From positions 1-64,000 of the forward strand of contig JAFGTX010000066.1 in NCBI GenBank assembly GCA_016938815.1: DNA of 64,000 nucleotides, read 5' to 3'. The translations under genes and the position numbers were made by a program. The notes beneath the pieces were generated by a model, which was not told the origin of the DNA, did not search any database, and saw nothing but the letters and a program-made list of their open reading frames with translations. This document shows, in pieces, positions 1-64,000 of this stretch; the stretch's first letter is position 1; each line of letters begins with the position of its first letter. The stretch is from Clostridia bacterium. GTDB taxonomy: Bacteria > Bacillota > Clostridia > Peptostreptococcales > Acidaminobacteraceae.

Positions 1-36
1 AAACTAAAAGCGCGTCCAGCACCAGCCGGACGCGCT
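1..36 (-). terminator. Terminator-like hairpin at window edge
   Basis: AGCGCGTCC (9-17) pairs perfectly with GGACGCGCT (28-36) around a 10-nt loop. On the minus strand the stem is followed by TTTTAGTTT, so it fits a leftward intrinsic terminator. The nearest leftward gene end, pepD at 326, is 290 bp away, so it may serve that transcript or an unseen one. Confidence 0.6.
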
Positions 37-74
37 CTTCAATTATCGATAGAATCAGGTAACTTGTGTTACTA

Positions 75-130
75 AAACTCTTTGTTTCAAACTCTTTGTT
101 TCAAATTCTTTGTTTCAAACGCTTTGTTTC
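75..130. repeat. 14-bp tandem repeat, four copies
   Basis: The unit AAACTCTTTGTTTC occurs at 75-88 and 89-102 exactly, then as AAATTCTTTGTTTC (103-116) and AAACGCTTTGTTTC (117-130). Only three substitutions separate the four copies, so the array is recent. It lies in a 325-bp non-coding stretch downstream of pepD. No function is apparent; slippage array, protein-binding iteron or transcript-end element are all possible. Confidence 0.85.
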
Positions 131-261
131 ACAAACACCAAGATAAACCTAACTAATTTCTTACTTTTGACTCGGAACTTCTAATTGTCAGTACATAATG
201 ATTCTCATAAACATCTTTTGTTTCTAATTACCAATACATATACATTCGAAGCTACCGATTC

Positions 262-289
262 TATCAGGAAGGAATTTCTCTTCCTGATA
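262..289. repeat. 10-bp inverted repeat downstream of pepD
   Basis: TATCAGGAAG (262-271) and CTTCCTGATA (280-289) form a perfect 10-bp stem with an 8-nt loop, 37 bp past the pepD stop. There is no U tract on the minus side, so it is a weak terminator candidate or an mRNA-end stabiliser. The flanking GATTCTATC (257-265) is the reverse complement of GATAGAATC at 48-56, a second, distant inverted repeat that brackets the tandem array. Confidence 0.5.
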
Positions 290-325
290 TTATATTACCC
301 TATTTATTTTGGTTCAAACACATTA

Positions 326-1774
326 TTAATTAATTCTTTTTAAAACTTCTAATAAAAATTTATAGACACGTTCTATTGACGAAATGCTAACGTGTTCCTT
401 AGGCGTATGAACATCCGCCATATCAGGTCCAATAGAAATCATGTCGATATCCCCTACTTTTTCCTTCAAGAAACCGCACTCAAGACCTGCATGGATCGCA
501 TCCACTTTCAGTTCCTTGCCGGTTGTCTCTTTGTACACGACTTTCATCAATTCCCTTATCTCTGATTCTGGCTTAAAGGCCCACTCTGGATAAGATGCTG
601 TCAATTCATGTTGTCCATCTACAAGAAGGGCAATCGTCGATATTCTATCGCTGATTTCATCTTTCAATGTACGCACCGAACTTCTGATGGCACTTTCAAG
701 AACCACATGACCATTCACTGTGGATAAAACACCTACGTTGCTTGAACTTTCCACAAGACCCTGAATGCCTTCACTCATAGATTGAGGTCCAAATGGTATG
801 AGACGCATCGCTGCTACAACTGAATTTGCCGATGCCAAATCGAACACGCTATCCACAGGTGCTTCTGCTACTGTCACGGAAATACCTGGGTCTGCCAATG
901 CATACTCGTTATTGAAAACGGATTGGATGTCTTGAAGTGTCTTTTGGAAAAGAGCCAAATCTTTTTCCTGAACCGCTACCTGACCTTCAACATATTTAGC
1001 AATGGCATTCATCTTATCGCCACCCGTCATTGCGCCGATACGACACTCTACATTGGTCACCAAAGTTTCCAATACGCGGCCAAGCAGCTTGATTGCATTG
1101 GCTCTATTTTTGTCGATTTCTGCCCCTGAGTGACCACCTTTTAGACCACTAACAACCAGCTTGTATCCTTTGTAACCAGATGGTACCGCTTCTGTTTCAA
1201 CAGGCACCCTTAAAGCACTGCGCACACCACCTGCGCAAGAACTCAAGGCAACGCCTTCTTCTTCTGAATCTAGGTTAATGAGTATATCACCAGAAATATT
1301 TTCTGGATCGAGTGCCATAACGCCACCCATGCCCGCTTCTTCGTCAACGGTAACGAGTCCGATAATCGGTGGATGTGGAATGTCCTTTGAGGCTAAGATT
1401 GCCATCGTCATCGCTATTGCAATCCCGTTATCCGCGCCAAGAGTCGTACCGGCCGTTCTGATAAAATCTCCCTCTACCACAAGCGGTATTGGGTCCTTTT
1501 CAAAATCAAAATCGAGACTATCTTCTTTCACGCATACGATATCCATATGACCTTGAAGAATTACTGTCTTAGCATTTTCATATCCCGGTGTGCCCGGCTT
1601 TTTAATAATAACGTTGTTGCATGGTTCTTGAATAACTTCCAGTCCATGCTGCTTAGCAAATTCAACCAAGTAGTCGCTGACTGCCTGCTCATTACCTGAG
1701 CCTCTAGGAATCTTAGTCAATTCCTCGAAATAGGTCATCACCGCTTCTGGTTGCAAACCCTTTAAACTATCCAT
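326..1774 (-). CDS. pepD: Aminoacyl-histidine dipeptidase (M20 family, PepD)
   Basis: A cytosolic zinc dipeptidase of the M20C type that splits Xaa-His and other dipeptides taken up by the cell. The metal-binding segments are in order: HMDIV (about residue 80), TLGADNG (about 115) and EEAGMGG (about 147), followed by the lid domain containing GGHSGAEID and a C-terminal IHAGLECG. At 482 aa it matches the usual 480-490. The ORF track begins at a GTG (1783), but the third possible start, ATG at 1774, has GAGGTG six bases upstream and was chosen. It is a single-gene unit: DUF362 ends 69 bp upstream and only hairpins follow. It fits a peptide-fermenting lifestyle. The family is clear; substrate preference is inferred. 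Confidence 0.93.
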   Translation of the reverse strand: MDSLKGLQPEAVMTYFEELTKIPRGSGNEQAVSDYLVEFAKQHGLEVIQEPCNNVIIKKPGTPGYENAKTVILQGHMDIVCVKEDSLDFDFEKDPIPLVVEGDFIRTAGTTLGADNGIAIAMTMAILASKDIPHPPIIGLVTVDEEAGMGGVMALDPENISGDILINLDSEEEGVALSSCAGGVRSALRVPVETEAVPSGYKGYKLVVSGLKGGHSGAEIDKNRANAIKLLGRVLETLVTNVECRIGAMTGGDKMNAIAKYVEGQVAVQEKDLALFQKTLQDIQSVFNNEYALADPGISVTVAEAPVDSVFDLASANSVVAAMRLIPFGPQSMSEGIQGLVESSSNVGVLSTVNGHVVLESAIRSSVRTLKDEISDRISTIALLVDGQHELTASYPEWAFKPESEIRELMKVVYKETTGKELKVDAIHAGLECGFLKEKVGDIDMISIGPDMADVHTPKEHVSISSIERVYKFLLEVLKRIN

Positions 1775-1842
1775 CTCCATCACCTCATTAATTATTTTAA
1801 GAAAATGTGTGTCCTATCACAATGTACATTTCCTTATAGACA

Positions 1843-2985
1843 TTATCTTGTCAGCCATTTCATCATCCACGGTCGCTTGATTTCAACCGCCAAGGCCGGA
1901 CATAACTCCTGACAACAAAAACATCGAATACAGCCGTCCAAATTAACGTAAGGCTTATTCCCCCTCATTTCAATAACGTGCGGCGGGCACGCTTCCGCGC
2001 AATCACCACAGCCTACACACTTGCTATGCATAAATACCGGTCTTGGTCTTACCGCCTTGTCGCCCAATCGCTTGACCAGGCGAGGCATACGGCTCAAAAA
2101 CTCAACACTTCGAATATTCGGCGCTTTAAAATCTGAGATACACCAAGTATCTATCGGTAGTCCTACCACTTCTATATCGTTAAAATTGCCATCTAAAAAA
2201 CCTGTTTCCATACTTCTCGCAATCGTCGGCACGGACAGAGGCTCAATACCTATAACCTGTGTTGCTATCACATCTAAATGATAAGGAGAGTCACTGCCGA
2301 TCACCACGCCAATTTCACGAGGATCGCCACCGGACGGGCCCGCACCTTCCATGCCCACGATACCGTCCATAAAGGAAAGGACCGGATCGGCATAAGAGCA
2401 CACGTCAACCAGCATCTGAGAAAAATCTTTAACCTCGGGCATTTTAAAATGGTATTCTGCTTTGAGCAGGCCAGGAATAATGCCAAACATATTCTTGACC
2501 GCACCGGTGAACTTCATCATCCCATGGGTTTTCAACTTGGATACGGAAATCACCTTGTCAACATCCTTCAAAAACTCGACCACCGTCAACTGTTTTAAAA
2601 TCACGCCATGCTCATGTTTCACCTGAACACCGCCTAGTTTCCAATTTAAGGTCACATCAGATATTTCCGCAATCGCCTCATAACCACAAACCTTGTAGAT
2701 GCCTCGCAAAGCACCTTCTGTAAAAGGACCGCCAGGGCTATCGCCAATCAATACATGACAGCCGTAATCAAGAAGCTCATCTGCCAAGGCCTGTACAAAG
2801 ACAGGGTGGGTCGTCGTCGCCTCTTCGGGCCGCTTTTTCATGAGCAGATTCACCTTGAGAAGCACCCGCTCTCCCGGCTGCACGTACAAAGACAAACCGC
2901 CAAGATTTGAAATCGTCTTTCTAATACTCTCCCTGACCGCATCATACTGATAGCTTGTGCATTTTTCCAGCGATACTTTTTTCAC
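1843..2985 (-). CDS. DUF362 domain protein with C-terminal 2x[4Fe-4S] ferredoxin domain
   Basis: The first 300 residues are a DUF362 domain (SKLKTHGMMKFTGAVKNMFG is the typical conserved stretch). The last 60 carry two cluster motifs, CVGCGDCAEACP and CIRCFCCQELCP, each consistent with a [4Fe-4S] cluster. Such proteins are common in anaerobes and their reaction is unknown; an electron-transfer or iron-sulfur role is only inferred. The GTG at 2994 directly abuts the TAG of the upstream methyltransferase, but the GTG at 2985 has AGGTGA five bases upstream and is the likelier start. That makes it translationally coupled to the RlmI-like gene. The product is predicted to be cytoplasmic, with no signal peptide seen. 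One motif is slightly unusual, with CxxCxCC spacing (CIRCFCC) adding an extra cysteine. Confidence 0.85.
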   Translation of the reverse strand: MKKVSLEKCTSYQYDAVRESIRKTISNLGGLSLYVQPGERVLLKVNLLMKKRPEEATTTHPVFVQALADELLDYGCHVLIGDSPGGPFTEGALRGIYKVCGYEAIAEISDVTLNWKLGGVQVKHEHGVILKQLTVVEFLKDVDKVISVSKLKTHGMMKFTGAVKNMFGIIPGLLKAEYHFKMPEVKDFSQMLVDVCSYADPVLSFMDGIVGMEGAGPSGGDPREIGVVIGSDSPYHLDVIATQVIGIEPLSVPTIARSMETGFLDGNFNDIEVVGLPIDTWCISDFKAPNIRSVEFLSRMPRLVKRLGDKAVRPRPVFMHSKCVGCGDCAEACPPHVIEMRGNKPYVNLDGCIRCFCCQELCPALAVEIKRPWMMKWLTR

Positions 2986-2994
2986 AATGCTCAC

Positions 2995-4170
2995 CTAGCC
3001 TTTTTGAACAAAGATAACTTTTAAATAGTTGCTGCCTTCAAATTTTTTATTGACCCTAAAATCTTCAGGTAATCTGAATTCTTCCAAGACCTTATAGCTT
3101 GCTTTTTCAGCCTTGAAGCCTTCTTCAATCTGCTGCATAAATTTCTCTCTAGATAAGCCGCTGTGATTTGTCGAAGCGACAATCACACCTTCTTTATTAA
3201 GTAAACGTACTGATTTGTTGATCAGTTCGACATAATCCTTTTCAACGGAGAAAATTTTCTTTTTCGTTTTCGAATGACTCGGTGGGTCCAGCACGATAAG
3301 GTCAAAGCGTGCGTCCGCTTTATAAGCAGCATCAAAATAATCAAAGACATCCGTGATGATGATTTCATTGGACATCAAAGACAAGTCGTTAAGATAGAGG
3401 TTTTCCTGAGTCCACTCCAAGCTACGTTTTGCAACGTCAACGCTCACCGTTCTATTGGCGCCACCAACTGCAGCCGCAATAGAAAATCCGCCTGTATAGG
3501 AAAACATATTGAGTACGCTTTTTCCTGACGCGTATTTCTTTTGGATGCAGTTTCTGACATCTCTTTGGTCCAAGAAGAGGCCCACCATACCACCATCGTT
3601 GAAATCCAAGGCGTAATAGTTGCCGTTTTCCATGATGACAAGCGGCGTTGGTGCCTCTTCACCACAGACATAGGCGTCACCCTGAAGGGCTTTATCACCT
3701 TCTTCGAAGCGGCGCTTTTCGTAAATGCCCTTAAAGCTCGTTACATTCATAAAGGCATCCATAATCTTATCTTTGAACTGATAAATACCTTTGTTGTACC
3801 AGTTGAACATATAGTAGCCATCGAAATAATCAATCGTCAGGCCTCCAATACCATCCCCCTCGCCATTAAAAATTCTAAAGGCGTTGGTTTTAGTAGAATT
3901 ATAGAATTTTTGTCTTAGTTCTATGCTTCTCTGAAACGCTTTATAAAAAAATGTATAGTTAATTTTCTCTTCCGAATCATAAGTCAATACCCAACCCAGA
4001 CCCTTGTTCTGATAGCCAACATAGGCCGTACACAAGTAATTGTCCGCATCATCGACCAATTGCACGATGTCGCCCTCTGTTGTAGGCACTTTACCAAGTA
4101 TCGCTTCCTTAAGCAATATTGGAAATCCCGTTTTATAATTCTGCTTAAATTTTCTTTTAATAACAATCAT
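2995..4170 (-). CDS. Class I SAM-dependent rRNA cytosine methyltransferase (RlmI/RlmK-like)
   Basis: Predicted to methylate a 23S rRNA cytosine at C5, in the style of RlmI. An N-terminal PUA-like RNA-binding part is followed by the EEHL-type linker domain and a Rossmann methyltransferase with VLNMFSYTGGFSIAA (SAM loop, about residue 215) and the catalytic-region motif DLIVLDPPSHSK (about 295). Length 391 aa against about 396 for E. coli RlmI. The ORF-track N-terminus is extended. GGAG lies ten bases before ATG 4170 and seven before an in-frame TTG at 4173; ATG was taken. The next gene, DUF362, starts at the stop codon. An extended -10 promoter lies 28 bp upstream of the start. Confidence 0.88.
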   Translation of the reverse strand: MIVIKRKFKQNYKTGFPILLKEAILGKVPTTEGDIVQLVDDADNYLCTAYVGYQNKGLGWVLTYDSEEKINYTFFYKAFQRSIELRQKFYNSTKTNAFRIFNGEGDGIGGLTIDYFDGYYMFNWYNKGIYQFKDKIMDAFMNVTSFKGIYEKRRFEEGDKALQGDAYVCGEEAPTPLVIMENGNYYALDFNDGGMVGLFLDQRDVRNCIQKKYASGKSVLNMFSYTGGFSIAAAVGGANRTVSVDVAKRSLEWTQENLYLNDLSLMSNEIIITDVFDYFDAAYKADARFDLIVLDPPSHSKTKKKIFSVEKDYVELINKSVRLLNKEGVIVASTNHSGLSREKFMQQIEEGFKAEKASYKVLEEFRLPEDFRVNKKFEGSNYLKVIFVQKG

Positions 4171-4197
4171 CAATCCATGTCTCCTCACTCTATTTGT

Positions 4198-4206
4198 AGT
4201 ATAGCA
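4198..4206 (-). promoter_or_regulatory. Extended -10 promoter for the methyltransferase-DUF362 pair
   Basis: Minus-strand TGCTATACT matches an extended -10 (TGnTATAAT) about 28 bp upstream of ATG 4170. No clear -35 is visible at 16-18 bp, as is usual when the TG extension is present. Confidence 0.5.
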
Positions 4207-4250
4207 TACCGTTTTTGGCCCCACATTAAAATACTTTTATAGCTTTTCGT

Positions 4251-4290
4251 AAAAAGGACTCTTGTAGCGCTGTAGCTTGCTACAAGAGTC
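4251..4290 (-). terminator. Intrinsic terminator of the PAS gene
   Basis: GACTCTTGTAGC (4257-4268) and GCTACAAGAGTC (4279-4290) form a perfect 12-bp stem with a 10-nt loop, followed on the minus strand by CTTTTTACG. It lies 27 bp after the PAS-protein stop. Confidence 0.88.
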
Positions 4291-4316
4291 ACCTGTGTCC
4301 ATTTCAGAGAAATATG

Positions 4317-5771
4317 TTAGAAATGTTCGAACGCAGATACAACAATTTTTTTCACCCTTCCATCTTCGATGGTCGGTGACAAGAGAAAAATCAGCTTGCA
4401 ATCCTTCCCATACCGATAGATTTTTTCCATCACCCGAATAGACTCCATATTTTTCGTGCAATTGGTATAATGGTTTCTCAACTTCTGTCCCAGCTCGTCC
4501 ATAAGTGCCTCAGGAGCAGCGCCTACCATCTCTTCCAAATCATATTCGAAAAGTTCCAGAGCCTCCGTATTGGCATTCAAATATCTAAAATGACCGCTTT
4601 CAAGAACTTCAACCACTAGAATTGCCGCTTTGACCGACTGATAGATGGCCTCGTACTCGGAATTCAATTTGACAATTTGGTCGTACAGCTCCTTGTCTCT
4701 CGTAATTTCCTGAGTGATACCGAAAATTTTGACCGCATTGCCGTCCATATCATACTGTATTTGCTGTTTGTCCGACAGCCAGATACGCTCGCCGCTATTC
4801 TTCAGATATTCGTAGATATGCTGATGTCCCATCATAGATTGGCGCATATCACAAGTGGCTTCCGACATGCGAAGCCGATAAAGCTGCTTGATTTCATCCA
4901 CTTCACGGGGTGCCACATCCAGCAAATTCATCAGACCTTCAGAAAAACGATACTGATCATTGCTGACGTCCCATTCCCAGTTGCCTGTCGCCGTCAATTT
5001 CTGAACATTGCGCAATGTCTCTTTTTGATCCTGATATTCCAATTCCAGCAACTTGTAGCTGTTGACGTTTTCCACGATGGCGGCAATTCGACTGCCAGTC
5101 TTCATGAGGTCTACACGAGCCCAGCCTTTCTCGCCATGATGGCCCAAGATGCGAATCGTCATCTGTTTGACTTCGTGAGGCTGAAGTTGCTCCACCGTTT
5201 GCTGGAACAAATCATAATCACGATGGTAAATCAGATTTTTGAACAAGTCCTCCTTTTCGTCTATATCAGATCGATTGACATGAAACACCTTCTCAAAATC
5301 GCCAATCAATTTATAAACATGCATCTCCGAGTTCAATTCCATATAGCACAGCTGTCGGCTGACGAAGATTTTCATCAGCTCGTTCATCTGGTCCAAGCCA
5401 CCAAATACATCGCGCTTACTCCAATTATACATCAGAAGGTCGATATATGCACCACTCACCGTTGCGACGACCGTTGCATCCACCACATGCTCGGAAAAGA
5501 AGACATCTCTTTTGCCAGGCTTCTGTGTCATATAGACATCTTCAAGCAAAGAGGTCAGTTTCTGATAATTTTCGCCGCTAATCACGCCGATTTGATGTAG
5601 ATTCTGATCGATAACAATTTCTCTATGTAAATCAAAAATAGTGACAAAAGCTTCATTACACTCTCTAATCACGTAATCATAGCCGTTTGAGGACCTTGAA
5701 ACCACTTCAAGAAGAAGATGCCCTTCTTCCATAACATCAAACAAATCTTTCAACCGTTGATAATGCTCCAT
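4317..5771 (-). CDS. Multi-PAS sensor protein without an output domain
   Basis: A soluble 484-aa protein that appears to be made only of PAS-like folds. A first PAS lies near residues 5-110, a less clear one around 150-250, a PAS/PAC with the GERIWLSDKQQ and GITQEIT signature near 270-375, and a last one near 385-484. I see no kinase, GGDEF, EAL, HTH or MCP segment, and no transmembrane helix. It may act through a partner, perhaps the GGDEF-EAL protein encoded just upstream on the same strand, although a terminator separates them. The start is supported by GAGGAGGGG seven bases before the ATG, and a strong terminator follows. The ligand is unknown. It could also be the remains of a longer kinase that has lost its end. 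Confidence 0.75.
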   Translation of the reverse strand: MEHYQRLKDLFDVMEEGHLLLEVVSRSSNGYDYVIRECNEAFVTIFDLHREIVIDQNLHQIGVISGENYQKLTSLLEDVYMTQKPGKRDVFFSEHVVDATVVATVSGAYIDLLMYNWSKRDVFGGLDQMNELMKIFVSRQLCYMELNSEMHVYKLIGDFEKVFHVNRSDIDEKEDLFKNLIYHRDYDLFQQTVEQLQPHEVKQMTIRILGHHGEKGWARVDLMKTGSRIAAIVENVNSYKLLELEYQDQKETLRNVQKLTATGNWEWDVSNDQYRFSEGLMNLLDVAPREVDEIKQLYRLRMSEATCDMRQSMMGHQHIYEYLKNSGERIWLSDKQQIQYDMDGNAVKIFGITQEITRDKELYDQIVKLNSEYEAIYQSVKAAILVVEVLESGHFRYLNANTEALELFEYDLEEMVGAAPEALMDELGQKLRNHYTNCTKNMESIRVMEKIYRYGKDCKLIFLLSPTIEDGRVKKIVVSAFEHF

Positions 5772-5821
5772 AACTTCCCCTCCTCGACTATTTTCTACCC
5801 AAAGAATAATTTCCTAAGCGC

Positions 5822-5852
5822 AAAATAAGCGACGGTATGCATCCGTCGCTTA
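5822..5852 (-). terminator. Intrinsic terminator of the GGDEF-EAL gene
   Basis: TAAGCGACGG (5826-5835) and CCGTCGCTTA (5843-5852) pair perfectly with a 7-nt loop, 13 bp past the stop. On the minus strand the stem is followed by TTTTGCG, a short U run. Confidence 0.8.
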
Positions 5853-5864
5853 CATTTATACCCA

Positions 5865-7844
5865 TTAACTGGATTGACTCATTCTTCTTTTTTCAAATCC
5901 GATGCAAAGGTCTTCGTAACTCAATGGCTTACTGAAATAATAACCTTGGTACAAATCACAGCCAATATAGCTGATATAATCCAATTGCTCCTTGGTTTCA
6001 ACACCTTCTGCAACGACGCGTAATCCTAAATCATGACAAAGCGCCGTGAAATGGCCCAACATGATTTTGTCCTTTTCGTTATCTACGATATGTTCAATGA
6101 AGCCTTTATCGATCTTCACTTCGTCAATCGGCAATCTCGATAAATAGGACAGGGACGTGAAACCCGATCCAAAATCATCAATCGAGATGGACAATTGCAT
6201 CCCCTTCAATTCTGCCATAATCGCCTGTGCATCACCTAAGTTCTCAAGAAGAGATGTCTCTGTGAGTTCAAGGGTTACCAGCTTTGGATTAACGTCATAC
6301 TGCTCTATGTATCCCGCCATCCTTTCGACGAATTTCTCATCAAAGATTTCCACCGCCGAGACGTTAATCGAAAATTTGATATCACAGTCAAACTTGCTTT
6401 GACAGTCCTTCATAATGGCAAATACCTTCTGAATCACATCGGCACCAATACGGACGATGAGGCCACTTTTTTCAGCCAGTGGAATGAATTCATCCGGCGG
6501 TATGAAGCGTTCACCATCGAACCAACGGATCAATGCCTCTACACCCAAAACCGCCCCAGTCTGTATCGAAATCTGAGGTTGCAAATAAATCTTCCAGACA
6601 TTTTCATTGGCCGCATTTTTCAGTTTGGCTTCCAATGCCAATAAATTTTTATATTCCTGCTCATGCAGTTCATTAAAACATTCATAATTGTTCTTTAGTC
6701 GCCCTTTAACCTTATACATGGCAATTTCGGCCTGATTAAGAATGGTGTTGTAGTCCTTTTGTGTCTCTATTTCGGTTATACCGATACTCATGCCTTGTCT
6801 AAAATAGGTGTTGATGCGAAGCGTTTCCTCTGAATTGACCGCATCGATAATGGTTTTAGCCAAACTACAAGACGTCTCCATACTCCCAAAATGAACCAAA
6901 GCGAAACGGCTACCATTGATGCGAAATAAGCGATCTCTCGACGAAAGTAAGCCCCCGATCAATTCACCACATTTCTTGAGCAGGTCATTGCCCTCTGCAA
7001 ATCCAGCCAAGGTATTCACACGTCTAAAATCATCCAAGTCCATATACAGCAAAAAGGCATCCGTTGACCGTCTGCCACTTAAGAGGCTGGTCAACATACG
7101 GTACAAAGACGCATAATTAGGCAACCCCGTTATTTGGTCCTTATAAGCGTATTTGAGAACCTGCACCTCCGCTTCAAAAAGCTTTCTATTTTGACTTTCA
7201 AGCATACTGAACTTATCGTCCGTCGTACGTTTGATGGTATCAAAATAATTCACGAGAAGTCCTGCGGTAAAAAACACGATGCCAACGGCCTGAACCATGG
7301 TGATCAGCATATCTTTTTGGTAATATTCCAAGTACATCGAAATGGAGAAAATCCCCATCGCTATGCCAATAAAAAGACGCCACAGGTAATGAATCTCATT
7401 TCTATTGATACGCGCTTGATTGATCATCAGTGCCACGCCGGAAATCATGGTCAACACAGCCATAATCGTTTTCATCAAATAAGGGTTACCATTCAGAAAA
7501 ACAAAAGCCACAATCAAAGCAGCGACAATCACGGTATTTCTCACATAATGCCCAAGGCTGATGACGCCGGAGCGCACCAAGCGACAATAGAATACGTACA
7601 TCATAAAAAGGGCCACCCCTAAAATGGCAACCATCAGTATGCCATGTTGGTCCTTTGTCATATGAACACTAATGCCCCTATAAATAAAAATAGGTAGTGC
7701 ACCTACCCATCCAAGCGCAATTGCCGGTGCATTCGCACCCATGACATAGCCTTCTCTACTCTCGTAATAAATCAAGAATACAAGTGTAAAAGAAAACAGC
7801 GCAAAAAAGCATACAGCTAACAATGAATCGTATAAAATCGCCAT
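5865..7844 (-). CDS. Membrane GGDEF-EAL protein, probable c-di-GMP phosphodiesterase
   Basis: About seven hydrophobic segments fill the first 205 residues (a 7TM-type sensor). A GGDEF domain and an EAL domain follow. The GGDEF signature is degenerate: the segment that should read GGDEF reads NGSRF (FRINGSRFALVHFG), so cyclase activity is unlikely. The EAL domain looks active: EALIRW at the signature, DDFGSGFTSLSYL (metal and catalytic acids), KIDKGFI and AEGVET. The likely job is degradation of c-di-GMP, with the GGDEF part perhaps binding GTP as a regulator. The track start is a GTG; ATG 7844 has GGGAG eight bases upstream and was preferred. It is followed by a terminator and preceded by 150 bp of AT-rich DNA that should hold its promoter. 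Confidence 0.88.
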   Translation of the reverse strand: MAILYDSLLAVCFFALFSFTLVFLIYYESREGYVMGANAPAIALGWVGALPIFIYRGISVHMTKDQHGILMVAILGVALFMMYVFYCRLVRSGVISLGHYVRNTVIVAALIVAFVFLNGNPYLMKTIMAVLTMISGVALMINQARINRNEIHYLWRLFIGIAMGIFSISMYLEYYQKDMLITMVQAVGIVFFTAGLLVNYFDTIKRTTDDKFSMLESQNRKLFEAEVQVLKYAYKDQITGLPNYASLYRMLTSLLSGRRSTDAFLLYMDLDDFRRVNTLAGFAEGNDLLKKCGELIGGLLSSRDRLFRINGSRFALVHFGSMETSCSLAKTIIDAVNSEETLRINTYFRQGMSIGITEIETQKDYNTILNQAEIAMYKVKGRLKNNYECFNELHEQEYKNLLALEAKLKNAANENVWKIYLQPQISIQTGAVLGVEALIRWFDGERFIPPDEFIPLAEKSGLIVRIGADVIQKVFAIMKDCQSKFDCDIKFSINVSAVEIFDEKFVERMAGYIEQYDVNPKLVTLELTETSLLENLGDAQAIMAELKGMQLSISIDDFGSGFTSLSYLSRLPIDEVKIDKGFIEHIVDNEKDKIMLGHFTALCHDLGLRVVAEGVETKEQLDYISYIGCDLYQGYYFSKPLSYEDLCIGFEKRRMSQSS

Positions 7845-7997
7845 TTCTATATCTCCCACAAATAGAATTTTTACTGATATTCTGTAAAAAGAAATTTTAT
7901 ACCCCTATGATTCATCCCTAAACATTTTTATTACCCTTTATTACCATACCACATTTCCTATTCAAATCCAAAGAAAGTTCCACTAATCCTTGGAAAT

Positions 7998-8636
7998 TTA
8001 TCCCCTTTTTGCAACCATTCTATAAATTTTGAGACCCTTGTCTTTAAATTTATCTTCATACTCCGTCGTAGGAATATCCGTTTCCCTGTTATGCAAATCC
8101 AACTGAACCGTCAGAAGTTTGAAATACGGCACTTCCAATACTTCATTGACCGAAAACTCAAAAAGTGCTTCCGCATCCGTCTTGAAGTGAAGTTCGCCAC
8201 CTTCATGCATCAATTTTTGGTAGATCGCCAAATAGTTTCGATGGGTCAGACGACGTTTGGCCCATCTTGTTTTAGGCCATGGATCGCAGAAATTGACGAA
8301 AATACGTCCAAGAGATTCCGGCTTGAAAAAATCGGACATCAGGTTGGCATTCCCCAGTATGAATTTGATATTGTCCATCGGCGCGTCTTCTAATTTCTGA
8401 AGCGCTCTAAGCAATACCTCTTCCTTCATTTCTATACCGATAAACTTCTTCTCTGGATGGCGTCTGGCATATTCCAGTATAAACTGACCTCTTCCCATGC
8501 CGATTTCCACCCATACATCCGAGTCCTGCCACCCTAGATTTTCTAGAAATGACGCGTTCAAATCTTCTGCTTCATATATTAAACCTTCATAAGAAAGTAA
8601 TTTTTCCTTTGCACCTTTTACTTTACGTCTTCGCAA
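7998..8636 (-). CDS. trmB: tRNA (guanine-N7-)-methyltransferase TrmB
   Basis: Makes m7G46 in tRNA using SAM. Seen: SAM-binding GMGRGQF near residue 43, the family motif NFCDPWPKTRWAKRRLTH near 115-135, and the C-terminal TDIPTTEYEDKF typical of TrmB. Length 212 aa is standard. AAGGAG lies seven bases before the ATG. It stands alone: the hydrogenase operon diverges from it and the next leftward gene begins 150 bp away. Cytoplasmic and monofunctional. The call is secure. Confidence 0.96.
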   Translation of the reverse strand: MRRRKVKGAKEKLLSYEGLIYEAEDLNASFLENLGWQDSDVWVEIGMGRGQFILEYARRHPEKKFIGIEMKEEVLLRALQKLEDAPMDNIKFILGNANLMSDFFKPESLGRIFVNFCDPWPKTRWAKRRLTHRNYLAIYQKLMHEGGELHFKTDAEALFEFSVNEVLEVPYFKLLTVQLDLHNRETDIPTTEYEDKFKDKGLKIYRMVAKRG

Positions 8637-8731
8637 TGGTTAATCTCCTTAAAATTTATTCATTTCTTATGGTATCACAGAACCTATTGCAATAGCCATC
8701 TAATTATTAAAAAAACGACTTAAAATGGAGA

Positions 8732-8760
8732 TTGATAATTTTTTAACTATGCGCTATACT
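8732..8760 (+). promoter_or_regulatory. Sigma-A promoter of the hydrogenase operon
   Basis: TTGATA (8732-8737), a 17-bp spacer and TATACT (8755-8760), with a TG-like element just upstream of the -10. It lies 40 bp before the first ATG of the operon, and the first gene has a good GGAGG site. TTGTGAA follows the -10 but no second half-site is seen. Confidence 0.8.
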
Positions 8761-8800
8761 TGTTGTGAACTCAAGAAAGTAACCCATTGGAGGAAAGATT

Positions 8801-9049
8801 ATGTTAGTTAAAATCTGTATTGGCAGCGCATGCCATCTAAAAGGCTCTTACGATATCATTAATTACTTAAAAGAAAAAATCGCTCAAGAACATCTTGAAG
8901 ATCAAATTATACTTAAAGCATCTTTTTGCTTAGGCAAGTGCAGTGAAGCCGTTTCTGTACAAATCGACGACCATCCAGTCACGTCTGTTTCGCCAGAAAC
9001 TGTAGAACACTTTTTTAACACTGTGATAAAGGAGTCACTGATACAATGA
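8801..9049 (+). CDS. Small thioredoxin-fold [2Fe-2S] protein (NuoE/HndA C-terminal-like)
   Basis: An 82-aa protein with the cysteine pattern of a thioredoxin-like [2Fe-2S] domain: CIGSAC near residue 7 and CLGKC near 46. Full-length NuoE/HndA subunits are about 160 aa; only the cluster domain is present here. It probably passes electrons to, or senses redox state for, the hydrogenase encoded next. GGAGGAAAG sits before the ATG. Its stop overlaps the start of the hydrogenase gene by four bases (ATGA), so the two are translationally coupled and probably made in equal amounts. First gene of a four-gene operon. The exact electron partner is inferred from context. Confidence 0.85.
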   Translation: MLVKICIGSACHLKGSYDIINYLKEKIAQEHLEDQIILKASFCLGKCSEAVSVQIDDHPVTSVSPETVEHFFNTVIKESLIQ

Positions 9050-10767
9050 AATTCATAAGCTTTGAAACAGAAAAATGTGATGATTGCTATAAATGTTTAC
9101 GTTCCTGCCCTACCAAAGCCATCATCATCAAAGAAAAAACACATGACATTGACGATAACCTATGCATTAAGTGCGGTATGTGTCAGGAAGTATGTCCTCA
9201 AAAAGCCCTCACCATCAGAAGTGAGCTTTCCAAGGTGAGAACTGCCATACGTTCCGGTAAAAAAATAGTAGCAAGCATTGCACCCTCATTTGTCGGTGCT
9301 TTCGACATCGAAAACCCCCTGTCGGTTGTAACCGCATTAAGACAGCTGGGGTTTAATCACGTAGAGGAAACCGGCATCGGTGCTGAACTGGTATCAACCG
9401 CTTTCAACGAAAGGCTGCAGGTATCTGAATTGCCGAACTTGATTACGTCTTGTTGTCCTTCTGCCAACTACCTTATTGAGCAATACTATCCGGAATTGAC
9501 GCCTTACATATTGCCTTATATTTCACCGATGGTCGCCCACGGAAAACTGCTCAGAAGAAAATACGGCACGGACGCCTATGTTGTCTTTATCGGTCCTTGC
9601 ATGGCCAAAAAAGCGGAAGCTGAGGAATTTCAACATTGTACAACTATTGATGCTGTTTTGACTTTTGAAGAATTGGATCAATGGTTGGCTGCAGAACAGA
9701 TTGATCTAAACGCACTGGAACCTACGCCATTTTGCGCTAAAGCGACCAAACGAGGCGGCTTATACCCTACCGGTTCCAGCTTATTAGAGGCCGATTTAAA
9801 AACGCGCTTCCAATCCAAATACAAGATTACCAAAGTCAATGGCATTGATAACTGCATCGAATTATTAGATGCCATGAAAAGCGGTCATCTTGATAATTAC
9901 TGTGTTGAAATGTGCATCTGCAATAACAGTTGCCTTTCTGGGCCGGGTATGCCAAGAAACATAGAGAATTCTATCGAACGAAAAATCAAACTTCATAATT
10001 ATGTGGACAATCTCCCTTATGAATCGGACCTTCAACCGATCTTGTTACAAGAGATCCCACTTCATAAAAGCTTCTTTCCGAAAGAAATCAAGAAGAAAAC
10101 CCCAACAAAAGAAGAGCTTTGGCATATACTCAATGAAATCGGTAAAACCGAAGAAGCAGACCTACTCAACTGTAGTGCGTGCGGCTACCGAACTTGTTAC
10201 GACAAAGCAGAAGCGGTTTATAATGGCATGAGTGATGTGCACATGTGCCTGCCATATTTGAGAGACAAAGCTGAAAGTTTAAGAACCACGATTTTCAACC
10301 ACAGCCCTAACCTCATCGTCATCGTGGATAAGGACTATATGATCAAAGAGGCCAATCCTGCATTTAGAAGTAACTTCATCCGAAAAGATGCCGATCTTCG
10401 TGATTTGCCAATTACACTCTTCATGCCTTCTGAAAAATTCGAAGACGTTTTTGCATCCGAAGAAAACATCTTACGTAAAAAATACCACTACAGCGATCTT
10501 CAAAAGACCTTTTTCGAAAACCTGATCTACCTTGAAGACGAGGAAGTGATTCTCTGCATCATGATGGATATCACCGCTGTAGAGTCCAAACAGCAAGAAC
10601 TGATGCGCGTGAAGGAGCAGACACTGTCTTCATGCCAAGAAGTCATCAACAAGCAGATGCGTGTTGCACAGGAAATAGCCAGCCTGCTTGGAGAAACGAC
10701 TGCGGAAACCAAAGTCAATCTCAACAGACTCAAAGATTTGGTTATTGGAGAGGAAGATAAGCTATGA
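9046..10767 (+). CDS. Sensory-type [FeFe] hydrogenase with ferredoxin, Fe-S and PAS domains
   Basis: Domain order: 2x[4Fe-4S] ferredoxin (CDDCYKCLRSCP and CIKCGMCQEVCP, residues 10-60), H-cluster domain (about 75-330), a four-cysteine Fe-S domain (CSACGYRTC with a later Cys, about 380-415), then PAS (about 425-525) and a short helical tail. H-cluster motifs: L1 TSCCPS, L2 FIGPCMAKKAE, L3 CICNNSCLSG; all four ligand cysteines are present. This architecture is that of group C (HydS-like) hydrogenases, thought to sense H2 rather than turn it over fast. The pairing with a SpoIIE-like phosphatase next door supports a signalling role. Start and stop overlap both neighbours by 4 bp. L3 deviates from the catalytic MACPGGC form. 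The hfs cluster of Thermoanaerobacterium is a possible relative. Confidence 0.9.
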   Translation: MKFISFETEKCDDCYKCLRSCPTKAIIIKEKTHDIDDNLCIKCGMCQEVCPQKALTIRSELSKVRTAIRSGKKIVASIAPSFVGAFDIENPLSVVTALRQLGFNHVEETGIGAELVSTAFNERLQVSELPNLITSCCPSANYLIEQYYPELTPYILPYISPMVAHGKLLRRKYGTDAYVVFIGPCMAKKAEAEEFQHCTTIDAVLTFEELDQWLAAEQIDLNALEPTPFCAKATKRGGLYPTGSSLLEADLKTRFQSKYKITKVNGIDNCIELLDAMKSGHLDNYCVEMCICNNSCLSGPGMPRNIENSIERKIKLHNYVDNLPYESDLQPILLQEIPLHKSFFPKEIKKKTPTKEELWHILNEIGKTEEADLLNCSACGYRTCYDKAEAVYNGMSDVHMCLPYLRDKAESLRTTIFNHSPNLIVIVDKDYMIKEANPAFRSNFIRKDADLRDLPITLFMPSEKFEDVFASEENILRKKYHYSDLQKTFFENLIYLEDEEVILCIMMDITAVESKQQELMRVKEQTLSSCQEVINKQMRVAQEIASLLGETTAETKVNLNRLKDLVIGEEDKL

Positions 10768-11924
10768 CGGAACATTTTATCGACATCGCCTATAAAAGTG
10801 TCAACAAAGTAAACGAGGTCCTCTGCGGTGATACCGTAGAGGTGGTCAGAGAAAACGACAAGACCATACTCGTACTGGCCGATGGCCTAGGCAGTGGCGT
10901 AAAAGCCAACATTTTATCGACCATGACTTGTAAAATCGCATCGACCATGCTAAAAGAAGGCGAATCGGTACTCGAGACCATAGATACCATCATGCACACC
11001 CTGCCGGTGTGCAAGGTGCGTAATTTGGCCTATTCCACCTTTGCCATCATAGACATCAGCAACGACGGTCTTTGCAACATCATCGAATACGACAATCCTC
11101 CGGTTTTCATTTTGCGTAACAACCATCTTCTGGAACTAAAAAAAGAAACCATGATCTATGAGGATAAAAAAGTTTTTTTAACTTCTTTCCAAATGGAGCT
11201 GGGAGACCAACTGGTCGTCGTCAGCGACGGCGTTATCCACGCCGGTGTCGGCGGTATCATGAACCTTGGATGGCAATGGGAACACGTGGCCGACTTCCTA
11301 AAAAAAGAGTCACGGTTATACAAGAGTGCCGAGCGTATTGCCACCGCCCTCTTAGATGCCTGCAACATTTTATACGACTTCAAACCCGGCGACGACACCA
11401 CGGTAGCCTCCATTATTCTGCGGGCACCAGAAACTGTGGATCTATTTTCTGGACCACCTGAAAATTCGGCAGGCGACGCTGACTTTGTCCGTCAGTTCGT
11501 TCAGTCTCCTGGCAAAAAAGTGGTGTGCGGTGGTACCGCTTCAAATATCGTAGCAAAGAATCTGAACACAGAGGTCGAAACCAGTCTCGACTACCTCACC
11601 CCGGATATTCCCCCTATCGGTCATATCAAGGGCATTGACCTCGTCACAGAGGGTGTTCTCACGCTGAGTAAAAGCGTCGAACTCATTCGTCGCTACCGTC
11701 ACCAGGAGCATATCAACCTAAACGCTCAAGACGGCGCCACACGCCTATCCAAACTATTGATAGAAGACTGTACCCACATTAATTTCTGGATTGGTAGCGC
11801 CATTAATCCTGCCCATCAAAATCCGGATTTTCCAAGTACGCTGAGCATAAAAAGGAGCATTCTCAACGAATTAATTCAATTATTACAACAATTGGGTAAG
11901 GTCATTCATATACATTATATTTAG
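10764..11924 (+). CDS. SpoIIE/PP2C-like serine phosphatase of the hydrogenase operon
   Basis: A soluble 386-aa PP2C-type phosphatase. The metal motifs are visible: VLADGLGSG (about residue 43), VVSDGVIHAG (about 150) and FKPGDDTTVAS (about 205). The SpoIIE-like domain ends near residue 220. About 165 further residues form a second domain that I do not recognise; it contains a repeated-looking CGGTASNIVAK segment that could be nucleotide-binding. It should dephosphorylate a protein in response to the PAS hydrogenase encoded immediately upstream, with a 4-bp overlap. No anti-sigma, STAS or kinase partner is present in this window, so the target is unknown. Ten bases separate it from the second hydrogenase gene. 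Confidence 0.85.
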   Translation: MTEHFIDIAYKSVNKVNEVLCGDTVEVVRENDKTILVLADGLGSGVKANILSTMTCKIASTMLKEGESVLETIDTIMHTLPVCKVRNLAYSTFAIIDISNDGLCNIIEYDNPPVFILRNNHLLELKKETMIYEDKKVFLTSFQMELGDQLVVVSDGVIHAGVGGIMNLGWQWEHVADFLKKESRLYKSAERIATALLDACNILYDFKPGDDTTVASIILRAPETVDLFSGPPENSAGDADFVRQFVQSPGKKVVCGGTASNIVAKNLNTEVETSLDYLTPDIPPIGHIKGIDLVTEGVLTLSKSVELIRRYRHQEHINLNAQDGATRLSKLLIEDCTHINFWIGSAINPAHQNPDFPSTLSIKRSILNELIQLLQQLGKVIHIHYI

Positions 11925-11934
11925 GAGAGACATC

Positions 11935-13374
11935 ATGAGAAAATTTGAAAATTACGTACAATTGGTCAAGTACGAAGTATTGAGGGAAGTTTCAAAATCC
12001 GCACTTCGAGGCACACTGACCAAAGATCTACCTCGAATACCTAATATCATCGATCCGGGTCCAGAACCTAGAAGTCGATGTTGTATATATCACGAACGTG
12101 CCATTACTGCGGAACGTATTACTATGGCACTTGGTGGCGACCCTAGCAATAGCAATATCATCGAAGTGTTGGAAACCGCTTGTGACCAATGTCCTATCAA
12201 TCGATATAAAATCACGGAAGCCTGTCGAGGCTGTATCGCCCACCGCTGCATCGACAGCTGTCCAAAGGATGCCATCAGTATCGTCGGACAACGTGCCGTC
12301 ATCGATTACTCTAAGTGTATTGAGTGCGGTCGCTGTAAAGACGCTTGTCCCTACAACGCGATCAGCGACTTGATGCGCCCTTGTAAACGTGCCTGTCCAG
12401 TCAATGCGCTGACGATCGATCATAACAAAAAAGCGGTCATCGACAACGATAAATGCATTCAATGCGGCGCCTGCGTCTCTATGTGTCCCTTCGGTGCTAT
12501 CCAAGATAAATCCTATATCGTTGATACCATACAGCTGATGAAAAAAGAAGCAACCTACGCCATCATAGCACCGGCTTTTGCCAGTCAATTCAGCTATGCC
12601 AGCCTCGGTCAAGTCGTAGCAGGTATCAAGGCACTTGGCTTTAAGGATGTTATCGAAGTAGCTCTTGGCGCTGACCTCGTCGCCGAACATGAAGCTTCTG
12701 AATTTGTCGAAAGAATGGCTACGGACAACCTCATGACCAGTTCATGCTGTCCTGCATTCTTCCAATTCATAGAAAAGAATTACCCAACACTGAAAGAAGC
12801 ACGTTCGACCACGTTGTCTCCCATGTTTGCTACCGCCAAATTAATCAAATCCATTGACCCTGAAGCCCATATCGTCTTCATCGGTCCATGCATCGCCAAA
12901 AAGACAGAGAAACAACTCTACGACAAGGAAAACCTGATCCAATACGTTTTAACCTTCGAAGAATTAACCGCACTGCTGGATGCTGCGGAAATCGACCTTG
13001 AAAACTTATCGCCGGCACCGCTCAACAACGCATCCTACTACGGCCGGATTTTTGCGAGAAGCGGTGGTCTGACAGAGGGTTTGACCACACTCATCGAAAA
13101 GGAAGATGTGACATTCAATCCAATCGTCTGCGACGGTATCGATGCTTGCGATAAGGCACTTAGAATCGCTTCCGTCAATCGTCAAACCTTCAACTTCATC
13201 GAAGGCATGGCGTGTAAAGGCGGTTGTACCAAAGGGCCTGTTTCCCTTCACCACGCGCCAACGACAACCAAGCTTATTGATGCTTACGGCGAACTGGCAC
13301 TGGAGAAAAAGCCAGAGGACAGTCTACGTGTCTTTGAAAAGAAATCACTCTCATTGCATCGAGAGCACTTATAA
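11935..13374 (+). CDS. Monomeric [FeFe] hydrogenase, group B-like
   Basis: A 479-aa hydrogenase likely to make H2 from reduced ferredoxin. The N-terminal 115 residues contain extra cysteines (CCIYHER, CDQCPINR). Ferredoxin-type motifs follow: CRGCIAHRCIDSCP, CIECGRCKDACP, a third CKRACP and CIQCGACVSMCP, so three or more [4Fe-4S] clusters are likely. H-cluster motifs: L1 TSSCCPAFF, L2 FIGPCIAKKTE, L3 GMACKGGCTKGP. The L3 sequence and N-terminal layout match the group B family known from anaerobes. AGGAGAGAC precedes the ATG. Last gene of the operon, followed by a clean terminator. Placing a catalytic-type enzyme behind a sensory hydrogenase and phosphatase suggests the operon regulates its own H2 output. 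Confidence 0.92.
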   Translation: MRKFENYVQLVKYEVLREVSKSALRGTLTKDLPRIPNIIDPGPEPRSRCCIYHERAITAERITMALGGDPSNSNIIEVLETACDQCPINRYKITEACRGCIAHRCIDSCPKDAISIVGQRAVIDYSKCIECGRCKDACPYNAISDLMRPCKRACPVNALTIDHNKKAVIDNDKCIQCGACVSMCPFGAIQDKSYIVDTIQLMKKEATYAIIAPAFASQFSYASLGQVVAGIKALGFKDVIEVALGADLVAEHEASEFVERMATDNLMTSSCCPAFFQFIEKNYPTLKEARSTTLSPMFATAKLIKSIDPEAHIVFIGPCIAKKTEKQLYDKENLIQYVLTFEELTALLDAAEIDLENLSPAPLNNASYYGRIFARSGGLTEGLTTLIEKEDVTFNPIVCDGIDACDKALRIASVNRQTFNFIEGMACKGGCTKGPVSLHHAPTTTKLIDAYGELALEKKPEDSLRVFEKKSLSLHREHL

Positions 13375-13396
13375 ACTTAGCAACTTCACAAAATTC

Positions 13397-13435
13397 AAAA
13401 ACGAAAAAACCGCAAGGGGTGACTTGCGGTTTTTT
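13397..13435. terminator. Bidirectional terminator: hydrogenase operon and candidate sRNA
   Basis: AACCGCAAG (13408-13416) and CTTGCGGTT (13423-13431), 6-nt loop. The plus strand continues TTTTTTTCTTT and the minus strand continues TTTTTTCGTTTTT, so it can stop transcription both ways. It ends the hydrogenase operon and would end the leftward small RNA. Confidence 0.93.
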
Positions 13436-13583
13436 TCTTTATTCACATTTTGTTTTGAGGAAACTTAACATGTCTAACTTCTTGAAAATCACTTTTTTGG
13501 GGGAGTCAGTACAAATGTTATTTGGAAACACCTTATAGGTGGTGGGTAATCCAACATTCGATTGATAATGATTTTCAATTACA
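13400..13583 (-). ncRNA. Candidate Fur-regulated small RNA, convergent to the hydrogenase operon
   Basis: A leftward unit of about 184 nt with no credible ORF. It has a near-consensus promoter (TTGACG, 17 bp, TATAAT), Fur-like boxes on either side of that promoter, and a strong terminator. The RNA would begin near 13583. It contains a long hairpin (13514-13558): AAUGUUGGA pairs with UCC...AACAUU, and CACCU with AGGUG inside. Next comes an unpaired C-rich stretch (GACUCCCCC, 13499-13507), the kind of sequence that pairs with Shine-Dalgarno regions. The 70-aa ORF on this strand overlaps the promoter and has no ribosome binding site, so it was rejected. By analogy with FsrA or RyhB, such an RNA would spare iron by silencing iron-rich proteins. 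The promoter and boxes are seen; the function is inferred. Confidence 0.6.
13564..13578. promoter_or_regulatory. Fur-like box 1
   Basis: TGATAATGATTTTCA is a 7-1-7 inverted repeat with one mismatch between arms (TGATAAT against TGAAAAT). It lies just downstream of the predicted start of the candidate sRNA, where a repressor would block elongation or initiation. Confidence 0.65.
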
Positions 13584-13589
13584 ATTATA

Positions 13590-13618
13590 TTATAGAACTT
13601 AATTCCGAGTACGTCAAT
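13590..13618 (-). promoter_or_regulatory. Promoter of the candidate sRNA
   Basis: Minus strand: TTGACG (13618-13613), 17-bp spacer, TATAAT (13595-13590). This is one of the best sigma-A matches in the window, yet it does not face any protein gene: the stop-codon ends of two convergent transcripts lie on either side. Confidence 0.75.
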
Positions 13619-13635
13619 AGGAATTGAAAAAAATA

Positions 13636-13650
13636 TGAGAATTATTATCA
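13636..13650. promoter_or_regulatory. Fur-like box 2
   Basis: TGAGAATTATTATCA is a 7-1-7 inverted repeat with one mismatch (TGAGAAT against TGATAAT). It sits 18 bp upstream of the -35 of the sRNA promoter, so the two boxes bracket the promoter. Confidence 0.7.
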
Positions 13651-13655
13651 TTTAT

Positions 13656-14681
13656 CTAATTATTAACCACACTTTTAGAACTATTTTCATAAACAAACAC
13701 TGCTAGCGAAAACAAGCCACTTAAAATCAATCCGAAATAATAGGTAATGACGCGCCATACCAATAAGCCCGCCGCTAGAAAATGGCCATGGAACACCGTG
13801 CCAAGCAGTAATGCAAAACCCACTTCAGATGCCCCTACGGTTCCCGGAATCGGAATGAAGGACACCGCCATATAGAGCATGGACTGGAGGGCAATGATGT
13901 GGAAAAGGCCTGCGCCCGAAAGACCTAAACTTCGGTAGACAAAAAATGTAATGCTGAAAAATGCGGTAAGCTGAACGACAGACAATAAAAAAAGGTAGAC
14001 CGTCAGTCCCATGTCCTCTTTCAATTGTCGCACGCCCTCTAAATATTCGGAGATAAAATGATCAATTTTTTCACTTTGATGCTTGCCTTCTTTCATAAAA
14101 TGCAAAACCACCAACCACCGGGTCACTTTCAAGGTCATCTTTTTCAACTTGCTCGGATTCAAGGCCACCATCATGATCAGCATCAAGCCAATCGTATTGA
14201 TCGTCAATCCAAAAAACACGAAGGTCGAGATTTCAAGCGATGCCGATAGAAGGGCTTTGAACTGGACGATCACCCAAAAGAGTGAGTATAAGGTCACCGT
14301 CACCTGGAAAACGATAAATTTAGCAGCTAGGATGACTGTACCCTTGCTGGCAGCAATACGCTCCTTCTTCATGATGTAAAGCTGAGCTGGCTGTCCACCA
14401 CTGGCAAAGGGCGTGATGAAGCTATAGTACTGGCCGATTAGCGTCAGCTTGATGGACGTCCAGAGTTTCCGCTTGCCTGACAGTTTATGGACCAACAAGT
14501 CCAGCATATGGGCTTCGAAGCTCCAAAAGACCAGCATACAGGCAAAACCAATAAACAAAAATCGTAACCGGATGGTTTTCAAGACTGCAACCACATTTTG
14601 CAAATCCACTTGCTTATAAAATACAATAGCGGTCAATGCCATCAGAAGCACCAACCCTAATGATCGTTTATTTATTTTCAT
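13656..14681 (-). CDS. UPF0104-type membrane protein (lysylphosphatidylglycerol synthase TM domain, flippase-like)
   Basis: A polytopic membrane protein of 341 aa with about eight hydrophobic helices, like the N-terminal flippase part of MprF and the AglD family. Conserved features seen: SGGQPAQLYIMKKE near residue 90 and the late motif PIPGTVGASEVGF near 275. There is no soluble aminoacyl-transferase domain, so it should not make lysyl-lipid by itself; lipid or glycolipid flipping is the usual inference. The ATG at 14681 has GGTG six bases upstream and was taken over the track's TTG start. The gene is alone, converges on the sRNA locus, and diverges from the P1 peptidase gene. Confidence 0.83.
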   Translation of the reverse strand: MKINKRSLGLVLLMALTAIVFYKQVDLQNVVAVLKTIRLRFLFIGFACMLVFWSFEAHMLDLLVHKLSGKRKLWTSIKLTLIGQYYSFITPFASGGQPAQLYIMKKERIAASKGTVILAAKFIVFQVTVTLYSLFWVIVQFKALLSASLEISTFVFFGLTINTIGLMLIMMVALNPSKLKKMTLKVTRWLVVLHFMKEGKHQSEKIDHFISEYLEGVRQLKEDMGLTVYLFLLSVVQLTAFFSITFFVYRSLGLSGAGLFHIIALQSMLYMAVSFIPIPGTVGASEVGFALLLGTVFHGHFLAAGLLVWRVITYYFGLILSGLFSLAVFVYENSSKSVVNN

Positions 14682-14762
14682 AATATGCACCAACTTTCTA
14701 TCTTCTACTTTATAAAATAGTTATTAAATCCCCATAAGGAAAAAATTAAAATTTGATTAGTA

Positions 14763-14771
14763 TGTTACAAT
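14763..14771 (+). promoter_or_regulatory. Extended -10 promoter of the P1 peptidase gene
   Basis: TGTTACAAT (TG-n-TACAAT) lies 30 bp before the ATG at 14801. The region upstream is AT-rich without a good -35. Confidence 0.45.
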
Positions 14772-14800
14772 GGAATAAAAAACCAATATTAGGAGGCGTT

Positions 14801-15727
14801 ATGTATCAAGGTTATTTGACGGATATCGACGGCATTGAAGTCGGTCATGCCGTGTATGAAGAAGGTCAAACCGGCGTTACGGCCATTATTTGTAGGACCG
14901 GCGCCACTGCTGGCTGTGATGTAAGGGGTTCGGCACCAGGCACTCGAGAAATCGCCTTGCTGGAATCGGAAAAAATCGTTCAGAAAATCCATAGCGTTGT
15001 CTTATCAGGAGGTAGCGCTTTTGGTCTTTCCAGTTCTAGCGGCGTCATGAACTATTTAGAAATGCTAGGTGTCGGCTTTGATGTCCAAGTCACTACCGTT
15101 CCTATCGTCTGTGGTGCGGTCATTTTCGATTTGGATACCGGTAATTTTAAAATTCGACCGGACGAAGCCCTTGGCAAGTTGGCTGCTGAAAGCGCTTCAA
15201 AATCCGAACAAGGACAAGGAAAAGTCGGTGTTGGACTAGGTGCTAGTGTCGGAAAATTGTTGGGCCCAGATTACGCTTCACCTTCCGGACTCGGATCAGC
15301 AACCGTTACCGTCGGCGACTTAAAGGTATCTGCCCTTGTGGTCGTCAACGCAGCTGGGAATGTCTACGATTTTGACAACACGATTCTTTCCGGCGCTTTT
15401 GATTCAAAGAATAACCGATACATCGATCTCTACGAACATATGAAGCAGTCACCTCATTACTTAGGCAATACGATGGCCAACACCACACTCGCAGTGGTTG
15501 CCACCAATGGAGATTTTTCCAAGCCAGAATGCAATAAAATAGCCCAGATGGCACAAAATGCACTGGCTCGAAGAATCAAACCAGTGCACACTTCAATAGA
15601 CGGCGATACCGTTTTTGCGCTTTCTACAAACAGCCTTCCTGCCGATATGAACTTAGCTGGCACCATGGCTGTTGAAGCTTTGGAAAAAGCCATCATCAAC
15701 GCCGTGATGCTTTCTAAGAAGTACTGA
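14801..15727 (+). CDS. P1 family peptidase (DmpA/S58-like aminopeptidase)
   Basis: A 308-aa cytoplasmic member of the DmpA family, N-terminal nucleophile hydrolases that cut themselves in two and then release N-terminal residues. Recognisable parts are the N-terminal IDGIEVGHA, the SGGSAFGLSSSSGVM glycine-serine segment near 75-90, and GNTMANTTLAVVATNG near 225-240, the region that holds the cleavage site and nucleophile in the family. The natural substrate is unknown for most members. The track start is 16 codons too long: AGGAGG precedes the ATG at 14801 by four bases. The last codons (AAG TAC TGA) lie inside the terminator stem shared with the convergent mutS2-like gene. Confidence 0.9.
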   Translation: MYQGYLTDIDGIEVGHAVYEEGQTGVTAIICRTGATAGCDVRGSAPGTREIALLESEKIVQKIHSVVLSGGSAFGLSSSSGVMNYLEMLGVGFDVQVTTVPIVCGAVIFDLDTGNFKIRPDEALGKLAAESASKSEQGQGKVGVGLGASVGKLLGPDYASPSGLGSATVTVGDLKVSALVVVNAAGNVYDFDNTILSGAFDSKNNRYIDLYEHMKQSPHYLGNTMANTTLAVVATNGDFSKPECNKIAQMAQNALARRIKPVHTSIDGDTVFALSTNSLPADMNLAGTMAVEALEKAIINAVMLSKKY

Positions 15728-15752
15728 TTCCCTATCAGTACTTCTTCTTTTT
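15716..15752 (+). terminator. Terminator containing the stop codons of two convergent genes
   Basis: AAGAAGTACTGAT (15716-15728) and ATCAGTACTTCTT (15734-15746), perfect 13-bp stem, 5-nt loop, then CTTTTT. Both the peptidase and the mutS2-like gene end inside it, each with AAG TAC TGA (Lys-Tyr-stop). The U tract supports rightward termination; the leftward side has none. Confidence 0.9.
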
Positions 15753-17708
15753 ATGGGTTTCATTAAAAACCATGCGCGCTTTTAATTCCTTGATATTTTT
15801 AAAGCGCCCTTTTTCGATATCCCTTTCAAGTTTTCGATCCTTGAAAGTCCTAAATAGCTGATCCATGTCGTAACCTACCGGATATAAGGTTTCCCTTGAA
15901 AAAACAAGTTTTAAGTCTTTCTCATCCACTTGATGCATTTGTTCGTCATGGAAAACAGTCACTTTGCCTGTAAAGCAATCCGCTTCGTAGACTAAGACTT
16001 CCGATTTCAACTGTCTAGAATAAACCCGGTCGCCCTGTTCAAAACTCGGTGGTCGTGTCGCTTGCGTCTCCTGAACCTCAGCTTCGGCCTCTGCTCTATC
16101 CTTAGAGGCTAAATACTGCTTTCTCAGCGATAAATACGCCTCTCGCGGCATGCCCGCATGATGAAGTTCATGCTCCACGCCGTTTTCCGCAATGCGTTTT
16201 GCACGGTTAATAACCTTATCAGACACGCCCAGCTTTTTAACAATCCAGTAAGCATTACTCTCACCGGCAATGCCCATACGCAACTTGTATTTTGGCGCCA
16301 AGGTCTCTCGATCGAAATCCATGGATGCATTTTCAAAACCTTCTCTTCTTTCTGAAAAATCTTTGATTTCGCCATAATGGGTAGAGACCACGGTATAAGC
16401 ACCCTTTTCAAAAAGCGCTTCTAAAATGCTGATACCCAGTGCTGCGCCATCAAGAGGGTCCGTTCCCGTACCGATTTCATCGATCAAAAGCAAGCTTTTA
16501 GCATTGGCTTCGTTAAGCATTTGCGCCACCGCTTCCATATGACCGGAAAAGGTACTCAGGGAATTCTGCATACTCTGTCCATCGCCAATATCCGCTATGA
16601 TTTTTGAAAAGACAGGCAACTCACTGCCTTTTGCAGCAGGTATTTGAATACCACACTGATGCATCAATACCGCGATACCAACCATTTTTATACTCACCGT
16701 CTTTCCCCCGGTGTTGGGACCTGTGATGACGACGGTGTGGGTCGTATCCAGCGGCAAGAAATCGATCGGTACACACGCCTCACCAAGCGCCGGGTGTTTT
16801 AAATCTTTAAGATAAAATTGTCCTTCCGGCACCATTTTCGGCCGTACACCTTTTATGTCGATGCTGTATTTGCTCTTAGCAAAGATGAAATCAATTTGCC
16901 CCATTAATTGAAGATTCTGTTCTACTGCATGCTCTTCCAGCATGATCAAGCCAGATAGAGTTGAAAGTACTTGGAAACAAGCATTCTCTTCTTCAAGTTT
17001 GAAGGTTTCAAGTTCATCAGTCAAGGCATCGACACTGTTCAAGGTCATGTAGGCCGTCGAACCGGTAGACGATAGCTCCACCACGCGACCATTCACTCTC
17101 GAACGGCATTCGCTCTTGATCGGCAAGCAAAAGACACCGCTTTTCATCGTGTAAAACTGATCTTGCATCAAGCGTTTATTGTCCGAGGAGCTCATAAATT
17201 TATTCAAGCGTCCAATGATGCGTTCTTCAGTAATCTTAATCTGTCTTCTGACATTTTTCAGCTGACTACTGGCACGATCTGCAATGCGATTACCTTCTAT
17301 CGCAAATTCGATTTCGTCTTCAATATTTTTGAGGGGCGCCAAGTAGGTACTGTAGCCAAATAACATGGGCGCCTGATACTCATGCTTCTCCATGAATTGC
17401 TTCAACAATCGCGTGCTTCTTAAAAAATCACAAAAAGCATTCAGCTCTTCTGGTGACAAGCTGCTGCCGGCTTTTATCTTGGCAAAGTGATGACGGACAT
17501 CCTTTATACCATGAAGGGGTGCCGCACCTGAAGATTGGATAATCGTTACCCCTTCTTCCGTTTCATCCTGTAAGCGTTTAATTATTTTCGGATTGGTTTC
17601 AGGACTCAGGGTTTCTACATAAGCTTTACCTAGTGATGACGATGTCCGTAGTGCCAATGCTTCTTTTACTGTGTTAAATTCTAGTTTGTTAAGTGTTTTT
17701 GTATCCAT
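15735..17708 (-). CDS. MutS2-like DNA-binding ATPase lacking the Smr domain
   Basis: A 657-aa MutS2-family ATPase. The core and lever (about 1-300) are followed by the ATPase with GPNTGGKTV (Walker A, about 327), LLLIDEIGTGTDP (Walker B) and the STHYGEIK switch. MutS2 acts in recombination control or on stalled ribosomes, not in classic mismatch repair. Canonical MutS2 is about 785 aa and ends in an Smr nuclease; this protein stops about 130 residues earlier, after a KOW-like region (FEQGDRVYSRQLKSEVLV) and a basic tail. ATG 17708 has AGGAGAGAGAGC just before it; the 33 extra codons of the track ORF are not used. It could be a distinct MutS2 subfamily rather than a truncation. Confidence 0.88.
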   Translation of the reverse strand: MDTKTLNKLEFNTVKEALALRTSSSLGKAYVETLSPETNPKIIKRLQDETEEGVTIIQSSGAAPLHGIKDVRHHFAKIKAGSSLSPEELNAFCDFLRSTRLLKQFMEKHEYQAPMLFGYSTYLAPLKNIEDEIEFAIEGNRIADRASSQLKNVRRQIKITEERIIGRLNKFMSSSDNKRLMQDQFYTMKSGVFCLPIKSECRSRVNGRVVELSSTGSTAYMTLNSVDALTDELETFKLEEENACFQVLSTLSGLIMLEEHAVEQNLQLMGQIDFIFAKSKYSIDIKGVRPKMVPEGQFYLKDLKHPALGEACVPIDFLPLDTTHTVVITGPNTGGKTVSIKMVGIAVLMHQCGIQIPAAKGSELPVFSKIIADIGDGQSMQNSLSTFSGHMEAVAQMLNEANAKSLLLIDEIGTGTDPLDGAALGISILEALFEKGAYTVVSTHYGEIKDFSERREGFENASMDFDRETLAPKYKLRMGIAGESNAYWIVKKLGVSDKVINRAKRIAENGVEHELHHAGMPREAYLSLRKQYLASKDRAEAEAEVQETQATRPPSFEQGDRVYSRQLKSEVLVYEADCFTGKVTVFHDEQMHQVDEKDLKLVFSRETLYPVGYDMDQLFRTFKDRKLERDIEKGRFKNIKELKARMVFNETHKKKKY

Positions 17709-17778
17709 GCTCTCTCTCCTTTTTTTCAATCGTTGCCGAAAGACAAGCAGCACACTTGAGTGCACCTCATTTATAACG

Positions 17779-17808
17779 AAAAAAAATGCATAGCAATCGC
17801 TATGCATT
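17779..17808 (-). terminator. Distal intrinsic terminator downstream of the orphan sensor gene
   Basis: AATGCATAGC (17785-17794) and GCTATGCATT (17799-17808), perfect 10-bp stem with a 4-nt loop, followed on the minus strand by eight Ts. It is the second of two tandem terminators in the 291-bp gap upstream of mutS2-like. Confidence 0.88.
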
Positions 17809-17818
17809 CGGGTTCTCT

Positions 17819-17844
17819 AAAAACCACTTCTCATCAGAGGTGGT
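17819..17844 (-). terminator. Proximal terminator in the same gap
   Basis: ACCACTTCT (17823-17831) and AGAGGTGGT (17836-17844) pair with one G-U, followed on the minus strand by TTTTTAG. It stands 155 bp beyond the sensor stop codon. The 155 bp hold a six-codon ORF (ATG AGT GCA ATT GTT TTT TAA) behind GAGAGG, and nothing else I recognise. This could be a long 3' UTR or a short independent RNA. Confidence 0.65.
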
Positions 17845-17999
17845 AAGGTACTTCATACATCGATTGTCTTTCAACAAGCAAATAGGCGCAACAAACAGAC
17901 ACAGAGCCTGCGTTCACTACCTATTATTCATTTTTAGCTTTGTTAAAAAACAATTGCACTCATAAAATACCTCTCGTTATTTTTCAGTCATAGGATACA

Positions 18000-19103
18000 C
18001 TACTTTTCCTGTTCTGTCAAATGTCGATTGACCATGACGACCAAGAAAGCAAAAATACCGATAAACATAAGATTCAACAAGTAAAAACCACCTGTTTTCA
18101 GTAGCGTGTTTTTACCAATCGCCGCTTCATCGAAAACTGCAAGCGCCTTCCAATCGGTTCCACTTATTGGATGACCCACAACATAATCATTCTTTATCTT
18201 CTTCATAAAGGGATACGTCGCCCCTTCAAGAAATTCCGTCGATGACAATACACCTTCGTGCTCTAAGGACACCGCATCCGGCGTGACCGTTTGAAAATTT
18301 TCAATGACCCATGCTTCAGAACCACTGATTACAGAAAACTCATAATTCTGTTCAAAGGTATGCAAGCGCTGACGCAATTCCTCTACCGGAAACAAAATCG
18401 TCAAAAGGTAACGCTGTGAATTATCTTCATTCAGTTGCACAGTCTTACCATAATACAAGCCATCTTCCCCTGGCACGGTTTCAACACGCCATCGGTCTAA
18501 GTCTTCTGATTCCAACTCTAAAAAGTGTTCATAATAAGCAACAATGTCGCTACGCCCATTGCCGTCGATACCTTCGTCGTAAGGCGTAATCGCCGTATAG
18601 CCAAAAGGTGAACTCAGGACCAATTTGGCGCTAGGCGCCAAAGCTTGCTGTATAAAAGCCTGATCTTTATAGCCTTCGAAGACGCGATTCACTTCAATCC
18701 GCAAATCCGTTGGCATTGATTTCAGGTAATCTTTATAAAGCATCAACACATCCGCCTCATCCAAATCGATTTTGGCATTATAGGTTCTTTCGATATCCTC
18801 ATCATAACTCATCGAAGACATATGATAGTCTTCAATAATCGAACGCGCTTGTTGGTCACTGAGTTCCATAACAAACCAGGATTTGAAAATTTCTAGCGCT
18901 TGAGCATCCTGTTCAAAGGAGCGCCTCATAATTTGGACGTTCTCCTCTATCGTATCCATCAGCGCCTCTTTGACCACATACCGTTCATGAGCCACATGTG
19001 TGTAAACGCCATAATTACCTAATATAAGTGTCATTACAAAAGCCACAACAATGCCTGCCATAAGCCATTGTCGCGTGCTGAATTTATCAATAATCTGTTT
19101 CAT
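18000..19103 (-). CDS. Membrane protein with large extracytoplasmic sensor-like domain and no output domain
   Basis: TM1 spans about residues 13-32 and TM2 about 333-355. The roughly 300 residues between them should lie outside the cell. The layout is that of a Cache-type sensor in a chemoreceptor or histidine kinase, but the protein ends 12 residues after TM2, with no HAMP, kinase, MCP or cyclase part. I cannot assign a family. Conserved-looking pieces are GIDGNGRSDIVAYY and SGTDWKALAVF, the latter resembling the membrane-proximal strand of Cache domains. GGTGAC precedes the ATG. The DUF502 gene is 16 bp upstream on the same strand, so they are probably cotranscribed. It may signal through a partner, bind a ligand for transport, or be a truncated receptor. 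Confidence 0.7.
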   Translation of the reverse strand: MKQIIDKFSTRQWLMAGIVVAFVMTLILGNYGVYTHVAHERYVVKEALMDTIEENVQIMRRSFEQDAQALEIFKSWFVMELSDQQARSIIEDYHMSSMSYDEDIERTYNAKIDLDEADVLMLYKDYLKSMPTDLRIEVNRVFEGYKDQAFIQQALAPSAKLVLSSPFGYTAITPYDEGIDGNGRSDIVAYYEHFLELESEDLDRWRVETVPGEDGLYYGKTVQLNEDNSQRYLLTILFPVEELRQRLHTFEQNYEFSVISGSEAWVIENFQTVTPDAVSLEHEGVLSSTEFLEGATYPFMKKIKNDYVVGHPISGTDWKALAVFDEAAIGKNTLLKTGGFYLLNLMFIGIFAFLVVMVNRHLTEQEK

Positions 19104-19119
19104 TCTGTCACCATTATCC

Positions 19120-19716
19120 TTATTTAATTTCGTTTGGCGCCAATACCCCCAAAGAAATCACCATTTTAGTCGCTTCTTCTACTGTAATATTCAAATACTT
19201 CACTTCCTCTGGACTGACAAAAATCATGAATCCACTTGTCGGATTTGGTGTTGTCGGCACAAAAACAGCCAACATGTGCTCACCATCAATCATGACGTTG
19301 TCATTGGAAATGAAACCGATGCTTTGTGTGCCCTTTCTTGGGAAATCCACGAGCACGGGCTTCTTAAAGGCCACCTTTTCCTTTTTGAAAACCGAGTTGC
19401 TGATATCTCTTGTAGCATTATAGACAATCTGTGCGTATGGAATCTTTGCAATGACTTTTTCAAAAAGTGCAATCAGACGATTGCCCAAATACTGTTTAAC
19501 CAGCAGACCTGCACCGTAGACCAAAACAATCGTAATCAGAAATCCAAGCCCCACAATGCGCTTTCCGAATAGTTGTTTAATAACCGTTGAAAGTATGCCA
19601 TCTACAAAGAGAAAAGCCTTTACAAAAACATAAATCGTAATGGAAATCGGCAATATTGCCGACAATCCTGCCAAAAAAGTATTTACATAATGTTTTTTAA
19701 ACTGATCTTTCGGCAT
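19120..19716 (-). CDS. DUF502 family membrane protein
   Basis: A 198-aa protein with two hydrophobic helices near residues 15-35 and 55-80, followed by a soluble C-terminal domain. The family signature IPYAQIVYNATRDIS is present near 110, and VFVPTTPNPTSGFMIFV near 150. DUF502 has no established function. The track begins at a GTG; ATG 19716 has AGGTGG eight bases upstream and was preferred. The orphan sensor follows 16 bp downstream on the same strand. It diverges from the rluA-like gene with about 95 bp between. Confidence 0.87.
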   Translation of the reverse strand: MPKDQFKKHYVNTFLAGLSAILPISITIYVFVKAFLFVDGILSTVIKQLFGKRIVGLGFLITIVLVYGAGLLVKQYLGNRLIALFEKVIAKIPYAQIVYNATRDISNSVFKKEKVAFKKPVLVDFPRKGTQSIGFISNDNVMIDGEHMLAVFVPTTPNPTSGFMIFVSPEEVKYLNITVEEATKMVISLGVLAPNEIK

Positions 19717-19811
19717 CGTATCCGCCACCTTTTTTTATTTTATGATATCATTATAAAATAACGCTTAACAAAATACATCAAATACAATCATAATATTGAA
19801 AAGAGGTCAAC

Positions 19812-20507
19812 ATGTCAATATCAGATCAAATCATTTATGAAGATAAACATATTATTGTTTTGTCAAAACTTCCGGGACAACTCAGTCAGCCTGATAAAAT
19901 GAACCAAAGTAATTTGAAATCGGAGTTGGAGGATTATTTGCTGACATCTGGACAACGTCAAAAATCACCCTTTGTCGGTGTCATCCACCGACTGGATCGA
20001 CCTGTCGGCGGCGTCATGGTCTATGGCAAGACCAAAGAAGGCACGCGCGAGCTGAACAACCAACTACAAACGGATGCCTTTAAAAAAGTCTATCTCGCTG
20101 TGGTAAAAGGCATTCCAACCCCTGAACAAGGAAATTTACAACATTATTTGGTCAAGAATCAAAAATTGAATCTTTCCAAGGTTGTTCCTGAAAATACAGC
20201 CAACAGCAAAATGGCCTCACTCGATTATAGTGTGATTGACACCAAGACACACCCACATCTTGGTCCATGCAGCCTTATAAAGGTGACACTCCACACCGGA
20301 CGTCACCATCAAATCCGCGTCCAATTCGCCCATGTAGGTCATCCACTTCTAGGCGATACGAAATACGGCGAAAAAGACGGACAAGCGATTGGTCTTTGGG
20401 CCTATCAGCTGACTTTGAAAGTACCTTTCAAAGATGCCACGGAGACCTTCAGTAGACTTCCTGAAGATGCACCTTTTAGCCTATTTGATATGGCAAAATT
20501 GCGCTAG
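19812..20507 (+). CDS. RluA-family pseudouridine synthase
   Basis: Converts uridine to pseudouridine in rRNA or tRNA. The catalytic motif HRLDRPVGGVMVYGKT holds the conserved aspartate near residue 61, and GRHHQIRVQFAHVGHPLLGDTKYG is the typical late motif. There is no S4 domain, and at 231 aa it is a short RluA-type enzyme, so the exact target site cannot be told. GAGGTCAAC precedes the ATG. The stop codon overlaps that of thpR on the other strand: the shared CTAG gives TAG both ways. Confidence 0.93.
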   Translation: MSISDQIIYEDKHIIVLSKLPGQLSQPDKMNQSNLKSELEDYLLTSGQRQKSPFVGVIHRLDRPVGGVMVYGKTKEGTRELNNQLQTDAFKKVYLAVVKGIPTPEQGNLQHYLVKNQKLNLSKVVPENTANSKMASLDYSVIDTKTHPHLGPCSLIKVTLHTGRHHQIRVQFAHVGHPLLGDTKYGEKDGQAIGLWAYQLTLKVPFKDATETFSRLPEDAPFSLFDMAKLR

Positions 20508-21031
20508 TCCAACGATTTAATATATAGAGGGGTGTATCTGAGCACCCCCGTTTCAGAACTGCTCTCCATCAAGGCAAGAGACTTTACCTGAACCTGGCAC
20601 TTCTCTTTGAATGCCGGTAAGCCATCAATAACAACCTGGCGTCCCAAGGTGATATGCGGTGTATAGGCTTGTTCCTCCACCGTTTGCAAAATACTTTCTA
20701 CCGCACAACGAATCCGTTCGTGCAAAACATTCAAGGCTTCCGATGGCTCTATGCCGACCCATGGAATGCACTTGCTTTTCTTTTGGAAAGAGCCAATCCG
20801 ATCCAAGGTGATTGTAAAACCTGACATATCCTTTACCGCCTCGACTACGGCTAGCCAAAGCGGTTCAACTAGATCATCATCCACCATCCCAAGAAATTTT
20901 ATCGTCAAATGAAAATTTTCCTTGTCATGAAATTTACCGCTTTTCGCTTGATGCATCACCGACTTTTGAGCAGTACTCAGAACCGCCTTGACATCATCCT
21001 CAAAGGGTATTGCAAAAAAAATACGTTTCAT
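20504..21031 (-). CDS. thpR: RNA 2',3'-cyclic phosphodiesterase (2H family, ThpR/LigT)
   Basis: A 175-aa 2H phosphoesterase with both catalytic motifs: HLTIKFLG near residue 42 and HITLGR near 128. It opens 2',3'-cyclic phosphates on RNA ends; in cells its role is poorly known. GGAGGTG lies four bases before ATG 21031, so the eight extra residues in the track ORF are not used. Its end overlaps the rluA-like gene by 4 bp in convergent orientation. Length is typical (175-180 aa). Confidence 0.92.
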   Translation of the reverse strand: MKRIFFAIPFEDDVKAVLSTAQKSVMHQAKSGKFHDKENFHLTIKFLGMVDDDLVEPLWLAVVEAVKDMSGFTITLDRIGSFQKKSKCIPWVGIEPSEALNVLHERIRCAVESILQTVEEQAYTPHITLGRQVVIDGLPAFKEKCQVQVKSLALMESSSETGVLRYTPLYIKSLD

Positions 21032-21105
21032 AAGGCACCTCCTGCAGACTCTCATGTAGTAAGTATACGTCAGCCTTTTTACAAGGGCAAGTCTCTTCCC
21101 TCATG

Positions 21106-21135
21106 TTGACGTATGCAACCTTTAATCTTTATAAT
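21106..21135 (+). promoter_or_regulatory. Sigma-A promoter of the GAF protein gene
   Basis: TTGACG (21106-21111), 18-bp spacer, TATAAT (21130-21135). It lies 30 bp before the ATG at 21165, which has CAGGAGG upstream. Confidence 0.8.
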
Positions 21136-21164
21136 AGTAGGAGAAAATCACTCAGGAGGTATTT

Positions 21165-21674
21165 ATGTTAAAAGAAATCAGTGAACTTACATTTAAAGAT
21201 AAAAAACAAATGTACAATTTTATGAAAATGCGTCTCACCGCACTCATCGGTGAAGAATCAGACTGGTTGGCCAATCTCTCCAACGCTTCCGCACTCATGT
21301 GGCAAATTCTAGATGATATCAACTGGTCGGGATTCTATCTCATGAAAAACGGAAAACTGGTTCTAGGACCCTTTCAAGGAAAACCGGCCTGTGTCAACAT
21401 TGAGGTCGGAAAGGGCGTTTGTGGCACGGCTGCTTCCACCAAGGTATACCAACTCGTTAAAGACGTTCACGACTTCCCTGGGCACATCGCCTGCGATTCT
21501 GCTTCTAACTCCGAAGTCGTCATCCCAATCATCATCGACGGCACCGTCGTTGGCGTACTGGACATTGACAGCCCTTCGCTGAACCGATTTGACCACGAGG
21601 ACGTCGAAGGCTTAACCAAGTTTGTCGATATCCTCATCAAATACATCGATTTTGAAAGCGCTTTAAACCGATAA
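21165..21674 (+). CDS. GAF-domain free methionine-(R)-sulfoxide reductase (fRMsr-like)
   Basis: A single GAF domain of 169 aa. fRMsr enzymes reduce free methionine-R-sulfoxide with three cysteines in the pocket. Here the cysteines are in GKPACVNIEVGKGVCGTAA (about 80-95) and HIACDSASNSEVVIP (about 110-125), the family pattern. In an anaerobe this would repair oxidised free methionine. It has its own promoter and terminator. A methionine-type transporter pair lies just downstream on the other strand, which fits a methionine theme, but they are not cotranscribed. Confidence 0.9.
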   Translation: MLKEISELTFKDKKQMYNFMKMRLTALIGEESDWLANLSNASALMWQILDDINWSGFYLMKNGKLVLGPFQGKPACVNIEVGKGVCGTAASTKVYQLVKDVHDFPGHIACDSASNSEVVIPIIIDGTVVGVLDIDSPSLNRFDHEDVEGLTKFVDILIKYIDFESALNR

Positions 21675-21680
21675 AACAAA

Positions 21681-21725
21681 AAATGCAAAGGAGCACCCGC
21701 TGAAGTGCTCCTTTTCGCATTTCTT
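21681..21725 (+). terminator. Terminator of the fRMsr-like gene
   Basis: GGAGCAC (21690-21696) and GTGCTCC (21705-21711), followed by TTTT. An outer AAATGC/GCATTT pair extends the stem. Convergent with the metS-like gene. Confidence 0.8.
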
Positions 21726-21757
21726 TTTATCAAATTTATATAAACCACATTTGTTTT

Positions 21758-21859
21758 TTATGCTTCTTTTTTGTTAAATGCTAAATTGATCAAATAAATG
21801 AAACCTGCTAAATAAAATCCGATGACCAAAGTCATCATAACCATTGATTGAATTGACAT
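21758..21859 (-). CDS. metS: MetS-like small subunit of NSS amino-acid transporter
   Basis: A 33-codon gene absent from the ORF track. It encodes MSIQSMVMMTLVIGF followed by more hydrophobic residues and a basic end (NKKEA): one transmembrane helix with a lysine-rich cytoplasmic tail. Its start overlaps the stop of the NSS transporter by one base (TAATG). Small single-helix partners of this size and position (MetS with MetP in Corynebacterium) are required for the function of some NSS transporters. The assignment rests on size, topology and translational coupling; the family sequence itself is too short for certainty by eye. Confidence 0.8.
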   Translation of the reverse strand: MSIQSMVMMTLVIGFYLAGFIYLINLAFNKKEA

Positions 21860-23355
21860 TATTCAGCCACCCCTTCCATTGCTTCTTCAGCATTCTTGTG
21901 GGACATTTTATTAGCGAACAGTTTGTTCGTTGAAAATGCAAATACAAACAGAATTGCAAACTGCACAAGAATTGTGCCTACACTGAACACTTCTTTTGGA
22001 TCTAACCAGCTATCTGGATACCATGTACTCGCTTGCCACATCCACCAGCCAAGTAAAATAACGAAGATGAAAGGAATCATATACATCGTATACGTCCACC
22101 ATTTTGGTACTTTTAAGTCTGCCCATGGTGCATTGATGATTTCCGTTCTGATCTTTTCTGGACCATAGTTAATCATTGCCAACGCTACAAATAGGCCACT
22201 CACTAGAAGCGCTACACCCCATACCCAGTCTTGGTTGTCTAGGATATTCAAACTATAAGCCGATGGAATTCCTAATAAGAAACCAAAACCTGTTACGATC
22301 AATGTCGACTTTTGTCTGTTTAAACCTGCATCCATGAAAGTACGAACACCTACTTCGATCATAGGAAGTAATGAAGATAAGGCTGCAATCGCCATAGCTA
22401 AGAAGAAGACCGCTGCTACCAATTGACCAAATGGCATTGTTGTAAATAATTGTGCCAAGTAGATAAATGTCAATCCAGAGTTACCTGCGCTAAGTACTTC
22501 ACCTGCAAATTCTGGGCTAGGTGATAATGCGAAGATCGCACTCATAACGGTTACACCTGCTAAAAGCGCACCTACATTATTACCAAATCCCATAATCGCA
22601 CAGTTACATGGAATATCTTCTTTCGCATGCGTATAAACCGCATAAGTGATAATGAAACCCCAGCCTGCGCCTGTCGACCAAGCACACTGTGTGAATGCTT
22701 CCAACCAGATTTTCGGATTCGAAAGCATCGCAATATCTGGGTTGAAAAGATACTGTAAACCTTGTAATGCACCTGGTAATGTGACCGCTCTCACAAACGC
22801 ACCAATCAAGAGTACAAATAACATTGGAATCATAATCTTGCTGGCTTTTTCAATACCACCAGAAACACCTTTGTAGATAATAATTGTTGCAATCGCCATT
22901 GAGATAAAGTGGAATAGAATCGTTTGCGATGGCGTCGTCGTAAACGTCTTCCAGATGACTTCCGTCATTTCAGTTGTTGAATTTGGTGCAAAAGCGCCAG
23001 TTAGCGCCAAGGTGAAATACTTCACGCACCAGCCCATGACCACCGAATAATAAAACATGATCAATAAGCACACACCAACAATCCAAGTACCCATCCATGT
23101 GAATTTCTTTCCAAGGAAATCCCTAAAACCAGCAATAGCACCGTATCCAGTTTTCTTACCAATAACCATTTCAGCCATTAATAATGGAATACCCCAAGTG
23201 AATAGCGCAATCGTCCACGCTATGATAAAGGGGCCACCACCATTTGCCGCGGCTACTCTTGGAAAACGCCAGATGTTTCCAGTCCCTATTGCCATACCAA
23301 TACTTGCTGCAATGAAGCCCCATCTACTGCTCCATTGTTCTTGTCCTTTACTCAC
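21859..23355 (-). CDS. NSS-family sodium:amino acid symporter (MetP-like)
   Basis: A 498-aa member of the neurotransmitter:sodium symporter family, with about 11-12 helices. The TM1 signature GMAIGTGNIWRFPRV with NGGG following is exact for the family and lines the sodium and substrate sites. With a MetS-like partner immediately downstream, methionine or alanine is the likely cargo, but the substrate is inferred. GGAGG lies eight bases before GTG 23355, and the sequence from there begins SKGQEQWSSRWG, the usual NSS N-terminus; the 28 extra track codons are therefore rejected. Upstream is copy A of a 278-bp leader that also precedes the TSUP gene, with a terminator-like hairpin about 50 bp before the start. 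Confidence 0.92.
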   Translation of the reverse strand: MSKGQEQWSSRWGFIAASIGMAIGTGNIWRFPRVAAANGGGPFIIAWTIALFTWGIPLLMAEMVIGKKTGYGAIAGFRDFLGKKFTWMGTWIVGVCLLIMFYYSVVMGWCVKYFTLALTGAFAPNSTTEMTEVIWKTFTTTPSQTILFHFISMAIATIIIYKGVSGGIEKASKIMIPMLFVLLIGAFVRAVTLPGALQGLQYLFNPDIAMLSNPKIWLEAFTQCAWSTGAGWGFIITYAVYTHAKEDIPCNCAIMGFGNNVGALLAGVTVMSAIFALSPSPEFAGEVLSAGNSGLTFIYLAQLFTTMPFGQLVAAVFFLAMAIAALSSLLPMIEVGVRTFMDAGLNRQKSTLIVTGFGFLLGIPSAYSLNILDNQDWVWGVALLVSGLFVALAMINYGPEKIRTEIINAPWADLKVPKWWTYTMYMIPFIFVILLGWWMWQASTWYPDSWLDPKEVFSVGTILVQFAILFVFAFSTNKLFANKMSHKNAEEAMEGVAE

Positions 23356-23385
23356 GAATAAAACCTCCACCCTTGTTAGTTTCAT

Positions 23386-23663
23386 AACAATCCAGATTAT
23401 TAAAAATGCATTCGCGAACATTCTGTACTCCGAATGCATTTATTAACTTTCTGTAATTTTATGATCACTGCTCATTTATTATGTTATCTCAATAATTTTG
23501 ACATTGCAAGGTTTTTGAAGGTTTCTTAGTATAATATTACGTTTTGTTAATAATTTAAATCTTAACTATTACAAACTCGTAATAATTCGAGCATTTGAAA
23601 ACATCGCTTGAATTTTCAGTCAACCGTATATTTACTCGGCTACTGCGTCACCAGGATTAATAA
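23386..23663 (-). repeat. Leader repeat copy A, upstream of the NSS transporter
   Basis: This 278-bp stretch aligns collinearly with 24727-25003. Identical runs include ATTGCAAGGTTTTTGAAGGT and CGAACATTCTGTACT; the block TTGAATTTTCAGTCAAC recurs 55 bp beyond the core in both copies. Each copy lies directly upstream of a leftward transporter gene, so it is probably a duplicated promoter-leader giving common control. It contains no ORF of note. Confidence 0.85.
23404..23441 (-). promoter_or_regulatory. Terminator-like hairpin in leader copy A
   Basis: AAATGCATTCG (23404-23414) pairs with CGAATGCATTT (23431-23441); on the minus strand it is followed by TTAATAAT, extending a run of five Ts. It stands 49 bp before the NSS start codon, a position expected of an attenuator. 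Compared with copy B, one base pair is lost from both arms together, so the stem is kept. Confidence 0.55.
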
Positions 23664-23700
23664 AAAAAATCCGTCTATGCACATGGCATACGGACGGATT
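23662..23700 (-). terminator. Terminator of the TSUP gene
   Basis: AATCCGTC (23668-23675) pairs with GACGGATT (23693-23700) with TATGC/GCATA inside, followed on the minus strand by eight Ts. It is 54 bp past the TSUP stop and adjoins leader copy A. Confidence 0.88.
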
Positions 23701-23754
23701 GTTTGATTTTTATTTATTTCAGCTATATGTTTCAATGGATTTCTTAATCCTCAA

Positions 23755-24651
23755 TTAATTTGAGGCCATCACAGGTTCACTTTTAGATTCATTTTTTCCT
23801 ACAGCTGATCTGAGCATGCTAACAGAAGTTATAAAGACTACCGCTACAACCAATTTATTAAGTGTGTCTACCGACATTGATTTGACTAAAAAGGCTGCCA
23901 GCAAGACCCCTACGACACCGAAAATATTAAATGCCATAGATAGATGTCTATTGAACGCACCCTCTTTAACGAATTTAATGGAAGCTACGGGCTGTAAAAA
24001 TGCAGCCGATCCCATCATAATCGGAAATGCGACTAATGGAGACATCCCTAAAGTGAATACCAAGGCCATTATTGGAGCGAAACATCCAACACCAAAACAT
24101 TGTGTAATACCGGCTATAAAAGCCCCAATACACCCAATGACAAGCTTTATTCCCGTCAACCCGACAGCGTCACCTCCTGGAGGCATCAAACCTGTCATTT
24201 TGCAAATCATAATTGTGGCAACCAATAACAAGGCGACCGCCATAGAAAGTTGTACTTTGACTTTAGGTAATTTAGAGACAAGCCCCGCACCAATGTAGGC
24301 ACCTAATGAACAGCTCACAAGGATAGCCACCAAGGTCGTCGTATCTACTTTGACGACCGTAATAAATATGAATGCTTCTGCAATCACAGGCAAGCAATTT
24401 GCAACATTCAACGTTCCTGGAATTTGTTTATCGTCAACCATTTTGGTGAACTTAAAAATTGCTGCAGACGGTGCAAAACTACCAACCCCAAGAGTATCAA
24501 AGAAATTTACAACCGCACCAATAGCGCCAGCTGTAAAGAAATTGATGTTTTCCAACTTGCCTTCTTTCTTTACCGCCAAATAATCTTTAACAAAAATAAA
24601 AATGAACATAACTGCAAATACAAATAAGGTACCTAATATAATTTGAACCAT
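23755..24651 (-). CDS. TSUP family permease (TauE/SafE-like)
   Basis: A 298-aa membrane protein with about eight helices in two homologous halves: FDTLGVGSFAPSAA near residue 50 and CFGVGCFAPIMAL near 187 are the paired family motifs. TauE/SafE proteins export sulfite, sulfoacetate or similar, and some move other organic anions; substrate not determinable here. AGGAGAGG precedes the ATG. It carries the same 278-bp leader as the NSS gene, about 75 bp upstream of its start, so it should respond to the same signal. That suggests a shared link to sulfur or amino-acid supply (inference). Monocistronic with its own terminator. Confidence 0.9.
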   Translation of the reverse strand: MVQIILGTLFVFAVMFIFIFVKDYLAVKKEGKLENINFFTAGAIGAVVNFFDTLGVGSFAPSAAIFKFTKMVDDKQIPGTLNVANCLPVIAEAFIFITVVKVDTTTLVAILVSCSLGAYIGAGLVSKLPKVKVQLSMAVALLLVATIMICKMTGLMPPGGDAVGLTGIKLVIGCIGAFIAGITQCFGVGCFAPIMALVFTLGMSPLVAFPIMMGSAAFLQPVASIKFVKEGAFNRHLSMAFNIFGVVGVLLAAFLVKSMSVDTLNKLVVAVVFITSVSMLRSAVGKNESKSEPVMASN

Positions 24652-24726
24652 GATATCCTCTCCTGACTTTCCAATCTCCCACGATTGTTTTCTACAAAAT
24701 CAAACCCAACATTTTGTTAATTAAAT

Positions 24727-25003
24727 AACAACACAGATCATTAAAAATGCATTCTCGAACATTCTGTACTCGAATGCATTTGTTAACTTTCTGTAATTTC
24801 ACGATTGTTATTCCTGCATTATGTTAACTCAACATTTTAGATATTGCAAGGTTTTTGAAGGTATCTTAGTATGAAATTACGGTTTGTTAATAATCTTACT
24901 CTGAAATGTTAATGTTGTTTAACATTTTGTACTTTTAACGAATTTAGTTTGAATGTTCAGTCAACTATATATTTGCTGGACTATTTCGTGATCCTGATTA
25001 ATG
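24727..25003 (-). repeat. Leader repeat copy B, upstream of the TSUP permease
   Basis: Collinear with copy A (23386-23663). Both contain the hairpin, the ATTGCAAGGTTTTTGAAGGT run, a conserved GTTAATAAT, a 55-bp diverged spacer and a block with TTCAGTCAAC. The last block resembles a CodY box (AATTTTCWGAAAATT) at 11 of 15 positions in each copy. The TSUP start is 75 bp away; the ferritin-like gene diverges on the other side, 51 bp away. Confidence 0.85.
24745..24781 (-). promoter_or_regulatory. Terminator-like hairpin in leader copy B
   Basis: AAATGCATTC (24745-24754) and GAATGCATTT (24772-24781), followed on the minus strand by TTAATG after a T run. Same place in the leader as in copy A; the loop sequence with ACAGAATGTTC is identical. 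Confidence 0.55.
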
Positions 25004-25054
25004 AAACTTTCTAGGGGTAGTTAATGAAAAATAGCAAAATTAAGGAGGTTTATT

Positions 25055-25546
25055 ATGAAAAAGGCCGAACTGACAGCAATTAAACAAGCGATTCTCATGG
25101 AAATAGAGGGTTATGAGTTTTACAGAATGGCACAGAAGAATTTTGACAATCCAGAGGTTAAAGATGCTTTTGGCACCTTGATGGATGAAGAACGGATGCA
25201 CGCCGACTGGCTCAAAACAACCTACGAACACTTAAATCACTCACCAGATAAAAGCTTGGATCTGTCGTTTCTGGACACAAAGCCCAGCGCTAAGATATTT
25301 GATTGGAAAAATCTGATGCACCAAAGCGCGCAGTCACCCCTAGCCGCTTTAGGCATTGCTCTTGAATTGGAGAAGAGCTCAATGGCGCATTATAAAAATC
25401 TGGCTCAACAGGCCGATGACGCTAATTTAGAACGATTGTTTAACGTACTCGCGACTTGGGAAGAATCTCATTATAAACAGTTCGACGAACTGTATCAACA
25501 ACTGAAGGATGAGTGGTGGTCAACACAGCACTATGCACCATTCTAA
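25055..25546 (+). CDS. Ferritin-like diiron protein (rubrerythrin/YciE-type)
   Basis: A 163-aa four-helix bundle with the pattern of diiron ligands: EIEGYEFY near residue 17, DEERMHADW near 47, ELEKSSMAHY near 110 and WEESHYKQF near 137. It has no rubredoxin domain, so it is not a complete rubrerythrin. Such proteins handle peroxide or store iron. TAAGGAGG precedes the ATG. It diverges from the TSUP gene and has its own terminator. A role in oxidative stress of an anaerobe is inferred. Confidence 0.87.
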   Translation: MKKAELTAIKQAILMEIEGYEFYRMAQKNFDNPEVKDAFGTLMDEERMHADWLKTTYEHLNHSPDKSLDLSFLDTKPSAKIFDWKNLMHQSAQSPLAALGIALELEKSSMAHYKNLAQQADDANLERLFNVLATWEESHYKQFDELYQQLKDEWWSTQHYAPF

Positions 25547-25551
25547 ATAAG

Positions 25552-25586
25552 AAAGGTGATGCGTTGATTAACGCATCACCTTTTTA
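25552..25586. terminator. Bidirectional terminator
   Basis: AAAGGTGATGCGTT (25552-25565) and AACGCATCACCTTT (25570-25583), 14-bp perfect stem with a 4-nt loop, T run on the plus side. It separates the ferritin-like and NERD-like convergent genes. Confidence 0.92.
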
Positions 25587-25592
25587 AAAGGG

Positions 25593-26123
25593 CTATTCTG
25601 CCAAACTTTCCTTGATTTTTTCCACTGCCTCAGCAGATAGGACACTTGGTTTATCGATCACATAGGCTACGAATTCTTTAAGCGGCACGATCGGCACACC
25701 GATGTTCAACTTTGCCACCGCTCTTTTTGATAAGCAAATCACTTCATACACCGGAATTTCCATTTCTAGATATTCCCCTATTTTTTCAAATTCCCGCCGC
25801 TGCTTTTCCATCCGTCTGACTGGATTGGGCATGGAAAGTTTCCTATGTTCAAGCACCTGATACCAAGATACATCTTCCTCATCCCCATAGACGCGGCCCA
25901 ATATTTCTGAGTTATAATAGATATTAAAGATACCACGAGTGGAAACAAAGAGATAGGGTGCTAATGTTTGATTATCCAGCATCACATCTTCTATGACCGA
26001 GCCATGAGCCATGAGTTGTTCCAAATAGGCTTCAAAAGGTTCCTCTCCTTTGAATTGACCAACACGCCATCTAAACAGGAAGAAGATTCCCGCTAAAAAA
26101 ATCAAAAATATCACTAAATGCAT
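25593..26123 (-). CDS. Membrane-anchored degenerate NERD-like protein
   Basis: A 176-aa protein: one N-terminal helix (HLVIFLIFLAGIFFLF) and a cytoplasmic domain with the landmarks of NERD (nuclease-related) domains: KGEEPFEAYL, VIEDVML, VSTRGIFNIYY, a tryptophan (DVSWYQ) and MPNPVRRMEKQ. The acidic and lysine residues that NERD uses for catalysis (a D before VS and ExK after GIF) are not in place, so nuclease activity is doubtful. AGGTGG lies just before ATG 26123; the 64 extra track codons run into the promoter of the divergent EamA gene. Assignment is by eye and moderate. An alternative is a small unrelated membrane protein. Confidence 0.6.
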   Translation of the reverse strand: MHLVIFLIFLAGIFFLFRWRVGQFKGEEPFEAYLEQLMAHGSVIEDVMLDNQTLAPYLFVSTRGIFNIYYNSEILGRVYGDEEDVSWYQVLEHRKLSMPNPVRRMEKQRREFEKIGEYLEMEIPVYEVICLSKRAVAKLNIGVPIVPLKEFVAYVIDKPSVLSAEAVEKIKESLAE

Positions 26124-26238
26124 ATGTCCACCTATCTTTCTATCGCTTTTTCCAATAAATGTGTTATGATAATTATGCCTTTCTTTGAGGTTTCGAAGAC
26201 TTATTTCTATTATAAACAAAACTTTAGGAGTTGAATAC

Positions 26239-27105
26239 ATGGACGAAAAAAATAAAGGCATTATTTTGATTATTCTTTCATCACTTTTCTTTGCTTTGAT
26301 GGCAACGACCGTCAAATTCGCCGAAGGCTATTCCTTGGCTGAAAAAGTGTTCTTTAGAAATTTCATCGGCTTACTGGTCATGACCTACAGCATCTATCAA
26401 CAGAAGATTTCATTCAAACCCAACAATTTGAAACTGCTAACGCTTCGATCACTTCTGGGCTTATCTGGCGTTTACCTTTATTTTATTACCTTGGGTCACT
26501 TGGACCTAAGTCTGGCAGTTACCCTGAACAAAACATCACCCTTTTTCGTTATGATTTTTGCAGTCATCTTCTTGAACGAGAAATTGACACGATATAAACT
26601 GGTGAGTCTAATTGTCGCGATCGGTGGCGTAATTATCATTATGCGACCTTCAGCAGCATTTGATCCTGTCTATGGCATCGTGGCACTATGCGCCGCAGTT
26701 GTAGCCGGTGGCGCCTACACGGTCGTACGCATGCTCAAAGACTATGACCATCCGCTGGTCGTCATCTTCTATTTTTGTCTCTATTCTGTCCTCATCACTG
26801 GACCGATTGCCTTAAAAAGCGGCATGCACATCACTTCATTTAAGGACATTGGTATACTGACACTCATCGGCTTGTTCGCAGTCATCGCTCAAACACTCAT
26901 GACTTTCGCCTATCGATACGCCCCCGCTTCTGAGTTGGCGATTTATTCTTATATGAATATCGTTTTTTCATTCATCATCGGCGTGGTATTATTTCACGAA
27001 AGTCTTGCCATAATAAATGCCGTCGGTGTGATGCTCATCATTCTTGCGGGTTATATCAACTATCTTGGACAGATGAAAAACCTACATAAAATTTCAAAAG
27101 CATAG
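26239..27105 (+). CDS. EamA/DMT superfamily permease
   Basis: A 288-aa protein with ten hydrophobic helices in two EamA repeats (about 5-135 and 148-280), as in RhaT/YdcZ-type drug/metabolite transporters. The first half contains KTSPFFVMIFAVIFLNEKL, the usual EamA helix 4 ending in NEKL; the second has the matching FSFIIGVVLFHES. Direction and substrate are not known. ATG 26239 has AGGAG eight bases upstream; the track ORF is 18 codons too long. The protease gene starts 10 bp downstream and is likely cotranscribed. Confidence 0.9.
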   Translation: MDEKNKGIILIILSSLFFALMATTVKFAEGYSLAEKVFFRNFIGLLVMTYSIYQQKISFKPNNLKLLTLRSLLGLSGVYLYFITLGHLDLSLAVTLNKTSPFFVMIFAVIFLNEKLTRYKLVSLIVAIGGVIIIMRPSAAFDPVYGIVALCAAVVAGGAYTVVRMLKDYDHPLVVIFYFCLYSVLITGPIALKSGMHITSFKDIGILTLIGLFAVIAQTLMTFAYRYAPASELAIYSYMNIVFSFIIGVVLFHESLAIINAVGVMLIILAGYINYLGQMKNLHKISKA

Positions 27106-27115
27106 GAGTTTTGAC

Positions 27116-28984
27116 ATGAAAAAGTTATTATCAATTTTAGTGCTATTGCTATGGATCGCCACAAGCTCCAGTTTTTGTGAAACTCAAGGCGATTATACGC
27201 TGATGATTTACATGAACGGTTCTACATTAGAAAGTAATTATGACTATATCGAGCAGGCCTTTCGTGGTAATGCATCCAAAGACCTGTCTGAAATGATTGC
27301 CGGTTACCAAGGCGATGATCATATCAATATCATCCTCGAAACCATCGGTACCAAGCGTTGGGACAACGATTACGTCAGTAGCGAGGAAACTCAACGCTTT
27401 ATACTGACTCAAGATGGCTTTAAGCTGCTTGCCAGCTTGCCTAACCAAAACGTTGGCTATAAAAAAGGACTCTCTGACTTTATCCTCTGGAGCAAACGAC
27501 TATACCCCTCTGATCATTATGGTCTGATTCTTTGGAATCACGGCGGTGGTCCAGTCTATGGATTTGGTCTTGATGAAAACTTCGGTGGCGATATCTTGCA
27601 TATAGAGGAACTTGTCGGTGCACTATCTACCGTGCAAACAAATGCCAATATCCATTTTGATTTTATCGGTTTCGACGCCTGTCTGATGGCCAGTCTCGAA
27701 ATTGCAGATGCCCTTTCACCTTATGCCGACTATCTTTTTGCGTCTGAGGAATGGGAACCTAGCCACGGATGGTACTACACTACTTTGCTTGAAAAGTTAC
27801 ACGAAACACCCACGATGGATACAGAAACACTCGGTAAAATCATAGCCGATAGTTATCTAGAGGAAGCCAATGAAAAAGGTGAAAGCTACAACATTACCTT
27901 TTCCGTCATCAAACTGGCTGCGGTACAAAGCGTCGTAGACGAGCTTGAATTGTTAACTGAATTTGCACAGCCTTTTTTCAAAACACCGGCCAATTTCTAC
28001 GATTTTGCAAAAGCGGCTGCTAAATCCCGGGCCTTTGGCGGCAATACCGAATCCCTAGGTTATACAGACCTAATTGATTTGAAAGACTTCGCCGATCAGC
28101 TTTCAAAAAAACTCGCTCTGCCGACGGAGCGTATCACAGAAGCCTTAGACGCAGCCGTCGTTTATAAAATCGATGGTTCCAACTCAAAAAATACCGGCGG
28201 CCTCTCCATCTATTTTCCGCTTAGGGATAAAGCACATCTTGAAGAGGATATGAAACTTTACCGAAATATCGGGTTTTCAGAAAGCTACGTCGCCTTTTTG
28301 GACGCATTCCAAAATCATATGACATCACTTTCAAGCGACGACGAACTCACTTATGATTTAAAACCGCCCAACGACCAAAGTGATTTTTACCATGTTCTTT
28401 TCGAAGATGAAGACCTCGATAAAATCGCCCAAGTCTATTTGGATATTTTTGTCCTGACAGAAGATGATCCTTTCCCAGATTATACCTACATCGGCTACGG
28501 CTATGACAATTTGGTCTTCTTCGACACATCTGATCGATACTACAACGAAATGTTCGATAAGGATTGGGTACACCTAGATAATACCCCACTTCTCATAAGA
28601 CTGATGAGCGACAATGAAAACGACATCGAATACGAGTCACCGGTTATTTATAACCAGCAAAAGATGTATTTGCTTTTTTCCTATGATAAAATCGAAAAAA
28701 AATACCTCATCAACGGTCTTAGAAAAGGTGTGGACCCTATCACCAGAAAACCAGACAAGGAAATCTATCAACTAAAACCAGGATCGACCTTGCAACCGCT
28801 TTATAGAGGCTACAATTCTAAATACAGACGCTTCGAGTGGGTAGAAGGCGAAGCCCTCACCATAATTGTCGATACCGTCATTACGAGAAAAGATTTAAAC
28901 GCAGAAAACTACGTTCTTGCCTTTCGTTATTACGATTACAGCTTTCAATCTTATCTGACCGATTTCTTCAAGTTTGAACGATAG
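27116..28984 (+). CDS. Secreted clostripain-family (C11) cysteine protease
   Basis: A 622-aa exported protease. A signal peptide (KKLLSILVLLLWIATSSSF) is followed by a C11 domain with the catalytic dyad His in LILWNHGGG (H142) and Cys in GFDACLM (C189). Clostripain cleaves after arginine; the S1 specificity here is not determined. The C-terminal 220 residues are acidic and beta-rich with no domain I recognise. There is no sortase motif or S-layer domain, so it is probably released or held at the wall. AGGAG precedes the ATG. It fits peptide scavenging with PepD and the peptidases in this window. Cotranscribed with the EamA permease. Confidence 0.9.
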   Translation: MKKLLSILVLLLWIATSSSFCETQGDYTLMIYMNGSTLESNYDYIEQAFRGNASKDLSEMIAGYQGDDHINIILETIGTKRWDNDYVSSEETQRFILTQDGFKLLASLPNQNVGYKKGLSDFILWSKRLYPSDHYGLILWNHGGGPVYGFGLDENFGGDILHIEELVGALSTVQTNANIHFDFIGFDACLMASLEIADALSPYADYLFASEEWEPSHGWYYTTLLEKLHETPTMDTETLGKIIADSYLEEANEKGESYNITFSVIKLAAVQSVVDELELLTEFAQPFFKTPANFYDFAKAAAKSRAFGGNTESLGYTDLIDLKDFADQLSKKLALPTERITEALDAAVVYKIDGSNSKNTGGLSIYFPLRDKAHLEEDMKLYRNIGFSESYVAFLDAFQNHMTSLSSDDELTYDLKPPNDQSDFYHVLFEDEDLDKIAQVYLDIFVLTEDDPFPDYTYIGYGYDNLVFFDTSDRYYNEMFDKDWVHLDNTPLLIRLMSDNENDIEYESPVIYNQQKMYLLFSYDKIEKKYLINGLRKGVDPITRKPDKEIYQLKPGSTLQPLYRGYNSKYRRFEWVEGEALTIIVDTVITRKDLNAENYVLAFRYYDYSFQSYLTDFFKFER

Positions 28985-29003
28985 TCGTATGTATTAGAAA
29001 TAT

Positions 29004-29060
29004 TAAAAACCCTTTTTCCAGACCATCATGCTGTGGTACTTAGAAAAAGGGTTCTTTTTA
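29004..29060. terminator. Bidirectional terminator with long stem
   Basis: AACCCTTTTTC (29008-29018) and GAAAAAGGGTT (29043-29053), 11-bp perfect stem enclosing CCA/TGG pairs, then CTTTTTA. A tract on the left allows leftward use too. Separates the convergent protease and chemoreceptor genes. Confidence 0.88.
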
Positions 29061-29062
29061 TA

Positions 29063-31081
29063 TTATAGTGTCTTAAAATTAGCCACGCTTTCCGATAATT
29101 CAATTGCCACATTTCGGTTTGTCTCTGTCAGTGCATTAACCTCCTCAACGGATGCGGTCTGCTCTTCTGTGGATGCAGAAATTTCCTGACATGTCGCAGA
29201 TAGGTTGGCGGTAAGTTCTGCAAGGATATTCACAGCACTCATAATATCACCCTTGCTATCTTCGACTGCATTGTTGACAGAAACAACTTCATCCATCGAC
29301 ATAACCAACGCTTCGATTGAGTCTTGTATCTTCTCAAAAATTTCAAGCGTTCTGCCAAGGGTTTCTTTTTGATGTATCGATGCATCACCAATGGCTTGAA
29401 CATCAGAAGTTGTCAACTTTGTCTTTTGTGAAATGCTGCCAATGATGGTCTCGACTTGTTCCGTTGTCACGCTCGTCTCCTCCGCAAGTTTGCGTATCTC
29501 CTCCGCGACAACAGCGAAGCCTCTACCCGCATCTCCCGCTCTTGCAGCTTCGATTGAGGCATTCAACGCCAATAGGTTTGTCTGATTGGAGACCGAGCGA
29601 ATACGTTCTGTAAAATCTTTCATATTGGTGACAATCACGTCAATATCGGTAATTCCTTTTGAGACGATCAGCGTTTTAGAAATGCTGTCCTGAATGACTT
29701 GAGCCAGCTCACTAATAATTTCTTCACCTTCATGGCTCAAGGAATTGACCACATCTACCTGCGCATTCGCCTGTTGGATACTGGTATGACCTTGATCGAT
29801 ACGTTGACCCAGGTTCTCAGCACCAAACGCAACTTTGTCTGCTTCTTTTGCCTGATCTGTAGCTGACATAGCCAATGACTCTACAGCCTTTGCATTTTCA
29901 CTAATAGCCTGTGCTGTTTCGTTCATGATTTCAGATAACTGGTCAGCACCGCTTTCTACCTTTCCGGCATCCTTTTTAAGACCGACAATCAAGGCACTTA
30001 AATCAATTTTCATTTGATGCACAGCATTGGCGATAATACCTATATCATCCTTTTGTCTTAACAATTTTTCATCTTCCGTGCTTGTGAAATCACCACCGGC
30101 AATTTCTCTAAGCTGTTGACTAAGTACCGTCAAGGGTTTAACCAGCAACTTGATCAAGAGCATAATCAGAAGCGCTGCGATTATACATGTAGCCAAGGTT
30201 GACACCACGGACTTCCATGCATTATTTCGCAATGCGACGTTCATCCGTTCTAGTGAAATACCTATGCAAATGGATCCTTTAAGTACACCCTCCTCATAGT
30301 AAGGTATCTGAACATCATAAGCCTCGACACCCGTCGATTCATCCTTCCAGTAAGAAGCACCAGCAATGCCCTTCTGAGTAGCATTCACCGTTATTTCATC
30401 CGTATAGGTTTCCCCAATCATGGTTTCAGTCCCTGCCAAGGCAACACCCTGTTCATCGATGATCAGAGCATAGAGGACATCCTCATTCTCTTGGGCATCC
30501 TTAAGCATCACATCTGCGTTGAAGCGGGATTGGAGCGCTTGAAGCGTCGTTGCTTTAACACCCATCTGAATGTAATAGCCTTTGGTACTCATGACCATAC
30601 CACCGTACTTATTCAATTCACCCGTTATCAAATCTCCGCGAACAGCTTCAATATAGTTTTCCTGAAAACCGTCAAAGACAGGATCCATCACGTGTCCCTT
30701 TGGATACTGCCATCCGACATAATCAACAATATCTGAATATACGATTTTTCGATCCGAATCAATAATAAAAATACCGCCGTCGATATTCAATTTCGGTGCT
30801 ATTGAAATCAGCAGTTCATTGGACATCTCTTCCATCGGTATCATGTTTATGGATTCACAGGCTTGGAGAATGCGTTCTGCCATAACGCCGTCTAAAACAC
30901 CTTCAAATGCTTTAGAGTTTTTTAATTTTTCATCCACAGAAAAAGCCAAATTGAACCCCTCGTTTTTCATCTCCTCCTGAAAAAGCCTTTCGACAGCATT
31001 CAGGTTCTGAATCGTCAACAAACCGCTGGCTATTACTATGATAATTACCATAACAAGTGTTAATTTCGTTTGAAACTTCAT
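29063..31081 (-). CDS. Methyl-accepting chemotaxis protein with dCache-like sensor
   Basis: A 672-aa chemoreceptor: TM1 (about 7-27), a 250-residue extracytoplasmic sensor of Cache type ([16 protein letters not shown] and [11 protein letters not shown] are the two Cache-like strands), TM2 (about 290-312), HAMP, and a cytoplasmic signalling domain with [38 protein letters not shown]. No C-terminal pentapeptide for CheR tethering. The ligand is unknown. Its upstream region has a short AT-rich direct repeat. The G-run GGGGGGG before the ATG acts as the ribosome-binding site. Monocistronic. Confidence 0.93.
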
Positions 31082-31111
31082 TGTGATGCCCCCCCATTTT
31101 TAGATATAGAC

Positions 31112-31142
31112 GTGTTTATATTTTAACCATGTTTATATTTTA
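31112..31142. repeat. Direct repeat in the chemoreceptor promoter region
   Basis: GTGTTTATATTTTA (31112-31125) and ATGTTTATATTTTA (31129-31142), 17 bp apart start to start. On the minus strand each gives TAAAATATAAACA, so two copies of an AT-rich -10-like or binding element lie 30-60 bp upstream of the chemoreceptor start. Confidence 0.5.
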
Positions 31143-31187
31143 TAACATTTGGGGTGGAAAACAACCGAAATATCCAAAAAAATCTAT

Positions 31188-31808
31188 CTATTCATTGCTT
31201 TTTTTGAAAAGTGTTGATTTTACATGCTTTTCTTCACCTTTCAGAATCGAAATGACATTTTTTTTGTGTTTATAGACGCTTAAGAGGACAATCCACAAGC
31301 TGATCACCAAGGGCAAAATACCATAATGACCAAGATAGGTTCCAAGCAGCAACACCAGCAGCAAGCCAAATGTCCCAAGCACGATATAATCCGTCAATAA
31401 ACTCACTAGGACAAAAACGAACATCCCAACTAGACCTAAAATAAGATTTAAACCCAATAACATGCCGATTAGTGACGCGGTGCCTTTTCCTCCTTTAAAA
31501 TCCATGAAAAATGGGAAATCATGCCCCAATATGACAAAGAAACCTGCCGTGTACGTATAGTGCCCCAATAGAACATCTCCATGAAAAATGATTCTAAGAA
31601 TCCACAACGCTGCAAACGCCTTCAAAATATCAATGACCGCTACGAGGCCACCGTATTTTTTTCCATATGCAAGGGTCATATTAGAGGCACCTGCATTGCC
31701 ATTGCCTTTTTCACGGATATCGTCGCGAAGAAAAAACCGGCTAATCAAGTAAGATGCCTGAATACAACCAAAACCATAACCCACGATCGCACTAAAGAGA
31801 TAATGCAC
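31188..31808 (-). CDS. plsY: Glycerol-3-phosphate acyltransferase PlsY
   Basis: A 206-aa integral membrane enzyme that moves the acyl group from acyl phosphate to glycerol-3-phosphate. The family motifs are seen: GNGNAGASNM near residue 36, FKGGKGTAS near 105, and a C-terminal charged tail. About five helices. The start is GTG with a G-rich GGGGGTGAGG upstream. No plsX or other lipid gene is adjacent. There is an RND pump operon diverging from it. Confidence 0.92.
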   Translation of the reverse strand: MHYLFSAIVGYGFGCIQASYLISRFFLRDDIREKGNGNAGASNMTLAYGKKYGGLVAVIDILKAFAALWILRIIFHGDVLLGHYTYTAGFFVILGHDFPFFMDFKGGKGTASLIGMLLGLNLILGLVGMFVFVLVSLLTDYIVLGTFGLLLVLLLGTYLGHYGILPLVISLWIVLLSVYKHKKNVISILKGEEKHVKSTLFKKSNE

Positions 31809-31964
31809 AACCTCACCCCCTGTCTATCTTATACCCACTTTCAAGTGACCACGAAAAAGTATTTATAATGATTTTAGAAATACTTTAGAATTCTTTTGAC
31901 GCCTCTTTAGCATCTTATCCTAAACTTAATTTACATTACAGATTATTAAACAAGGAGGCGTATG

Positions 31965-34900
31965 ATGAATATACCTGAATTAAAAATGCCTAAGAACTTT
32001 TTAGGAAAAATTTCATCAATGTTTGTAGATAAATATAAAGTCGTTTATCTTATCATTATAACATTGCTCTTATCCGGTGGTCTCTCTTATATGAACATTG
32101 CAAAAGAAACCGTACCGGATATTTCTTTGAACTACCTTTATGTGGCCACTGCTTTTCCGGGTGCATCCGCTGAAGACGTAGAATCCTTGATTACAGATCC
32201 AATCGAAGACGCGATTCAAGGTCTTGATGGGGTTGATAAAATCACCTCGGATTCCCAAGGCAACTATTCGCAGATCATCGTAGAGTTTGAAGAAGATTTC
32301 GATATGGATCAGGCCGAGATGGACGTCAATAACAAAGTCGACCGTATTACTTTACCGGACGGCGCCATGGAGCCTACCGTCGGTATTTTCGAAACCGGAG
32401 AAATGCCTATTTTCAAGCTTACCGTAACCGGTGATTACGACCTCATTGCTCTAAAGTCCTTTGCTGAAGATCTACAAAGTCAGATTGAAAAAGTAGATGG
32501 GGTTAGAGCAGTGGAGCTATCCGGTGGATATGAGCGAGAAATCCAAATCATCGTTGACTTCAACCGCCTTGCCGAATACAGCATGGATATCAACACGCTG
32601 AAAAACTCCCTTCAGGCAGCCAACATCAACGTACCTGCAGGCGATACAGAAATAGATGGAGAACTTCTTAACGTCCGTATTGATGAAAGTTTCTCATCCA
32701 TTGAACAAATCGAAAACCTGATGCTGTTGACCTCTACAGGCAACACCATTTTCCTTAAGGACGTCGCTGACGTTCAAGACAGTTACAAAACACCAGATTC
32801 CTACTCCGATGTCTACATCGCAGACCTAGGAACAGCCAAATCTACGCCAGCGGTCTACTTAAGCATTAAAAGAACCAACGGCTATGACATCGTACAACCT
32901 TGTGAAACGATCAGAAACATCGTCGCAACCGCTCCAGGATCACTCATGCCAAGCGATGTTAACCTCATTGTTACATCGGACCAAAGTATGGATGTAACCA
33001 AAGATTTATCAACCGTTATTAACAACGCTCTTGGCGGTCTCATTACCGTGATCATCGTATTGTTCATCTTCATCGGTTTAAACGAAGCACTGATTGTATC
33101 GGCTGTTATTCCGCTATCCCTGCTCATGACCCTAGTTGTGATGAAAGAAATCGGCATCAGCTTGAACACCATCTCCCTAACCGGATTTATCATTGCCCTG
33201 GGCCTTCTCGTCGATAACGCCATCGTCGTTATGGAAAACGTCGATCGCCTTAGAGAGCAAGGCGCCAATAAAATTGACGCTGCAAAAGCTGGTTCCAATC
33301 AGGTTGCACCTGCCGTATTTTCCGCGACACTGACAACCATCGGCGCATTTCTGCCGGTTGCCATGACTGGCGGTATAATGGGCAAATTCTTGGCAGTTAT
33401 GCCTAAGACCGTCATCATCATCATTGCCGCTTCATTCTTTATGTCCATTGTCATTACGCCAGCACTCTGTGCACGTTTCTTGCCAAAGTATAAAGTCAAT
33501 GAAAAAGCGAAACTATTAAAATCTAAAAGAGCGACGATTTTATCCATACTAGTTATATTCCTACTTTCGCTCTTTGCCTTTGCTAACAGCTTCCATGTTG
33601 AATTGTTGACAATCGGTGCCGCATGTATATTCGCCGGCGTCTATGTTGCCAAACTTTATTTTACACGTCGCGAACACAGCGACGATTATGTTGGCTTCAT
33701 TGAAAAATATAAACGCTACATGTTCCAATTGCTAAAAAATAGAAAACAGAAAATCCTTATTCTCATTGCTGTCATTGCTGTATTTATTGGCTCCATTGCA
33801 ACCATTCCAACCGGTATATTGAAACTGGAACTCTTTCCTTACGAGGAACCTTCCAGCATCAATGTCAACATCACAGCACCGGTTGGCACCTTGTTAAGAG
33901 ACACGCGCAATATCACTTATCAAACAGAGAGTTTACTCTTTAAATACAGCGATATTGAATCATTCAACACGACGATTGGTGGCAACGGCGAAAATGAGGC
34001 TAGCATCAGCGTAGAACTGATTGATAAGGAGGACCGGGTTCTTAAGAACAACGATTTGATCGAATCCCTTAGAAAGGAAGTCAACGAAATTCCAGGTGCT
34101 AACTTTGAGATAGAGGCCGTGACTTCTACTCACAGAATGCAAAGCGGTAAAACCATCTCACTCGGACTGATGGGCGATGATATGGATGAGCTTGAAATCT
34201 ATGCCAACCAATACCTAGAAGTCTTGAAGGGTATTGATGGCGTCGTTGAACCAGGTCTCTCTACTGAAGGCGGCCTTAAAGAGCTTTCCATCGACATTGA
34301 TAACAACAGAGCTTTTGTCTACGGTTTAAATGTTGGCACCATCGCACAAGAAATCAGAAATCAGATTTCTGGTAGCACCGTTGGTGTCTACAAGGAAGAC
34401 GGTGAAGAATACGATTTATCCATTTACTACGAAGAAGGCCGCATCACTTCTGTGGAAAACTTTGATAAAATCAACTTTTTAGCTTCAGATGGATCCATTG
34501 TCAACTTCAACGAAGTCGCAACCATTACCCTTGGTCAAAGCAGCAGTTTGATCCAAAGAGAAGATGGCAAAAAAGTTATCAACGTCGAATCCGACTTGGT
34601 TTTCGGTAAAAATGCCAATATGGTGAACCGCGAGTTCATGAATGCAGTTAAGGACATCCAGCTTCCTGACGACATCGAAATCAAGGTCGGTGGAGAAGCC
34701 AACGACTTAAACGAACAGCTTGGAGAAATGGCGAAGAACTTTATGATTGCAATGCTGCTGGTATATATGATTCTGGTCATCCAGTTCAACTCCCTAATGC
34801 AACCGATCGTTATCCTACTCAGCGTGCCCTTCTCAATTATCGGTGTTATCTTTGGACTTGTTGTTACAGGTAATAATTTAGGCTTCTATGCTATGTTCGG

Positions 34901-35228
34901 CATCGTTGCTCTCGTAGGTATCGCCGTTAACGACGCAATCGTGCTGATTGACTATATCAACTACCTGCGAACTGAAGGCGTCGAAAAGCACGAAGCAATT
35001 TCTGAAGCTGTAAAAACGAGATTCCAACCGGTATTGGCTACTTCATTGACGACCATCGGTGGTGTGCTGCCACTGGCACTTTTCAACGATACTTTCAGTC
35101 AATTGGGTTTTGCCCTTATTTTCGGACTTATAGCCTCAACTGTATTGACACTTCTTATTATCCCAATCGTATACAATGCAGTTGATAATATGAGTGAAAA
35201 AGTATCCAGAAAGTTTTCAAAAGAATAG
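31965..35228 (+). CDS. RND efflux pump permease (AcrB/HAE1-like)
   Basis: A 1087-aa inner membrane transporter driven by protons. Two repeats of six helices flank two large extracytoplasmic loops; IALGLLVDNAIVVMEN (TM4, with the proton-relay aspartate) and GIAVNDAIVLIDY (TM10) are the family signatures. Exports drugs, metals or lipids; substrate unknown. Two adjacent ATGs exist (31962 and 31965); AAGGAGG is best spaced from the second. First gene of an operon with fusion protein, kinase and regulator, suggesting it is induced by envelope stress. There is no outer-membrane factor. In a monoderm the pump must work with the fusion protein alone. Confidence 0.93.
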   Translation: MNIPELKMPKNFLGKISSMFVDKYKVVYLIIITLLLSGGLSYMNIAKETVPDISLNYLYVATAFPGASAEDVESLITDPIEDAIQGLDGVDKITSDSQGNYSQIIVEFEEDFDMDQAEMDVNNKVDRITLPDGAMEPTVGIFETGEMPIFKLTVTGDYDLIALKSFAEDLQSQIEKVDGVRAVELSGGYEREIQIIVDFNRLAEYSMDINTLKNSLQAANINVPAGDTEIDGELLNVRIDESFSSIEQIENLMLLTSTGNTIFLKDVADVQDSYKTPDSYSDVYIADLGTAKSTPAVYLSIKRTNGYDIVQPCETIRNIVATAPGSLMPSDVNLIVTSDQSMDVTKDLSTVINNALGGLITVIIVLFIFIGLNEALIVSAVIPLSLLMTLVVMKEIGISLNTISLTGFIIALGLLVDNAIVVMENVDRLREQGANKIDAAKAGSNQVAPAVFSATLTTIGAFLPVAMTGGIMGKFLAVMPKTVIIIIAASFFMSIVITPALCARFLPKYKVNEKAKLLKSKRATILSILVIFLLSLFAFANSFHVELLTIGAACIFAGVYVAKLYFTRREHSDDYVGFIEKYKRYMFQLLKNRKQKILILIAVIAVFIGSIATIPTGILKLELFPYEEPSSINVNITAPVGTLLRDTRNITYQTESLLFKYSDIESFNTTIGGNGENEASISVELIDKEDRVLKNNDLIESLRKEVNEIPGANFEIEAVTSTHRMQSGKTISLGLMGDDMDELEIYANQYLEVLKGIDGVVEPGLSTEGGLKELSIDIDNNRAFVYGLNVGTIAQEIRNQISGSTVGVYKEDGEEYDLSIYYEEGRITSVENFDKINFLASDGSIVNFNEVATITLGQSSSLIQREDGKKVINVESDLVFGKNANMVNREFMNAVKDIQLPDDIEIKVGGEANDLNEQLGEMAKNFMIAMLLVYMILVIQFNSLMQPIVILLSVPFSIIGVIFGLVVTGNNLGFYAMFGIVALVGIAVNDAIVLIDYINYLRTEGVEKHEAISEAVKTRFQPVLATSLTTIGGVLPLALFNDTFSQLGFALIFGLIASTVLTLLIIPIVYNAVDNMSEKVSRKFSKE

Positions 35229-35238
35229 GAGTATAACC

Positions 35239-36360
35239 ATGAAAAAAAATAAAAAATTCTATTTCAGTTTAGTAGCCGTTTTGATCGTTATGATCGTAGC
35301 AGGCGGCATTTTCTTAAAAACCGCACAAGGCAAAGCCAATGCAGATATGGTCAGCAATGTCGGACAGGGCATCAGCATCCCTGTCTCGACCGTTGCCGTT
35401 GAAGAAGGCACATTAGCAGATACTGTATTTGCCGTAGGCGCTATCCAGCCCTCTGCGTCTTACGACGTTAACGCAAAAATCTCGGGTGAAGTCGCGGAAA
35501 TATTTTTCAACGTCGGGGACACGGTCAAAGAAGGTGACGTTCTCTTCAAAATGAAAGACAACACCTTCAACTCGGATAAAGCTTCAAAAGCGCAGGGTCT
35601 AAAAAATCAAATGGACTTGGCTAAGATTCAGTACGATCAAGCCACTAAAACCTACAACGATTCAAAAATACTCTTTGAATCCGGCGCGGTTTCTTCCGAT
35701 CAATTGGATCAAGCCAATCTCGCTTACAAGAATGCCAAAGCAAATTACGAAAACGCAAGCCTAAGTTACAACGCCGGCGTTTCCGGTTTAAGTGATCAGA
35801 GTGATTACTACACGGTTAAAAGCCCTGTAGACGGCCTCATCACGGATAGAAATATCGAAGCAGGCATGTTTGCTTCAACGCAAAACGGCTTTACAATCAT
35901 CGTGGATGATTCTTTGAAAATCAATGCAACCATCGCATCAAAATACATCGGTCAAGTGGCTATTGGTCAACCCGTCAATATTTATGTCAATACATTAAAC
36001 CAATACTATACCGGTGAAATTTCATCCATTTCCTATGCTGCAAAAAAAGGGTCATACCCAATTGAAGTTTTACTCAAAAATTCGGATAAAAGCATCTACA
36101 GCGGTATGTTTGCCGAATTGAACATCGAAGTGGCCCATAAAGAGAACATTTTGCTAATTCCAATAGAATCACTGATCAAAGAAGGACAAACAGAATACGT
36201 CTATAAAATTGTTGATGGCATCGCCGTCAAAACGCCAGTAACTACCGGCATCCGTTCAAATTCTCAAATCGAAGCAAGCGGTGATCTAGCAAAAGAAGAT
36301 CTTATTACTTTGGAAGGCAAAGAATTTTTGAAAGATGGCGCACAAGTCATGGTAAAATAA
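35239..36360 (+). CDS. RND membrane fusion protein (HlyD/AcrA-like)
   Basis: A 373-aa periplasmic adaptor homologue anchored by one N-terminal helix (FYFSLVAVLIVMIVAGGIFL). The lipoyl half-motifs (SGEVAEIFFNVGDTVKEGDVLF near 90 and SPVDGLITDRNIEAG near 210) surround a coiled-coil hairpin around residues 125-190. Beta-barrel and membrane-proximal domains follow. ATG 35239 is preceded by AGGAG; the track ORF begins inside the pump gene. It lies 10 bp after the pump and 27 bp before the kinase. Confidence 0.92.
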   Translation: MKKNKKFYFSLVAVLIVMIVAGGIFLKTAQGKANADMVSNVGQGISIPVSTVAVEEGTLADTVFAVGAIQPSASYDVNAKISGEVAEIFFNVGDTVKEGDVLFKMKDNTFNSDKASKAQGLKNQMDLAKIQYDQATKTYNDSKILFESGAVSSDQLDQANLAYKNAKANYENASLSYNAGVSGLSDQSDYYTVKSPVDGLITDRNIEAGMFASTQNGFTIIVDDSLKINATIASKYIGQVAIGQPVNIYVNTLNQYYTGEISSISYAAKKGSYPIEVLLKNSDKSIYSGMFAELNIEVAHKENILLIPIESLIKEGQTEYVYKIVDGIAVKTPVTTGIRSNSQIEASGDLAKEDLITLEGKEFLKDGAQVMVK

Positions 36361-36387
36361 AGTAAGAAATGAGAAATAGGAGTAATT

Positions 36388-37977
36388 ATGAAGCGAACAT
36401 TGAAAGGTTCAAAGAAATACAAACAAATCGAACTCGGACGCGTAAGGCGGGGCATGATTTTTTCGTGGATATTTTCACTGATTATTCCCATCGTCATTAT
36501 TACAGCCTTTAACGTGCTGACCTATGGTGATAATGCGCTTAAAGTAATTACACATCCTAACTTTTTCAACAGGTATGTTTTTCAACTAAAAGAACTGAAT
36601 GAACCGGAATATTTATCTAAGACTTTAGAGAATCTTGTGATTGACGAACCTTCAGAAGCAGCCCTTTCAAAAGAGATCACAGACTTCAAAAATACTGCGA
36701 TTACAGAAGCTAACGAAGACATGTATCAAGATATGATGGTTCTGGTCCGAAAAAACGCCCGTGTCGTCTTTTCGCAAAATTTCGGAACCCTCAGCGAAAA
36801 GCAGATTTCAGGATTTCAACGTCTTTCCGCTGCCATTCTACCGCCTTTTCAACCCGGGCGGAGCACCAACAACGAAATGCTTTTCCACGAAACAGGCTAC
36901 GTTATTTCGCGTCAAATGGATTTCTATTTCGACGACCATTCCAAAGGTAGTATCTTCATTTTAAGAAAATACACCAACGTACCAGGGAAAATCGCAGCCA
37001 TTGTCGGGAAAAACATTCTCTACGTCATCGCCTTGATGTTCCTTTTCCACACCCTCTTTGCAGTCCGCATGTCCAAGCGCTTTACACGACCGCTTAAAAA
37101 CATGATCACGGCAACCGAAGAGGTTATGGCAGGCAATTACGAGTACCAGATTCCTATTGAGCGCAAAACCGTACTCCGTCTACTTTCCTCCGCTCTGAAC
37201 GACATGATCGAGGAATTGAACAAAGGCAAGCTTTATCGTGAACGCATGGAAGCGACGCGTTCGGAATTCATCGCTAACCTCTCCCACGATATGAAAACAC
37301 CACTGACATCCATCAAAATTCACGCCCAAGCGATTAAAGACGGCATAGTGAATACACCGGAAAAAATGGATAAGTATATTGATAACATTTTGAAAAAGAG
37401 CAGTGATATGGACGTCATGCTGGATGAACTGAAAATATTCAGCGAGTTGTCCTTAGGTACCGGCAACTATGCTATGGACATCGTCAACTTTGAATATTTT
37501 CTCATGGATGTCGTCGACGAACTCAAATATGACGTCAACGCCAAAGACATTGAACTCCTTGTCGAAAGCAACGTAACACATCCATTTTTGAAATTCGATC
37601 CAACTAAAATCAAGCGCCTCATCACCAACATCACCTTCAATTCTGTCAAATATGCAGAAAAGAGGCCTTTAAAAATTCTTTTCGAACTCAGCGAGCTACT
37701 TGAAGAAAGCCAGCACTGCATCCAATTGGTTATCAGCGATAACGGCCGAGGCGTATCTGATGACAAGCTCGAAAAAATATTCGACCAGCACTACCGTGTG
37801 GATCCAGCTCGAAATCAAACCATTTCCGGAAGCGGTCTAGGTTTATCCATTGCAAAATCCATCATTGAGCACCATGGTGGCAGCATTATGGCACAGCGAA
37901 GCGCACTCGGCGGTCTTGCCATCGTTATTAATTTCAAATGTGAGGTGAACGATATTGAAAAAAATTCTAATTGTTGA
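36388..37977 (+). CDS. Membrane sensor histidine kinase of the RND operon
   Basis: A 529-aa HAMP histidine kinase. TM1 about 23-44, an external loop of about 160 residues, TM2 about 207-228, HAMP to about 280, HisKA with ANLSHDMKTPLTS (phospho-acceptor H300) and HATPase with ITNITFNSVKYAE (N box), DNGRGV and SGSGLGLSIAKSI. Pairs with the response regulator whose gene overlaps its end by 23 bp. The signal may be a pump substrate. AGGAG precedes the ATG. Confidence 0.93.
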   Translation: MKRTLKGSKKYKQIELGRVRRGMIFSWIFSLIIPIVIITAFNVLTYGDNALKVITHPNFFNRYVFQLKELNEPEYLSKTLENLVIDEPSEAALSKEITDFKNTAITEANEDMYQDMMVLVRKNARVVFSQNFGTLSEKQISGFQRLSAAILPPFQPGRSTNNEMLFHETGYVISRQMDFYFDDHSKGSIFILRKYTNVPGKIAAIVGKNILYVIALMFLFHTLFAVRMSKRFTRPLKNMITATEEVMAGNYEYQIPIERKTVLRLLSSALNDMIEELNKGKLYRERMEATRSEFIANLSHDMKTPLTSIKIHAQAIKDGIVNTPEKMDKYIDNILKKSSDMDVMLDELKIFSELSLGTGNYAMDIVNFEYFLMDVVDELKYDVNAKDIELLVESNVTHPFLKFDPTKIKRLITNITFNSVKYAEKRPLKILFELSELLEESQHCIQLVISDNGRGVSDDKLEKIFDQHYRVDPARNQTISGSGLGLSIAKSIIEHHGGSIMAQRSALGGLAIVINFKCEVNDIEKNSNC

Positions 37978-38647
37978 AGATGACATTTCTATTGGTGAAG
38001 TTGAAAGAGATTATTTGGAGATTTCCGGTTTCGATGTCACCGTCGTCAACGATGGTTTGATTGGCTATCAGGAAGCGCTAAAAACAGACTATGATTTGAT
38101 TATTCTGGATGTTATGTTACCTAATATGGATGGCTTCAATATCTCCAGAGAACTTAGAAAACAGAAGGATATGCCTATCATCATGGTGACAGCTAGAGGT
38201 GAAGAGATTGATAAGGTGCGCGGCTTAGGACTCGGAATTGATGACTACATCACCAAGCCCTTTAGTCCTAATGAGTTGGTTGCACGGGTAAAAGCACATC
38301 TCGCACGCTATGAACTGCTTAAGGGCACAAGCATGTCCACCCTTCAGGAAATCATCGAAGTCCGCAACATCGTCATTAACACCGAAATGCGTCAGGTCTT
38401 CGTAAACGACCATGAAATCGACCTCACCGCTAAGGAATACGACCTCTTGGTGCTTCTGATTTCAACGCCCAACAAAGTCTTCACCAAAGATGAAATCTTC
38501 GAGAAGGTATGGGGATTTAATTCAGAACGCGACATACCGACCATTACCGTACACATCAGAAAATTGAGAGAAAAAATCGAGTTCGACCCCTCCAACCCCG
38601 AATACATTCAAACCGTTTGGGGCGTGGGTTACAAATTCAAAAAATAA
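37955..38647 (+). CDS. OmpR/PhoB-family response regulator
   Basis: A 230-aa two-domain regulator: receiver (phospho-acceptor D52 in LIILDVMLPNMDG; K in ITKPFSPNEL) and a winged-helix DNA-binding domain (TVHIRKLREKIE, VWGVGYKF). Start is a TTG, seven bases after GAGGTGA, inside the end of the kinase gene, so translation is coupled. It probably controls the upstream pump operon. Followed by a terminator. Confidence 0.93.
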   Translation: MKKILIVEDDISIGEVERDYLEISGFDVTVVNDGLIGYQEALKTDYDLIILDVMLPNMDGFNISRELRKQKDMPIIMVTARGEEIDKVRGLGLGIDDYITKPFSPNELVARVKAHLARYELLKGTSMSTLQEIIEVRNIVINTEMRQVFVNDHEIDLTAKEYDLLVLLISTPNKVFTKDEIFEKVWGFNSERDIPTITVHIRKLREKIEFDPSNPEYIQTVWGVGYKFKK

Positions 38648-38649
38648 CA

Positions 38650-38687
38650 AAAATGCCTATCAACCCTCGTCGATAGGCATTTTTTCT
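38650..38687 (+). terminator. Terminator of the RND-kinase-regulator operon
   Basis: AAAATGCCTATC (38650-38661) and GATAGGCATTTT (38672-38683), perfect 12-bp stem, 10-nt loop, then TTCTG after a T run. The left A tract allows some leftward function for the H-NOX gene as well. Confidence 0.9.
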
Positions 38688-38705
38688 GCATTCTTTTTTC
38701 TCACC

Positions 38706-40508
38706 TTAAATTTGATAACGTCTAAGGTCTTTTTTATAGGCTTCTGCCATTTTATCAAATTCATGAAGATCGCCGATAATCTTGCTCAACTCAGTAGTAA
38801 AGGTCGCTACAAAGGCGCTGACCTCTTCGCTGGATGCCGAGTTTTCCTCTGCGATAGCCGCTAGGGATTCCACATTTTCAGCAACTTTGTTGATAGATGC
38901 CGTTTCTCGATTCAACTGACTGACCATTTCAATAATCGTATTGGAAACTGTATTGATTTCATTTACCGCACTGTAGTTGTTGCCTGCCACAACATTTAAC
39001 TGCTCGTTTTCTTTTTCAAGAATCTCATATTGATGACCAATCTGGCTGCCTAAGGCATCAATCTCAACCACAAAAGATTTCAAGCTTTCATTGATGCTGT
39101 TAACCGCGTCGCGCGTCTGATCCGATAATTGTCTAATCTCTTCTGCAACGACAGCAAAGCCTCTACCAGACTCACCAGCTCTAGCCGCCTCGATGGATGC
39201 GTTCAAGGCCAATAGATTGGTCTGATTTGAAATCGCTTCTACCGTATCAACAATGGTTGTCACGCTCTTAGCCATTTCCTGCAATTCAACACTGTTTTCA
39301 CGCACCTGAAGAAACTCACCTAAAATACCATTTAGATTGCCACAGATTCTATTGAGGTCTTCATAACTCTCATTCAAACTCTCAACCGTCGTCTCCAGTT
39401 TTTCCTTGCTCTCATTTTCCTGTTCAACGATGTTGTTCAAAGAACGCATGTTGTCATGTAGAATACTTGCAGCGGATTCCGTTTCTTCTGCCTGATTGGT
39501 CGCTGTCAGAGCCAATTGTTCGACAACACCTGTAATTTCAGTCGCTGTATCGTCCATTTCACCAGCTGCTTCCGCAAATTTCTTGCTATATTCTGAAAGC
39601 TCATCTGTAATCCCTTTGAAACCAACAAAATCGGCACTAATCACCTTCTTGATTTCATTAAGAGCCATGTTTATTTTCTCAAATTCATCTCCTGTAGTGA
39701 TGTCGTTCTCTGTACCATAATTTCTATTTTCCAACTGCTTGATGTGATTTATGATGCTGTTGATTGGCAACATGAGCATAGAACTCACTACGTAAGGTCC
39801 TGCTACACCAACAACAATCACAGCGACGAATAAAGGTATACCCTCTATGAATTGCGATAGTACACCATAAGTGATGCCCGTTAAAAGACCAGACGCAATC
39901 GCGATTTTCCCTGATACAGACTTAATGACGCCAAATCCCAAAATTTTATTCCACTTAAATTGCTTCTTATAATAAATTTCCTTAGGAAATTTGATTCGAA
40001 TCTTCGTATAACCTTTAGACTCTTCTAGAACAGTCACTTCAACGTTTTCTCCAAAATGCTGTGCAGCACCTTTAATTAGGCCATGGAAATAACCAAACAT
40101 GCCACGATCTGATTTGTAAGTCATTTCTGCCTCATACTTTGACACCGGCGTAATTCCCAAAATAGGCGGTTTGGCACCTGGAATTTTTTGAGTTACCACC
40201 ACGTGTACATCAAACATGGAACGCAGAAAATTATACAGGTTCTCATGTTCAAAGAAGGAAGGGTATAAGTCGTGGAATGTTGCCACATTATCGATGCCAA
40301 GTTCTGTCCATACTTCCACCGATGACTTCCCACGGGCACTTGCGATATAATCTACAAATGCATTCGGTTGCTGGTCTTCAATATCTTCAGATGGTTTATA
40401 TATTTTACCAACTTTCATGTTGGCATGCCCTAATGCCTTTTCTGTTAATGCATCGCCATATAATTTATAACTGGTTTTAACCCAAGCCGAAACTACCGTA
40501 CCTTTCAT
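38706..40508 (-). CDS. H-NOX (heme) chemoreceptor, oxygen-binding type
   Basis: Residues 1-185 form an H-NOX domain and the rest a membrane MCP. By position it matches Thermoanaerobacter H-NOX closely: proximal heme ligand H102 ([10 protein letters not shown]), propionate motif Y131-x-S133-x-R135 (TYKSDRG), and W9, N74 and Y140, the distal pocket residues that allow O2 binding. So O2 as well as NO and CO should bind. Two hydrophobic helices (about 200-255) lead to a HAMP-like linker and a signalling domain with [36 protein letters not shown]. It is likely an oxygen-avoidance receptor. GGAGGTAATAGT precedes the ATG. Stands alone. Confidence 0.93.
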
Positions 40509-40664
40509 ACTATTACCTCCATAACCTGTTTATCGTCCATAAACCTGTTGTTATTTTACCCTAATTCTTTATGCTTACACTTCTTACTTAGTATACTACA
40601 AAAAAAAAAGCTATGGAATAGTTACAATATTGTATTAAAACTTTTTTCAGAGATCACCTCATTA

Positions 40665-40708
40665 ATAAAAAGACCATTGAAGGGGTTATCTACCCATCCA
40701 ATAGTCTT
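40665..40708 (-). terminator. Terminator of the ABC-F gene
   Basis: AAGACCATTG (40670-40679) pairs with CAATAGTCTT (40699-40708) with one G-U; GGGG/CCC extends the inside. On the minus strand it is followed by TTTTTATTAATG. Confidence 0.8.
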
Positions 40709-40722
40709 CTGTCTTGTATCTG

Positions 40723-42279
40723 TTATACTATTTTCGTCGTCCAGTCCTCGCAGTTCCAAACTTCTGTCACAACATCCTGATAGAATTCAGGCTCATGGCA
40801 AATGAGGAGTATGGAACCCTTGTATGCCTTAAGCGCCCTCTTCAACTCTTCCTTGGCATCTACATCCAAATGGTTTGTAGGCTCATCCAGAACCAGAATA
40901 TTGCTTTCTTGATTGATGATTTTACAAAGTCTTACCTTAGCTTGCTCGCCACCACTAAGAACCAAAACCTTGCTCTCGATATGCTTCGTTGTCAAACCAC
41001 ATTTTGCAAGGGCTGCACGAATTTCATACTGGGTATAGGACGGGAAGGTTTCCCAGACTTCTTCGATACATGTTTTATAATTTGCTTCTTTGATTTCTTG
41101 CTCAAAGTAACCAATATACTGATAGTCACCCTTAACCACTGTACCGGAAATAGGCTTGATTTCGCCAAGCAAACTGCGAAGCAAGGTTGTCTTACCAAGA
41201 CCATTCGCGCCCACAAGCGCAATTTTCTGTCCACGCTCCATTTTGAGGTTCAATGGTCTGGAAAGCGGCTCATCGTAACCGATAACCAACTCTTTTGTCT
41301 CAAAAATCAACTTAGCCGATGTCCTTGCTTCTTTGAAATTAAATTCCGGCTTCGGTTTTTCCCTTGCCATTTCGATGACATCCATCTTGTCCAGTTTTTT
41401 CTGTCTCGACATGGCCATATTACGTGTCGCAACACGTGCCTTATTTCTGGCTACAAAGTCCTTAAGTTCTGAAATTTCTTGCTGCTGACGTTTATAGGCT
41501 GATTCAAGTTGCTTCTTTTTCGCCTCATAAACCGCCATGAACTCGTCATAAGAACCCACATATCTATCCAGTGCCTGATTTTCCATATGGTAGATCAAGT
41601 TGATGACACTGTTTAGGAATGGAATGTCGTGGGAAATAAGAATGAAGGCATTCTCATACTCTTGAAGATAACGACGTAACCAATTGATATGCGTCTCATC
41701 CAAGTAGTTCGTAGGCTCGTCCAGCAACAGGATATCTGGCTTCTCAAGCAGAAGCTTCGCCAAAAGCACCTTAGTTCTCTGACCCCCACTCAGTTCCATA
41801 ACATCCTTCTCAAGACCAACATCCATAAGACCCAGTCCTCTGGCAACTTCCTCCACTCTGGAATCGATGATGTAGAAGTCGTTGTGACTCAGTATGTCCT
41901 GAATCGTACCTGTCTCCTCGAGCAAACCTTCCATTTCCTCCGGAGAAACATCGCCCATTTTCTCGAACATACCATTCATTTCTTCTTCCATATCGAAAAG
42001 ATATTGGAATGCCGTCTTGAGCACGTCTCGAATAGATTGACCCTTTTCCAATACCGTATGCTGATCCAAATACCCCACACGAACCCGTTTTGACCATTCG
42101 ACAACACCAGCATCCGGTTCCAATTTGCCTGTAATGATGTTCATAAAAGTAGACTTACCTTCACCGTTCGCGCCGATAAGTCCAATATGTTCCCCTTTTA
42201 ATAATCTAAAAGATACATCATTAAAAATCGCCCGGTCTCCAAAACCATGACTCAGGTTTTTAACATTTAAAATACTCAT
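40723..42279 (-). CDS. ABC-F family ATPase (ribosome-associated)
   Basis: A soluble 518-aa protein with two ABC domains and no membrane part. Walker A: GANGEGKST (about 37) and GANGLGKTT (about 340). Signatures: LSGGQRTKV and LSGGEQAKV. Walker B: ILLLDEPTNYLD and ILVLDEPTNHLD. The linker (about 230-310) is charged. ABC-F proteins act on the ribosome, either rescuing stalled translation or giving antibiotic resistance; the subgroup cannot be settled by eye. AAGGAGTAAG precedes the ATG. The HD-GYP gene ends 22 bp upstream, so they may be cotranscribed. Confidence 0.92.
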   Translation of the reverse strand: MSILNVKNLSHGFGDRAIFNDVSFRLLKGEHIGLIGANGEGKSTFMNIITGKLEPDAGVVEWSKRVRVGYLDQHTVLEKGQSIRDVLKTAFQYLFDMEEEMNGMFEKMGDVSPEEMEGLLEETGTIQDILSHNDFYIIDSRVEEVARGLGLMDVGLEKDVMELSGGQRTKVLLAKLLLEKPDILLLDEPTNYLDETHINWLRRYLQEYENAFILISHDIPFLNSVINLIYHMENQALDRYVGSYDEFMAVYEAKKKQLESAYKRQQQEISELKDFVARNKARVATRNMAMSRQKKLDKMDVIEMAREKPKPEFNFKEARTSAKLIFETKELVIGYDEPLSRPLNLKMERGQKIALVGANGLGKTTLLRSLLGEIKPISGTVVKGDYQYIGYFEQEIKEANYKTCIEEVWETFPSYTQYEIRAALAKCGLTTKHIESKVLVLSGGEQAKVRLCKIINQESNILVLDEPTNHLDVDAKEELKRALKAYKGSILLICHEPEFYQDVVTEVWNCEDWTTKIV

Positions 42280-42301
42280 TTCTTACTCCTTATATACTAT
42301 A

Positions 42302-43387
42302 TTAATTGACCACAAATTTGATCAACAATGTCAGTTCTTTTGATAAATCAATTAGTTCTTTGGTGTGAATGTCCCTTAGTAGTGGTCGCGTTGGGGCACC
42401 TTTTCTGCTTTCAACCACAATACCCTGACGTCCGTCGCTCAGTTGCACAATAATACCCTCTGGGTAAACGTGGACCACTTTTAGCAAGGTGTTCACAACT
42501 TTATAGTCCAATCTATAGACCGTTTCCTGATGGATGTACTCCATGATTTTTTCCGGCGTCATCGCCTCTCTATAAACGCGCGAAGAAGCAATGGCGTTGA
42601 AAATATCCGCCACAACGATAATCTTGATAAATTCCGTCAACTCGGAGTCCATCAATGCAAATGGATAACCAGATCCATCATTCCTTTCGTGATGGTATCG
42701 CACCATTTGCTTAATATGACCATTAAGAGAAATGACATCCTTAATCAGTTCATAACCCATTTCTGGGTGTTTCTGAAGCAGTTGCCACTCTTCCTCTGTC
42801 AATTTGTCCTTTTTGTTTAGAACTTCAACAGGAATCTGAGACTTTCCAATGTCATGCAACAAACCACCAAAACCAAGCATTTTAATATCTTTCATGCTGT
42901 AGCCCAATTCCTTGCCTATAAGCATAGCCAATACAGCCACATCTACCGAATGCTTATAGGTGTACATATCTGCACTGAACATATTGAATACTTGATATAA
43001 AGCGTCTCTATTTTCGAAAAGATCCTTCTCAATTTCGTCAAGAAACTGACCTAGGCTTTCAATATGCAAGCTATCGTAGACATAACGCAACCGACTGTCT
43101 TTTTGATCCGCCGTAAAACGCATGCTGTTTTTCACTTCTTTGAATACTTTACTCATCTCAACCGCCCCACGTAAAAGCTGCTGATCCGAAATTACATTTG
43201 TAGGTTCGATCCCCTCAGAAAGTTCGTCCTCTATATAAACAATCAGAATATCCTCTTGAATAAGTCTCTTCAACATTGTTTGTGACAACGTCGTCCCTTT
43301 GGTTACCAACACCGTCCCATCATCTCTAAAAATAGTTCGACCGAGCACTTCACCCGGTTGAACCTCTTTCGTTGGTTTTCCACGCAT
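42302..43387 (-). CDS. HD-GYP domain protein, probable c-di-GMP phosphodiesterase
   Basis: A 361-aa soluble protein. The N-terminal 110 residues carry a DUF3391-like region (QPGEVLGRTIFRDDG). The HD-GYP domain has LLHDIGKSQIP (HD) near 185, and HHERNDGSGYP (GYP) near 235, with further metal ligands VADIFNAI. The C-terminal 50 residues (VQLSDGRQGIVV) look like a PilZ-like or DUF fold. It is predicted to hydrolyse c-di-GMP to pGpG or GMP. GGAGG lies five bases before ATG 43387; the track start is seven codons longer. With the EAL protein at 5865 it gives two c-di-GMP breakdown proteins in the window. Confidence 0.9.
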   Translation of the reverse strand: MRGKPTKEVQPGEVLGRTIFRDDGTVLVTKGTTLSQTMLKRLIQEDILIVYIEDELSEGIEPTNVISDQQLLRGAVEMSKVFKEVKNSMRFTADQKDSRLRYVYDSLHIESLGQFLDEIEKDLFENRDALYQVFNMFSADMYTYKHSVDVAVLAMLIGKELGYSMKDIKMLGFGGLLHDIGKSQIPVEVLNKKDKLTEEEWQLLQKHPEMGYELIKDVISLNGHIKQMVRYHHERNDGSGYPFALMDSELTEFIKIIVVADIFNAIASSRVYREAMTPEKIMEYIHQETVYRLDYKVVNTLLKVVHVYPEGIIVQLSDGRQGIVVESRKGAPTRPLLRDIHTKELIDLSKELTLLIKFVVN

Positions 43388-43504
43388 AATAGCCTCCGCA
43401 TGATACATTTGTTGACTATACCCTATACCACATCATTATTTCTATTTTATAACTTGAAACCCCTGCTGTCTACTATTTCAATCATATACCCAAAATATCT
43501 TGCA

Positions 43505-43533
43505 TAAAAACGCCCTACTAATTAGTAGGGCGT
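43505..43533 (-). terminator. Terminator of the maltodextrin operon
   Basis: ACGCCCTACTAATTAGTAGGGCGT (43510-43533) is a perfect 24-bp palindrome: a 10-bp stem with a 4-nt loop, followed on the minus strand by TTTTTATG. It is 13 bp past the pgi stop and ends the ten-gene operon. Confidence 0.92.
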
Positions 43534-43545
43534 CATTCTAAGCTC

Positions 43546-44895
43546 TTATAGTTGTTTCAAACGTGCTTCTAATGTCTTTCCTAATTCTTCGTAACCCGCT
43601 TTGCCTAAAAGTGCAAACATATTTTTTTTATAAGCCTCTACACCTGGCTGATCAAATGGGTTCACGCCTAGTAAATAGCCGCTGATACCACATGCTTTTT
43701 CGAAGAAATAGAAGAGGAAGCCTAAGTAGTAGGCTGTCATTCCCGGAATGTTAATCACCAAATTAGGCACATTGCCATCAACGTGGGCCAGCAAGGTTCC
43801 TTGGAAAGCCTTATTATTGACAAAGCTCATGGTTTTGCCTTGCAAATAGTTGAGCTGATCCAAGTTTTCCTCATTAGCTTTCAAAACCATATCTTCACCT
43901 ATGGATTCGATATTCAACACGGTTTCAAATAAATTTCTATTGCCGTCCTGAACAAACTGACCCAGTGAATGGAGGTCAGTTGAAAAATCTACAGACGCAG
44001 GGAAAAGTCCCTTTTGATCCTTCCCTTCACTTTCACCATACAACTGTTTCAGCCACTCGCTGACATAGTGGAGTGATGGTTCATAGTTGACATAGATTTC
44101 TGTATCCTTACCCCGATTTTTAAGTGCATTCCTTAGAGCCGCATACTGATAACAGATATTCTCATCCAAGGAAGGATTCAAAAATGTCTCATAAGCATCT
44201 TCCGCCCCTTGCATCAAATCATCAATATTGATACCGGAAGCAGCAATCGGCAGTAAACCTACTGGCGACAGTACCGAATAGCGACCGCCTATATTATCTG
44301 CAATCACAAAGGTCTCATAGCCTTCCTGTGTCGCCAAATCTCTTAAAGCACCACGTTTCTCATCTGTTGTCGCAAAGATGCGCTCTTTTGCGCCCGATTT
44401 ACCGTACTTTTCTTCCAACAATTCCTTAAAGAATCTGAAGGCGATTGCCGGTTCTGTTGTCGTACCGGATTTCGAAATGACATTAACGCAAATGTCCTTG
44501 CCTTCTAGCAGTTCCAACAGGTGTTTCAGATAACGCCCACTGATGTTCTGTCCCGCAAAATAAATTTCCGGACCTTTTCTTTTTTCCTTCGGCAAATTGT
44601 TGTAGAAAGAATGATTCAAAGCCTCTACAGCCGCCTTTGCTCCAAGATAAGATCCACCGATGCCGATAACGACCAAGGCGTCACAGCTATTTCTTATCTT
44701 TTCAGCCGCTACTTTAATACGGTCGAATTCGTCCTTTGGATAAGTCTTTGGATAATCCACCCAACCTAAGAAATCATTGCCGGGACCTGATTTGTCATGA
44801 AGCATATTGTGAGCCACTTCAATAAACGGCGCCAAATAGTCCAATTCATATTGAGCCACCGAAGCATACGAGTAATCTAAACAAACCTTTTTCAT
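43546..44895 (-). CDS. pgi: Glucose-6-phosphate isomerase
   Basis: Interconverts glucose-6-P and fructose-6-P. A 449-aa Firmicutes-type PGI with [15 protein letters not shown] near 73, [14 protein letters not shown] near 140 and [14 protein letters not shown] near 210. ATG 44895 has GAGGTGA six bases upstream; the track TTG is one codon earlier. It ends the maltodextrin operon, so the products of phosphorylase and glucosidase flow into glycolysis. This may be the only PGI of the cell, in which case read-through or a second promoter would be needed when sugars are absent; none is seen in the 12-bp gap. Confidence 0.94.
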
Positions 44896-44907
44896 CAATT
44901 CTCACCT

Positions 44908-45867
44908 CTATTGTTCTTTTAACCTACTTTTAGCCAAAAATGCACCGCCTAAAACACCGGCGTCATTTTTTAATTTCGCCAAGCACAGTTTGCCGACAGG
45001 CACACTTCTGAAATACTTTTCTTTTTCCATCTCTTCTTTGACGATCTCCAGCAAAAATTCTCCTGCACCGGCAATCCCACCGCCTAATACAAACATTTCC
45101 GGATCGATGACCGCCACGATGTTGATGATGCCAATCGCCAAATAATGGGCAAATCGTCTTACCGCTTGCATGGCAAAATCATCACCAGCTTTTGCCGCAT
45201 CGAAAATCAAACGCCCATCGATTTTATCCAAATTGCCTTCTATTTTTTCATGAAGTATAGACTCAGGATGGTCGGATAAATGCTTTTTCGCATAGGCAAT
45301 AATCGCTGTAGAAGATGCAAACGTTTCAAGGCAACCCTTGCGACCGCAATTACAACGCACATCGCTGTCACCGACAACCATATGCCCCACTTCACTGCCA
45401 ATGCCATGCTTGCCTGAGATAACCTGATGGTCCATGATGACACCACCGCCAACGCCAGTTCCAAGTGTCAGAAATACACCACTTTTGACGCCTTTCATGA
45501 CGCCAAGTTCGTACTCCGCAAGACCCGCAAGCGTTGCATCGTTATCAATAAATACAGGAAGTGACAGACCCGCCTCCAAAACCGAACGAAGGGGCACATT
45601 TTCCCAAAAGAGATTGACACACGAAATCACCACACCGGTTTCAGGATCGGCAATGCCCGGTATCCCTATACCGACACCTTGGACAGGATCGGTTTTTGCC
45701 ACATCTGATGTCATCAACTGACGCGCCAACTTAATAATATCCTGAGTCACCGCTTCAAAACCACGTTCTCTTCCCGTCGGCAAAGAAAGGCTTTCCATAA
45801 GTTCACCTTCTGTATTAACCAAACCTACAACAATATTCGTCCCACCTAAATCTACTCCAATAAACAT
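44908..45867 (-). CDS. ROK-family glucokinase
   Basis: Phosphorylates glucose released by the glucosidase. A 319-aa ROK protein without HTH domain, so an enzyme and not a repressor. ATP-binding DLGGTNIVVG at residue 6, the zinc-site motif CNCGRKGCLETFAS (about 168-181) and the conserved GTGVGGGVIMD near 133. Overlaps the phosphorylase stop by one base (TAATG). Gly and sugar-binding E/H residues are intact (GSEVGHMVV). Confidence 0.93.
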   Translation of the reverse strand: MFIGVDLGGTNIVVGLVNTEGELMESLSLPTGRERGFEAVTQDIIKLARQLMTSDVAKTDPVQGVGIGIPGIADPETGVVISCVNLFWENVPLRSVLEAGLSLPVFIDNDATLAGLAEYELGVMKGVKSGVFLTLGTGVGGGVIMDHQVISGKHGIGSEVGHMVVGDSDVRCNCGRKGCLETFASSTAIIAYAKKHLSDHPESILHEKIEGNLDKIDGRLIFDAAKAGDDFAMQAVRRFAHYLAIGIINIVAVIDPEMFVLGGGIAGAGEFLLEIVKEEMEKEKYFRSVPVGKLCLAKLKNDAGVLGGAFLAKSRLKEQ

Positions 45868-48227
45868 TATATTTTCTCCACTCCCCAGATTTCCCTGACG
45901 TACTCTTCAATGGTTCTATCACTACTGAATTTACCTGAATAGCACATGTTCAACCAACATTTTTTTGCGTAAGCGTATTTGTCTTGATACGCCGCATTCA
46001 TTTCATTTTGAGCAATTCGATACGCTTCAAAATCCTTGAGAATAAAATAGTGGTCTGCTTGATGCCAGTCCGCACCTTTCATCAGCGCATCGTAGAGTTC
46101 CCGGTAATAGCCCGTACCGCCATCATCGAAAGTACCGTCCACAAGTGCATCTACAACGCGTTTCAAACCCTCAACCTTTTCATAATACACACGTGAATCG
46201 TAAGTATCTTGAATTTCTTCCAGTTCTTCAACCCGTGCGCCAAATATGAAGTTATTCTCAAAACCAGCTTCGTCAACGATTTCAACATTGGCGCCATCAT
46301 AAGTACCAATAGTCGGTGTACCGTTGAGCATAAATTTCATGTTTCCTGTACCAGACGCCTCCTTGCCTGCCGTGGAAATCTGTTCAGAAATATCTGCCGC
46401 TACAAACAGTTTTTCACCATAGGTCACGCGATAGTTTTGAACAAAAACAACTTTGATCAGGTGGTTGACTTCTGGATCGCCATTGACCAGTTCTGCAATC
46501 TGATTGATCAATTTGATAATGCCTTTTGCCCTAAAATAGCCAGGCGCCGCCTTAGCACCAAATATAAAGGTCTGTGGTGCTCGGGATATCTCAGGATTTT
46601 CCTTGATTCTATAATATAGATCCAAAATATGAAGGGCATTGAGCAATTGACGTTTATACTCATGAAGTCTTTTGATTTGAATGTCGAAAATCGACTTTTC
46701 ATCAATTATAACATCTTCCTCAGCATTGATAAATGCCTTAAGCTGGGCCTTTTTTTGACCCTTGATCATCATGAATTGATCTAGTACTTTATGGTCGTCA
46801 GCATACTTTACCAGAGCCCTTAGCTGTGTCAAATCGTGCATCCAAGCTTCCGATCCCATCAAAGACGTGATGTAGCCAGTGAGTTCCGGATTGGCATAAA
46901 AAAGCCAGCGTCTCTGAGTAATGCCATTGGTTTTGTTCTGAAAACGGTCAGGATAAAGTTCGTACCACGCCTTTAACTCCGTTGTCTTCAGAAGTTCCGT
47001 ATGCAGTTCAGCCACACCGTTGGTCGAATGCGTACCATAAATCGCCATCCAAGCCATATGGACCATTTTATTATGGATGATACTCATAGATTCTACTTGA
47101 TGCTTAGAGTATCCTTTTGCCTTGAGTTCATTTTGGAACTTTGCATCAATTTTTTGTATAATCTCATAAATTTCAGGCACCACTTTTTTTACAAGAGTCA
47201 CCGACCATTTCTCAAGTGCTTCTGAAAGAATGGTATGATTCGTATAAGCAAATGTCTTTTGAACCACCGCCCACGACGCATCGTAATCCAAGCCCTCCTT
47301 CATTAAGAGGCGCATCAATTCCGGTATGGCAATAACCGGATGGGTATCGTTGAGCTGCACCGCGTGGTCAGTGTGGAAACTTGCCATGTCCCTTCCCAAT
47401 GCCTTATGCTTTCTTATCATATCCTGCAGTGAAGCAGAAACGAAGAAATACTGCTGCTTCAACCTTAAGATTTTGCCTTCCTTTGTCGAATCGTTTGGAT
47501 ACAGCACTCTTGAAATATCCTCTGCCCTGTTACGATCCGCAACGGATGCGTCATAAGCCTGGTCATTGAAGAGTTTAAAGTCAAAAGGGTGCACCGCTTC
47601 ACTGCGCCATAACCTCAGCGTATTCACCGTATCGTTTTTATAGCCGATCACCGGATAGTCATAAGGTACCGCCTTAACGACACTGTCGCCAAAAGTCACC
47701 ATTACGGTATCATCGCTTCTTCTAAGGGACCAAGGGTCGCCATTTTTCAGCCATTCATCCGCAAATTCGACCTGCTCACCATGTTCAAATTTCTGCTTGA
47801 AAATACCGTATTCATAGCGAATACCATAACCGTTAAGCGGGTAAGCAAGTGATGCCGCTGAATCTAAAAAGCAAGCCGCCAGCCTACCTAGACCACCGTT
47901 ACCAAGACCTGCATCCTCTTCGTATTCCTCCAGCTCATTCAAATCAATATCTAAATCGTTCAAAAGCGCTGCCATTTCCTCTTTCAAACCCAAGCTGATC
48001 AGGTTATTTCCAAAAGCCCGCCCCATCAAGAACTCTGCAGACAGGTAATAGGCCTGTTTCTTTTCCGATTTTTTACAATCGGTCTCGCGCCATTTTGGTA
48101 GCAAAGACGTCATTATGCTCTTTGAAACCGCATAATACAACTCCTGTTTACTGGCGCTTTCAGTCGTTTTTCCAAACGTCGACAGCAAGAGTTGCTCAAT
48201 TGTTTTCATGAGTTCGTTCCTAAGCAT
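45867..48227 (-). CDS. glgP: Glycogen/maltodextrin phosphorylase
   Basis: Releases glucose-1-phosphate from alpha-1,4-glucan. A 786-aa GT35 enzyme. The PLP-lysine motif [27 protein letters not shown] is near residue 640; substrate loops such as [22 protein letters not shown] are standard. ATG 48227 has GGAG seven bases upstream and overlaps the malQ end by 8 bp; the track start is seven codons longer, and a second possible ATG is at 48209. The gene position beside malQ and MalEFG indicates maltodextrin as well as storage glycogen. No glycogen synthesis gene is in this window. Confidence 0.93.
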   Translation of the reverse strand: [786 protein letters not shown]

Positions 48228-49716
48228 CCTTTTTCTCCAATCTTCCATACATTTTCGTCATTTCAAATAGGCGTTTCGCCAAGGCTTTCGTCAAATCTTC
48301 CGGATGAATCCGCCATTCCCAGTTGCCCCCGATGGTCGAAGGTATGTTCATACGATGGACCGTGCCAAGGCCAAGAAAATCTTGCATTGGCGCGATCGCA
48401 ATTTCAGCGACTGAACTCCATGCACCTCGAATAAAGCCCCAGTTGTAGCCTTCTTTTTCATTCAGCGCTAAATAAGCCTTAGCCATAGCAATGTCCTCAG
48501 GCGCGGCATTTTCAAACCATCCCATTACCGTGTCATTATCATGGGTACCCGTATAGACAATGCAATGACTGTCATAATTATGTGGCAAATAGTCACTTTC
48601 CTCTCTGGAGTCAAAGGCAAATTGTAATACCTTCATGCCAGGATAGCCCGAATCCTGTACCAGCTTCACAACCGCTTCTGTCAGGAAGCCTAGGTCCTCC
48701 GCTATGATCCGCACATCAGGGATGGCTTGTCTAATAGCATCAAATAGTTTCATGCCAGGTCCTTTTTGCCAGCTGCCATTTTCCGCAGTTTCATCACCTG
48801 CAGGGATTTCCCAGAAAGACTCGAAGCCTCTAAAATGATCGATTCGTATCACGTCATACAACTCCATGCTGGACGCCATACGCTTAATCCACCAGTCAAA
48901 GCCACTTTTTTCATTTTCAGACCAGTTGTAGAGCGGATTACCCCACAATTGGCCCGTAGCGGAAAACGCGTCAGGGGGACAGCCCGCCACCGCTACAGGA
49001 TTACAGTGCACATCAAAATGGAACAAGGTCATATGCGCCCACGTATCTGCGCTGTCGGTCGATACATAAATCGGCATGTCGCCGATAATCTCAACCCCAT
49101 GACGGTTGGCATAGGTCTTAAGATCTGACCATTGCTCATAAAAAATCCACTGCACAAATACCCAAAACTCTATTGCTTCCGCATGTGTCGCCTTAAAAGT
49201 CTCCAGTGACCTGCGGTTTCTTTCTTTATAACTCTGCGCCCATTCATACCACGGACGCTGATCGTGATGTTCCTTCAAAGCCATGAATAAACTGTACTCT
49301 TCAATCCAGTGATGGGCTTTCTTGAATGACTTCATTTCCGTCGCATCATGGGTTTCCAAGAAAACTTTATACGCACTTTTCAGAAGTTGAACCTTATGCC
49401 TAATGATCTTGTCGTAATCAACTTTCTCGGCATCCTCTCCAAAGTCTACCGCCATAACTTGTTCTAACGACAAATATCCAGCTTCAATCAGCGCTTCCAA
49501 ATCTATGATGAAAGGATTGCCTGCAAAAGCCGAATAGGCCTGATAGGGCGAATTGCCATATCCCGTAGGTCCAACAGGCAAAATCTGCCAGTATTTTTGT
49601 CCTGCGCTTTTTAAAAAATCTATAAAATCCTTCCCATATCTCCCCATCGTACCAATGCCATAAGGACCCGGTAGTGAGGTAATATGCATCAGCACACCAC
49701 TTGCTCTACTTGCCAT
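48220..49716 (-). CDS. malQ: 4-alpha-glucanotransferase (amylomaltase)
   Basis: Moves glucan segments between maltodextrins, giving glucose and longer chains for the phosphorylase. A 498-aa GH77 enzyme. The catalytic residues are in RIDHFRGF (nucleophile Asp), IAEDLG (acid/base Glu) and THDNDT (transition-state Asp). The N-terminal SGVLMHITSLPGPYGIG is typical. AAGGTGA precedes the ATG. Its start overlaps the end of the GH31 gene by 11 bp. Confidence 0.95.
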   Translation of the reverse strand: MASRASGVLMHITSLPGPYGIGTMGRYGKDFIDFLKSAGQKYWQILPVGPTGYGNSPYQAYSAFAGNPFIIDLEALIEAGYLSLEQVMAVDFGEDAEKVDYDKIIRHKVQLLKSAYKVFLETHDATEMKSFKKAHHWIEEYSLFMALKEHHDQRPWYEWAQSYKERNRRSLETFKATHAEAIEFWVFVQWIFYEQWSDLKTYANRHGVEIIGDMPIYVSTDSADTWAHMTLFHFDVHCNPVAVAGCPPDAFSATGQLWGNPLYNWSENEKSGFDWWIKRMASSMELYDVIRIDHFRGFESFWEIPAGDETAENGSWQKGPGMKLFDAIRQAIPDVRIIAEDLGFLTEAVVKLVQDSGYPGMKVLQFAFDSREESDYLPHNYDSHCIVYTGTHDNDTVMGWFENAAPEDIAMAKAYLALNEKEGYNWGFIRGAWSSVAEIAIAPMQDFLGLGTVHRMNIPSTIGGNWEWRIHPEDLTKALAKRLFEMTKMYGRLEKKDA

Positions 49717-51907
49717 TCCAACTCACCTTCTCTAAAGAAATCGATGGCGTCTCTCGCGTAACCGCACCCTCATAGCGCACACCGTTTCCATCCATTACAA
49801 TAATCTTCACCTGCATCAAGCCATGATGCTCACAAAATGCCATCCTAGCAACGATATCATCACCATGCTTTTTAATCCATATCTTCGTATCAAAACCCTG
49901 CTCATGTTTATAAGCCTTTGTTGAACCATCATCGTCGTAAAGCGACATCTCTATGCCGTCGCACAGAAAACCTACAACCGTCATGGTTTCTGCATTGATC
50001 GCGCCAACTGTATCGGCCACTGCACCTAATGCAAGCGCCTGATTCGGACGTATAAAAAGCGCTATCTCCTCAAGGGCTACGTCAATATATCGGTCACCCT
50101 GTTTCACAACCCGTAAATTACTCACTTCTTTGCTGCTGCTCGTCCATAGCAACATATCTTCAGGCAGATAAACCATTCTACCACTTCTGTTTTGTTTATA
50201 AATTGGCGCAATCATCAAACTGTCGCCAATCAGCAATTGGTCCTCAATTTCTCTGACACGTACATCCTTGTCATATGCCATGATCAGGTTTGCACTGTAT
50301 GGCACCCTTTTCTTAACCGCTTTCATATAGCTCGAATACAAATAAGGTATCAGGGCATAACGCAAACCAATCACGTTACGTAAGGTTGCTGTCGTCTCTT
50401 CATCAAAAGCATATGGCTCCTGATCACGTGTACCCATGGCAGCATGGTTTCGATAAAGCGGCGTAAAGATACTCAATTGGTTCCAACGAATCATCAGTTC
50501 ACTATCCGCATCGTGCTGAAATCCACCTGTATCTGCGCCAGCATACATGAACCCGCACATATTCAAAGCAGGCAACATCTTCATGGTCAATTCGACGTGC
50601 TCCCACCAAGAGCCGTTATCACCCATCCAAATGCCGCCATAGCGGTGCATGCCGATATAAGACGCTCTTGAAAAAAGCAGAAAACGCTTATCCGGGTCGA
50701 TTTTTTCAAGTCCTTGATAGGCCGATCGGGTCATGTTGTAACCATATAGATTATGCACCTTATCATGACGCACAAGGGTGTCACCCACCCGGTGGTAAAA
50801 GCTCTTATAATCCGCCATGCTATTCGCCAAGCCACGCACTTCACCCGTCAGTTCAAAAAAGCTATAAATATCCAAAGCTTTCTCCTTTGACTTTTCAACA
50901 TGGGCATAAAAGGCCTTCAGCCTTTCCGGCGTATAGAAAATAGCGGGTTCGTTCATATCGTTCCAAAAACCTTCAATGCCATGGCGCGTCAGTACCTCGT
51001 ATTTGTCACCAAACCACTGCCGCGTATCATCGTTCAGAAAGTCCGGAAAGTGAACCAAGCCCGGCCAAACTGCAGCAACAAAAGGCAGACCCTTTTCATC
51101 TACACAAAAGTGATTACCCCTAATACCCTCTTCATAAACGTCGTATCCCGACTCAATTTTCACGCCCGCATCTATGATGGGTACCAACTTGAAATCCAGA
51201 TCCCGCAGCTCCCTAACAAAATTTTCAAAGGTCGGGAATTTTTCGTCACAAATCGTAAAGTCTTTAAAACGCTCCATGTAGTCGATATCCAAGTAAATGG
51301 CATCACATGGAATATCCGCCGCACGCATAGCCTTCGCTACCCTGCGGATATCATCAGCCGTTTCATAACTCCAACGACACTGCTGATAGCCAAAGCCCCA
51401 TTTCGGCGGTACGTAGCCTTCACCGATCAAGGATAAGAATTTATGCACGACCGCTTTTAACGAGTCTCCTTGAATCTCGTAAATGTCAAAATCCACGCCC
51501 TGAATGACCATATTGAATATGTTTTTGTCTTCAAAGCCAACGTCAAATAGGATTTCACCCGGAAAATCGATGAAATAGCCCCTCGTCTTTTCACCTAAAA
51601 TAACGAAAAAGTTATGCGCGCCATAAAGTGACTCTTTGCTAGGCAAATGATTGGGTTCATCAGAACAGAAGGATACCAGCTTTGAACCCCTTTTATCTAG
51701 GCCTTTCATTGTCTCGCCAAATCCAAGCACCATATCCGACTTCTCAAAATGATAGATTAAGCGAGTTGTCTCTACTTCAATCACGGCATCAAACGCCGAT
51801 AGTTCTTCAAGTCTCTTTGGCGACCTCTTGATACTGTCTTCTAATTCAATAATCGCGCCTGTCTCAATAGGCATTCCCTGTCTATAATAAAATATTGTAG
51901 TCTCCAT
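49706..51907 (-). CDS. GH31 alpha-glucosidase
   Basis: Hydrolyses alpha-linked glucose from malto- or isomalto-oligosaccharides. A 733-aa GH31 enzyme without signal peptide, so it acts on imported sugar. Nucleophile motif GFWNDMNEPAIF near 325; acid/base region RASYIGMHRYGGIWMGDNGS near 415. ATG 51907 has GGAG six bases upstream; the track TTG is four codons earlier. Located 12 bp after malG. Confidence 0.92.
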   Translation of the reverse strand: METTIFYYRQGMPIETGAIIELEDSIKRSPKRLEELSAFDAVIEVETTRLIYHFEKSDMVLGFGETMKGLDKRGSKLVSFCSDEPNHLPSKESLYGAHNFFVILGEKTRGYFIDFPGEILFDVGFEDKNIFNMVIQGVDFDIYEIQGDSLKAVVHKFLSLIGEGYVPPKWGFGYQQCRWSYETADDIRRVAKAMRAADIPCDAIYLDIDYMERFKDFTICDEKFPTFENFVRELRDLDFKLVPIIDAGVKIESGYDVYEEGIRGNHFCVDEKGLPFVAAVWPGLVHFPDFLNDDTRQWFGDKYEVLTRHGIEGFWNDMNEPAIFYTPERLKAFYAHVEKSKEKALDIYSFFELTGEVRGLANSMADYKSFYHRVGDTLVRHDKVHNLYGYNMTRSAYQGLEKIDPDKRFLLFSRASYIGMHRYGGIWMGDNGSWWEHVELTMKMLPALNMCGFMYAGADTGGFQHDADSELMIRWNQLSIFTPLYRNHAAMGTRDQEPYAFDEETTATLRNVIGLRYALIPYLYSSYMKAVKKRVPYSANLIMAYDKDVRVREIEDQLLIGDSLMIAPIYKQNRSGRMVYLPEDMLLWTSSSKEVSNLRVVKQGDRYIDVALEEIALFIRPNQALALGAVADTVGAINAETMTVVGFLCDGIEMSLYDDDGSTKAYKHEQGFDTKIWIKKHGDDIVARMAFCEHHGLMQVKIIVMDGNGVRYEGAVTRETPSISLEKVSWNGK

Positions 51908-51919
51908 TGATCTCTCCAA

Positions 51920-52741
51920 TTATTTGATTGAACCTTGCGTCACACCTTTGACGATGTGCTTTTGCATGAAAATATAGAATATGACAATTGGAATCATTGC
52001 GATGACAAGGCCCGGCAAAGCAAGGAACCATTTCTTAGAATACTGTCCAAAGAAATAGAACATTCTAAGAGGAATCGTATGCCACTCCGGCTTGTTGATG
52101 ACCAGCTGTGGTAAGAGGAAGTCATTCCATATCCACATGGCATTCAGAATACTGACCGTCACCGTAATTGGCTTAAGCAGAGGAAATACGATATACCAAA
52201 ACACTTGGAAGGTATTGCAGCCGTCAATAACCGCCGCCTCCTCCAGTTCCTTGGGTATCCCCTTGATAAAGCCATGATAAAGGATAATCGATAAACTGGA
52301 CCCGAAGCCAAGGTACATAAATACCAAGCCTACAGGATGTAGCATATTCAACTTGCCCATTAAGTTGATGAGCGGCAGCATCACGGACTGAAAAGGAATC
52401 AACATCGCCGCTGCAAAGACCATAAATAACACGCCGCTGAATTTCGATTTTGATCGAACCAACATCCAAGCCGCCATAGATGCGAATATGATGATGATGA
52501 CCGTTGCTGAAACCGTGATGGCCAGCGAGTTGATAAAGGATCGAACAAAGCGCAATTCTTCGAAGGCCTGAATGTAATTCTCTGGCCTAAAGTACTCCCC
52601 AAAAGGCAATCCCAGAGCATCTATGACAATACCCTTTTGAGATTTAAAGGAGTTTGTAACCACAATATAGAGTGGAGACATGAAGAGTAAGACGAGTAAA
52701 CCGCCAAACCCCAGCAGTGAATTTCTTTTAAGCTTTTCCAT
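51920..52741 (-). CDS. Maltodextrin ABC transporter permease, MalG-like
   Basis: A 273-aa permease with six helices and the EAA loop ELEEAAVIDGCNTFQVFWY near 175, which docks to the ATPase. Shares one base with the malF-like stop (TAATG) and has GGAGGTG upstream. Forms a heterodimer with the MalF-like subunit. Confidence 0.92.
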   Translation of the reverse strand: MEKLKRNSLLGFGGLLVLLFMSPLYIVVTNSFKSQKGIVIDALGLPFGEYFRPENYIQAFEELRFVRSFINSLAITVSATVIIIIFASMAAWMLVRSKSKFSGVLFMVFAAAMLIPFQSVMLPLINLMGKLNMLHPVGLVFMYLGFGSSLSIILYHGFIKGIPKELEEAAVIDGCNTFQVFWYIVFPLLKPITVTVSILNAMWIWNDFLLPQLVINKPEWHTIPLRMFYFFGQYSKKWFLALPGLVIAMIPIVIFYIFMQKHIVKGVTQGSIK

Positions 52742-53607
52742 TACATCTCCACCTCCCTTTTCTTGCTATAGTACATTTGTGTCAAAGTGATGACCGATAC
52801 GGTAATCAAAAATATAACCGCCTTGGCCTGAGCTACGCCCATATTGTTAAATACAAATGCCGTATTGTAGATGTTCATCGCCAGCATTTCCGTCGTATGT
52901 GCCGGATCACCGCCCGTTAACGATAAGTTCTGGTCGTATAATTTAAATGAATTGGAAAGGGTCAGGAAAAGACCTACCGTAAATGCTGGTGCCACCAGTG
53001 GCATCGTGATATGACGCAATCTTTGAAGCGCGTTGGCCCCATCAATTCTGGACGCTTCGATCAGAGATTCCGGAATGTTTTGTAGTGCCGCCACGTAAAT
53101 GACCATCATATAGCCCGACATCTGCCACGACATGAGTATCGCGAGACCCCAAAAACCCGTGGATGTCGTCGATAACCAACCTTGAAAAAATTCCCATCCC
53201 ATTTCTTTGCCAATATAACCAAAAGCCTTAATGAAAATGAACTGCCATACAAAGCCCAGTATCAATCCGCCGATTAAATTCGGCATAAAGAATACACTTC
53301 TTAGAAGTCCACTGAACTTCTCGACCTTGGTGACAAAAAGAGCAAGCCCAAAGCCAATCGCATTGATGAGTACGACGGAAACCGCTGCAAATTTTGCCGT
53401 GAAAGTGAAAGCGTTTAAAAAGTCTTCATCACCGCGGAACACCTCCAGATAATTTGAAAAGCCAACCCAGTTTGCATTGTTGTTGATGCCGTTCCAATCA
53501 GTGAAGGAAAAATATATTCCTAGAATCATTGGAATAACAACGACTAAAAGAAATGCAAAGAGGATCGGTCCCACAAATATACCAAACCACATTTTAGAAT
53601 GCTTCAT
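52741..53607 (-). CDS. Maltodextrin ABC transporter permease, MalF-like
   Basis: A 288-aa permease with six helices and the EAA loop LIEASRIDGANALQRLRHI near 185. It lacks the extra N-terminal helices and large loop of E. coli MalF, as is common in Firmicutes. AGGAGG precedes the ATG. A GC-rich hairpin lies in the 74-bp gap between it and the binding-protein gene. Confidence 0.92.
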   Translation of the reverse strand: MKHSKMWFGIFVGPILFAFLLVVVIPMILGIYFSFTDWNGINNNANWVGFSNYLEVFRGDEDFLNAFTFTAKFAAVSVVLINAIGFGLALFVTKVEKFSGLLRSVFFMPNLIGGLILGFVWQFIFIKAFGYIGKEMGWEFFQGWLSTTSTGFWGLAILMSWQMSGYMMVIYVAALQNIPESLIEASRIDGANALQRLRHITMPLVAPAFTVGLFLTLSNSFKLYDQNLSLTGGDPAHTTEMLAMNIYNTAFVFNNMGVAQAKAVIFLITVSVITLTQMYYSKKREVEM

Positions 53608-53632
53608 ATGGTTTTCCTCCTAAATATTGATA

Positions 53633-53654
53633 TAGGGGGGATTCCTCCCCCCTA
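53633..53654 (-). promoter_or_regulatory. GC-rich hairpin between binding protein and permease genes
   Basis: TAGGGGGGA (53633-53641) and TCCCCCCTA (53646-53654), perfect 9-bp stem with TTCC loop and no U tract on the minus strand. It is the only sizeable gap in the operon. Such 3' hairpins protect the upstream binding-protein mRNA and give it higher yield than the permeases, as in malE-malF of E. coli. Confidence 0.75.
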
Positions 53655-53681
53655 GAAATAAACTTACTATCTAATGATGTC

Positions 53682-55061
53682 TTATTGTCTCAGTTCTGCC
53701 CATTTTTCAACAGAAGTATCTACAAGCTCTTCCCAAGTGATATCGCCGGCAAGGTATTTCTGAATTTCTGTTCCTAACACTTCCATACCCCATCCCGTTG
53801 GATAGCCCATGAATACCCATGGCATCGTTTTGCCTTCATTGGCATATTTCATGATGTCTCTTCCAAGCGGATCTTTTGGCTCAAGTCCGTCATAGCCTTT
53901 TAAAGGTGGAATGAAGAAGAATTTATTCACGATATAGTCTTTACCTTCATCCGATGTGTACAACCAGTTAATAAAATCTTTTGATGCCGCTTTGTCTGCG
54001 TCGCTTGAATTAGAGTTGATTGCCCAGTGCATTGGTACGCCAACTGGGATAGAATCTTCTTTAACACCTTTCACTGGGAAAGGTAGGAAACCTAAATTAG
54101 CCGCAACGTTTTCGTCGATGGCGTTTACGCCACCATATACCCAGTTACCTTGTTGGATGATTGCCACTCTTTCAATTGCAAGGCCTTCATCTACTTGTGT
54201 CGCATAATCCACAGCATTTAAATTACCTTTTTTAGCTGCAGATGGGGAATAGTCCGCTTGTAAGTCGATAATCGCTTTATACGCTTCGTTGTACTTGAAT
54301 TCAAAGGACTTCGCTGCAAATGCATCTAATGAACTTGTCAATTCTTGTGAAATCGCTGCGTTTGAAGCATGAAGTCCAGTTACCCAAGTTTCTTTTGCAG
54401 GGTAATCGAATACCGCTTCAAGCAGTGGGTATTTGTCTTTCAATTCACCAGCTTTGATTTTTTGGTCAAGGGTCTTAACCGCTCCCTCTAAAGTAGCAAA
54501 ATCATTAATGGCTGCTGGGTCAATCCCCGCATCTGCGAAGATATTTTTGTTGTATACAAAACCGTAACCTTCGATGTTGAAAGGCAACGCGTAAACTTTA
54601 CCGTCTACAGTGGCGCCTGAAAGAATGCCTTCTAGCGCTAAGTCAACCCAAGGTTGATCTGATAGGTCTTCTAACTTGCCCATCCAGTCTTCGATGTCCT
54701 GAGGTCCACCCACATTATAAATATCAGGCTCGCTACCCGATTGGAACTTCGCCTTAAGTGCCGCACCATAATCGTCACCGCCGCCTACAGTTTGAATATT
54801 AACTTTTACGTTTGGATGTGAAGCCATATAAGCATCTGCTGCATTTTCCAATTCTTCAGCAATCTCTACTTTAAACTGAAAAATGTCCACTTCTGCCGCT
54901 TCAAGTTCCGGTGTTGCTTGCGCAGGCGCTTCAGTCGCTGTCTCTGTAGCTGGTTCTGTAGCTGGTGCTGCCTCTTCCTTCGGTGAACAGCCCGTCAAAC
55001 CAACTGTCGCTAACATCGCCATTAACAATGTTGCAGATACAAACTTTTTAAAATTGAACAT
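53682..55061 (-). CDS. Sugar ABC transporter solute-binding lipoprotein, MalE-like
   Basis: A 459-aa extracellular binding protein of the maltodextrin family. The lipoprotein signal ends in LTGC (Cys about 25), followed by a linker rich in Ala, Glu, Pro and Thr and then the two-lobed fold (FQSGSEPDIYNVGGPQD near 110). Aromatic residues (YPTGWGMEV and WVYGG) suit sugar stacking. AGGGAGG precedes the ATG. The substrate is inferred from the operon enzymes as an alpha-glucoside. It is the most abundant product expected from this operon. Confidence 0.9.
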   Translation of the reverse strand: MFNFKKFVSATLLMAMLATVGLTGCSPKEEAAPATEPATETATEAPAQATPELEAAEVDIFQFKVEIAEELENAADAYMASHPNVKVNIQTVGGGDDYGAALKAKFQSGSEPDIYNVGGPQDIEDWMGKLEDLSDQPWVDLALEGILSGATVDGKVYALPFNIEGYGFVYNKNIFADAGIDPAAINDFATLEGAVKTLDQKIKAGELKDKYPLLEAVFDYPAKETWVTGLHASNAAISQELTSSLDAFAAKSFEFKYNEAYKAIIDLQADYSPSAAKKGNLNAVDYATQVDEGLAIERVAIIQQGNWVYGGVNAIDENVAANLGFLPFPVKGVKEDSIPVGVPMHWAINSNSSDADKAASKDFINWLYTSDEGKDYIVNKFFFIPPLKGYDGLEPKDPLGRDIMKYANEGKTMPWVFMGYPTGWGMEVLGTEIQKYLAGDITWEELVDTSVEKWAELRQ

Positions 55062-55073
55062 AATAATCCTCCC

Positions 55074-56174
55074 TTATAAACTTATATTCTCTTCTGTGCT
55101 ATAATCAAATATGTGACACTTGTCCATATCCATCTGGAAAATCTGCTCACGACCTACGCGTAAATCTTTGGAGTCCAATGAGTCAATTCTCGACGTGAAT
55201 CGGTTACCCAGTACATCAAAGTGAATGTAACTTTCATTGCCCATGTGTTCAAGCACTTGGATTGTACCTTTGACTGTGTCATTTGATTCTTCGGCTCCAA
55301 GGTTTATATATTCTGGCCGACAGCCAAACCAAACCTTCTTGCCTACATAATCCATAATTTTCTTCGCCTTGTCCTCTGGTAAAGCGAGTTCAATCCCCCC
55401 TATCTTTATATGAAGACTCTCTTTATTATCAATGACTTCACCCTCTAATAAATTCATAGACGGTGACCCAATAAAACCTGCTACAAATTTGTTCTGTGGT
55501 GCATGATACAAATTCAACGGTGTATCTACTTGCATAATCTTACCCAAATTCATGACACAAATTCGGTCACCCATCGTCATGGCTTCCACTTGATCATGGG
55601 TAACATAAATCATTGTCGTGCCAATCTTCTGGTGCAATTGTGATAATTGTACACGCATATTAACTCTGAGTTTCGCATCCAGATTAGAGAGTGGTTCGTC
55701 AAATAAGAAAACTTCTGGATTCCTAACAATCGCCCTGCCAACAGCAACACGCTGTCTTTGACCGCCTGACAATTGCTTTGGTTTTCTGTCCAGCACTGAC
55801 TCCAACTCTAAAATAGTCGCAGCCTCTTCTACCCGTTTCTTAATTTCAGACTTATCCATTTTCTTCATTTTCAAAGAAAAGGCCATATTATCGAAAACAC
55901 TCATGTGAGGGTATAGCGCGTAATTCTGAAAAACCATCGCAATGCCTCTGTCTTTAGGCTGAACGTCGTTCACGACGCGATCACCGATGACAATACTGCC
56001 TCTTGAAATTTCTTCAAGTCCTGCAATCATCCGCAGTGTCGTCGATTTTGCGCATCCAGATGGTCCGACAAACACCATGAATTCCCCGTCTTTAATCTCA
56101 AGATCAATCCCATGTACGGCTTGAAATCCGTTGGGATAGACTTTCTCAAGACCTTTAATGCTTACTTTGGACAT
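55074..56174 (-). CDS. Sugar ABC transporter ATPase (MsmK/UgpC-like)
   Basis: A 366-aa ATPase that powers the permease pair. Walker A here reads GPSGCAKST, with Ala in place of the Gly before the Lys; signature LSGGQRQR, Walker [13 protein letters not shown] and switch H in VTHDQVE. The C-terminal OB-fold regulatory domain covers about 235-366. The Walker variant is seen in some carbohydrate ATPases, as far as I recall. Starts inside the end of lacI by 13 bp, with AGGAGG upstream. Confidence 0.92.
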
Positions 56175-57205
56175 GCTTCGCCTCCTACCCTTCTCAATGA
56201 TTCTCTGTGTAAAAATTTTGTATCAAACAGAATCTGTCTATGGACGCCATCGTTATTGAGAACATCAAACAAGATTTCGACACTCATAATCCCCATTTCT
56301 TCCACCGGCTGCATGACGGTTGAAATAGACGGCATAAAATACTCGGCAAACTCAATACCGTCAAAGCCGACAATCGACAATTCTTCCGGCACCTTGATGC
56401 CCCTTTCCATCGCCGCTCTAGCCGCACCAACCGCCATTAAATCCGTACTGACGAAAACCGCTGTCATATCCAGTTGCTTGTCTAGCAGTCTCTGCATGGC
56501 CTTATAACCTGTTTCGAAGGTATAATCCCCCGCTTCCACCAACTCTGGATCATAGGGAATGTCACAGCTGTCCAGCGCGCGTTTATAACCCGTCATCCTA
56601 TATTGGCACACGCTGAAATCATCCTCACGCAAACGAATCATACCAATGCGCCTATGACCGCAGCAAATAATCTCTTTGACCGCCAATTCGGCAGCAATGG
56701 CATCATCTATATTGACGGACGAAAAGACATTTTCATCCCCTGAATACCTTACCATGGTTGAACAAAGAACCATCGGCGTCTCTAGCGCCGCAATCTGCTT
56801 TGTATCGATATCTTCAAAATCACCACCAAGACAAATCAGTCCTGTCAGCTTCTTCTCTTTTATCAGTTCAATCGCCACTTCACTATCGTTGGTGGCATCT
56901 TTGGAGTTATAATGCAAAATCATGGAATAATCATGACGCGCAATCTCTTCTTCAATGGCACGCACTACCTTAGAAAAAAAAGGATTGTAAATACCCTTCA
57001 CCAATACGCCAATATTTTTCGAGACAGAACGCTTTAGGTTTCTAGCGCTATTGTTAGGGATGTAATTGTATTCTTTGATGACCTGTAGCACTTTTTCTCG
57101 CGTTTCTTTTTTCACATCCGTATGATCGTTGAGAACACGTGAAACTGTGCTGATGCCAACGCCTGAAAGTCTTGCAATGTCTTTTATATTTACATTCTGT
57201 TTCAT
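56162..57205 (-). CDS. LacI-family repressor of the maltodextrin operon
   Basis: A 347-aa repressor: N-terminal HTH ([23 protein letters not shown]) with hinge SARNLKRS, and a periplasmic-binding-like effector domain. First gene of the operon and so probably autoregulated through the operators at 57226-57299. ATG 57205 has GGAG; the 17 earlier track codons lie within the operators. The effector is likely a maltodextrin. Because it is cotranscribed with the sugar genes, induction also raises repressor, a damping loop. Confidence 0.93.
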
Positions 57206-57225
57206 TGTTTCTCCGCCTTCCTCTG

Positions 57226-57254
57226 TTTCCGGTAACGTTACCGGAAACGTTTTC
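57226..57254. promoter_or_regulatory. LacI-type operators O1 and O2
   Basis: O1 TTTCCGGTAACGTTACCGGAAA (57226-57247) is a perfect 22-bp palindrome with the central CG of LacI-family sites. O2, GGAAACGTTTTC (57243-57254), overlaps it; read on the minus strand TGAAAACGTTTCC also resembles a CcpA cre site at 12 of 14 positions. They lie between the -10 and the lacI start. Confidence 0.85.
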
Positions 57255-57260
57255 ATAAGT

Positions 57261-57290
57261 ATTATATCACTAATATTTCGAAAATTGCAA
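57261..57290 (-). promoter_or_regulatory. Promoter of the maltodextrin operon
   Basis: Minus strand TTGCAA (57290-57285), 18-bp spacer, TATAAT (57266-57261). The -35 lies within a third operator-like sequence, so bound repressor would block RNA polymerase at both ends. Confidence 0.8.
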
Positions 57291-57299
57291 ACGTTTTTT
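57286..57299. promoter_or_regulatory. LacI-type half-operator O3
   Basis: TGCAAACGTTTTTT shares the AAACGTTT core with O2 and overlaps the -35. The outer part is not symmetrical, so it is weaker. Confidence 0.55.
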
Positions 57300-57325
57300 C
57301 CCTTTAAGAATTCTCGGAAAATAGA

Positions 57326-57378
57326 AAAACGCCCTTAACATTTGGCGTAGTCATGACTCACCAAGTTAAAAGCGTTTT
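57326..57378 (-). terminator. Terminator of the second RND operon
   Basis: AAAACGC (57326-57332) with GCGTTTT (57372-57378), then inner TTAAC/GTTAA and TTGG/CCAA, followed on the minus strand by TTTTTC. Imperfect but long. Confidence 0.7.
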
Positions 57379-57384
57379 ATTTTT

Positions 57385-60300
57385 TTAACAACTCTGTCTT
57401 CTTTTTTCAATATAGCTTTCAAATAAACTGTACATCACCGGGATAACAACCAATGTTAAAAAGGTTGAGATTGCTAATCCTGACATAAGGGATACTGCCA
57501 TCGGAGCAAAGAGATCACTGCCTGAAAGTGCCAATGGCAGTAGACCTAAAATGGTCGTCATCGAACTTAAGATGATGGCGTTGAAGCGTTTGTTCACAGC
57601 ATCAATACAGGCCTCATCGATGGTATCTCCCTGTTTTCTCGCATCATTGATGTATTCGATGAGCAAAATGCCGTTTTTCACGACCAAGCCGATCAGAGCA
57701 ATAATACCCAGTACGGCAGTAAAGGATAGCGGTTGTCTAAAGAGCAGCAAGCCCAAGATGGAACCGATAAGCGACAGTGGGATGGTCATCAGAATAATCA
57801 AAGCCTGCATAAAAGAATTGAACTGTACAATCAAAATGACAAATATGAGGAAAATTGCGCCGCCAGCCAAGGTGCCTGCTGCACCGAAATATTTTTTCAC
57901 TTGTTCTCGCTCGCCGTCAAAAGTCACTTTTACACCAGTCGTATCAATCGTTGGCAGTATACTTTCTTCGATGTAGTTTTCTATATCGACAGGACTCATG
58001 CCCGGTTTTTCAATCCCATAGATGTGTACGGCCTCTTCACGCTCGTAGTTATTGATCACATCCTGCTTTTTACTGTACCCTATGCTGGCAAACTGTCTAA
58101 GCGGAATCTTCATGTCCGTCAAGGATGATTTGATAGACATATTCAACAAATCATCTTCCGACTGAGCATTTGATTTCAAGTTCACCGCATACTCCTTGCC
58201 TTCTTTCCGAAATACCGTTGCATCCTTGCCGTAGAGGGCGATATTGATTTGACTTTGAACATCGTAAGTAGTAATGCCCATGCTGGAAGCGATGGCATCG
58301 TCCACATCCAGATTCATCTGATACGTGAGGGGGTTCTTATCGCTATAGACATTGGCAAGTTCCTCTATGCCGTTCATGCGATCTTCTAAAGCATTCACCA
58401 CTTCACTAATGCGTTCAAACTGTTTTCCAGAAACCCTTACGATGACTTTGGCATCCTGTGGTTCTGCATTTTCCAGCAACTTCACTTTGGCAGAACCCTT
58501 GGCAATAGAACTGTCCAATTTTTTCTGCAAGAAATCCTTTAATTCCGTTTTGGTCTTAAAACGCTGATGCTCCGTTTCCAAATCGAAGTGACATACCAGT
58601 TGCGCATAGGATTTAGATGGCGTAGCCACCGGCATAGTCACGTAGAATTTAGGCATACCCGTACCAATCGCCACCGTGTGGCTGGTCAGCTCCGGCACCT
58701 CATTCATGACAGCCACGACTTCGTCTGCTAAAGCCTCCGTAAACTCGATGTCTCCAGCTTGCTCCGCATCGATATCAATATACAAAATATCCTTGTCCGC
58801 GTATGGGAAGAACTGTGAGGACAATAAAGGCACAACAAAAATGATGATGGCAAACAAAACACCAAAGGTTCCAAGGGTCAGTAAGCGTTTTTTCTTCAAT
58901 CCGCGATGCAGCATCTCTGAAAAGAAAGCCCTGAGTTTTGAACTTTTGACTTTCGAATCCTTGGATTTTTTAAAGAAGGTCACTGCCATTGCCGGCGTAA
59001 TGAACATGGCCACGATATAAGCCGCCAGCATGGAAATAATCAGCACCAACGGAATGGCCTTGATAAATTGTCCTGCGGCTCCTGGCAAACCTAATAAGGG
59101 CGAAAAAGCCGCAATGGTCGTCAGTGTCGCTGTGAAAATTGGAATTGCAGAGCTGCTGGTACCACCTACGGCAGCCTCTTCAAGCGATTCACCACCATCG
59201 TAACGCACCTGAACCGTATCACTGATGACGATGGCGTTATCCACCAGAATCCCCAGCGCAATAATCAATGCCGTCAAGGAAATCTGATGTATTTTAATGC
59301 CCATGAAATACATGACTCCGAAAGTCATGAGAATCGACAGTGGGATCGCTGCGGAAACGACGATAGCATTTCTGAATCCCAGACCGAAAAAGACGACGAT
59401 GATGACAAGAATGATCCCCGCAAGCAGGTTTCTCATAAATTCATTGGTGGAACTGGATACCGCATCCGGCTGATAAACAATCTCTTCTACAATCAAATCC
59501 TCCGGAAGTGATGATTTGACCGCATCAATCCGTTCGCGTACTTCCTTACCGATCAAGACCACATTTTTACTGTCTTGAAAATAGCCTGTCAAAAGTACCG
59601 CGTTATTGCCATTCTGTTTGAATTTTTCCGTACCGTCTTCCAGGCCCATGTAAATGTCTGCGACATCAGACAACTTGGTCACGACCCCCGTCTCTTTGGA
59701 AATACCGATAACGAGGTTTTCGATATCCGATACGGATTCGAAAATACCCGGTGTATTGAGCTTGATTTTGCCATCCGCTGTATCCAAATAACCGGATGGA
59801 ATTTCAATATTCTGCATGAGCAAATACCGATCCAAATCAGCAAGGGACATGCCCAACTGGTTCAGTTTTGCCATATCTATACTTACTTTGACTTCCTTTT
59901 TCAACTCGCCAACCACATTGAACTTAGAAACGCCGTCTACATCCATGAGGGCGTCTTTAAACTGTTCGCCAAAGGATGCCAGCTGCTCATAGGAATAATT
60001 CTCTCCCGATAAGCTGATGACAATTCCTGCCGCCTCCGTCAAATCCGTTCTGATGTCACTTTGAAGCACGCCGCTTGGCAATTGTGACGTCACATCCGTC
60101 ATGGCGTTTCTGATATCCTGCATGGCCTTTTCACTGTCTGCTGTCGTTTCAAAATAAACGATGACTACGGATACGCTGTCTTGAGAAATGCTTTTAACAT
60201 AGTCAAAGCTATCCAACTCCGACATTTCATCTTCTATTTTCTTGGAAACCAGTTCGTTAACATCCTTAGGCGAGGCACCTGGATAGAGTGTGACGATCAT

Positions 60301-60438
60301 TGCAATCGGTGCAGAAACGTCTGGATTTTCCTGTCTTGGCAAAAGATAATAACCATAAATGCCAATAAAAGCGACGACGACAGCCAAAAACAAGGTGACC
60401 CGTCGCTCTTCTATCAATTTTCTAATGATTTTTTCCAT
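57385..60438 (-). CDS. RND efflux pump permease, second system
   Basis: A 1017-aa RND permease. Signatures IALGILVDNAIVISDT (TM4) and GLVVKNGILLIEY (TM10; a Lys-Asn takes the place of the usual Asn-Asp) are present. GAGGTG precedes the ATG, 12 bp after the fusion-protein stop. Local TetR control implies induction by a small molecule. The pump is not a close copy of the one at 31965: spacing and sequence differ throughout. Confidence 0.92.
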   Translation of the reverse strand: MEKIIRKLIEERRVTLFLAVVVAFIGIYGYYLLPRQENPDVSAPIAMIVTLYPGASPKDVNELVSKKIEDEMSELDSFDYVKSISQDSVSVVIVYFETTADSEKAMQDIRNAMTDVTSQLPSGVLQSDIRTDLTEAAGIVISLSGENYSYEQLASFGEQFKDALMDVDGVSKFNVVGELKKEVKVSIDMAKLNQLGMSLADLDRYLLMQNIEIPSGYLDTADGKIKLNTPGIFESVSDIENLVIGISKETGVVTKLSDVADIYMGLEDGTEKFKQNGNNAVLLTGYFQDSKNVVLIGKEVRERIDAVKSSLPEDLIVEEIVYQPDAVSSSTNEFMRNLLAGIILVIIVVFFGLGFRNAIVVSAAIPLSILMTFGVMYFMGIKIHQISLTALIIALGILVDNAIVISDTVQVRYDGGESLEEAAVGGTSSSAIPIFTATLTTIAAFSPLLGLPGAAGQFIKAIPLVLIISMLAAYIVAMFITPAMAVTFFKKSKDSKVKSSKLRAFFSEMLHRGLKKKRLLTLGTFGVLFAIIIFVVPLLSSQFFPYADKDILYIDIDAEQAGDIEFTEALADEVVAVMNEVPELTSHTVAIGTGMPKFYVTMPVATPSKSYAQLVCHFDLETEHQRFKTKTELKDFLQKKLDSSIAKGSAKVKLLENAEPQDAKVIVRVSGKQFERISEVVNALEDRMNGIEELANVYSDKNPLTYQMNLDVDDAIASSMGITTYDVQSQINIALYGKDATVFRKEGKEYAVNLKSNAQSEDDLLNMSIKSSLTDMKIPLRQFASIGYSKKQDVINNYEREEAVHIYGIEKPGMSPVDIENYIEESILPTIDTTGVKVTFDGEREQVKKYFGAAGTLAGGAIFLIFVILIVQFNSFMQALIILMTIPLSLIGSILGLLLFRQPLSFTAVLGIIALIGLVVKNGILLIEYINDARKQGDTIDEACIDAVNKRFNAIILSSMTTILGLLPLALSGSDLFAPMAVSLMSGLAISTFLTLVVIPVMYSLFESYIEKRRQSC

Positions 60439-60450
60439 CGCTGTCCACCT

Positions 60451-61536
60451 CTATTCTTCGCTGATATTGACCGCCATGCCGTCCAGCAAATTGCCCATGC
60501 CATTGACGACAACCAATTCTCCAACTTCTAAACCTTCAACCATCATCTTGCCATTGTTGATTTGCTCTATGGTTACAATCCGTTTAAAGGCACGACCATC
60601 CTTCACCACATACACATAGTCTTCACCATCAGACAGTATAGCGTTTACCGGTACCCAAATGCCTCTGATGTCGCCGACATCAAACGTCACCTTGGTAATG
60701 GCACCCAGTTTATAATTCGACTGAGTTAAGGTCACTTCACCGTTGTAGGTTCTTGTATCGCTATCCGGTGCGTCGGCCACCTGTGTGATGCGCCCTGTCG
60801 CCACATGACCATAAAAATCAATGGTTGCAGGTATGCCCACGGTCAACTTGTCCACATCTTTCTGGGCAATGCCGACATTGACAATCTGATCCACGCTGCG
60901 AATCACGACCACAGGGTAATAGGCAGCCACCTGCTCATTTTCCTCGTAGAGAACTTCAACGACAAGGCCATCCGTATCGGCTACAATCGTCGCATGCTCT
61001 TTTAAAAACAACTTATAAGCCGCATCCGATTTCAAGCCCTCAACTTTCTGAAGCGCCTGTTTATAAGTTTCTTCAGACACCTTGGTTTTCAGCGTCAACT
61101 GATTGTAGACATCCTGCGAGATGGCACTGCCTTCTAGTAGCGCCTTCATTTTTTTTAAATTATCCTTATCGTAATTGTAGGCTTCACGGGCCTGTACTAC
61201 CTGGTATTCCGCTGCTTTCAGAGAAGCATTGGCCGCATCTAAAGCAAAGCTCAGCTCCTGCTCATCCAATTTTGCCAAAGGGTCTCCGGCCGAGATTTCT
61301 TGTCCCTTCTCCACATAGACCTTCTCAATTTTACCCGGTGTCTTAAAGCTATATTTCACCATATCCTTTGAATCGACGATGCCGATATACTCGACCCTCT
61401 CCTTGCCCATTTCCACTACTACCTCTTGCACCTTAACAGATCGGCTGTTATTTTGCGTGGTTTCCATCGCAGAAGCACATCCGGTCAACATCAACAAGCA
61501 AGCAACTATCATCATTGCTGTCACTCTATTTTTCAT
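60451..61536 (-). CDS. RND membrane fusion lipoprotein, second system
   Basis: A 361-aa adaptor with a lipoprotein signal (LLMLTGC, Cys about 19), so anchored by lipid and not by a helix as in the first system. Lipoyl half-motifs TPGKIEKVYVEKGQEISAG and ADTDGLVVEVLYEENEQV flank a coiled coil (about 95-165). GGAGGATATGT precedes the ATG. Expected partner of the pump encoded 12 bp downstream. Confidence 0.9.
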   Translation of the reverse strand: MKNRVTAMMIVACLLMLTGCASAMETTQNNSRSVKVQEVVVEMGKERVEYIGIVDSKDMVKYSFKTPGKIEKVYVEKGQEISAGDPLAKLDEQELSFALDAANASLKAAEYQVVQAREAYNYDKDNLKKMKALLEGSAISQDVYNQLTLKTKVSEETYKQALQKVEGLKSDAAYKLFLKEHATIVADTDGLVVEVLYEENEQVAAYYPVVVIRSVDQIVNVGIAQKDVDKLTVGIPATIDFYGHVATGRITQVADAPDSDTRTYNGEVTLTQSNYKLGAITKVTFDVGDIRGIWVPVNAILSDGEDYVYVVKDGRAFKRIVTIEQINNGKMMVEGLEVGELVVVNGMGNLLDGMAVNISEE

Positions 61537-61568
61537 ACATATCCTCCTTCGTGTCTATCACTTAACTG

Positions 61569-62150
61569 CTATCTCAATGCGCTCAAGCATAATGTCACAA
61601 TCCGATTGCTCATGTCTGCCTTAATCTCCGTGGGACCTACCATAAATCCGTAATACATGCAGGAAATCGGCAAATTCAACATAATCAGCAGTAACTCCTG
61701 AACAATGAGGTCCTCTCTGAAAAAGCCCTCTGTCTTTCCCATAACCAATACCTTTTCTGCTATTTCAAAGACACCATGGGGGTCTTCCAAAATGAATTCC
61801 TTCAAGAACCGTTCATCATGGGCTAGGGATATCAAAAAACGCGCTCTGACCGGATCTTCGTCGGCCAGCCTCATAAAAGACCGGATAAAGGTCGCCAGTT
61901 TATCCTTGATGGTACCTTCCTGTTTGCCAATCACAATCAGCTTCTTGAGAATTTCACCATAGATATCGGTAATCAATTGATCCACAAGTGCATCCTTGCT
62001 TTCAAAATGCGTATACAGATAGCCGGCAGAAACGCCAGCATGCTTAGCCACTTCGCTTATGGTCGCGCCTTGACTCCCGTTTTCCGCAATCAACTTCATC
62101 GTCGAATATTTTACTGCATCCAATTTCTCGTAATTAATTTGTCTTGCCAT
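61569..62150 (-). CDS. TetR-family repressor of the second RND pump
   Basis: A 193-aa repressor with HTH TISEVAKHAGVSAGYLYTHFESKDALV near residue 30-55 and a helical ligand domain. First gene of the pump operon, 32 bp before the fusion protein. GAGGTG lies five bases before ATG 62150. Likely autoregulated through a palindrome just upstream. Confidence 0.92.
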   Translation of the reverse strand: MARQINYEKLDAVKYSTMKLIAENGSQGATISEVAKHAGVSAGYLYTHFESKDALVDQLITDIYGEILKKLIVIGKQEGTIKDKLATFIRSFMRLADEDPVRARFLISLAHDERFLKEFILEDPHGVFEIAEKVLVMGKTEGFFREDLIVQELLLIMLNLPISCMYYGFMVGPTEIKADMSNRIVTLCLSALR

Positions 62151-62169
62151 AAAAACACCTCTATTAATT

Positions 62170-62183
62170 AATGAATATTCATT
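62170..62183. promoter_or_regulatory. TetR operator candidate
   Basis: AATGAATATTCATT is a perfect 14-bp palindrome 20 bp upstream of the tetR start, of the TGAATGNNCATTCA-like form used by TetR proteins. It lies between tetR and the divergent kinase gene. Confidence 0.65.
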
Positions 62184-62315
62184 CATTTTCTAAATCGCTT
62201 TATTAGCGTACACCTGTTTATTAGATTTCGTCAACGTTTATCTCTAATATTTTCTATCTTTTTTTCGTTATTTATTAGAGAACGGGGTATACAAGAAGTA
62301 TCGGAAGGTGACTCT

Positions 62316-64000
62316 ATGGATAAAAAACTAAACAATACCTCATTACGAACACGGCTCATCATTTTTTTTGCAGTTATGGTCTTGATTACAAATGTTTTTA
62401 TTGGCTTTTTTGCATTCAGAAGTGCAAAATTCCAATTGACGGAATCGACCAAGGTCATGCTTCAAAACAGCACCCGCGTCGTACTTGATTTAATCGAAAA
62501 TAAAAATAAGGATGTTATAGCAGGTTATATCACTCAAGAAGAGGCTGAAGAATCTGTTAAGCAGTTCATTCTAGGCCCTATGCGTGAAGACGGTACACGC
62601 CCGGTCAACACCAATATCAATCTCGGCAAGAACGGCTATATTTTTATCATGGATTCTCAAGGGATTGAAGTGGCGCACCCTTGCATTGAAGGTCAAAATG
62701 CATGGCATATAACAGATCGCATTGATAAGGATTTTTATATTTCACATGCCATCATCGCTAAAGCCAGCGAAGGCGGCTTCACCTATTACAACTGGGAATT
62801 GCCTTATTCGGATGAAGTCTCTGAAAAACTGGTCTACGGTGAATTTTCAAATTCATGGGACTGGGTGATTTGTTCCTCAATCTATTTGGATGATTTTTCA
62901 GAAGGTGCACATATGGTCTTGCGCTTGCTTCTGCTTTCCACCATCCCGATGTTTGTTTTTGCCTTCCTTGGCATCCTACTATTCACCAATGCAGCCCTTC
63001 GCCCGATCCGCGAGCTGGCTTACGCGATGGAGAACGTCAACGCAAACAACAATATACTGCCAGATATCAAATATTCCAACGACGAAATCGGCTTACTCAG
63101 TCGAACCTTTGTCGATATGCTCGATCGACTGAATCATAAAAGGGACATGTTGATCCAAGCGAGAAGTGAGCTTAAAGACGCTAATAACCGCCTTGAAGCC
63201 TTGGTTGAAGAGCGTACTAGAAAATTGGAGGATTCTCTGGAGGAATTGCTAGAAGCCCAGCAGCATTTGATCGAGTCTGAACGTCTCGCTACACTTGGAA
63301 ACCTCGTCGCAGGCATTATCCATGAAGTCAATACACCGCTGGGAATCGGTGTTACCACCGTTTCTCATCTGAATAAACTTAACACACAGGCCTTAAGGCA
63401 ATTGAGCGATAACGAAATGACTGCAGAAGATCTCAAAAAATTCTTTTTGAATGTTGATGAGAGCATCACCATTCTGCAGCACAATCTGGATCGTGCAGCA
63501 GAACTCATCAACAGCTTTAAACAGGTGGCCGTCAACCAAACCGCCATCGTAGCTACTCAATTCAATGTCTATGATTACTTTAAGAAAATTCTTCTGAGTT
63601 TAAAGCACGAGTACAAGCGTACCCATCATGAAATCAATATTGTATGTGATGAAGCCATATTGATTTATACTTATCCGGGTGCCTTATCACAAATTCTGAC
63701 CAATTTAATCATGAATTCCCTCATCCATGGTTTTGAAGGCATTGACAAGGGACATATCATCATTAAATTTGAAGTCATAAATGACACCTATCACCTGACT
63801 TATAGCGACGATGGTGTGGGGATCAGCAAAGAAAACCTTGGAAAAATCTTCGAACCTTTCTTCACTACCAAGCGCAGTAGCGGTGGTAGCGGTCTCGGTT
63901 TACACATCATCTATACCGTGGCGACCCAGCAGCTGGGTGGCACAATCAACATTGAAAGTGACGTAAATCAAGGCATTGAGGTTCTAATCAGATTTCCAAA
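62316..64000 (+). CDS. Cache-HAMP sensor histidine kinase (partial, runs off the window)
   Basis: Open from ATG 62316 to the window end (561 codons), absent from the ORF track because it has no stop here. TM1 about 14-35; a single-Cache sensor (NLGKNGYIFIMDSQGIEVAHP, about 105-130; YYNWELPYSDEV); TM2 about 208-230; HAMP; a coiled coil (about 280-325); HisKA with IIHEVNTPLGIG (H336); HATPase with NLIMNSLIHGF, SDDGVGI and SGGSGLGLHIIYT. The layout suits a small-carboxylate or similar extracellular signal. AAGGTGAC precedes the start. The response regulator is not in the window. Confidence 0.92.
   Translation, partial: MDKKLNNTSLRTRLIIFFAVMVLITNVFIGFFAFRSAKFQLTESTKVMLQNSTRVVLDLIENKNKDVIAGYITQEEAEESVKQFILGPMREDGTRPVNTNINLGKNGYIFIMDSQGIEVAHPCIEGQNAWHITDRIDKDFYISHAIIAKASEGGFTYYNWELPYSDEVSEKLVYGEFSNSWDWVICSSIYLDDFSEGAHMVLRLLLLSTIPMFVFAFLGILLFTNAALRPIRELAYAMENVNANNNILPDIKYSNDEIGLLSRTFVDMLDRLNHKRDMLIQARSELKDANNRLEALVEERTRKLEDSLEELLEAQQHLIESERLATLGNLVAGIIHEVNTPLGIGVTTVSHLNKLNTQALRQLSDNEMTAEDLKKFFLNVDESITILQHNLDRAAELINSFKQVAVNQTAIVATQFNVYDYFKKILLSLKHEYKRTHHEINIVCDEAILIYTYPGALSQILTNLIMNSLIHGFEGIDKGHIIIKFEVINDTYHLTYSDDGVGISKENLGKIFEPFFTTKRSSGGSGLGLHIIYTVATQQLGGTINIESDVNQGIEVLIRFP

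Follow-up and report, generated by a model that had tools for sequence, protein, structure and literature searches.

The described systems closest to the locus studied here are the Rex operators and the control regions of proline reductase (prd) genes in clostridia. The Rex motif of Clostridiaceae is TTGTTAANNNNTTAACAA, and the predicted regulon includes Rnf (PMC9600882; PMC5367854). Proline-dependent control of Stickland metabolism in C. difficile is exerted jointly by Rex and the sigma-54 activator PrdR (reviewed in PMC9450991). A third group for comparison is that of riboswitch and attenuator leaders, such as the S-box, the T-box and other Rfam families.

We analyzed a 64,000-nucleotide stretch (the window) of a Clostridia bacterium from the family Acidaminobacteraceae (assembly GCA_016938815.1, contig JAFGTX010000066.1), in which one leader is present in two copies, one before a gene of the sodium:neurotransmitter symporter family (NSS) and one before a gene for a TSUP permease. 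Like clostridial Rex operators, the leaders carry an 18-bp palindrome with TTGTTA and TAACAA arms, rex is encoded in the genome, and sites of this type are found before the redox/NAD genes rnfC, NAPRTase and prdA. They differ in that the NSS and prdA sites do not have the inner A7/T12 of the consensus and that the site in the window would lie ~90–110 bp past the putative transcription start. With the prd control regions of C. difficile and of L086 (a Tissierellales MAG described below), the locus shares the Rex-type palindrome and an association with Stickland proline genes. However, the L086 leaders and the NSS gene of another genome, G001, have a sigma-54 (−24/−12) promoter, whereas TGGCAY-N5-TTGC was absent from both window leaders with up to one mismatch, and the other block sequences are different as well. 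The likeness to riboswitch and attenuator leaders is limited to a hairpin with a short U-run between the putative promoter and the gene; Rfam matches, covariation and phylogenetic spread are missing.

Two copies of one control region

The minus strand encodes both genes, and the leaders are accordingly read from right to left (Table 1). The two copies are collinear and 77% identical over 313 bp, with an E-value of 5.9e-58 when the leader was matched against the whole genome. They contain an ungapped core of 141 nt (82% identity, offset 1340), and the conserved blocks are therefore equally spaced in both. This agrees with the earlier note, which had described collinear upstream copies with equal block spacing; the true extent is slightly longer than it had given. 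The similarity covers the whole intergenic space: copy 1 starts directly past the TSUP terminator, and the far end of copy 2 is ~48 bp short of a divergent rubrerythrin-like gene.

Table 1. Features of the NSS–TSUP locus, in positions of the window.
Feature	Position	Strand	Details
33-aa hydrophobic ORF overlapping the NSS stop codon	21758..21859	-	translation
NSS gene	21859..23355	-	PF00209, E = 1e-60
Leader copy 1	23357..23665	-	precedes NSS symporter, GTG start 23355
Rex-type palindrome, copy 1, TTGTTATGAAACTAACAA	23373..23390	-	exact TTGTTA-N6-TAACAA; 2 mismatches to TTGTTAANNNNTTAACAA
Hairpin block III, copy 1	23393..23453	-	CAGA..GTTAAY.AAATGCATTC [loop] GAATGCATTT.TTAAT..TCTG; counterpart 24734-24793
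Sigma-70 promoter, copy 1, TTGCAA - 17 - TAACAT	23481..23509	-	putative; copy 2 at 24821-24849
Block II, copy 1, ATTATTAACAAA.CGTAAT...ACCTTCAAAAACCTTGCAA	23504..23564	-	counterpart 24844-24904
Block I, copy 1, ..GTTGACTGAA[A/C]ATTCAA	23608..23633	-	upstream site; counterpart 24949-24974
TSUP permease gene	23755..24651	-	PF01925, E = 6.8e-17
Leader copy 2	24698..25006	-	precedes TSUP, ATG start 24651
Rex-type palindrome, copy 2, TTGTTATTTAATTAACAA	24714..24731	-	exact TTGTTA-N6-TAACAA; 1 mismatch to TTGTTAANNNNTTAACAA

A search of the 3.2-Mb genome detected only these two adjacent copies. No copy was detected by BLAST in 98 relatives, where the matches obtained were due to chance (the best, in L003, was inside the tgt coding sequence). 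Exact 28-mers of the leader were absent from the scanned genome contigs, and phage and plasmid collections gave no match. The comparison is thus one of two sequences from a single genome. The earlier note had proposed a mobile or duplicated regulatory leader, of which the duplicated regulatory part stands; the mobile part is not supported, as dispersed, phage or plasmid copies are absent.

Conservation along the leader is blocky, with four blocks at ~90–95% identity and spacers at ~45–50%. In 20-column steps, identity is 17/20 in block I, 9–11/20 in the spacer beside it, 16–19/20 in block II including the −35 element, 12/20 in the second spacer and 18–19/20 in hairpin block III, which is followed toward the gene by the palindrome. 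Decayed spacers between retained blocks indicate that the copies are old and that selection (or gene conversion) has preserved the blocks. This pattern makes it very improbable that we are looking at a recent neutral duplication whose similarity reflects shared ancestry without regulatory meaning, even though the two copies lie next to each other and are confined to this genome. The duplication is real, under selection and ordinary in kind, probably a promoter-operator region.

Block II, in which a tandem ACCTT repeat with its units 10 bp apart can be read, is a possible activator site abutting the −35 element. The putative sigma-70 promoter is proposed solely from conservation: both hexamers and their spacing are identical in the two copies, but each hexamer is weak (4/6 consensus matches) and the promoter is absent from the promoter-scan list. 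A dual inverted operator around the promoter, formed by RTTAACWWWMYGTAAT, was also considered and is not claimed, as 25–55 of 200 shuffles gave inverted repeats that were as good. The genome has four exact RTTAACWWWMYGTAAT sites, all within the leaders, with centers 94 bp apart.

The hairpin and the RNA reading

The earlier note had placed a hairpin near the gene in each leader, and both copies indeed fold far better than expected (z = −3.6, with none of 200 shuffles folding as well). It had also described the stem as kept by paired changes, which we did not find: all 22 pairs are identical between the copies, none covaries and the loop is equally conserved, although with just two copies such a comparison has no power in either direction. 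The sole difference related to the stem is an inserted G that, together with a C/A change, adds one G-C pair in the NSS copy.

Could block III be a cis-acting RNA, an attenuator or riboswitch of ~70 nt that senses a ligand and stops transcription before the gene? Besides its folding, this would be consistent with its position between the putative promoter and the gene, with the joint conservation of stem and loop, as in ligand-binding RNAs, and with the U-run TTTTTAAT that follows. However, the predicted fold pairs the U-run itself, we saw no alternative antiterminator fold, and the next block downstream is a palindrome of the DNA type. Also, cmscan of the whole window gave no match to any Rfam family, which bears out the reported absence of S-box and T-box features, and a covariance model of the leader found no relative in 117 other genomes. 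Together with the lack of pair variation, these results make the attenuator doubtful, and the riboswitch-like reading of the earlier note, or a new riboswitch, is not supported on present evidence. The hairpin with TTTTTAAT is not on the terminator-scan list, for which the loop limit was 8.

The palindrome and its genomic sites

The leader element closest to each gene, between hairpin and gene, is the palindrome TTGTTA-N6-TAACAA, which had been overlooked in the earlier note. Its arms are invariant between the copies and its center has diverged, as would be expected of a protein operator. By sequence it fits a clostridial Rex operator, with binding by Rex as a prediction. The genome has a rex gene (C279, 209 aa; 339.6 bits to NF003990, for which the cut-off is 233), and the nearest solved structure to its product is 3wg9.

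Exact TTGTTA-N6-TAACAA occurs four times in the 3.2-Mb genome versus once for a control pattern. The four sites are in the NSS leader, in the TSUP leader, in the prdC-prdA gap of the D-proline reductase operon (2 mismatches to the Rex motif) and at a rhodanese lipoprotein gene. With one mismatch allowed, the genome-wide counts were 23 versus 24 for the control, and with a shorter core lacking the outer bases they were 10 versus 11. Exact palindromes summed across the family numbered 47 versus 38, which is no clear enrichment. Since the mismatch-tolerant and shorter-core counts do not exceed the control, the case for Rex lies in the identity of the genes and not in the number of sites. Rex-type palindromes are located upstream of prdA, rnfC, gdhA and NAPRTase here, and sites of similar type precede rnfC in both the window genome (G000) and G022, as well as NAPRTase in the former. 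The same rhodanese gene is preceded by such a palindrome in the window genome and in G038.

The latter sites bear on another reading, in which the leaders are a duplicated promoter-operator whose palindrome is read by a different regulator, such as a protein of the LysR type or one that responds to sulfur. Other genes with the palindrome include one for a rhodanese and one for a YedE/TsuA-like transporter next to a divergently oriented LysR gene, TSUP proteins commonly deal with sulfur compounds, and the two inner positions missing from the NSS and prdA sites belong to the Rex consensus. On the other hand, no LysR gene adjoins rnfC, NAPRTase or prdA, all of them redox/NAD genes, and rex itself is present, so that a regulator other than Rex appears unlikely. 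As a separate observation, rhodanese and YedE/TsuA-like genes of several genera (L134, L140, L154 and L156) share a TGTGAGATTG box in addition to the palindrome, and this common box suggests a possible sulfur regulon.

Links of the NSS and TSUP genes to proline reductase

Of the 79 loci fetched for relatives of the window TSUP, 49 have the TSUP gene next to prdF (proline racemase). A prdF-TSUP-NSS arrangement was seen in four thermophiles (L059, L060, L068 and L102), and the NSS proteins of these loci are 52–53% identical to that of the window. Also, a TSUP paralogue (49% identity) is the last gene of the prd operon in the window genome itself. The earlier note had called the two genes unrelated; this holds for their sequences but not for function, given the prdF-TSUP-NSS linkage elsewhere. 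Because of this linkage, the TSUP-NSS order of the window may be read as a pair of transporter genes that has become separated from the proline reductase system, with a copy of the control region before each gene. The closest relatives of the window TSUP (L042–L046) stand alone, which makes the link of this TSUP itself to proline metabolism an indirect one.

The 33-aa ORF that overlaps the NSS stop codon had no Pfam match. It resembles the small, MetS-type subunit of MetPS-type NSS importers, and a similar small ORF follows NSS in G001. In that genome, the NSS orthologue (L036:1-1500, 71% identity) has a sigma-54 promoter, TTGGCACAGTGCTTGC, beside a sigma-54 activator gene, as well as TGTCGG..CGACA repeats, and the small ORF is followed by a 2Fe-2S dehydrogenase-like subunit. 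Upstream of the stand-alone Clostridium TSUP genes, a palindrome resembling AATTCAATTTACTGAATT is shared by L042, L043, L044 and L046 (at about 3880–3930). The prdC gene of the window genome (L171:1-290) has a sigma-54-like promoter, TGGCACGAGTCCTGC, with 1 mismatch, ~35 bp before the start codon.

A parallel duplication in L086

L086, an unrelated Tissierellales MAG, has its own duplicated leader of 330 bp (81% identity, at 2103-2427 and 4969-5294), whose copies precede prdF-TSUP and prdC-prdA. The palindrome is exact before prdC and has one mismatch before prdF, and both copies also have a dyad-rich element upstream of it and a sigma-54 promoter. The sequence of this leader is unrelated to that of the window. 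In prd-linked loci, a second transcription unit thus seems to have received a copied regulatory region on more than one occasion, apparently twice independently.

Proposed explanation

We consider it probable (about 0.6) that the leaders are a duplicated promoter-operator that ties Stickland transporters to a Rex-type redox signal. Each copy would comprise two upstream sites (I and II), a promoter of the sigma-70 type, the hairpin block and, between promoter and ribosome-binding site, the Rex-type palindrome. Transcription would be sigma-70-dependent and activated by other proteins via sites I and II, and NAD+-bound Rex would occupy the palindrome downstream of the start and block it. With rising NADH, Rex would leave, and TSUP and NSS would be expressed together with prdA, which has the same palindrome upstream; the two transporters would serve proline (Stickland) fermentation, an NADH sink. 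Duplication of the region before each gene of an ancestral TSUP-NSS pair would have resulted in two separately transcribed, co-regulated genes. In this scheme we infer Rex binding, repression and the direction of control, the substrates and the order of evolutionary events. Several findings speak against it: palindrome counts do not exceed the control with a mismatch or with the shorter core, the promoter is a weak one, the nearest relatives of the window TSUP stand alone, the distance of the palindrome from the putative start is far for simple repression, and Rex does not account for the two best-conserved blocks, II and III.

The hairpin and the operator might also act as a unit. TTGTTA-N6-TAACAA is preceded by a hairpin with a T-run, ending 11–12 nt before it, in the NSS leader, the TSUP leader and the prdC-prdA gap. 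Bound Rex would then halt RNA polymerase over the U-run at the moment of hairpin formation. In this way Rex would turn a weak hairpin into an efficient terminator, and high NADH would release it. Because the three cases amount to just two independent ones and the rnfC palindrome sites have no hairpin before them, we regard such a redox-gated terminator as quite improbable.

Returning to the promoter-operator under a Rex-type signal, the locus suggests that the proline reductase system of clostridia includes the NSS and TSUP transporters. In the literature searched, we found no paper naming NSS or TSUP partners of prd, and TSUP is undescribed there as the frequent prdF neighbor that it is. Proline uptake and release of 5-aminovalerate are natural candidate roles for the two transporters. 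Their co-regulation would have been achieved by copying a whole promoter-operator region, apparently on two independent occasions, in the window and in L086.
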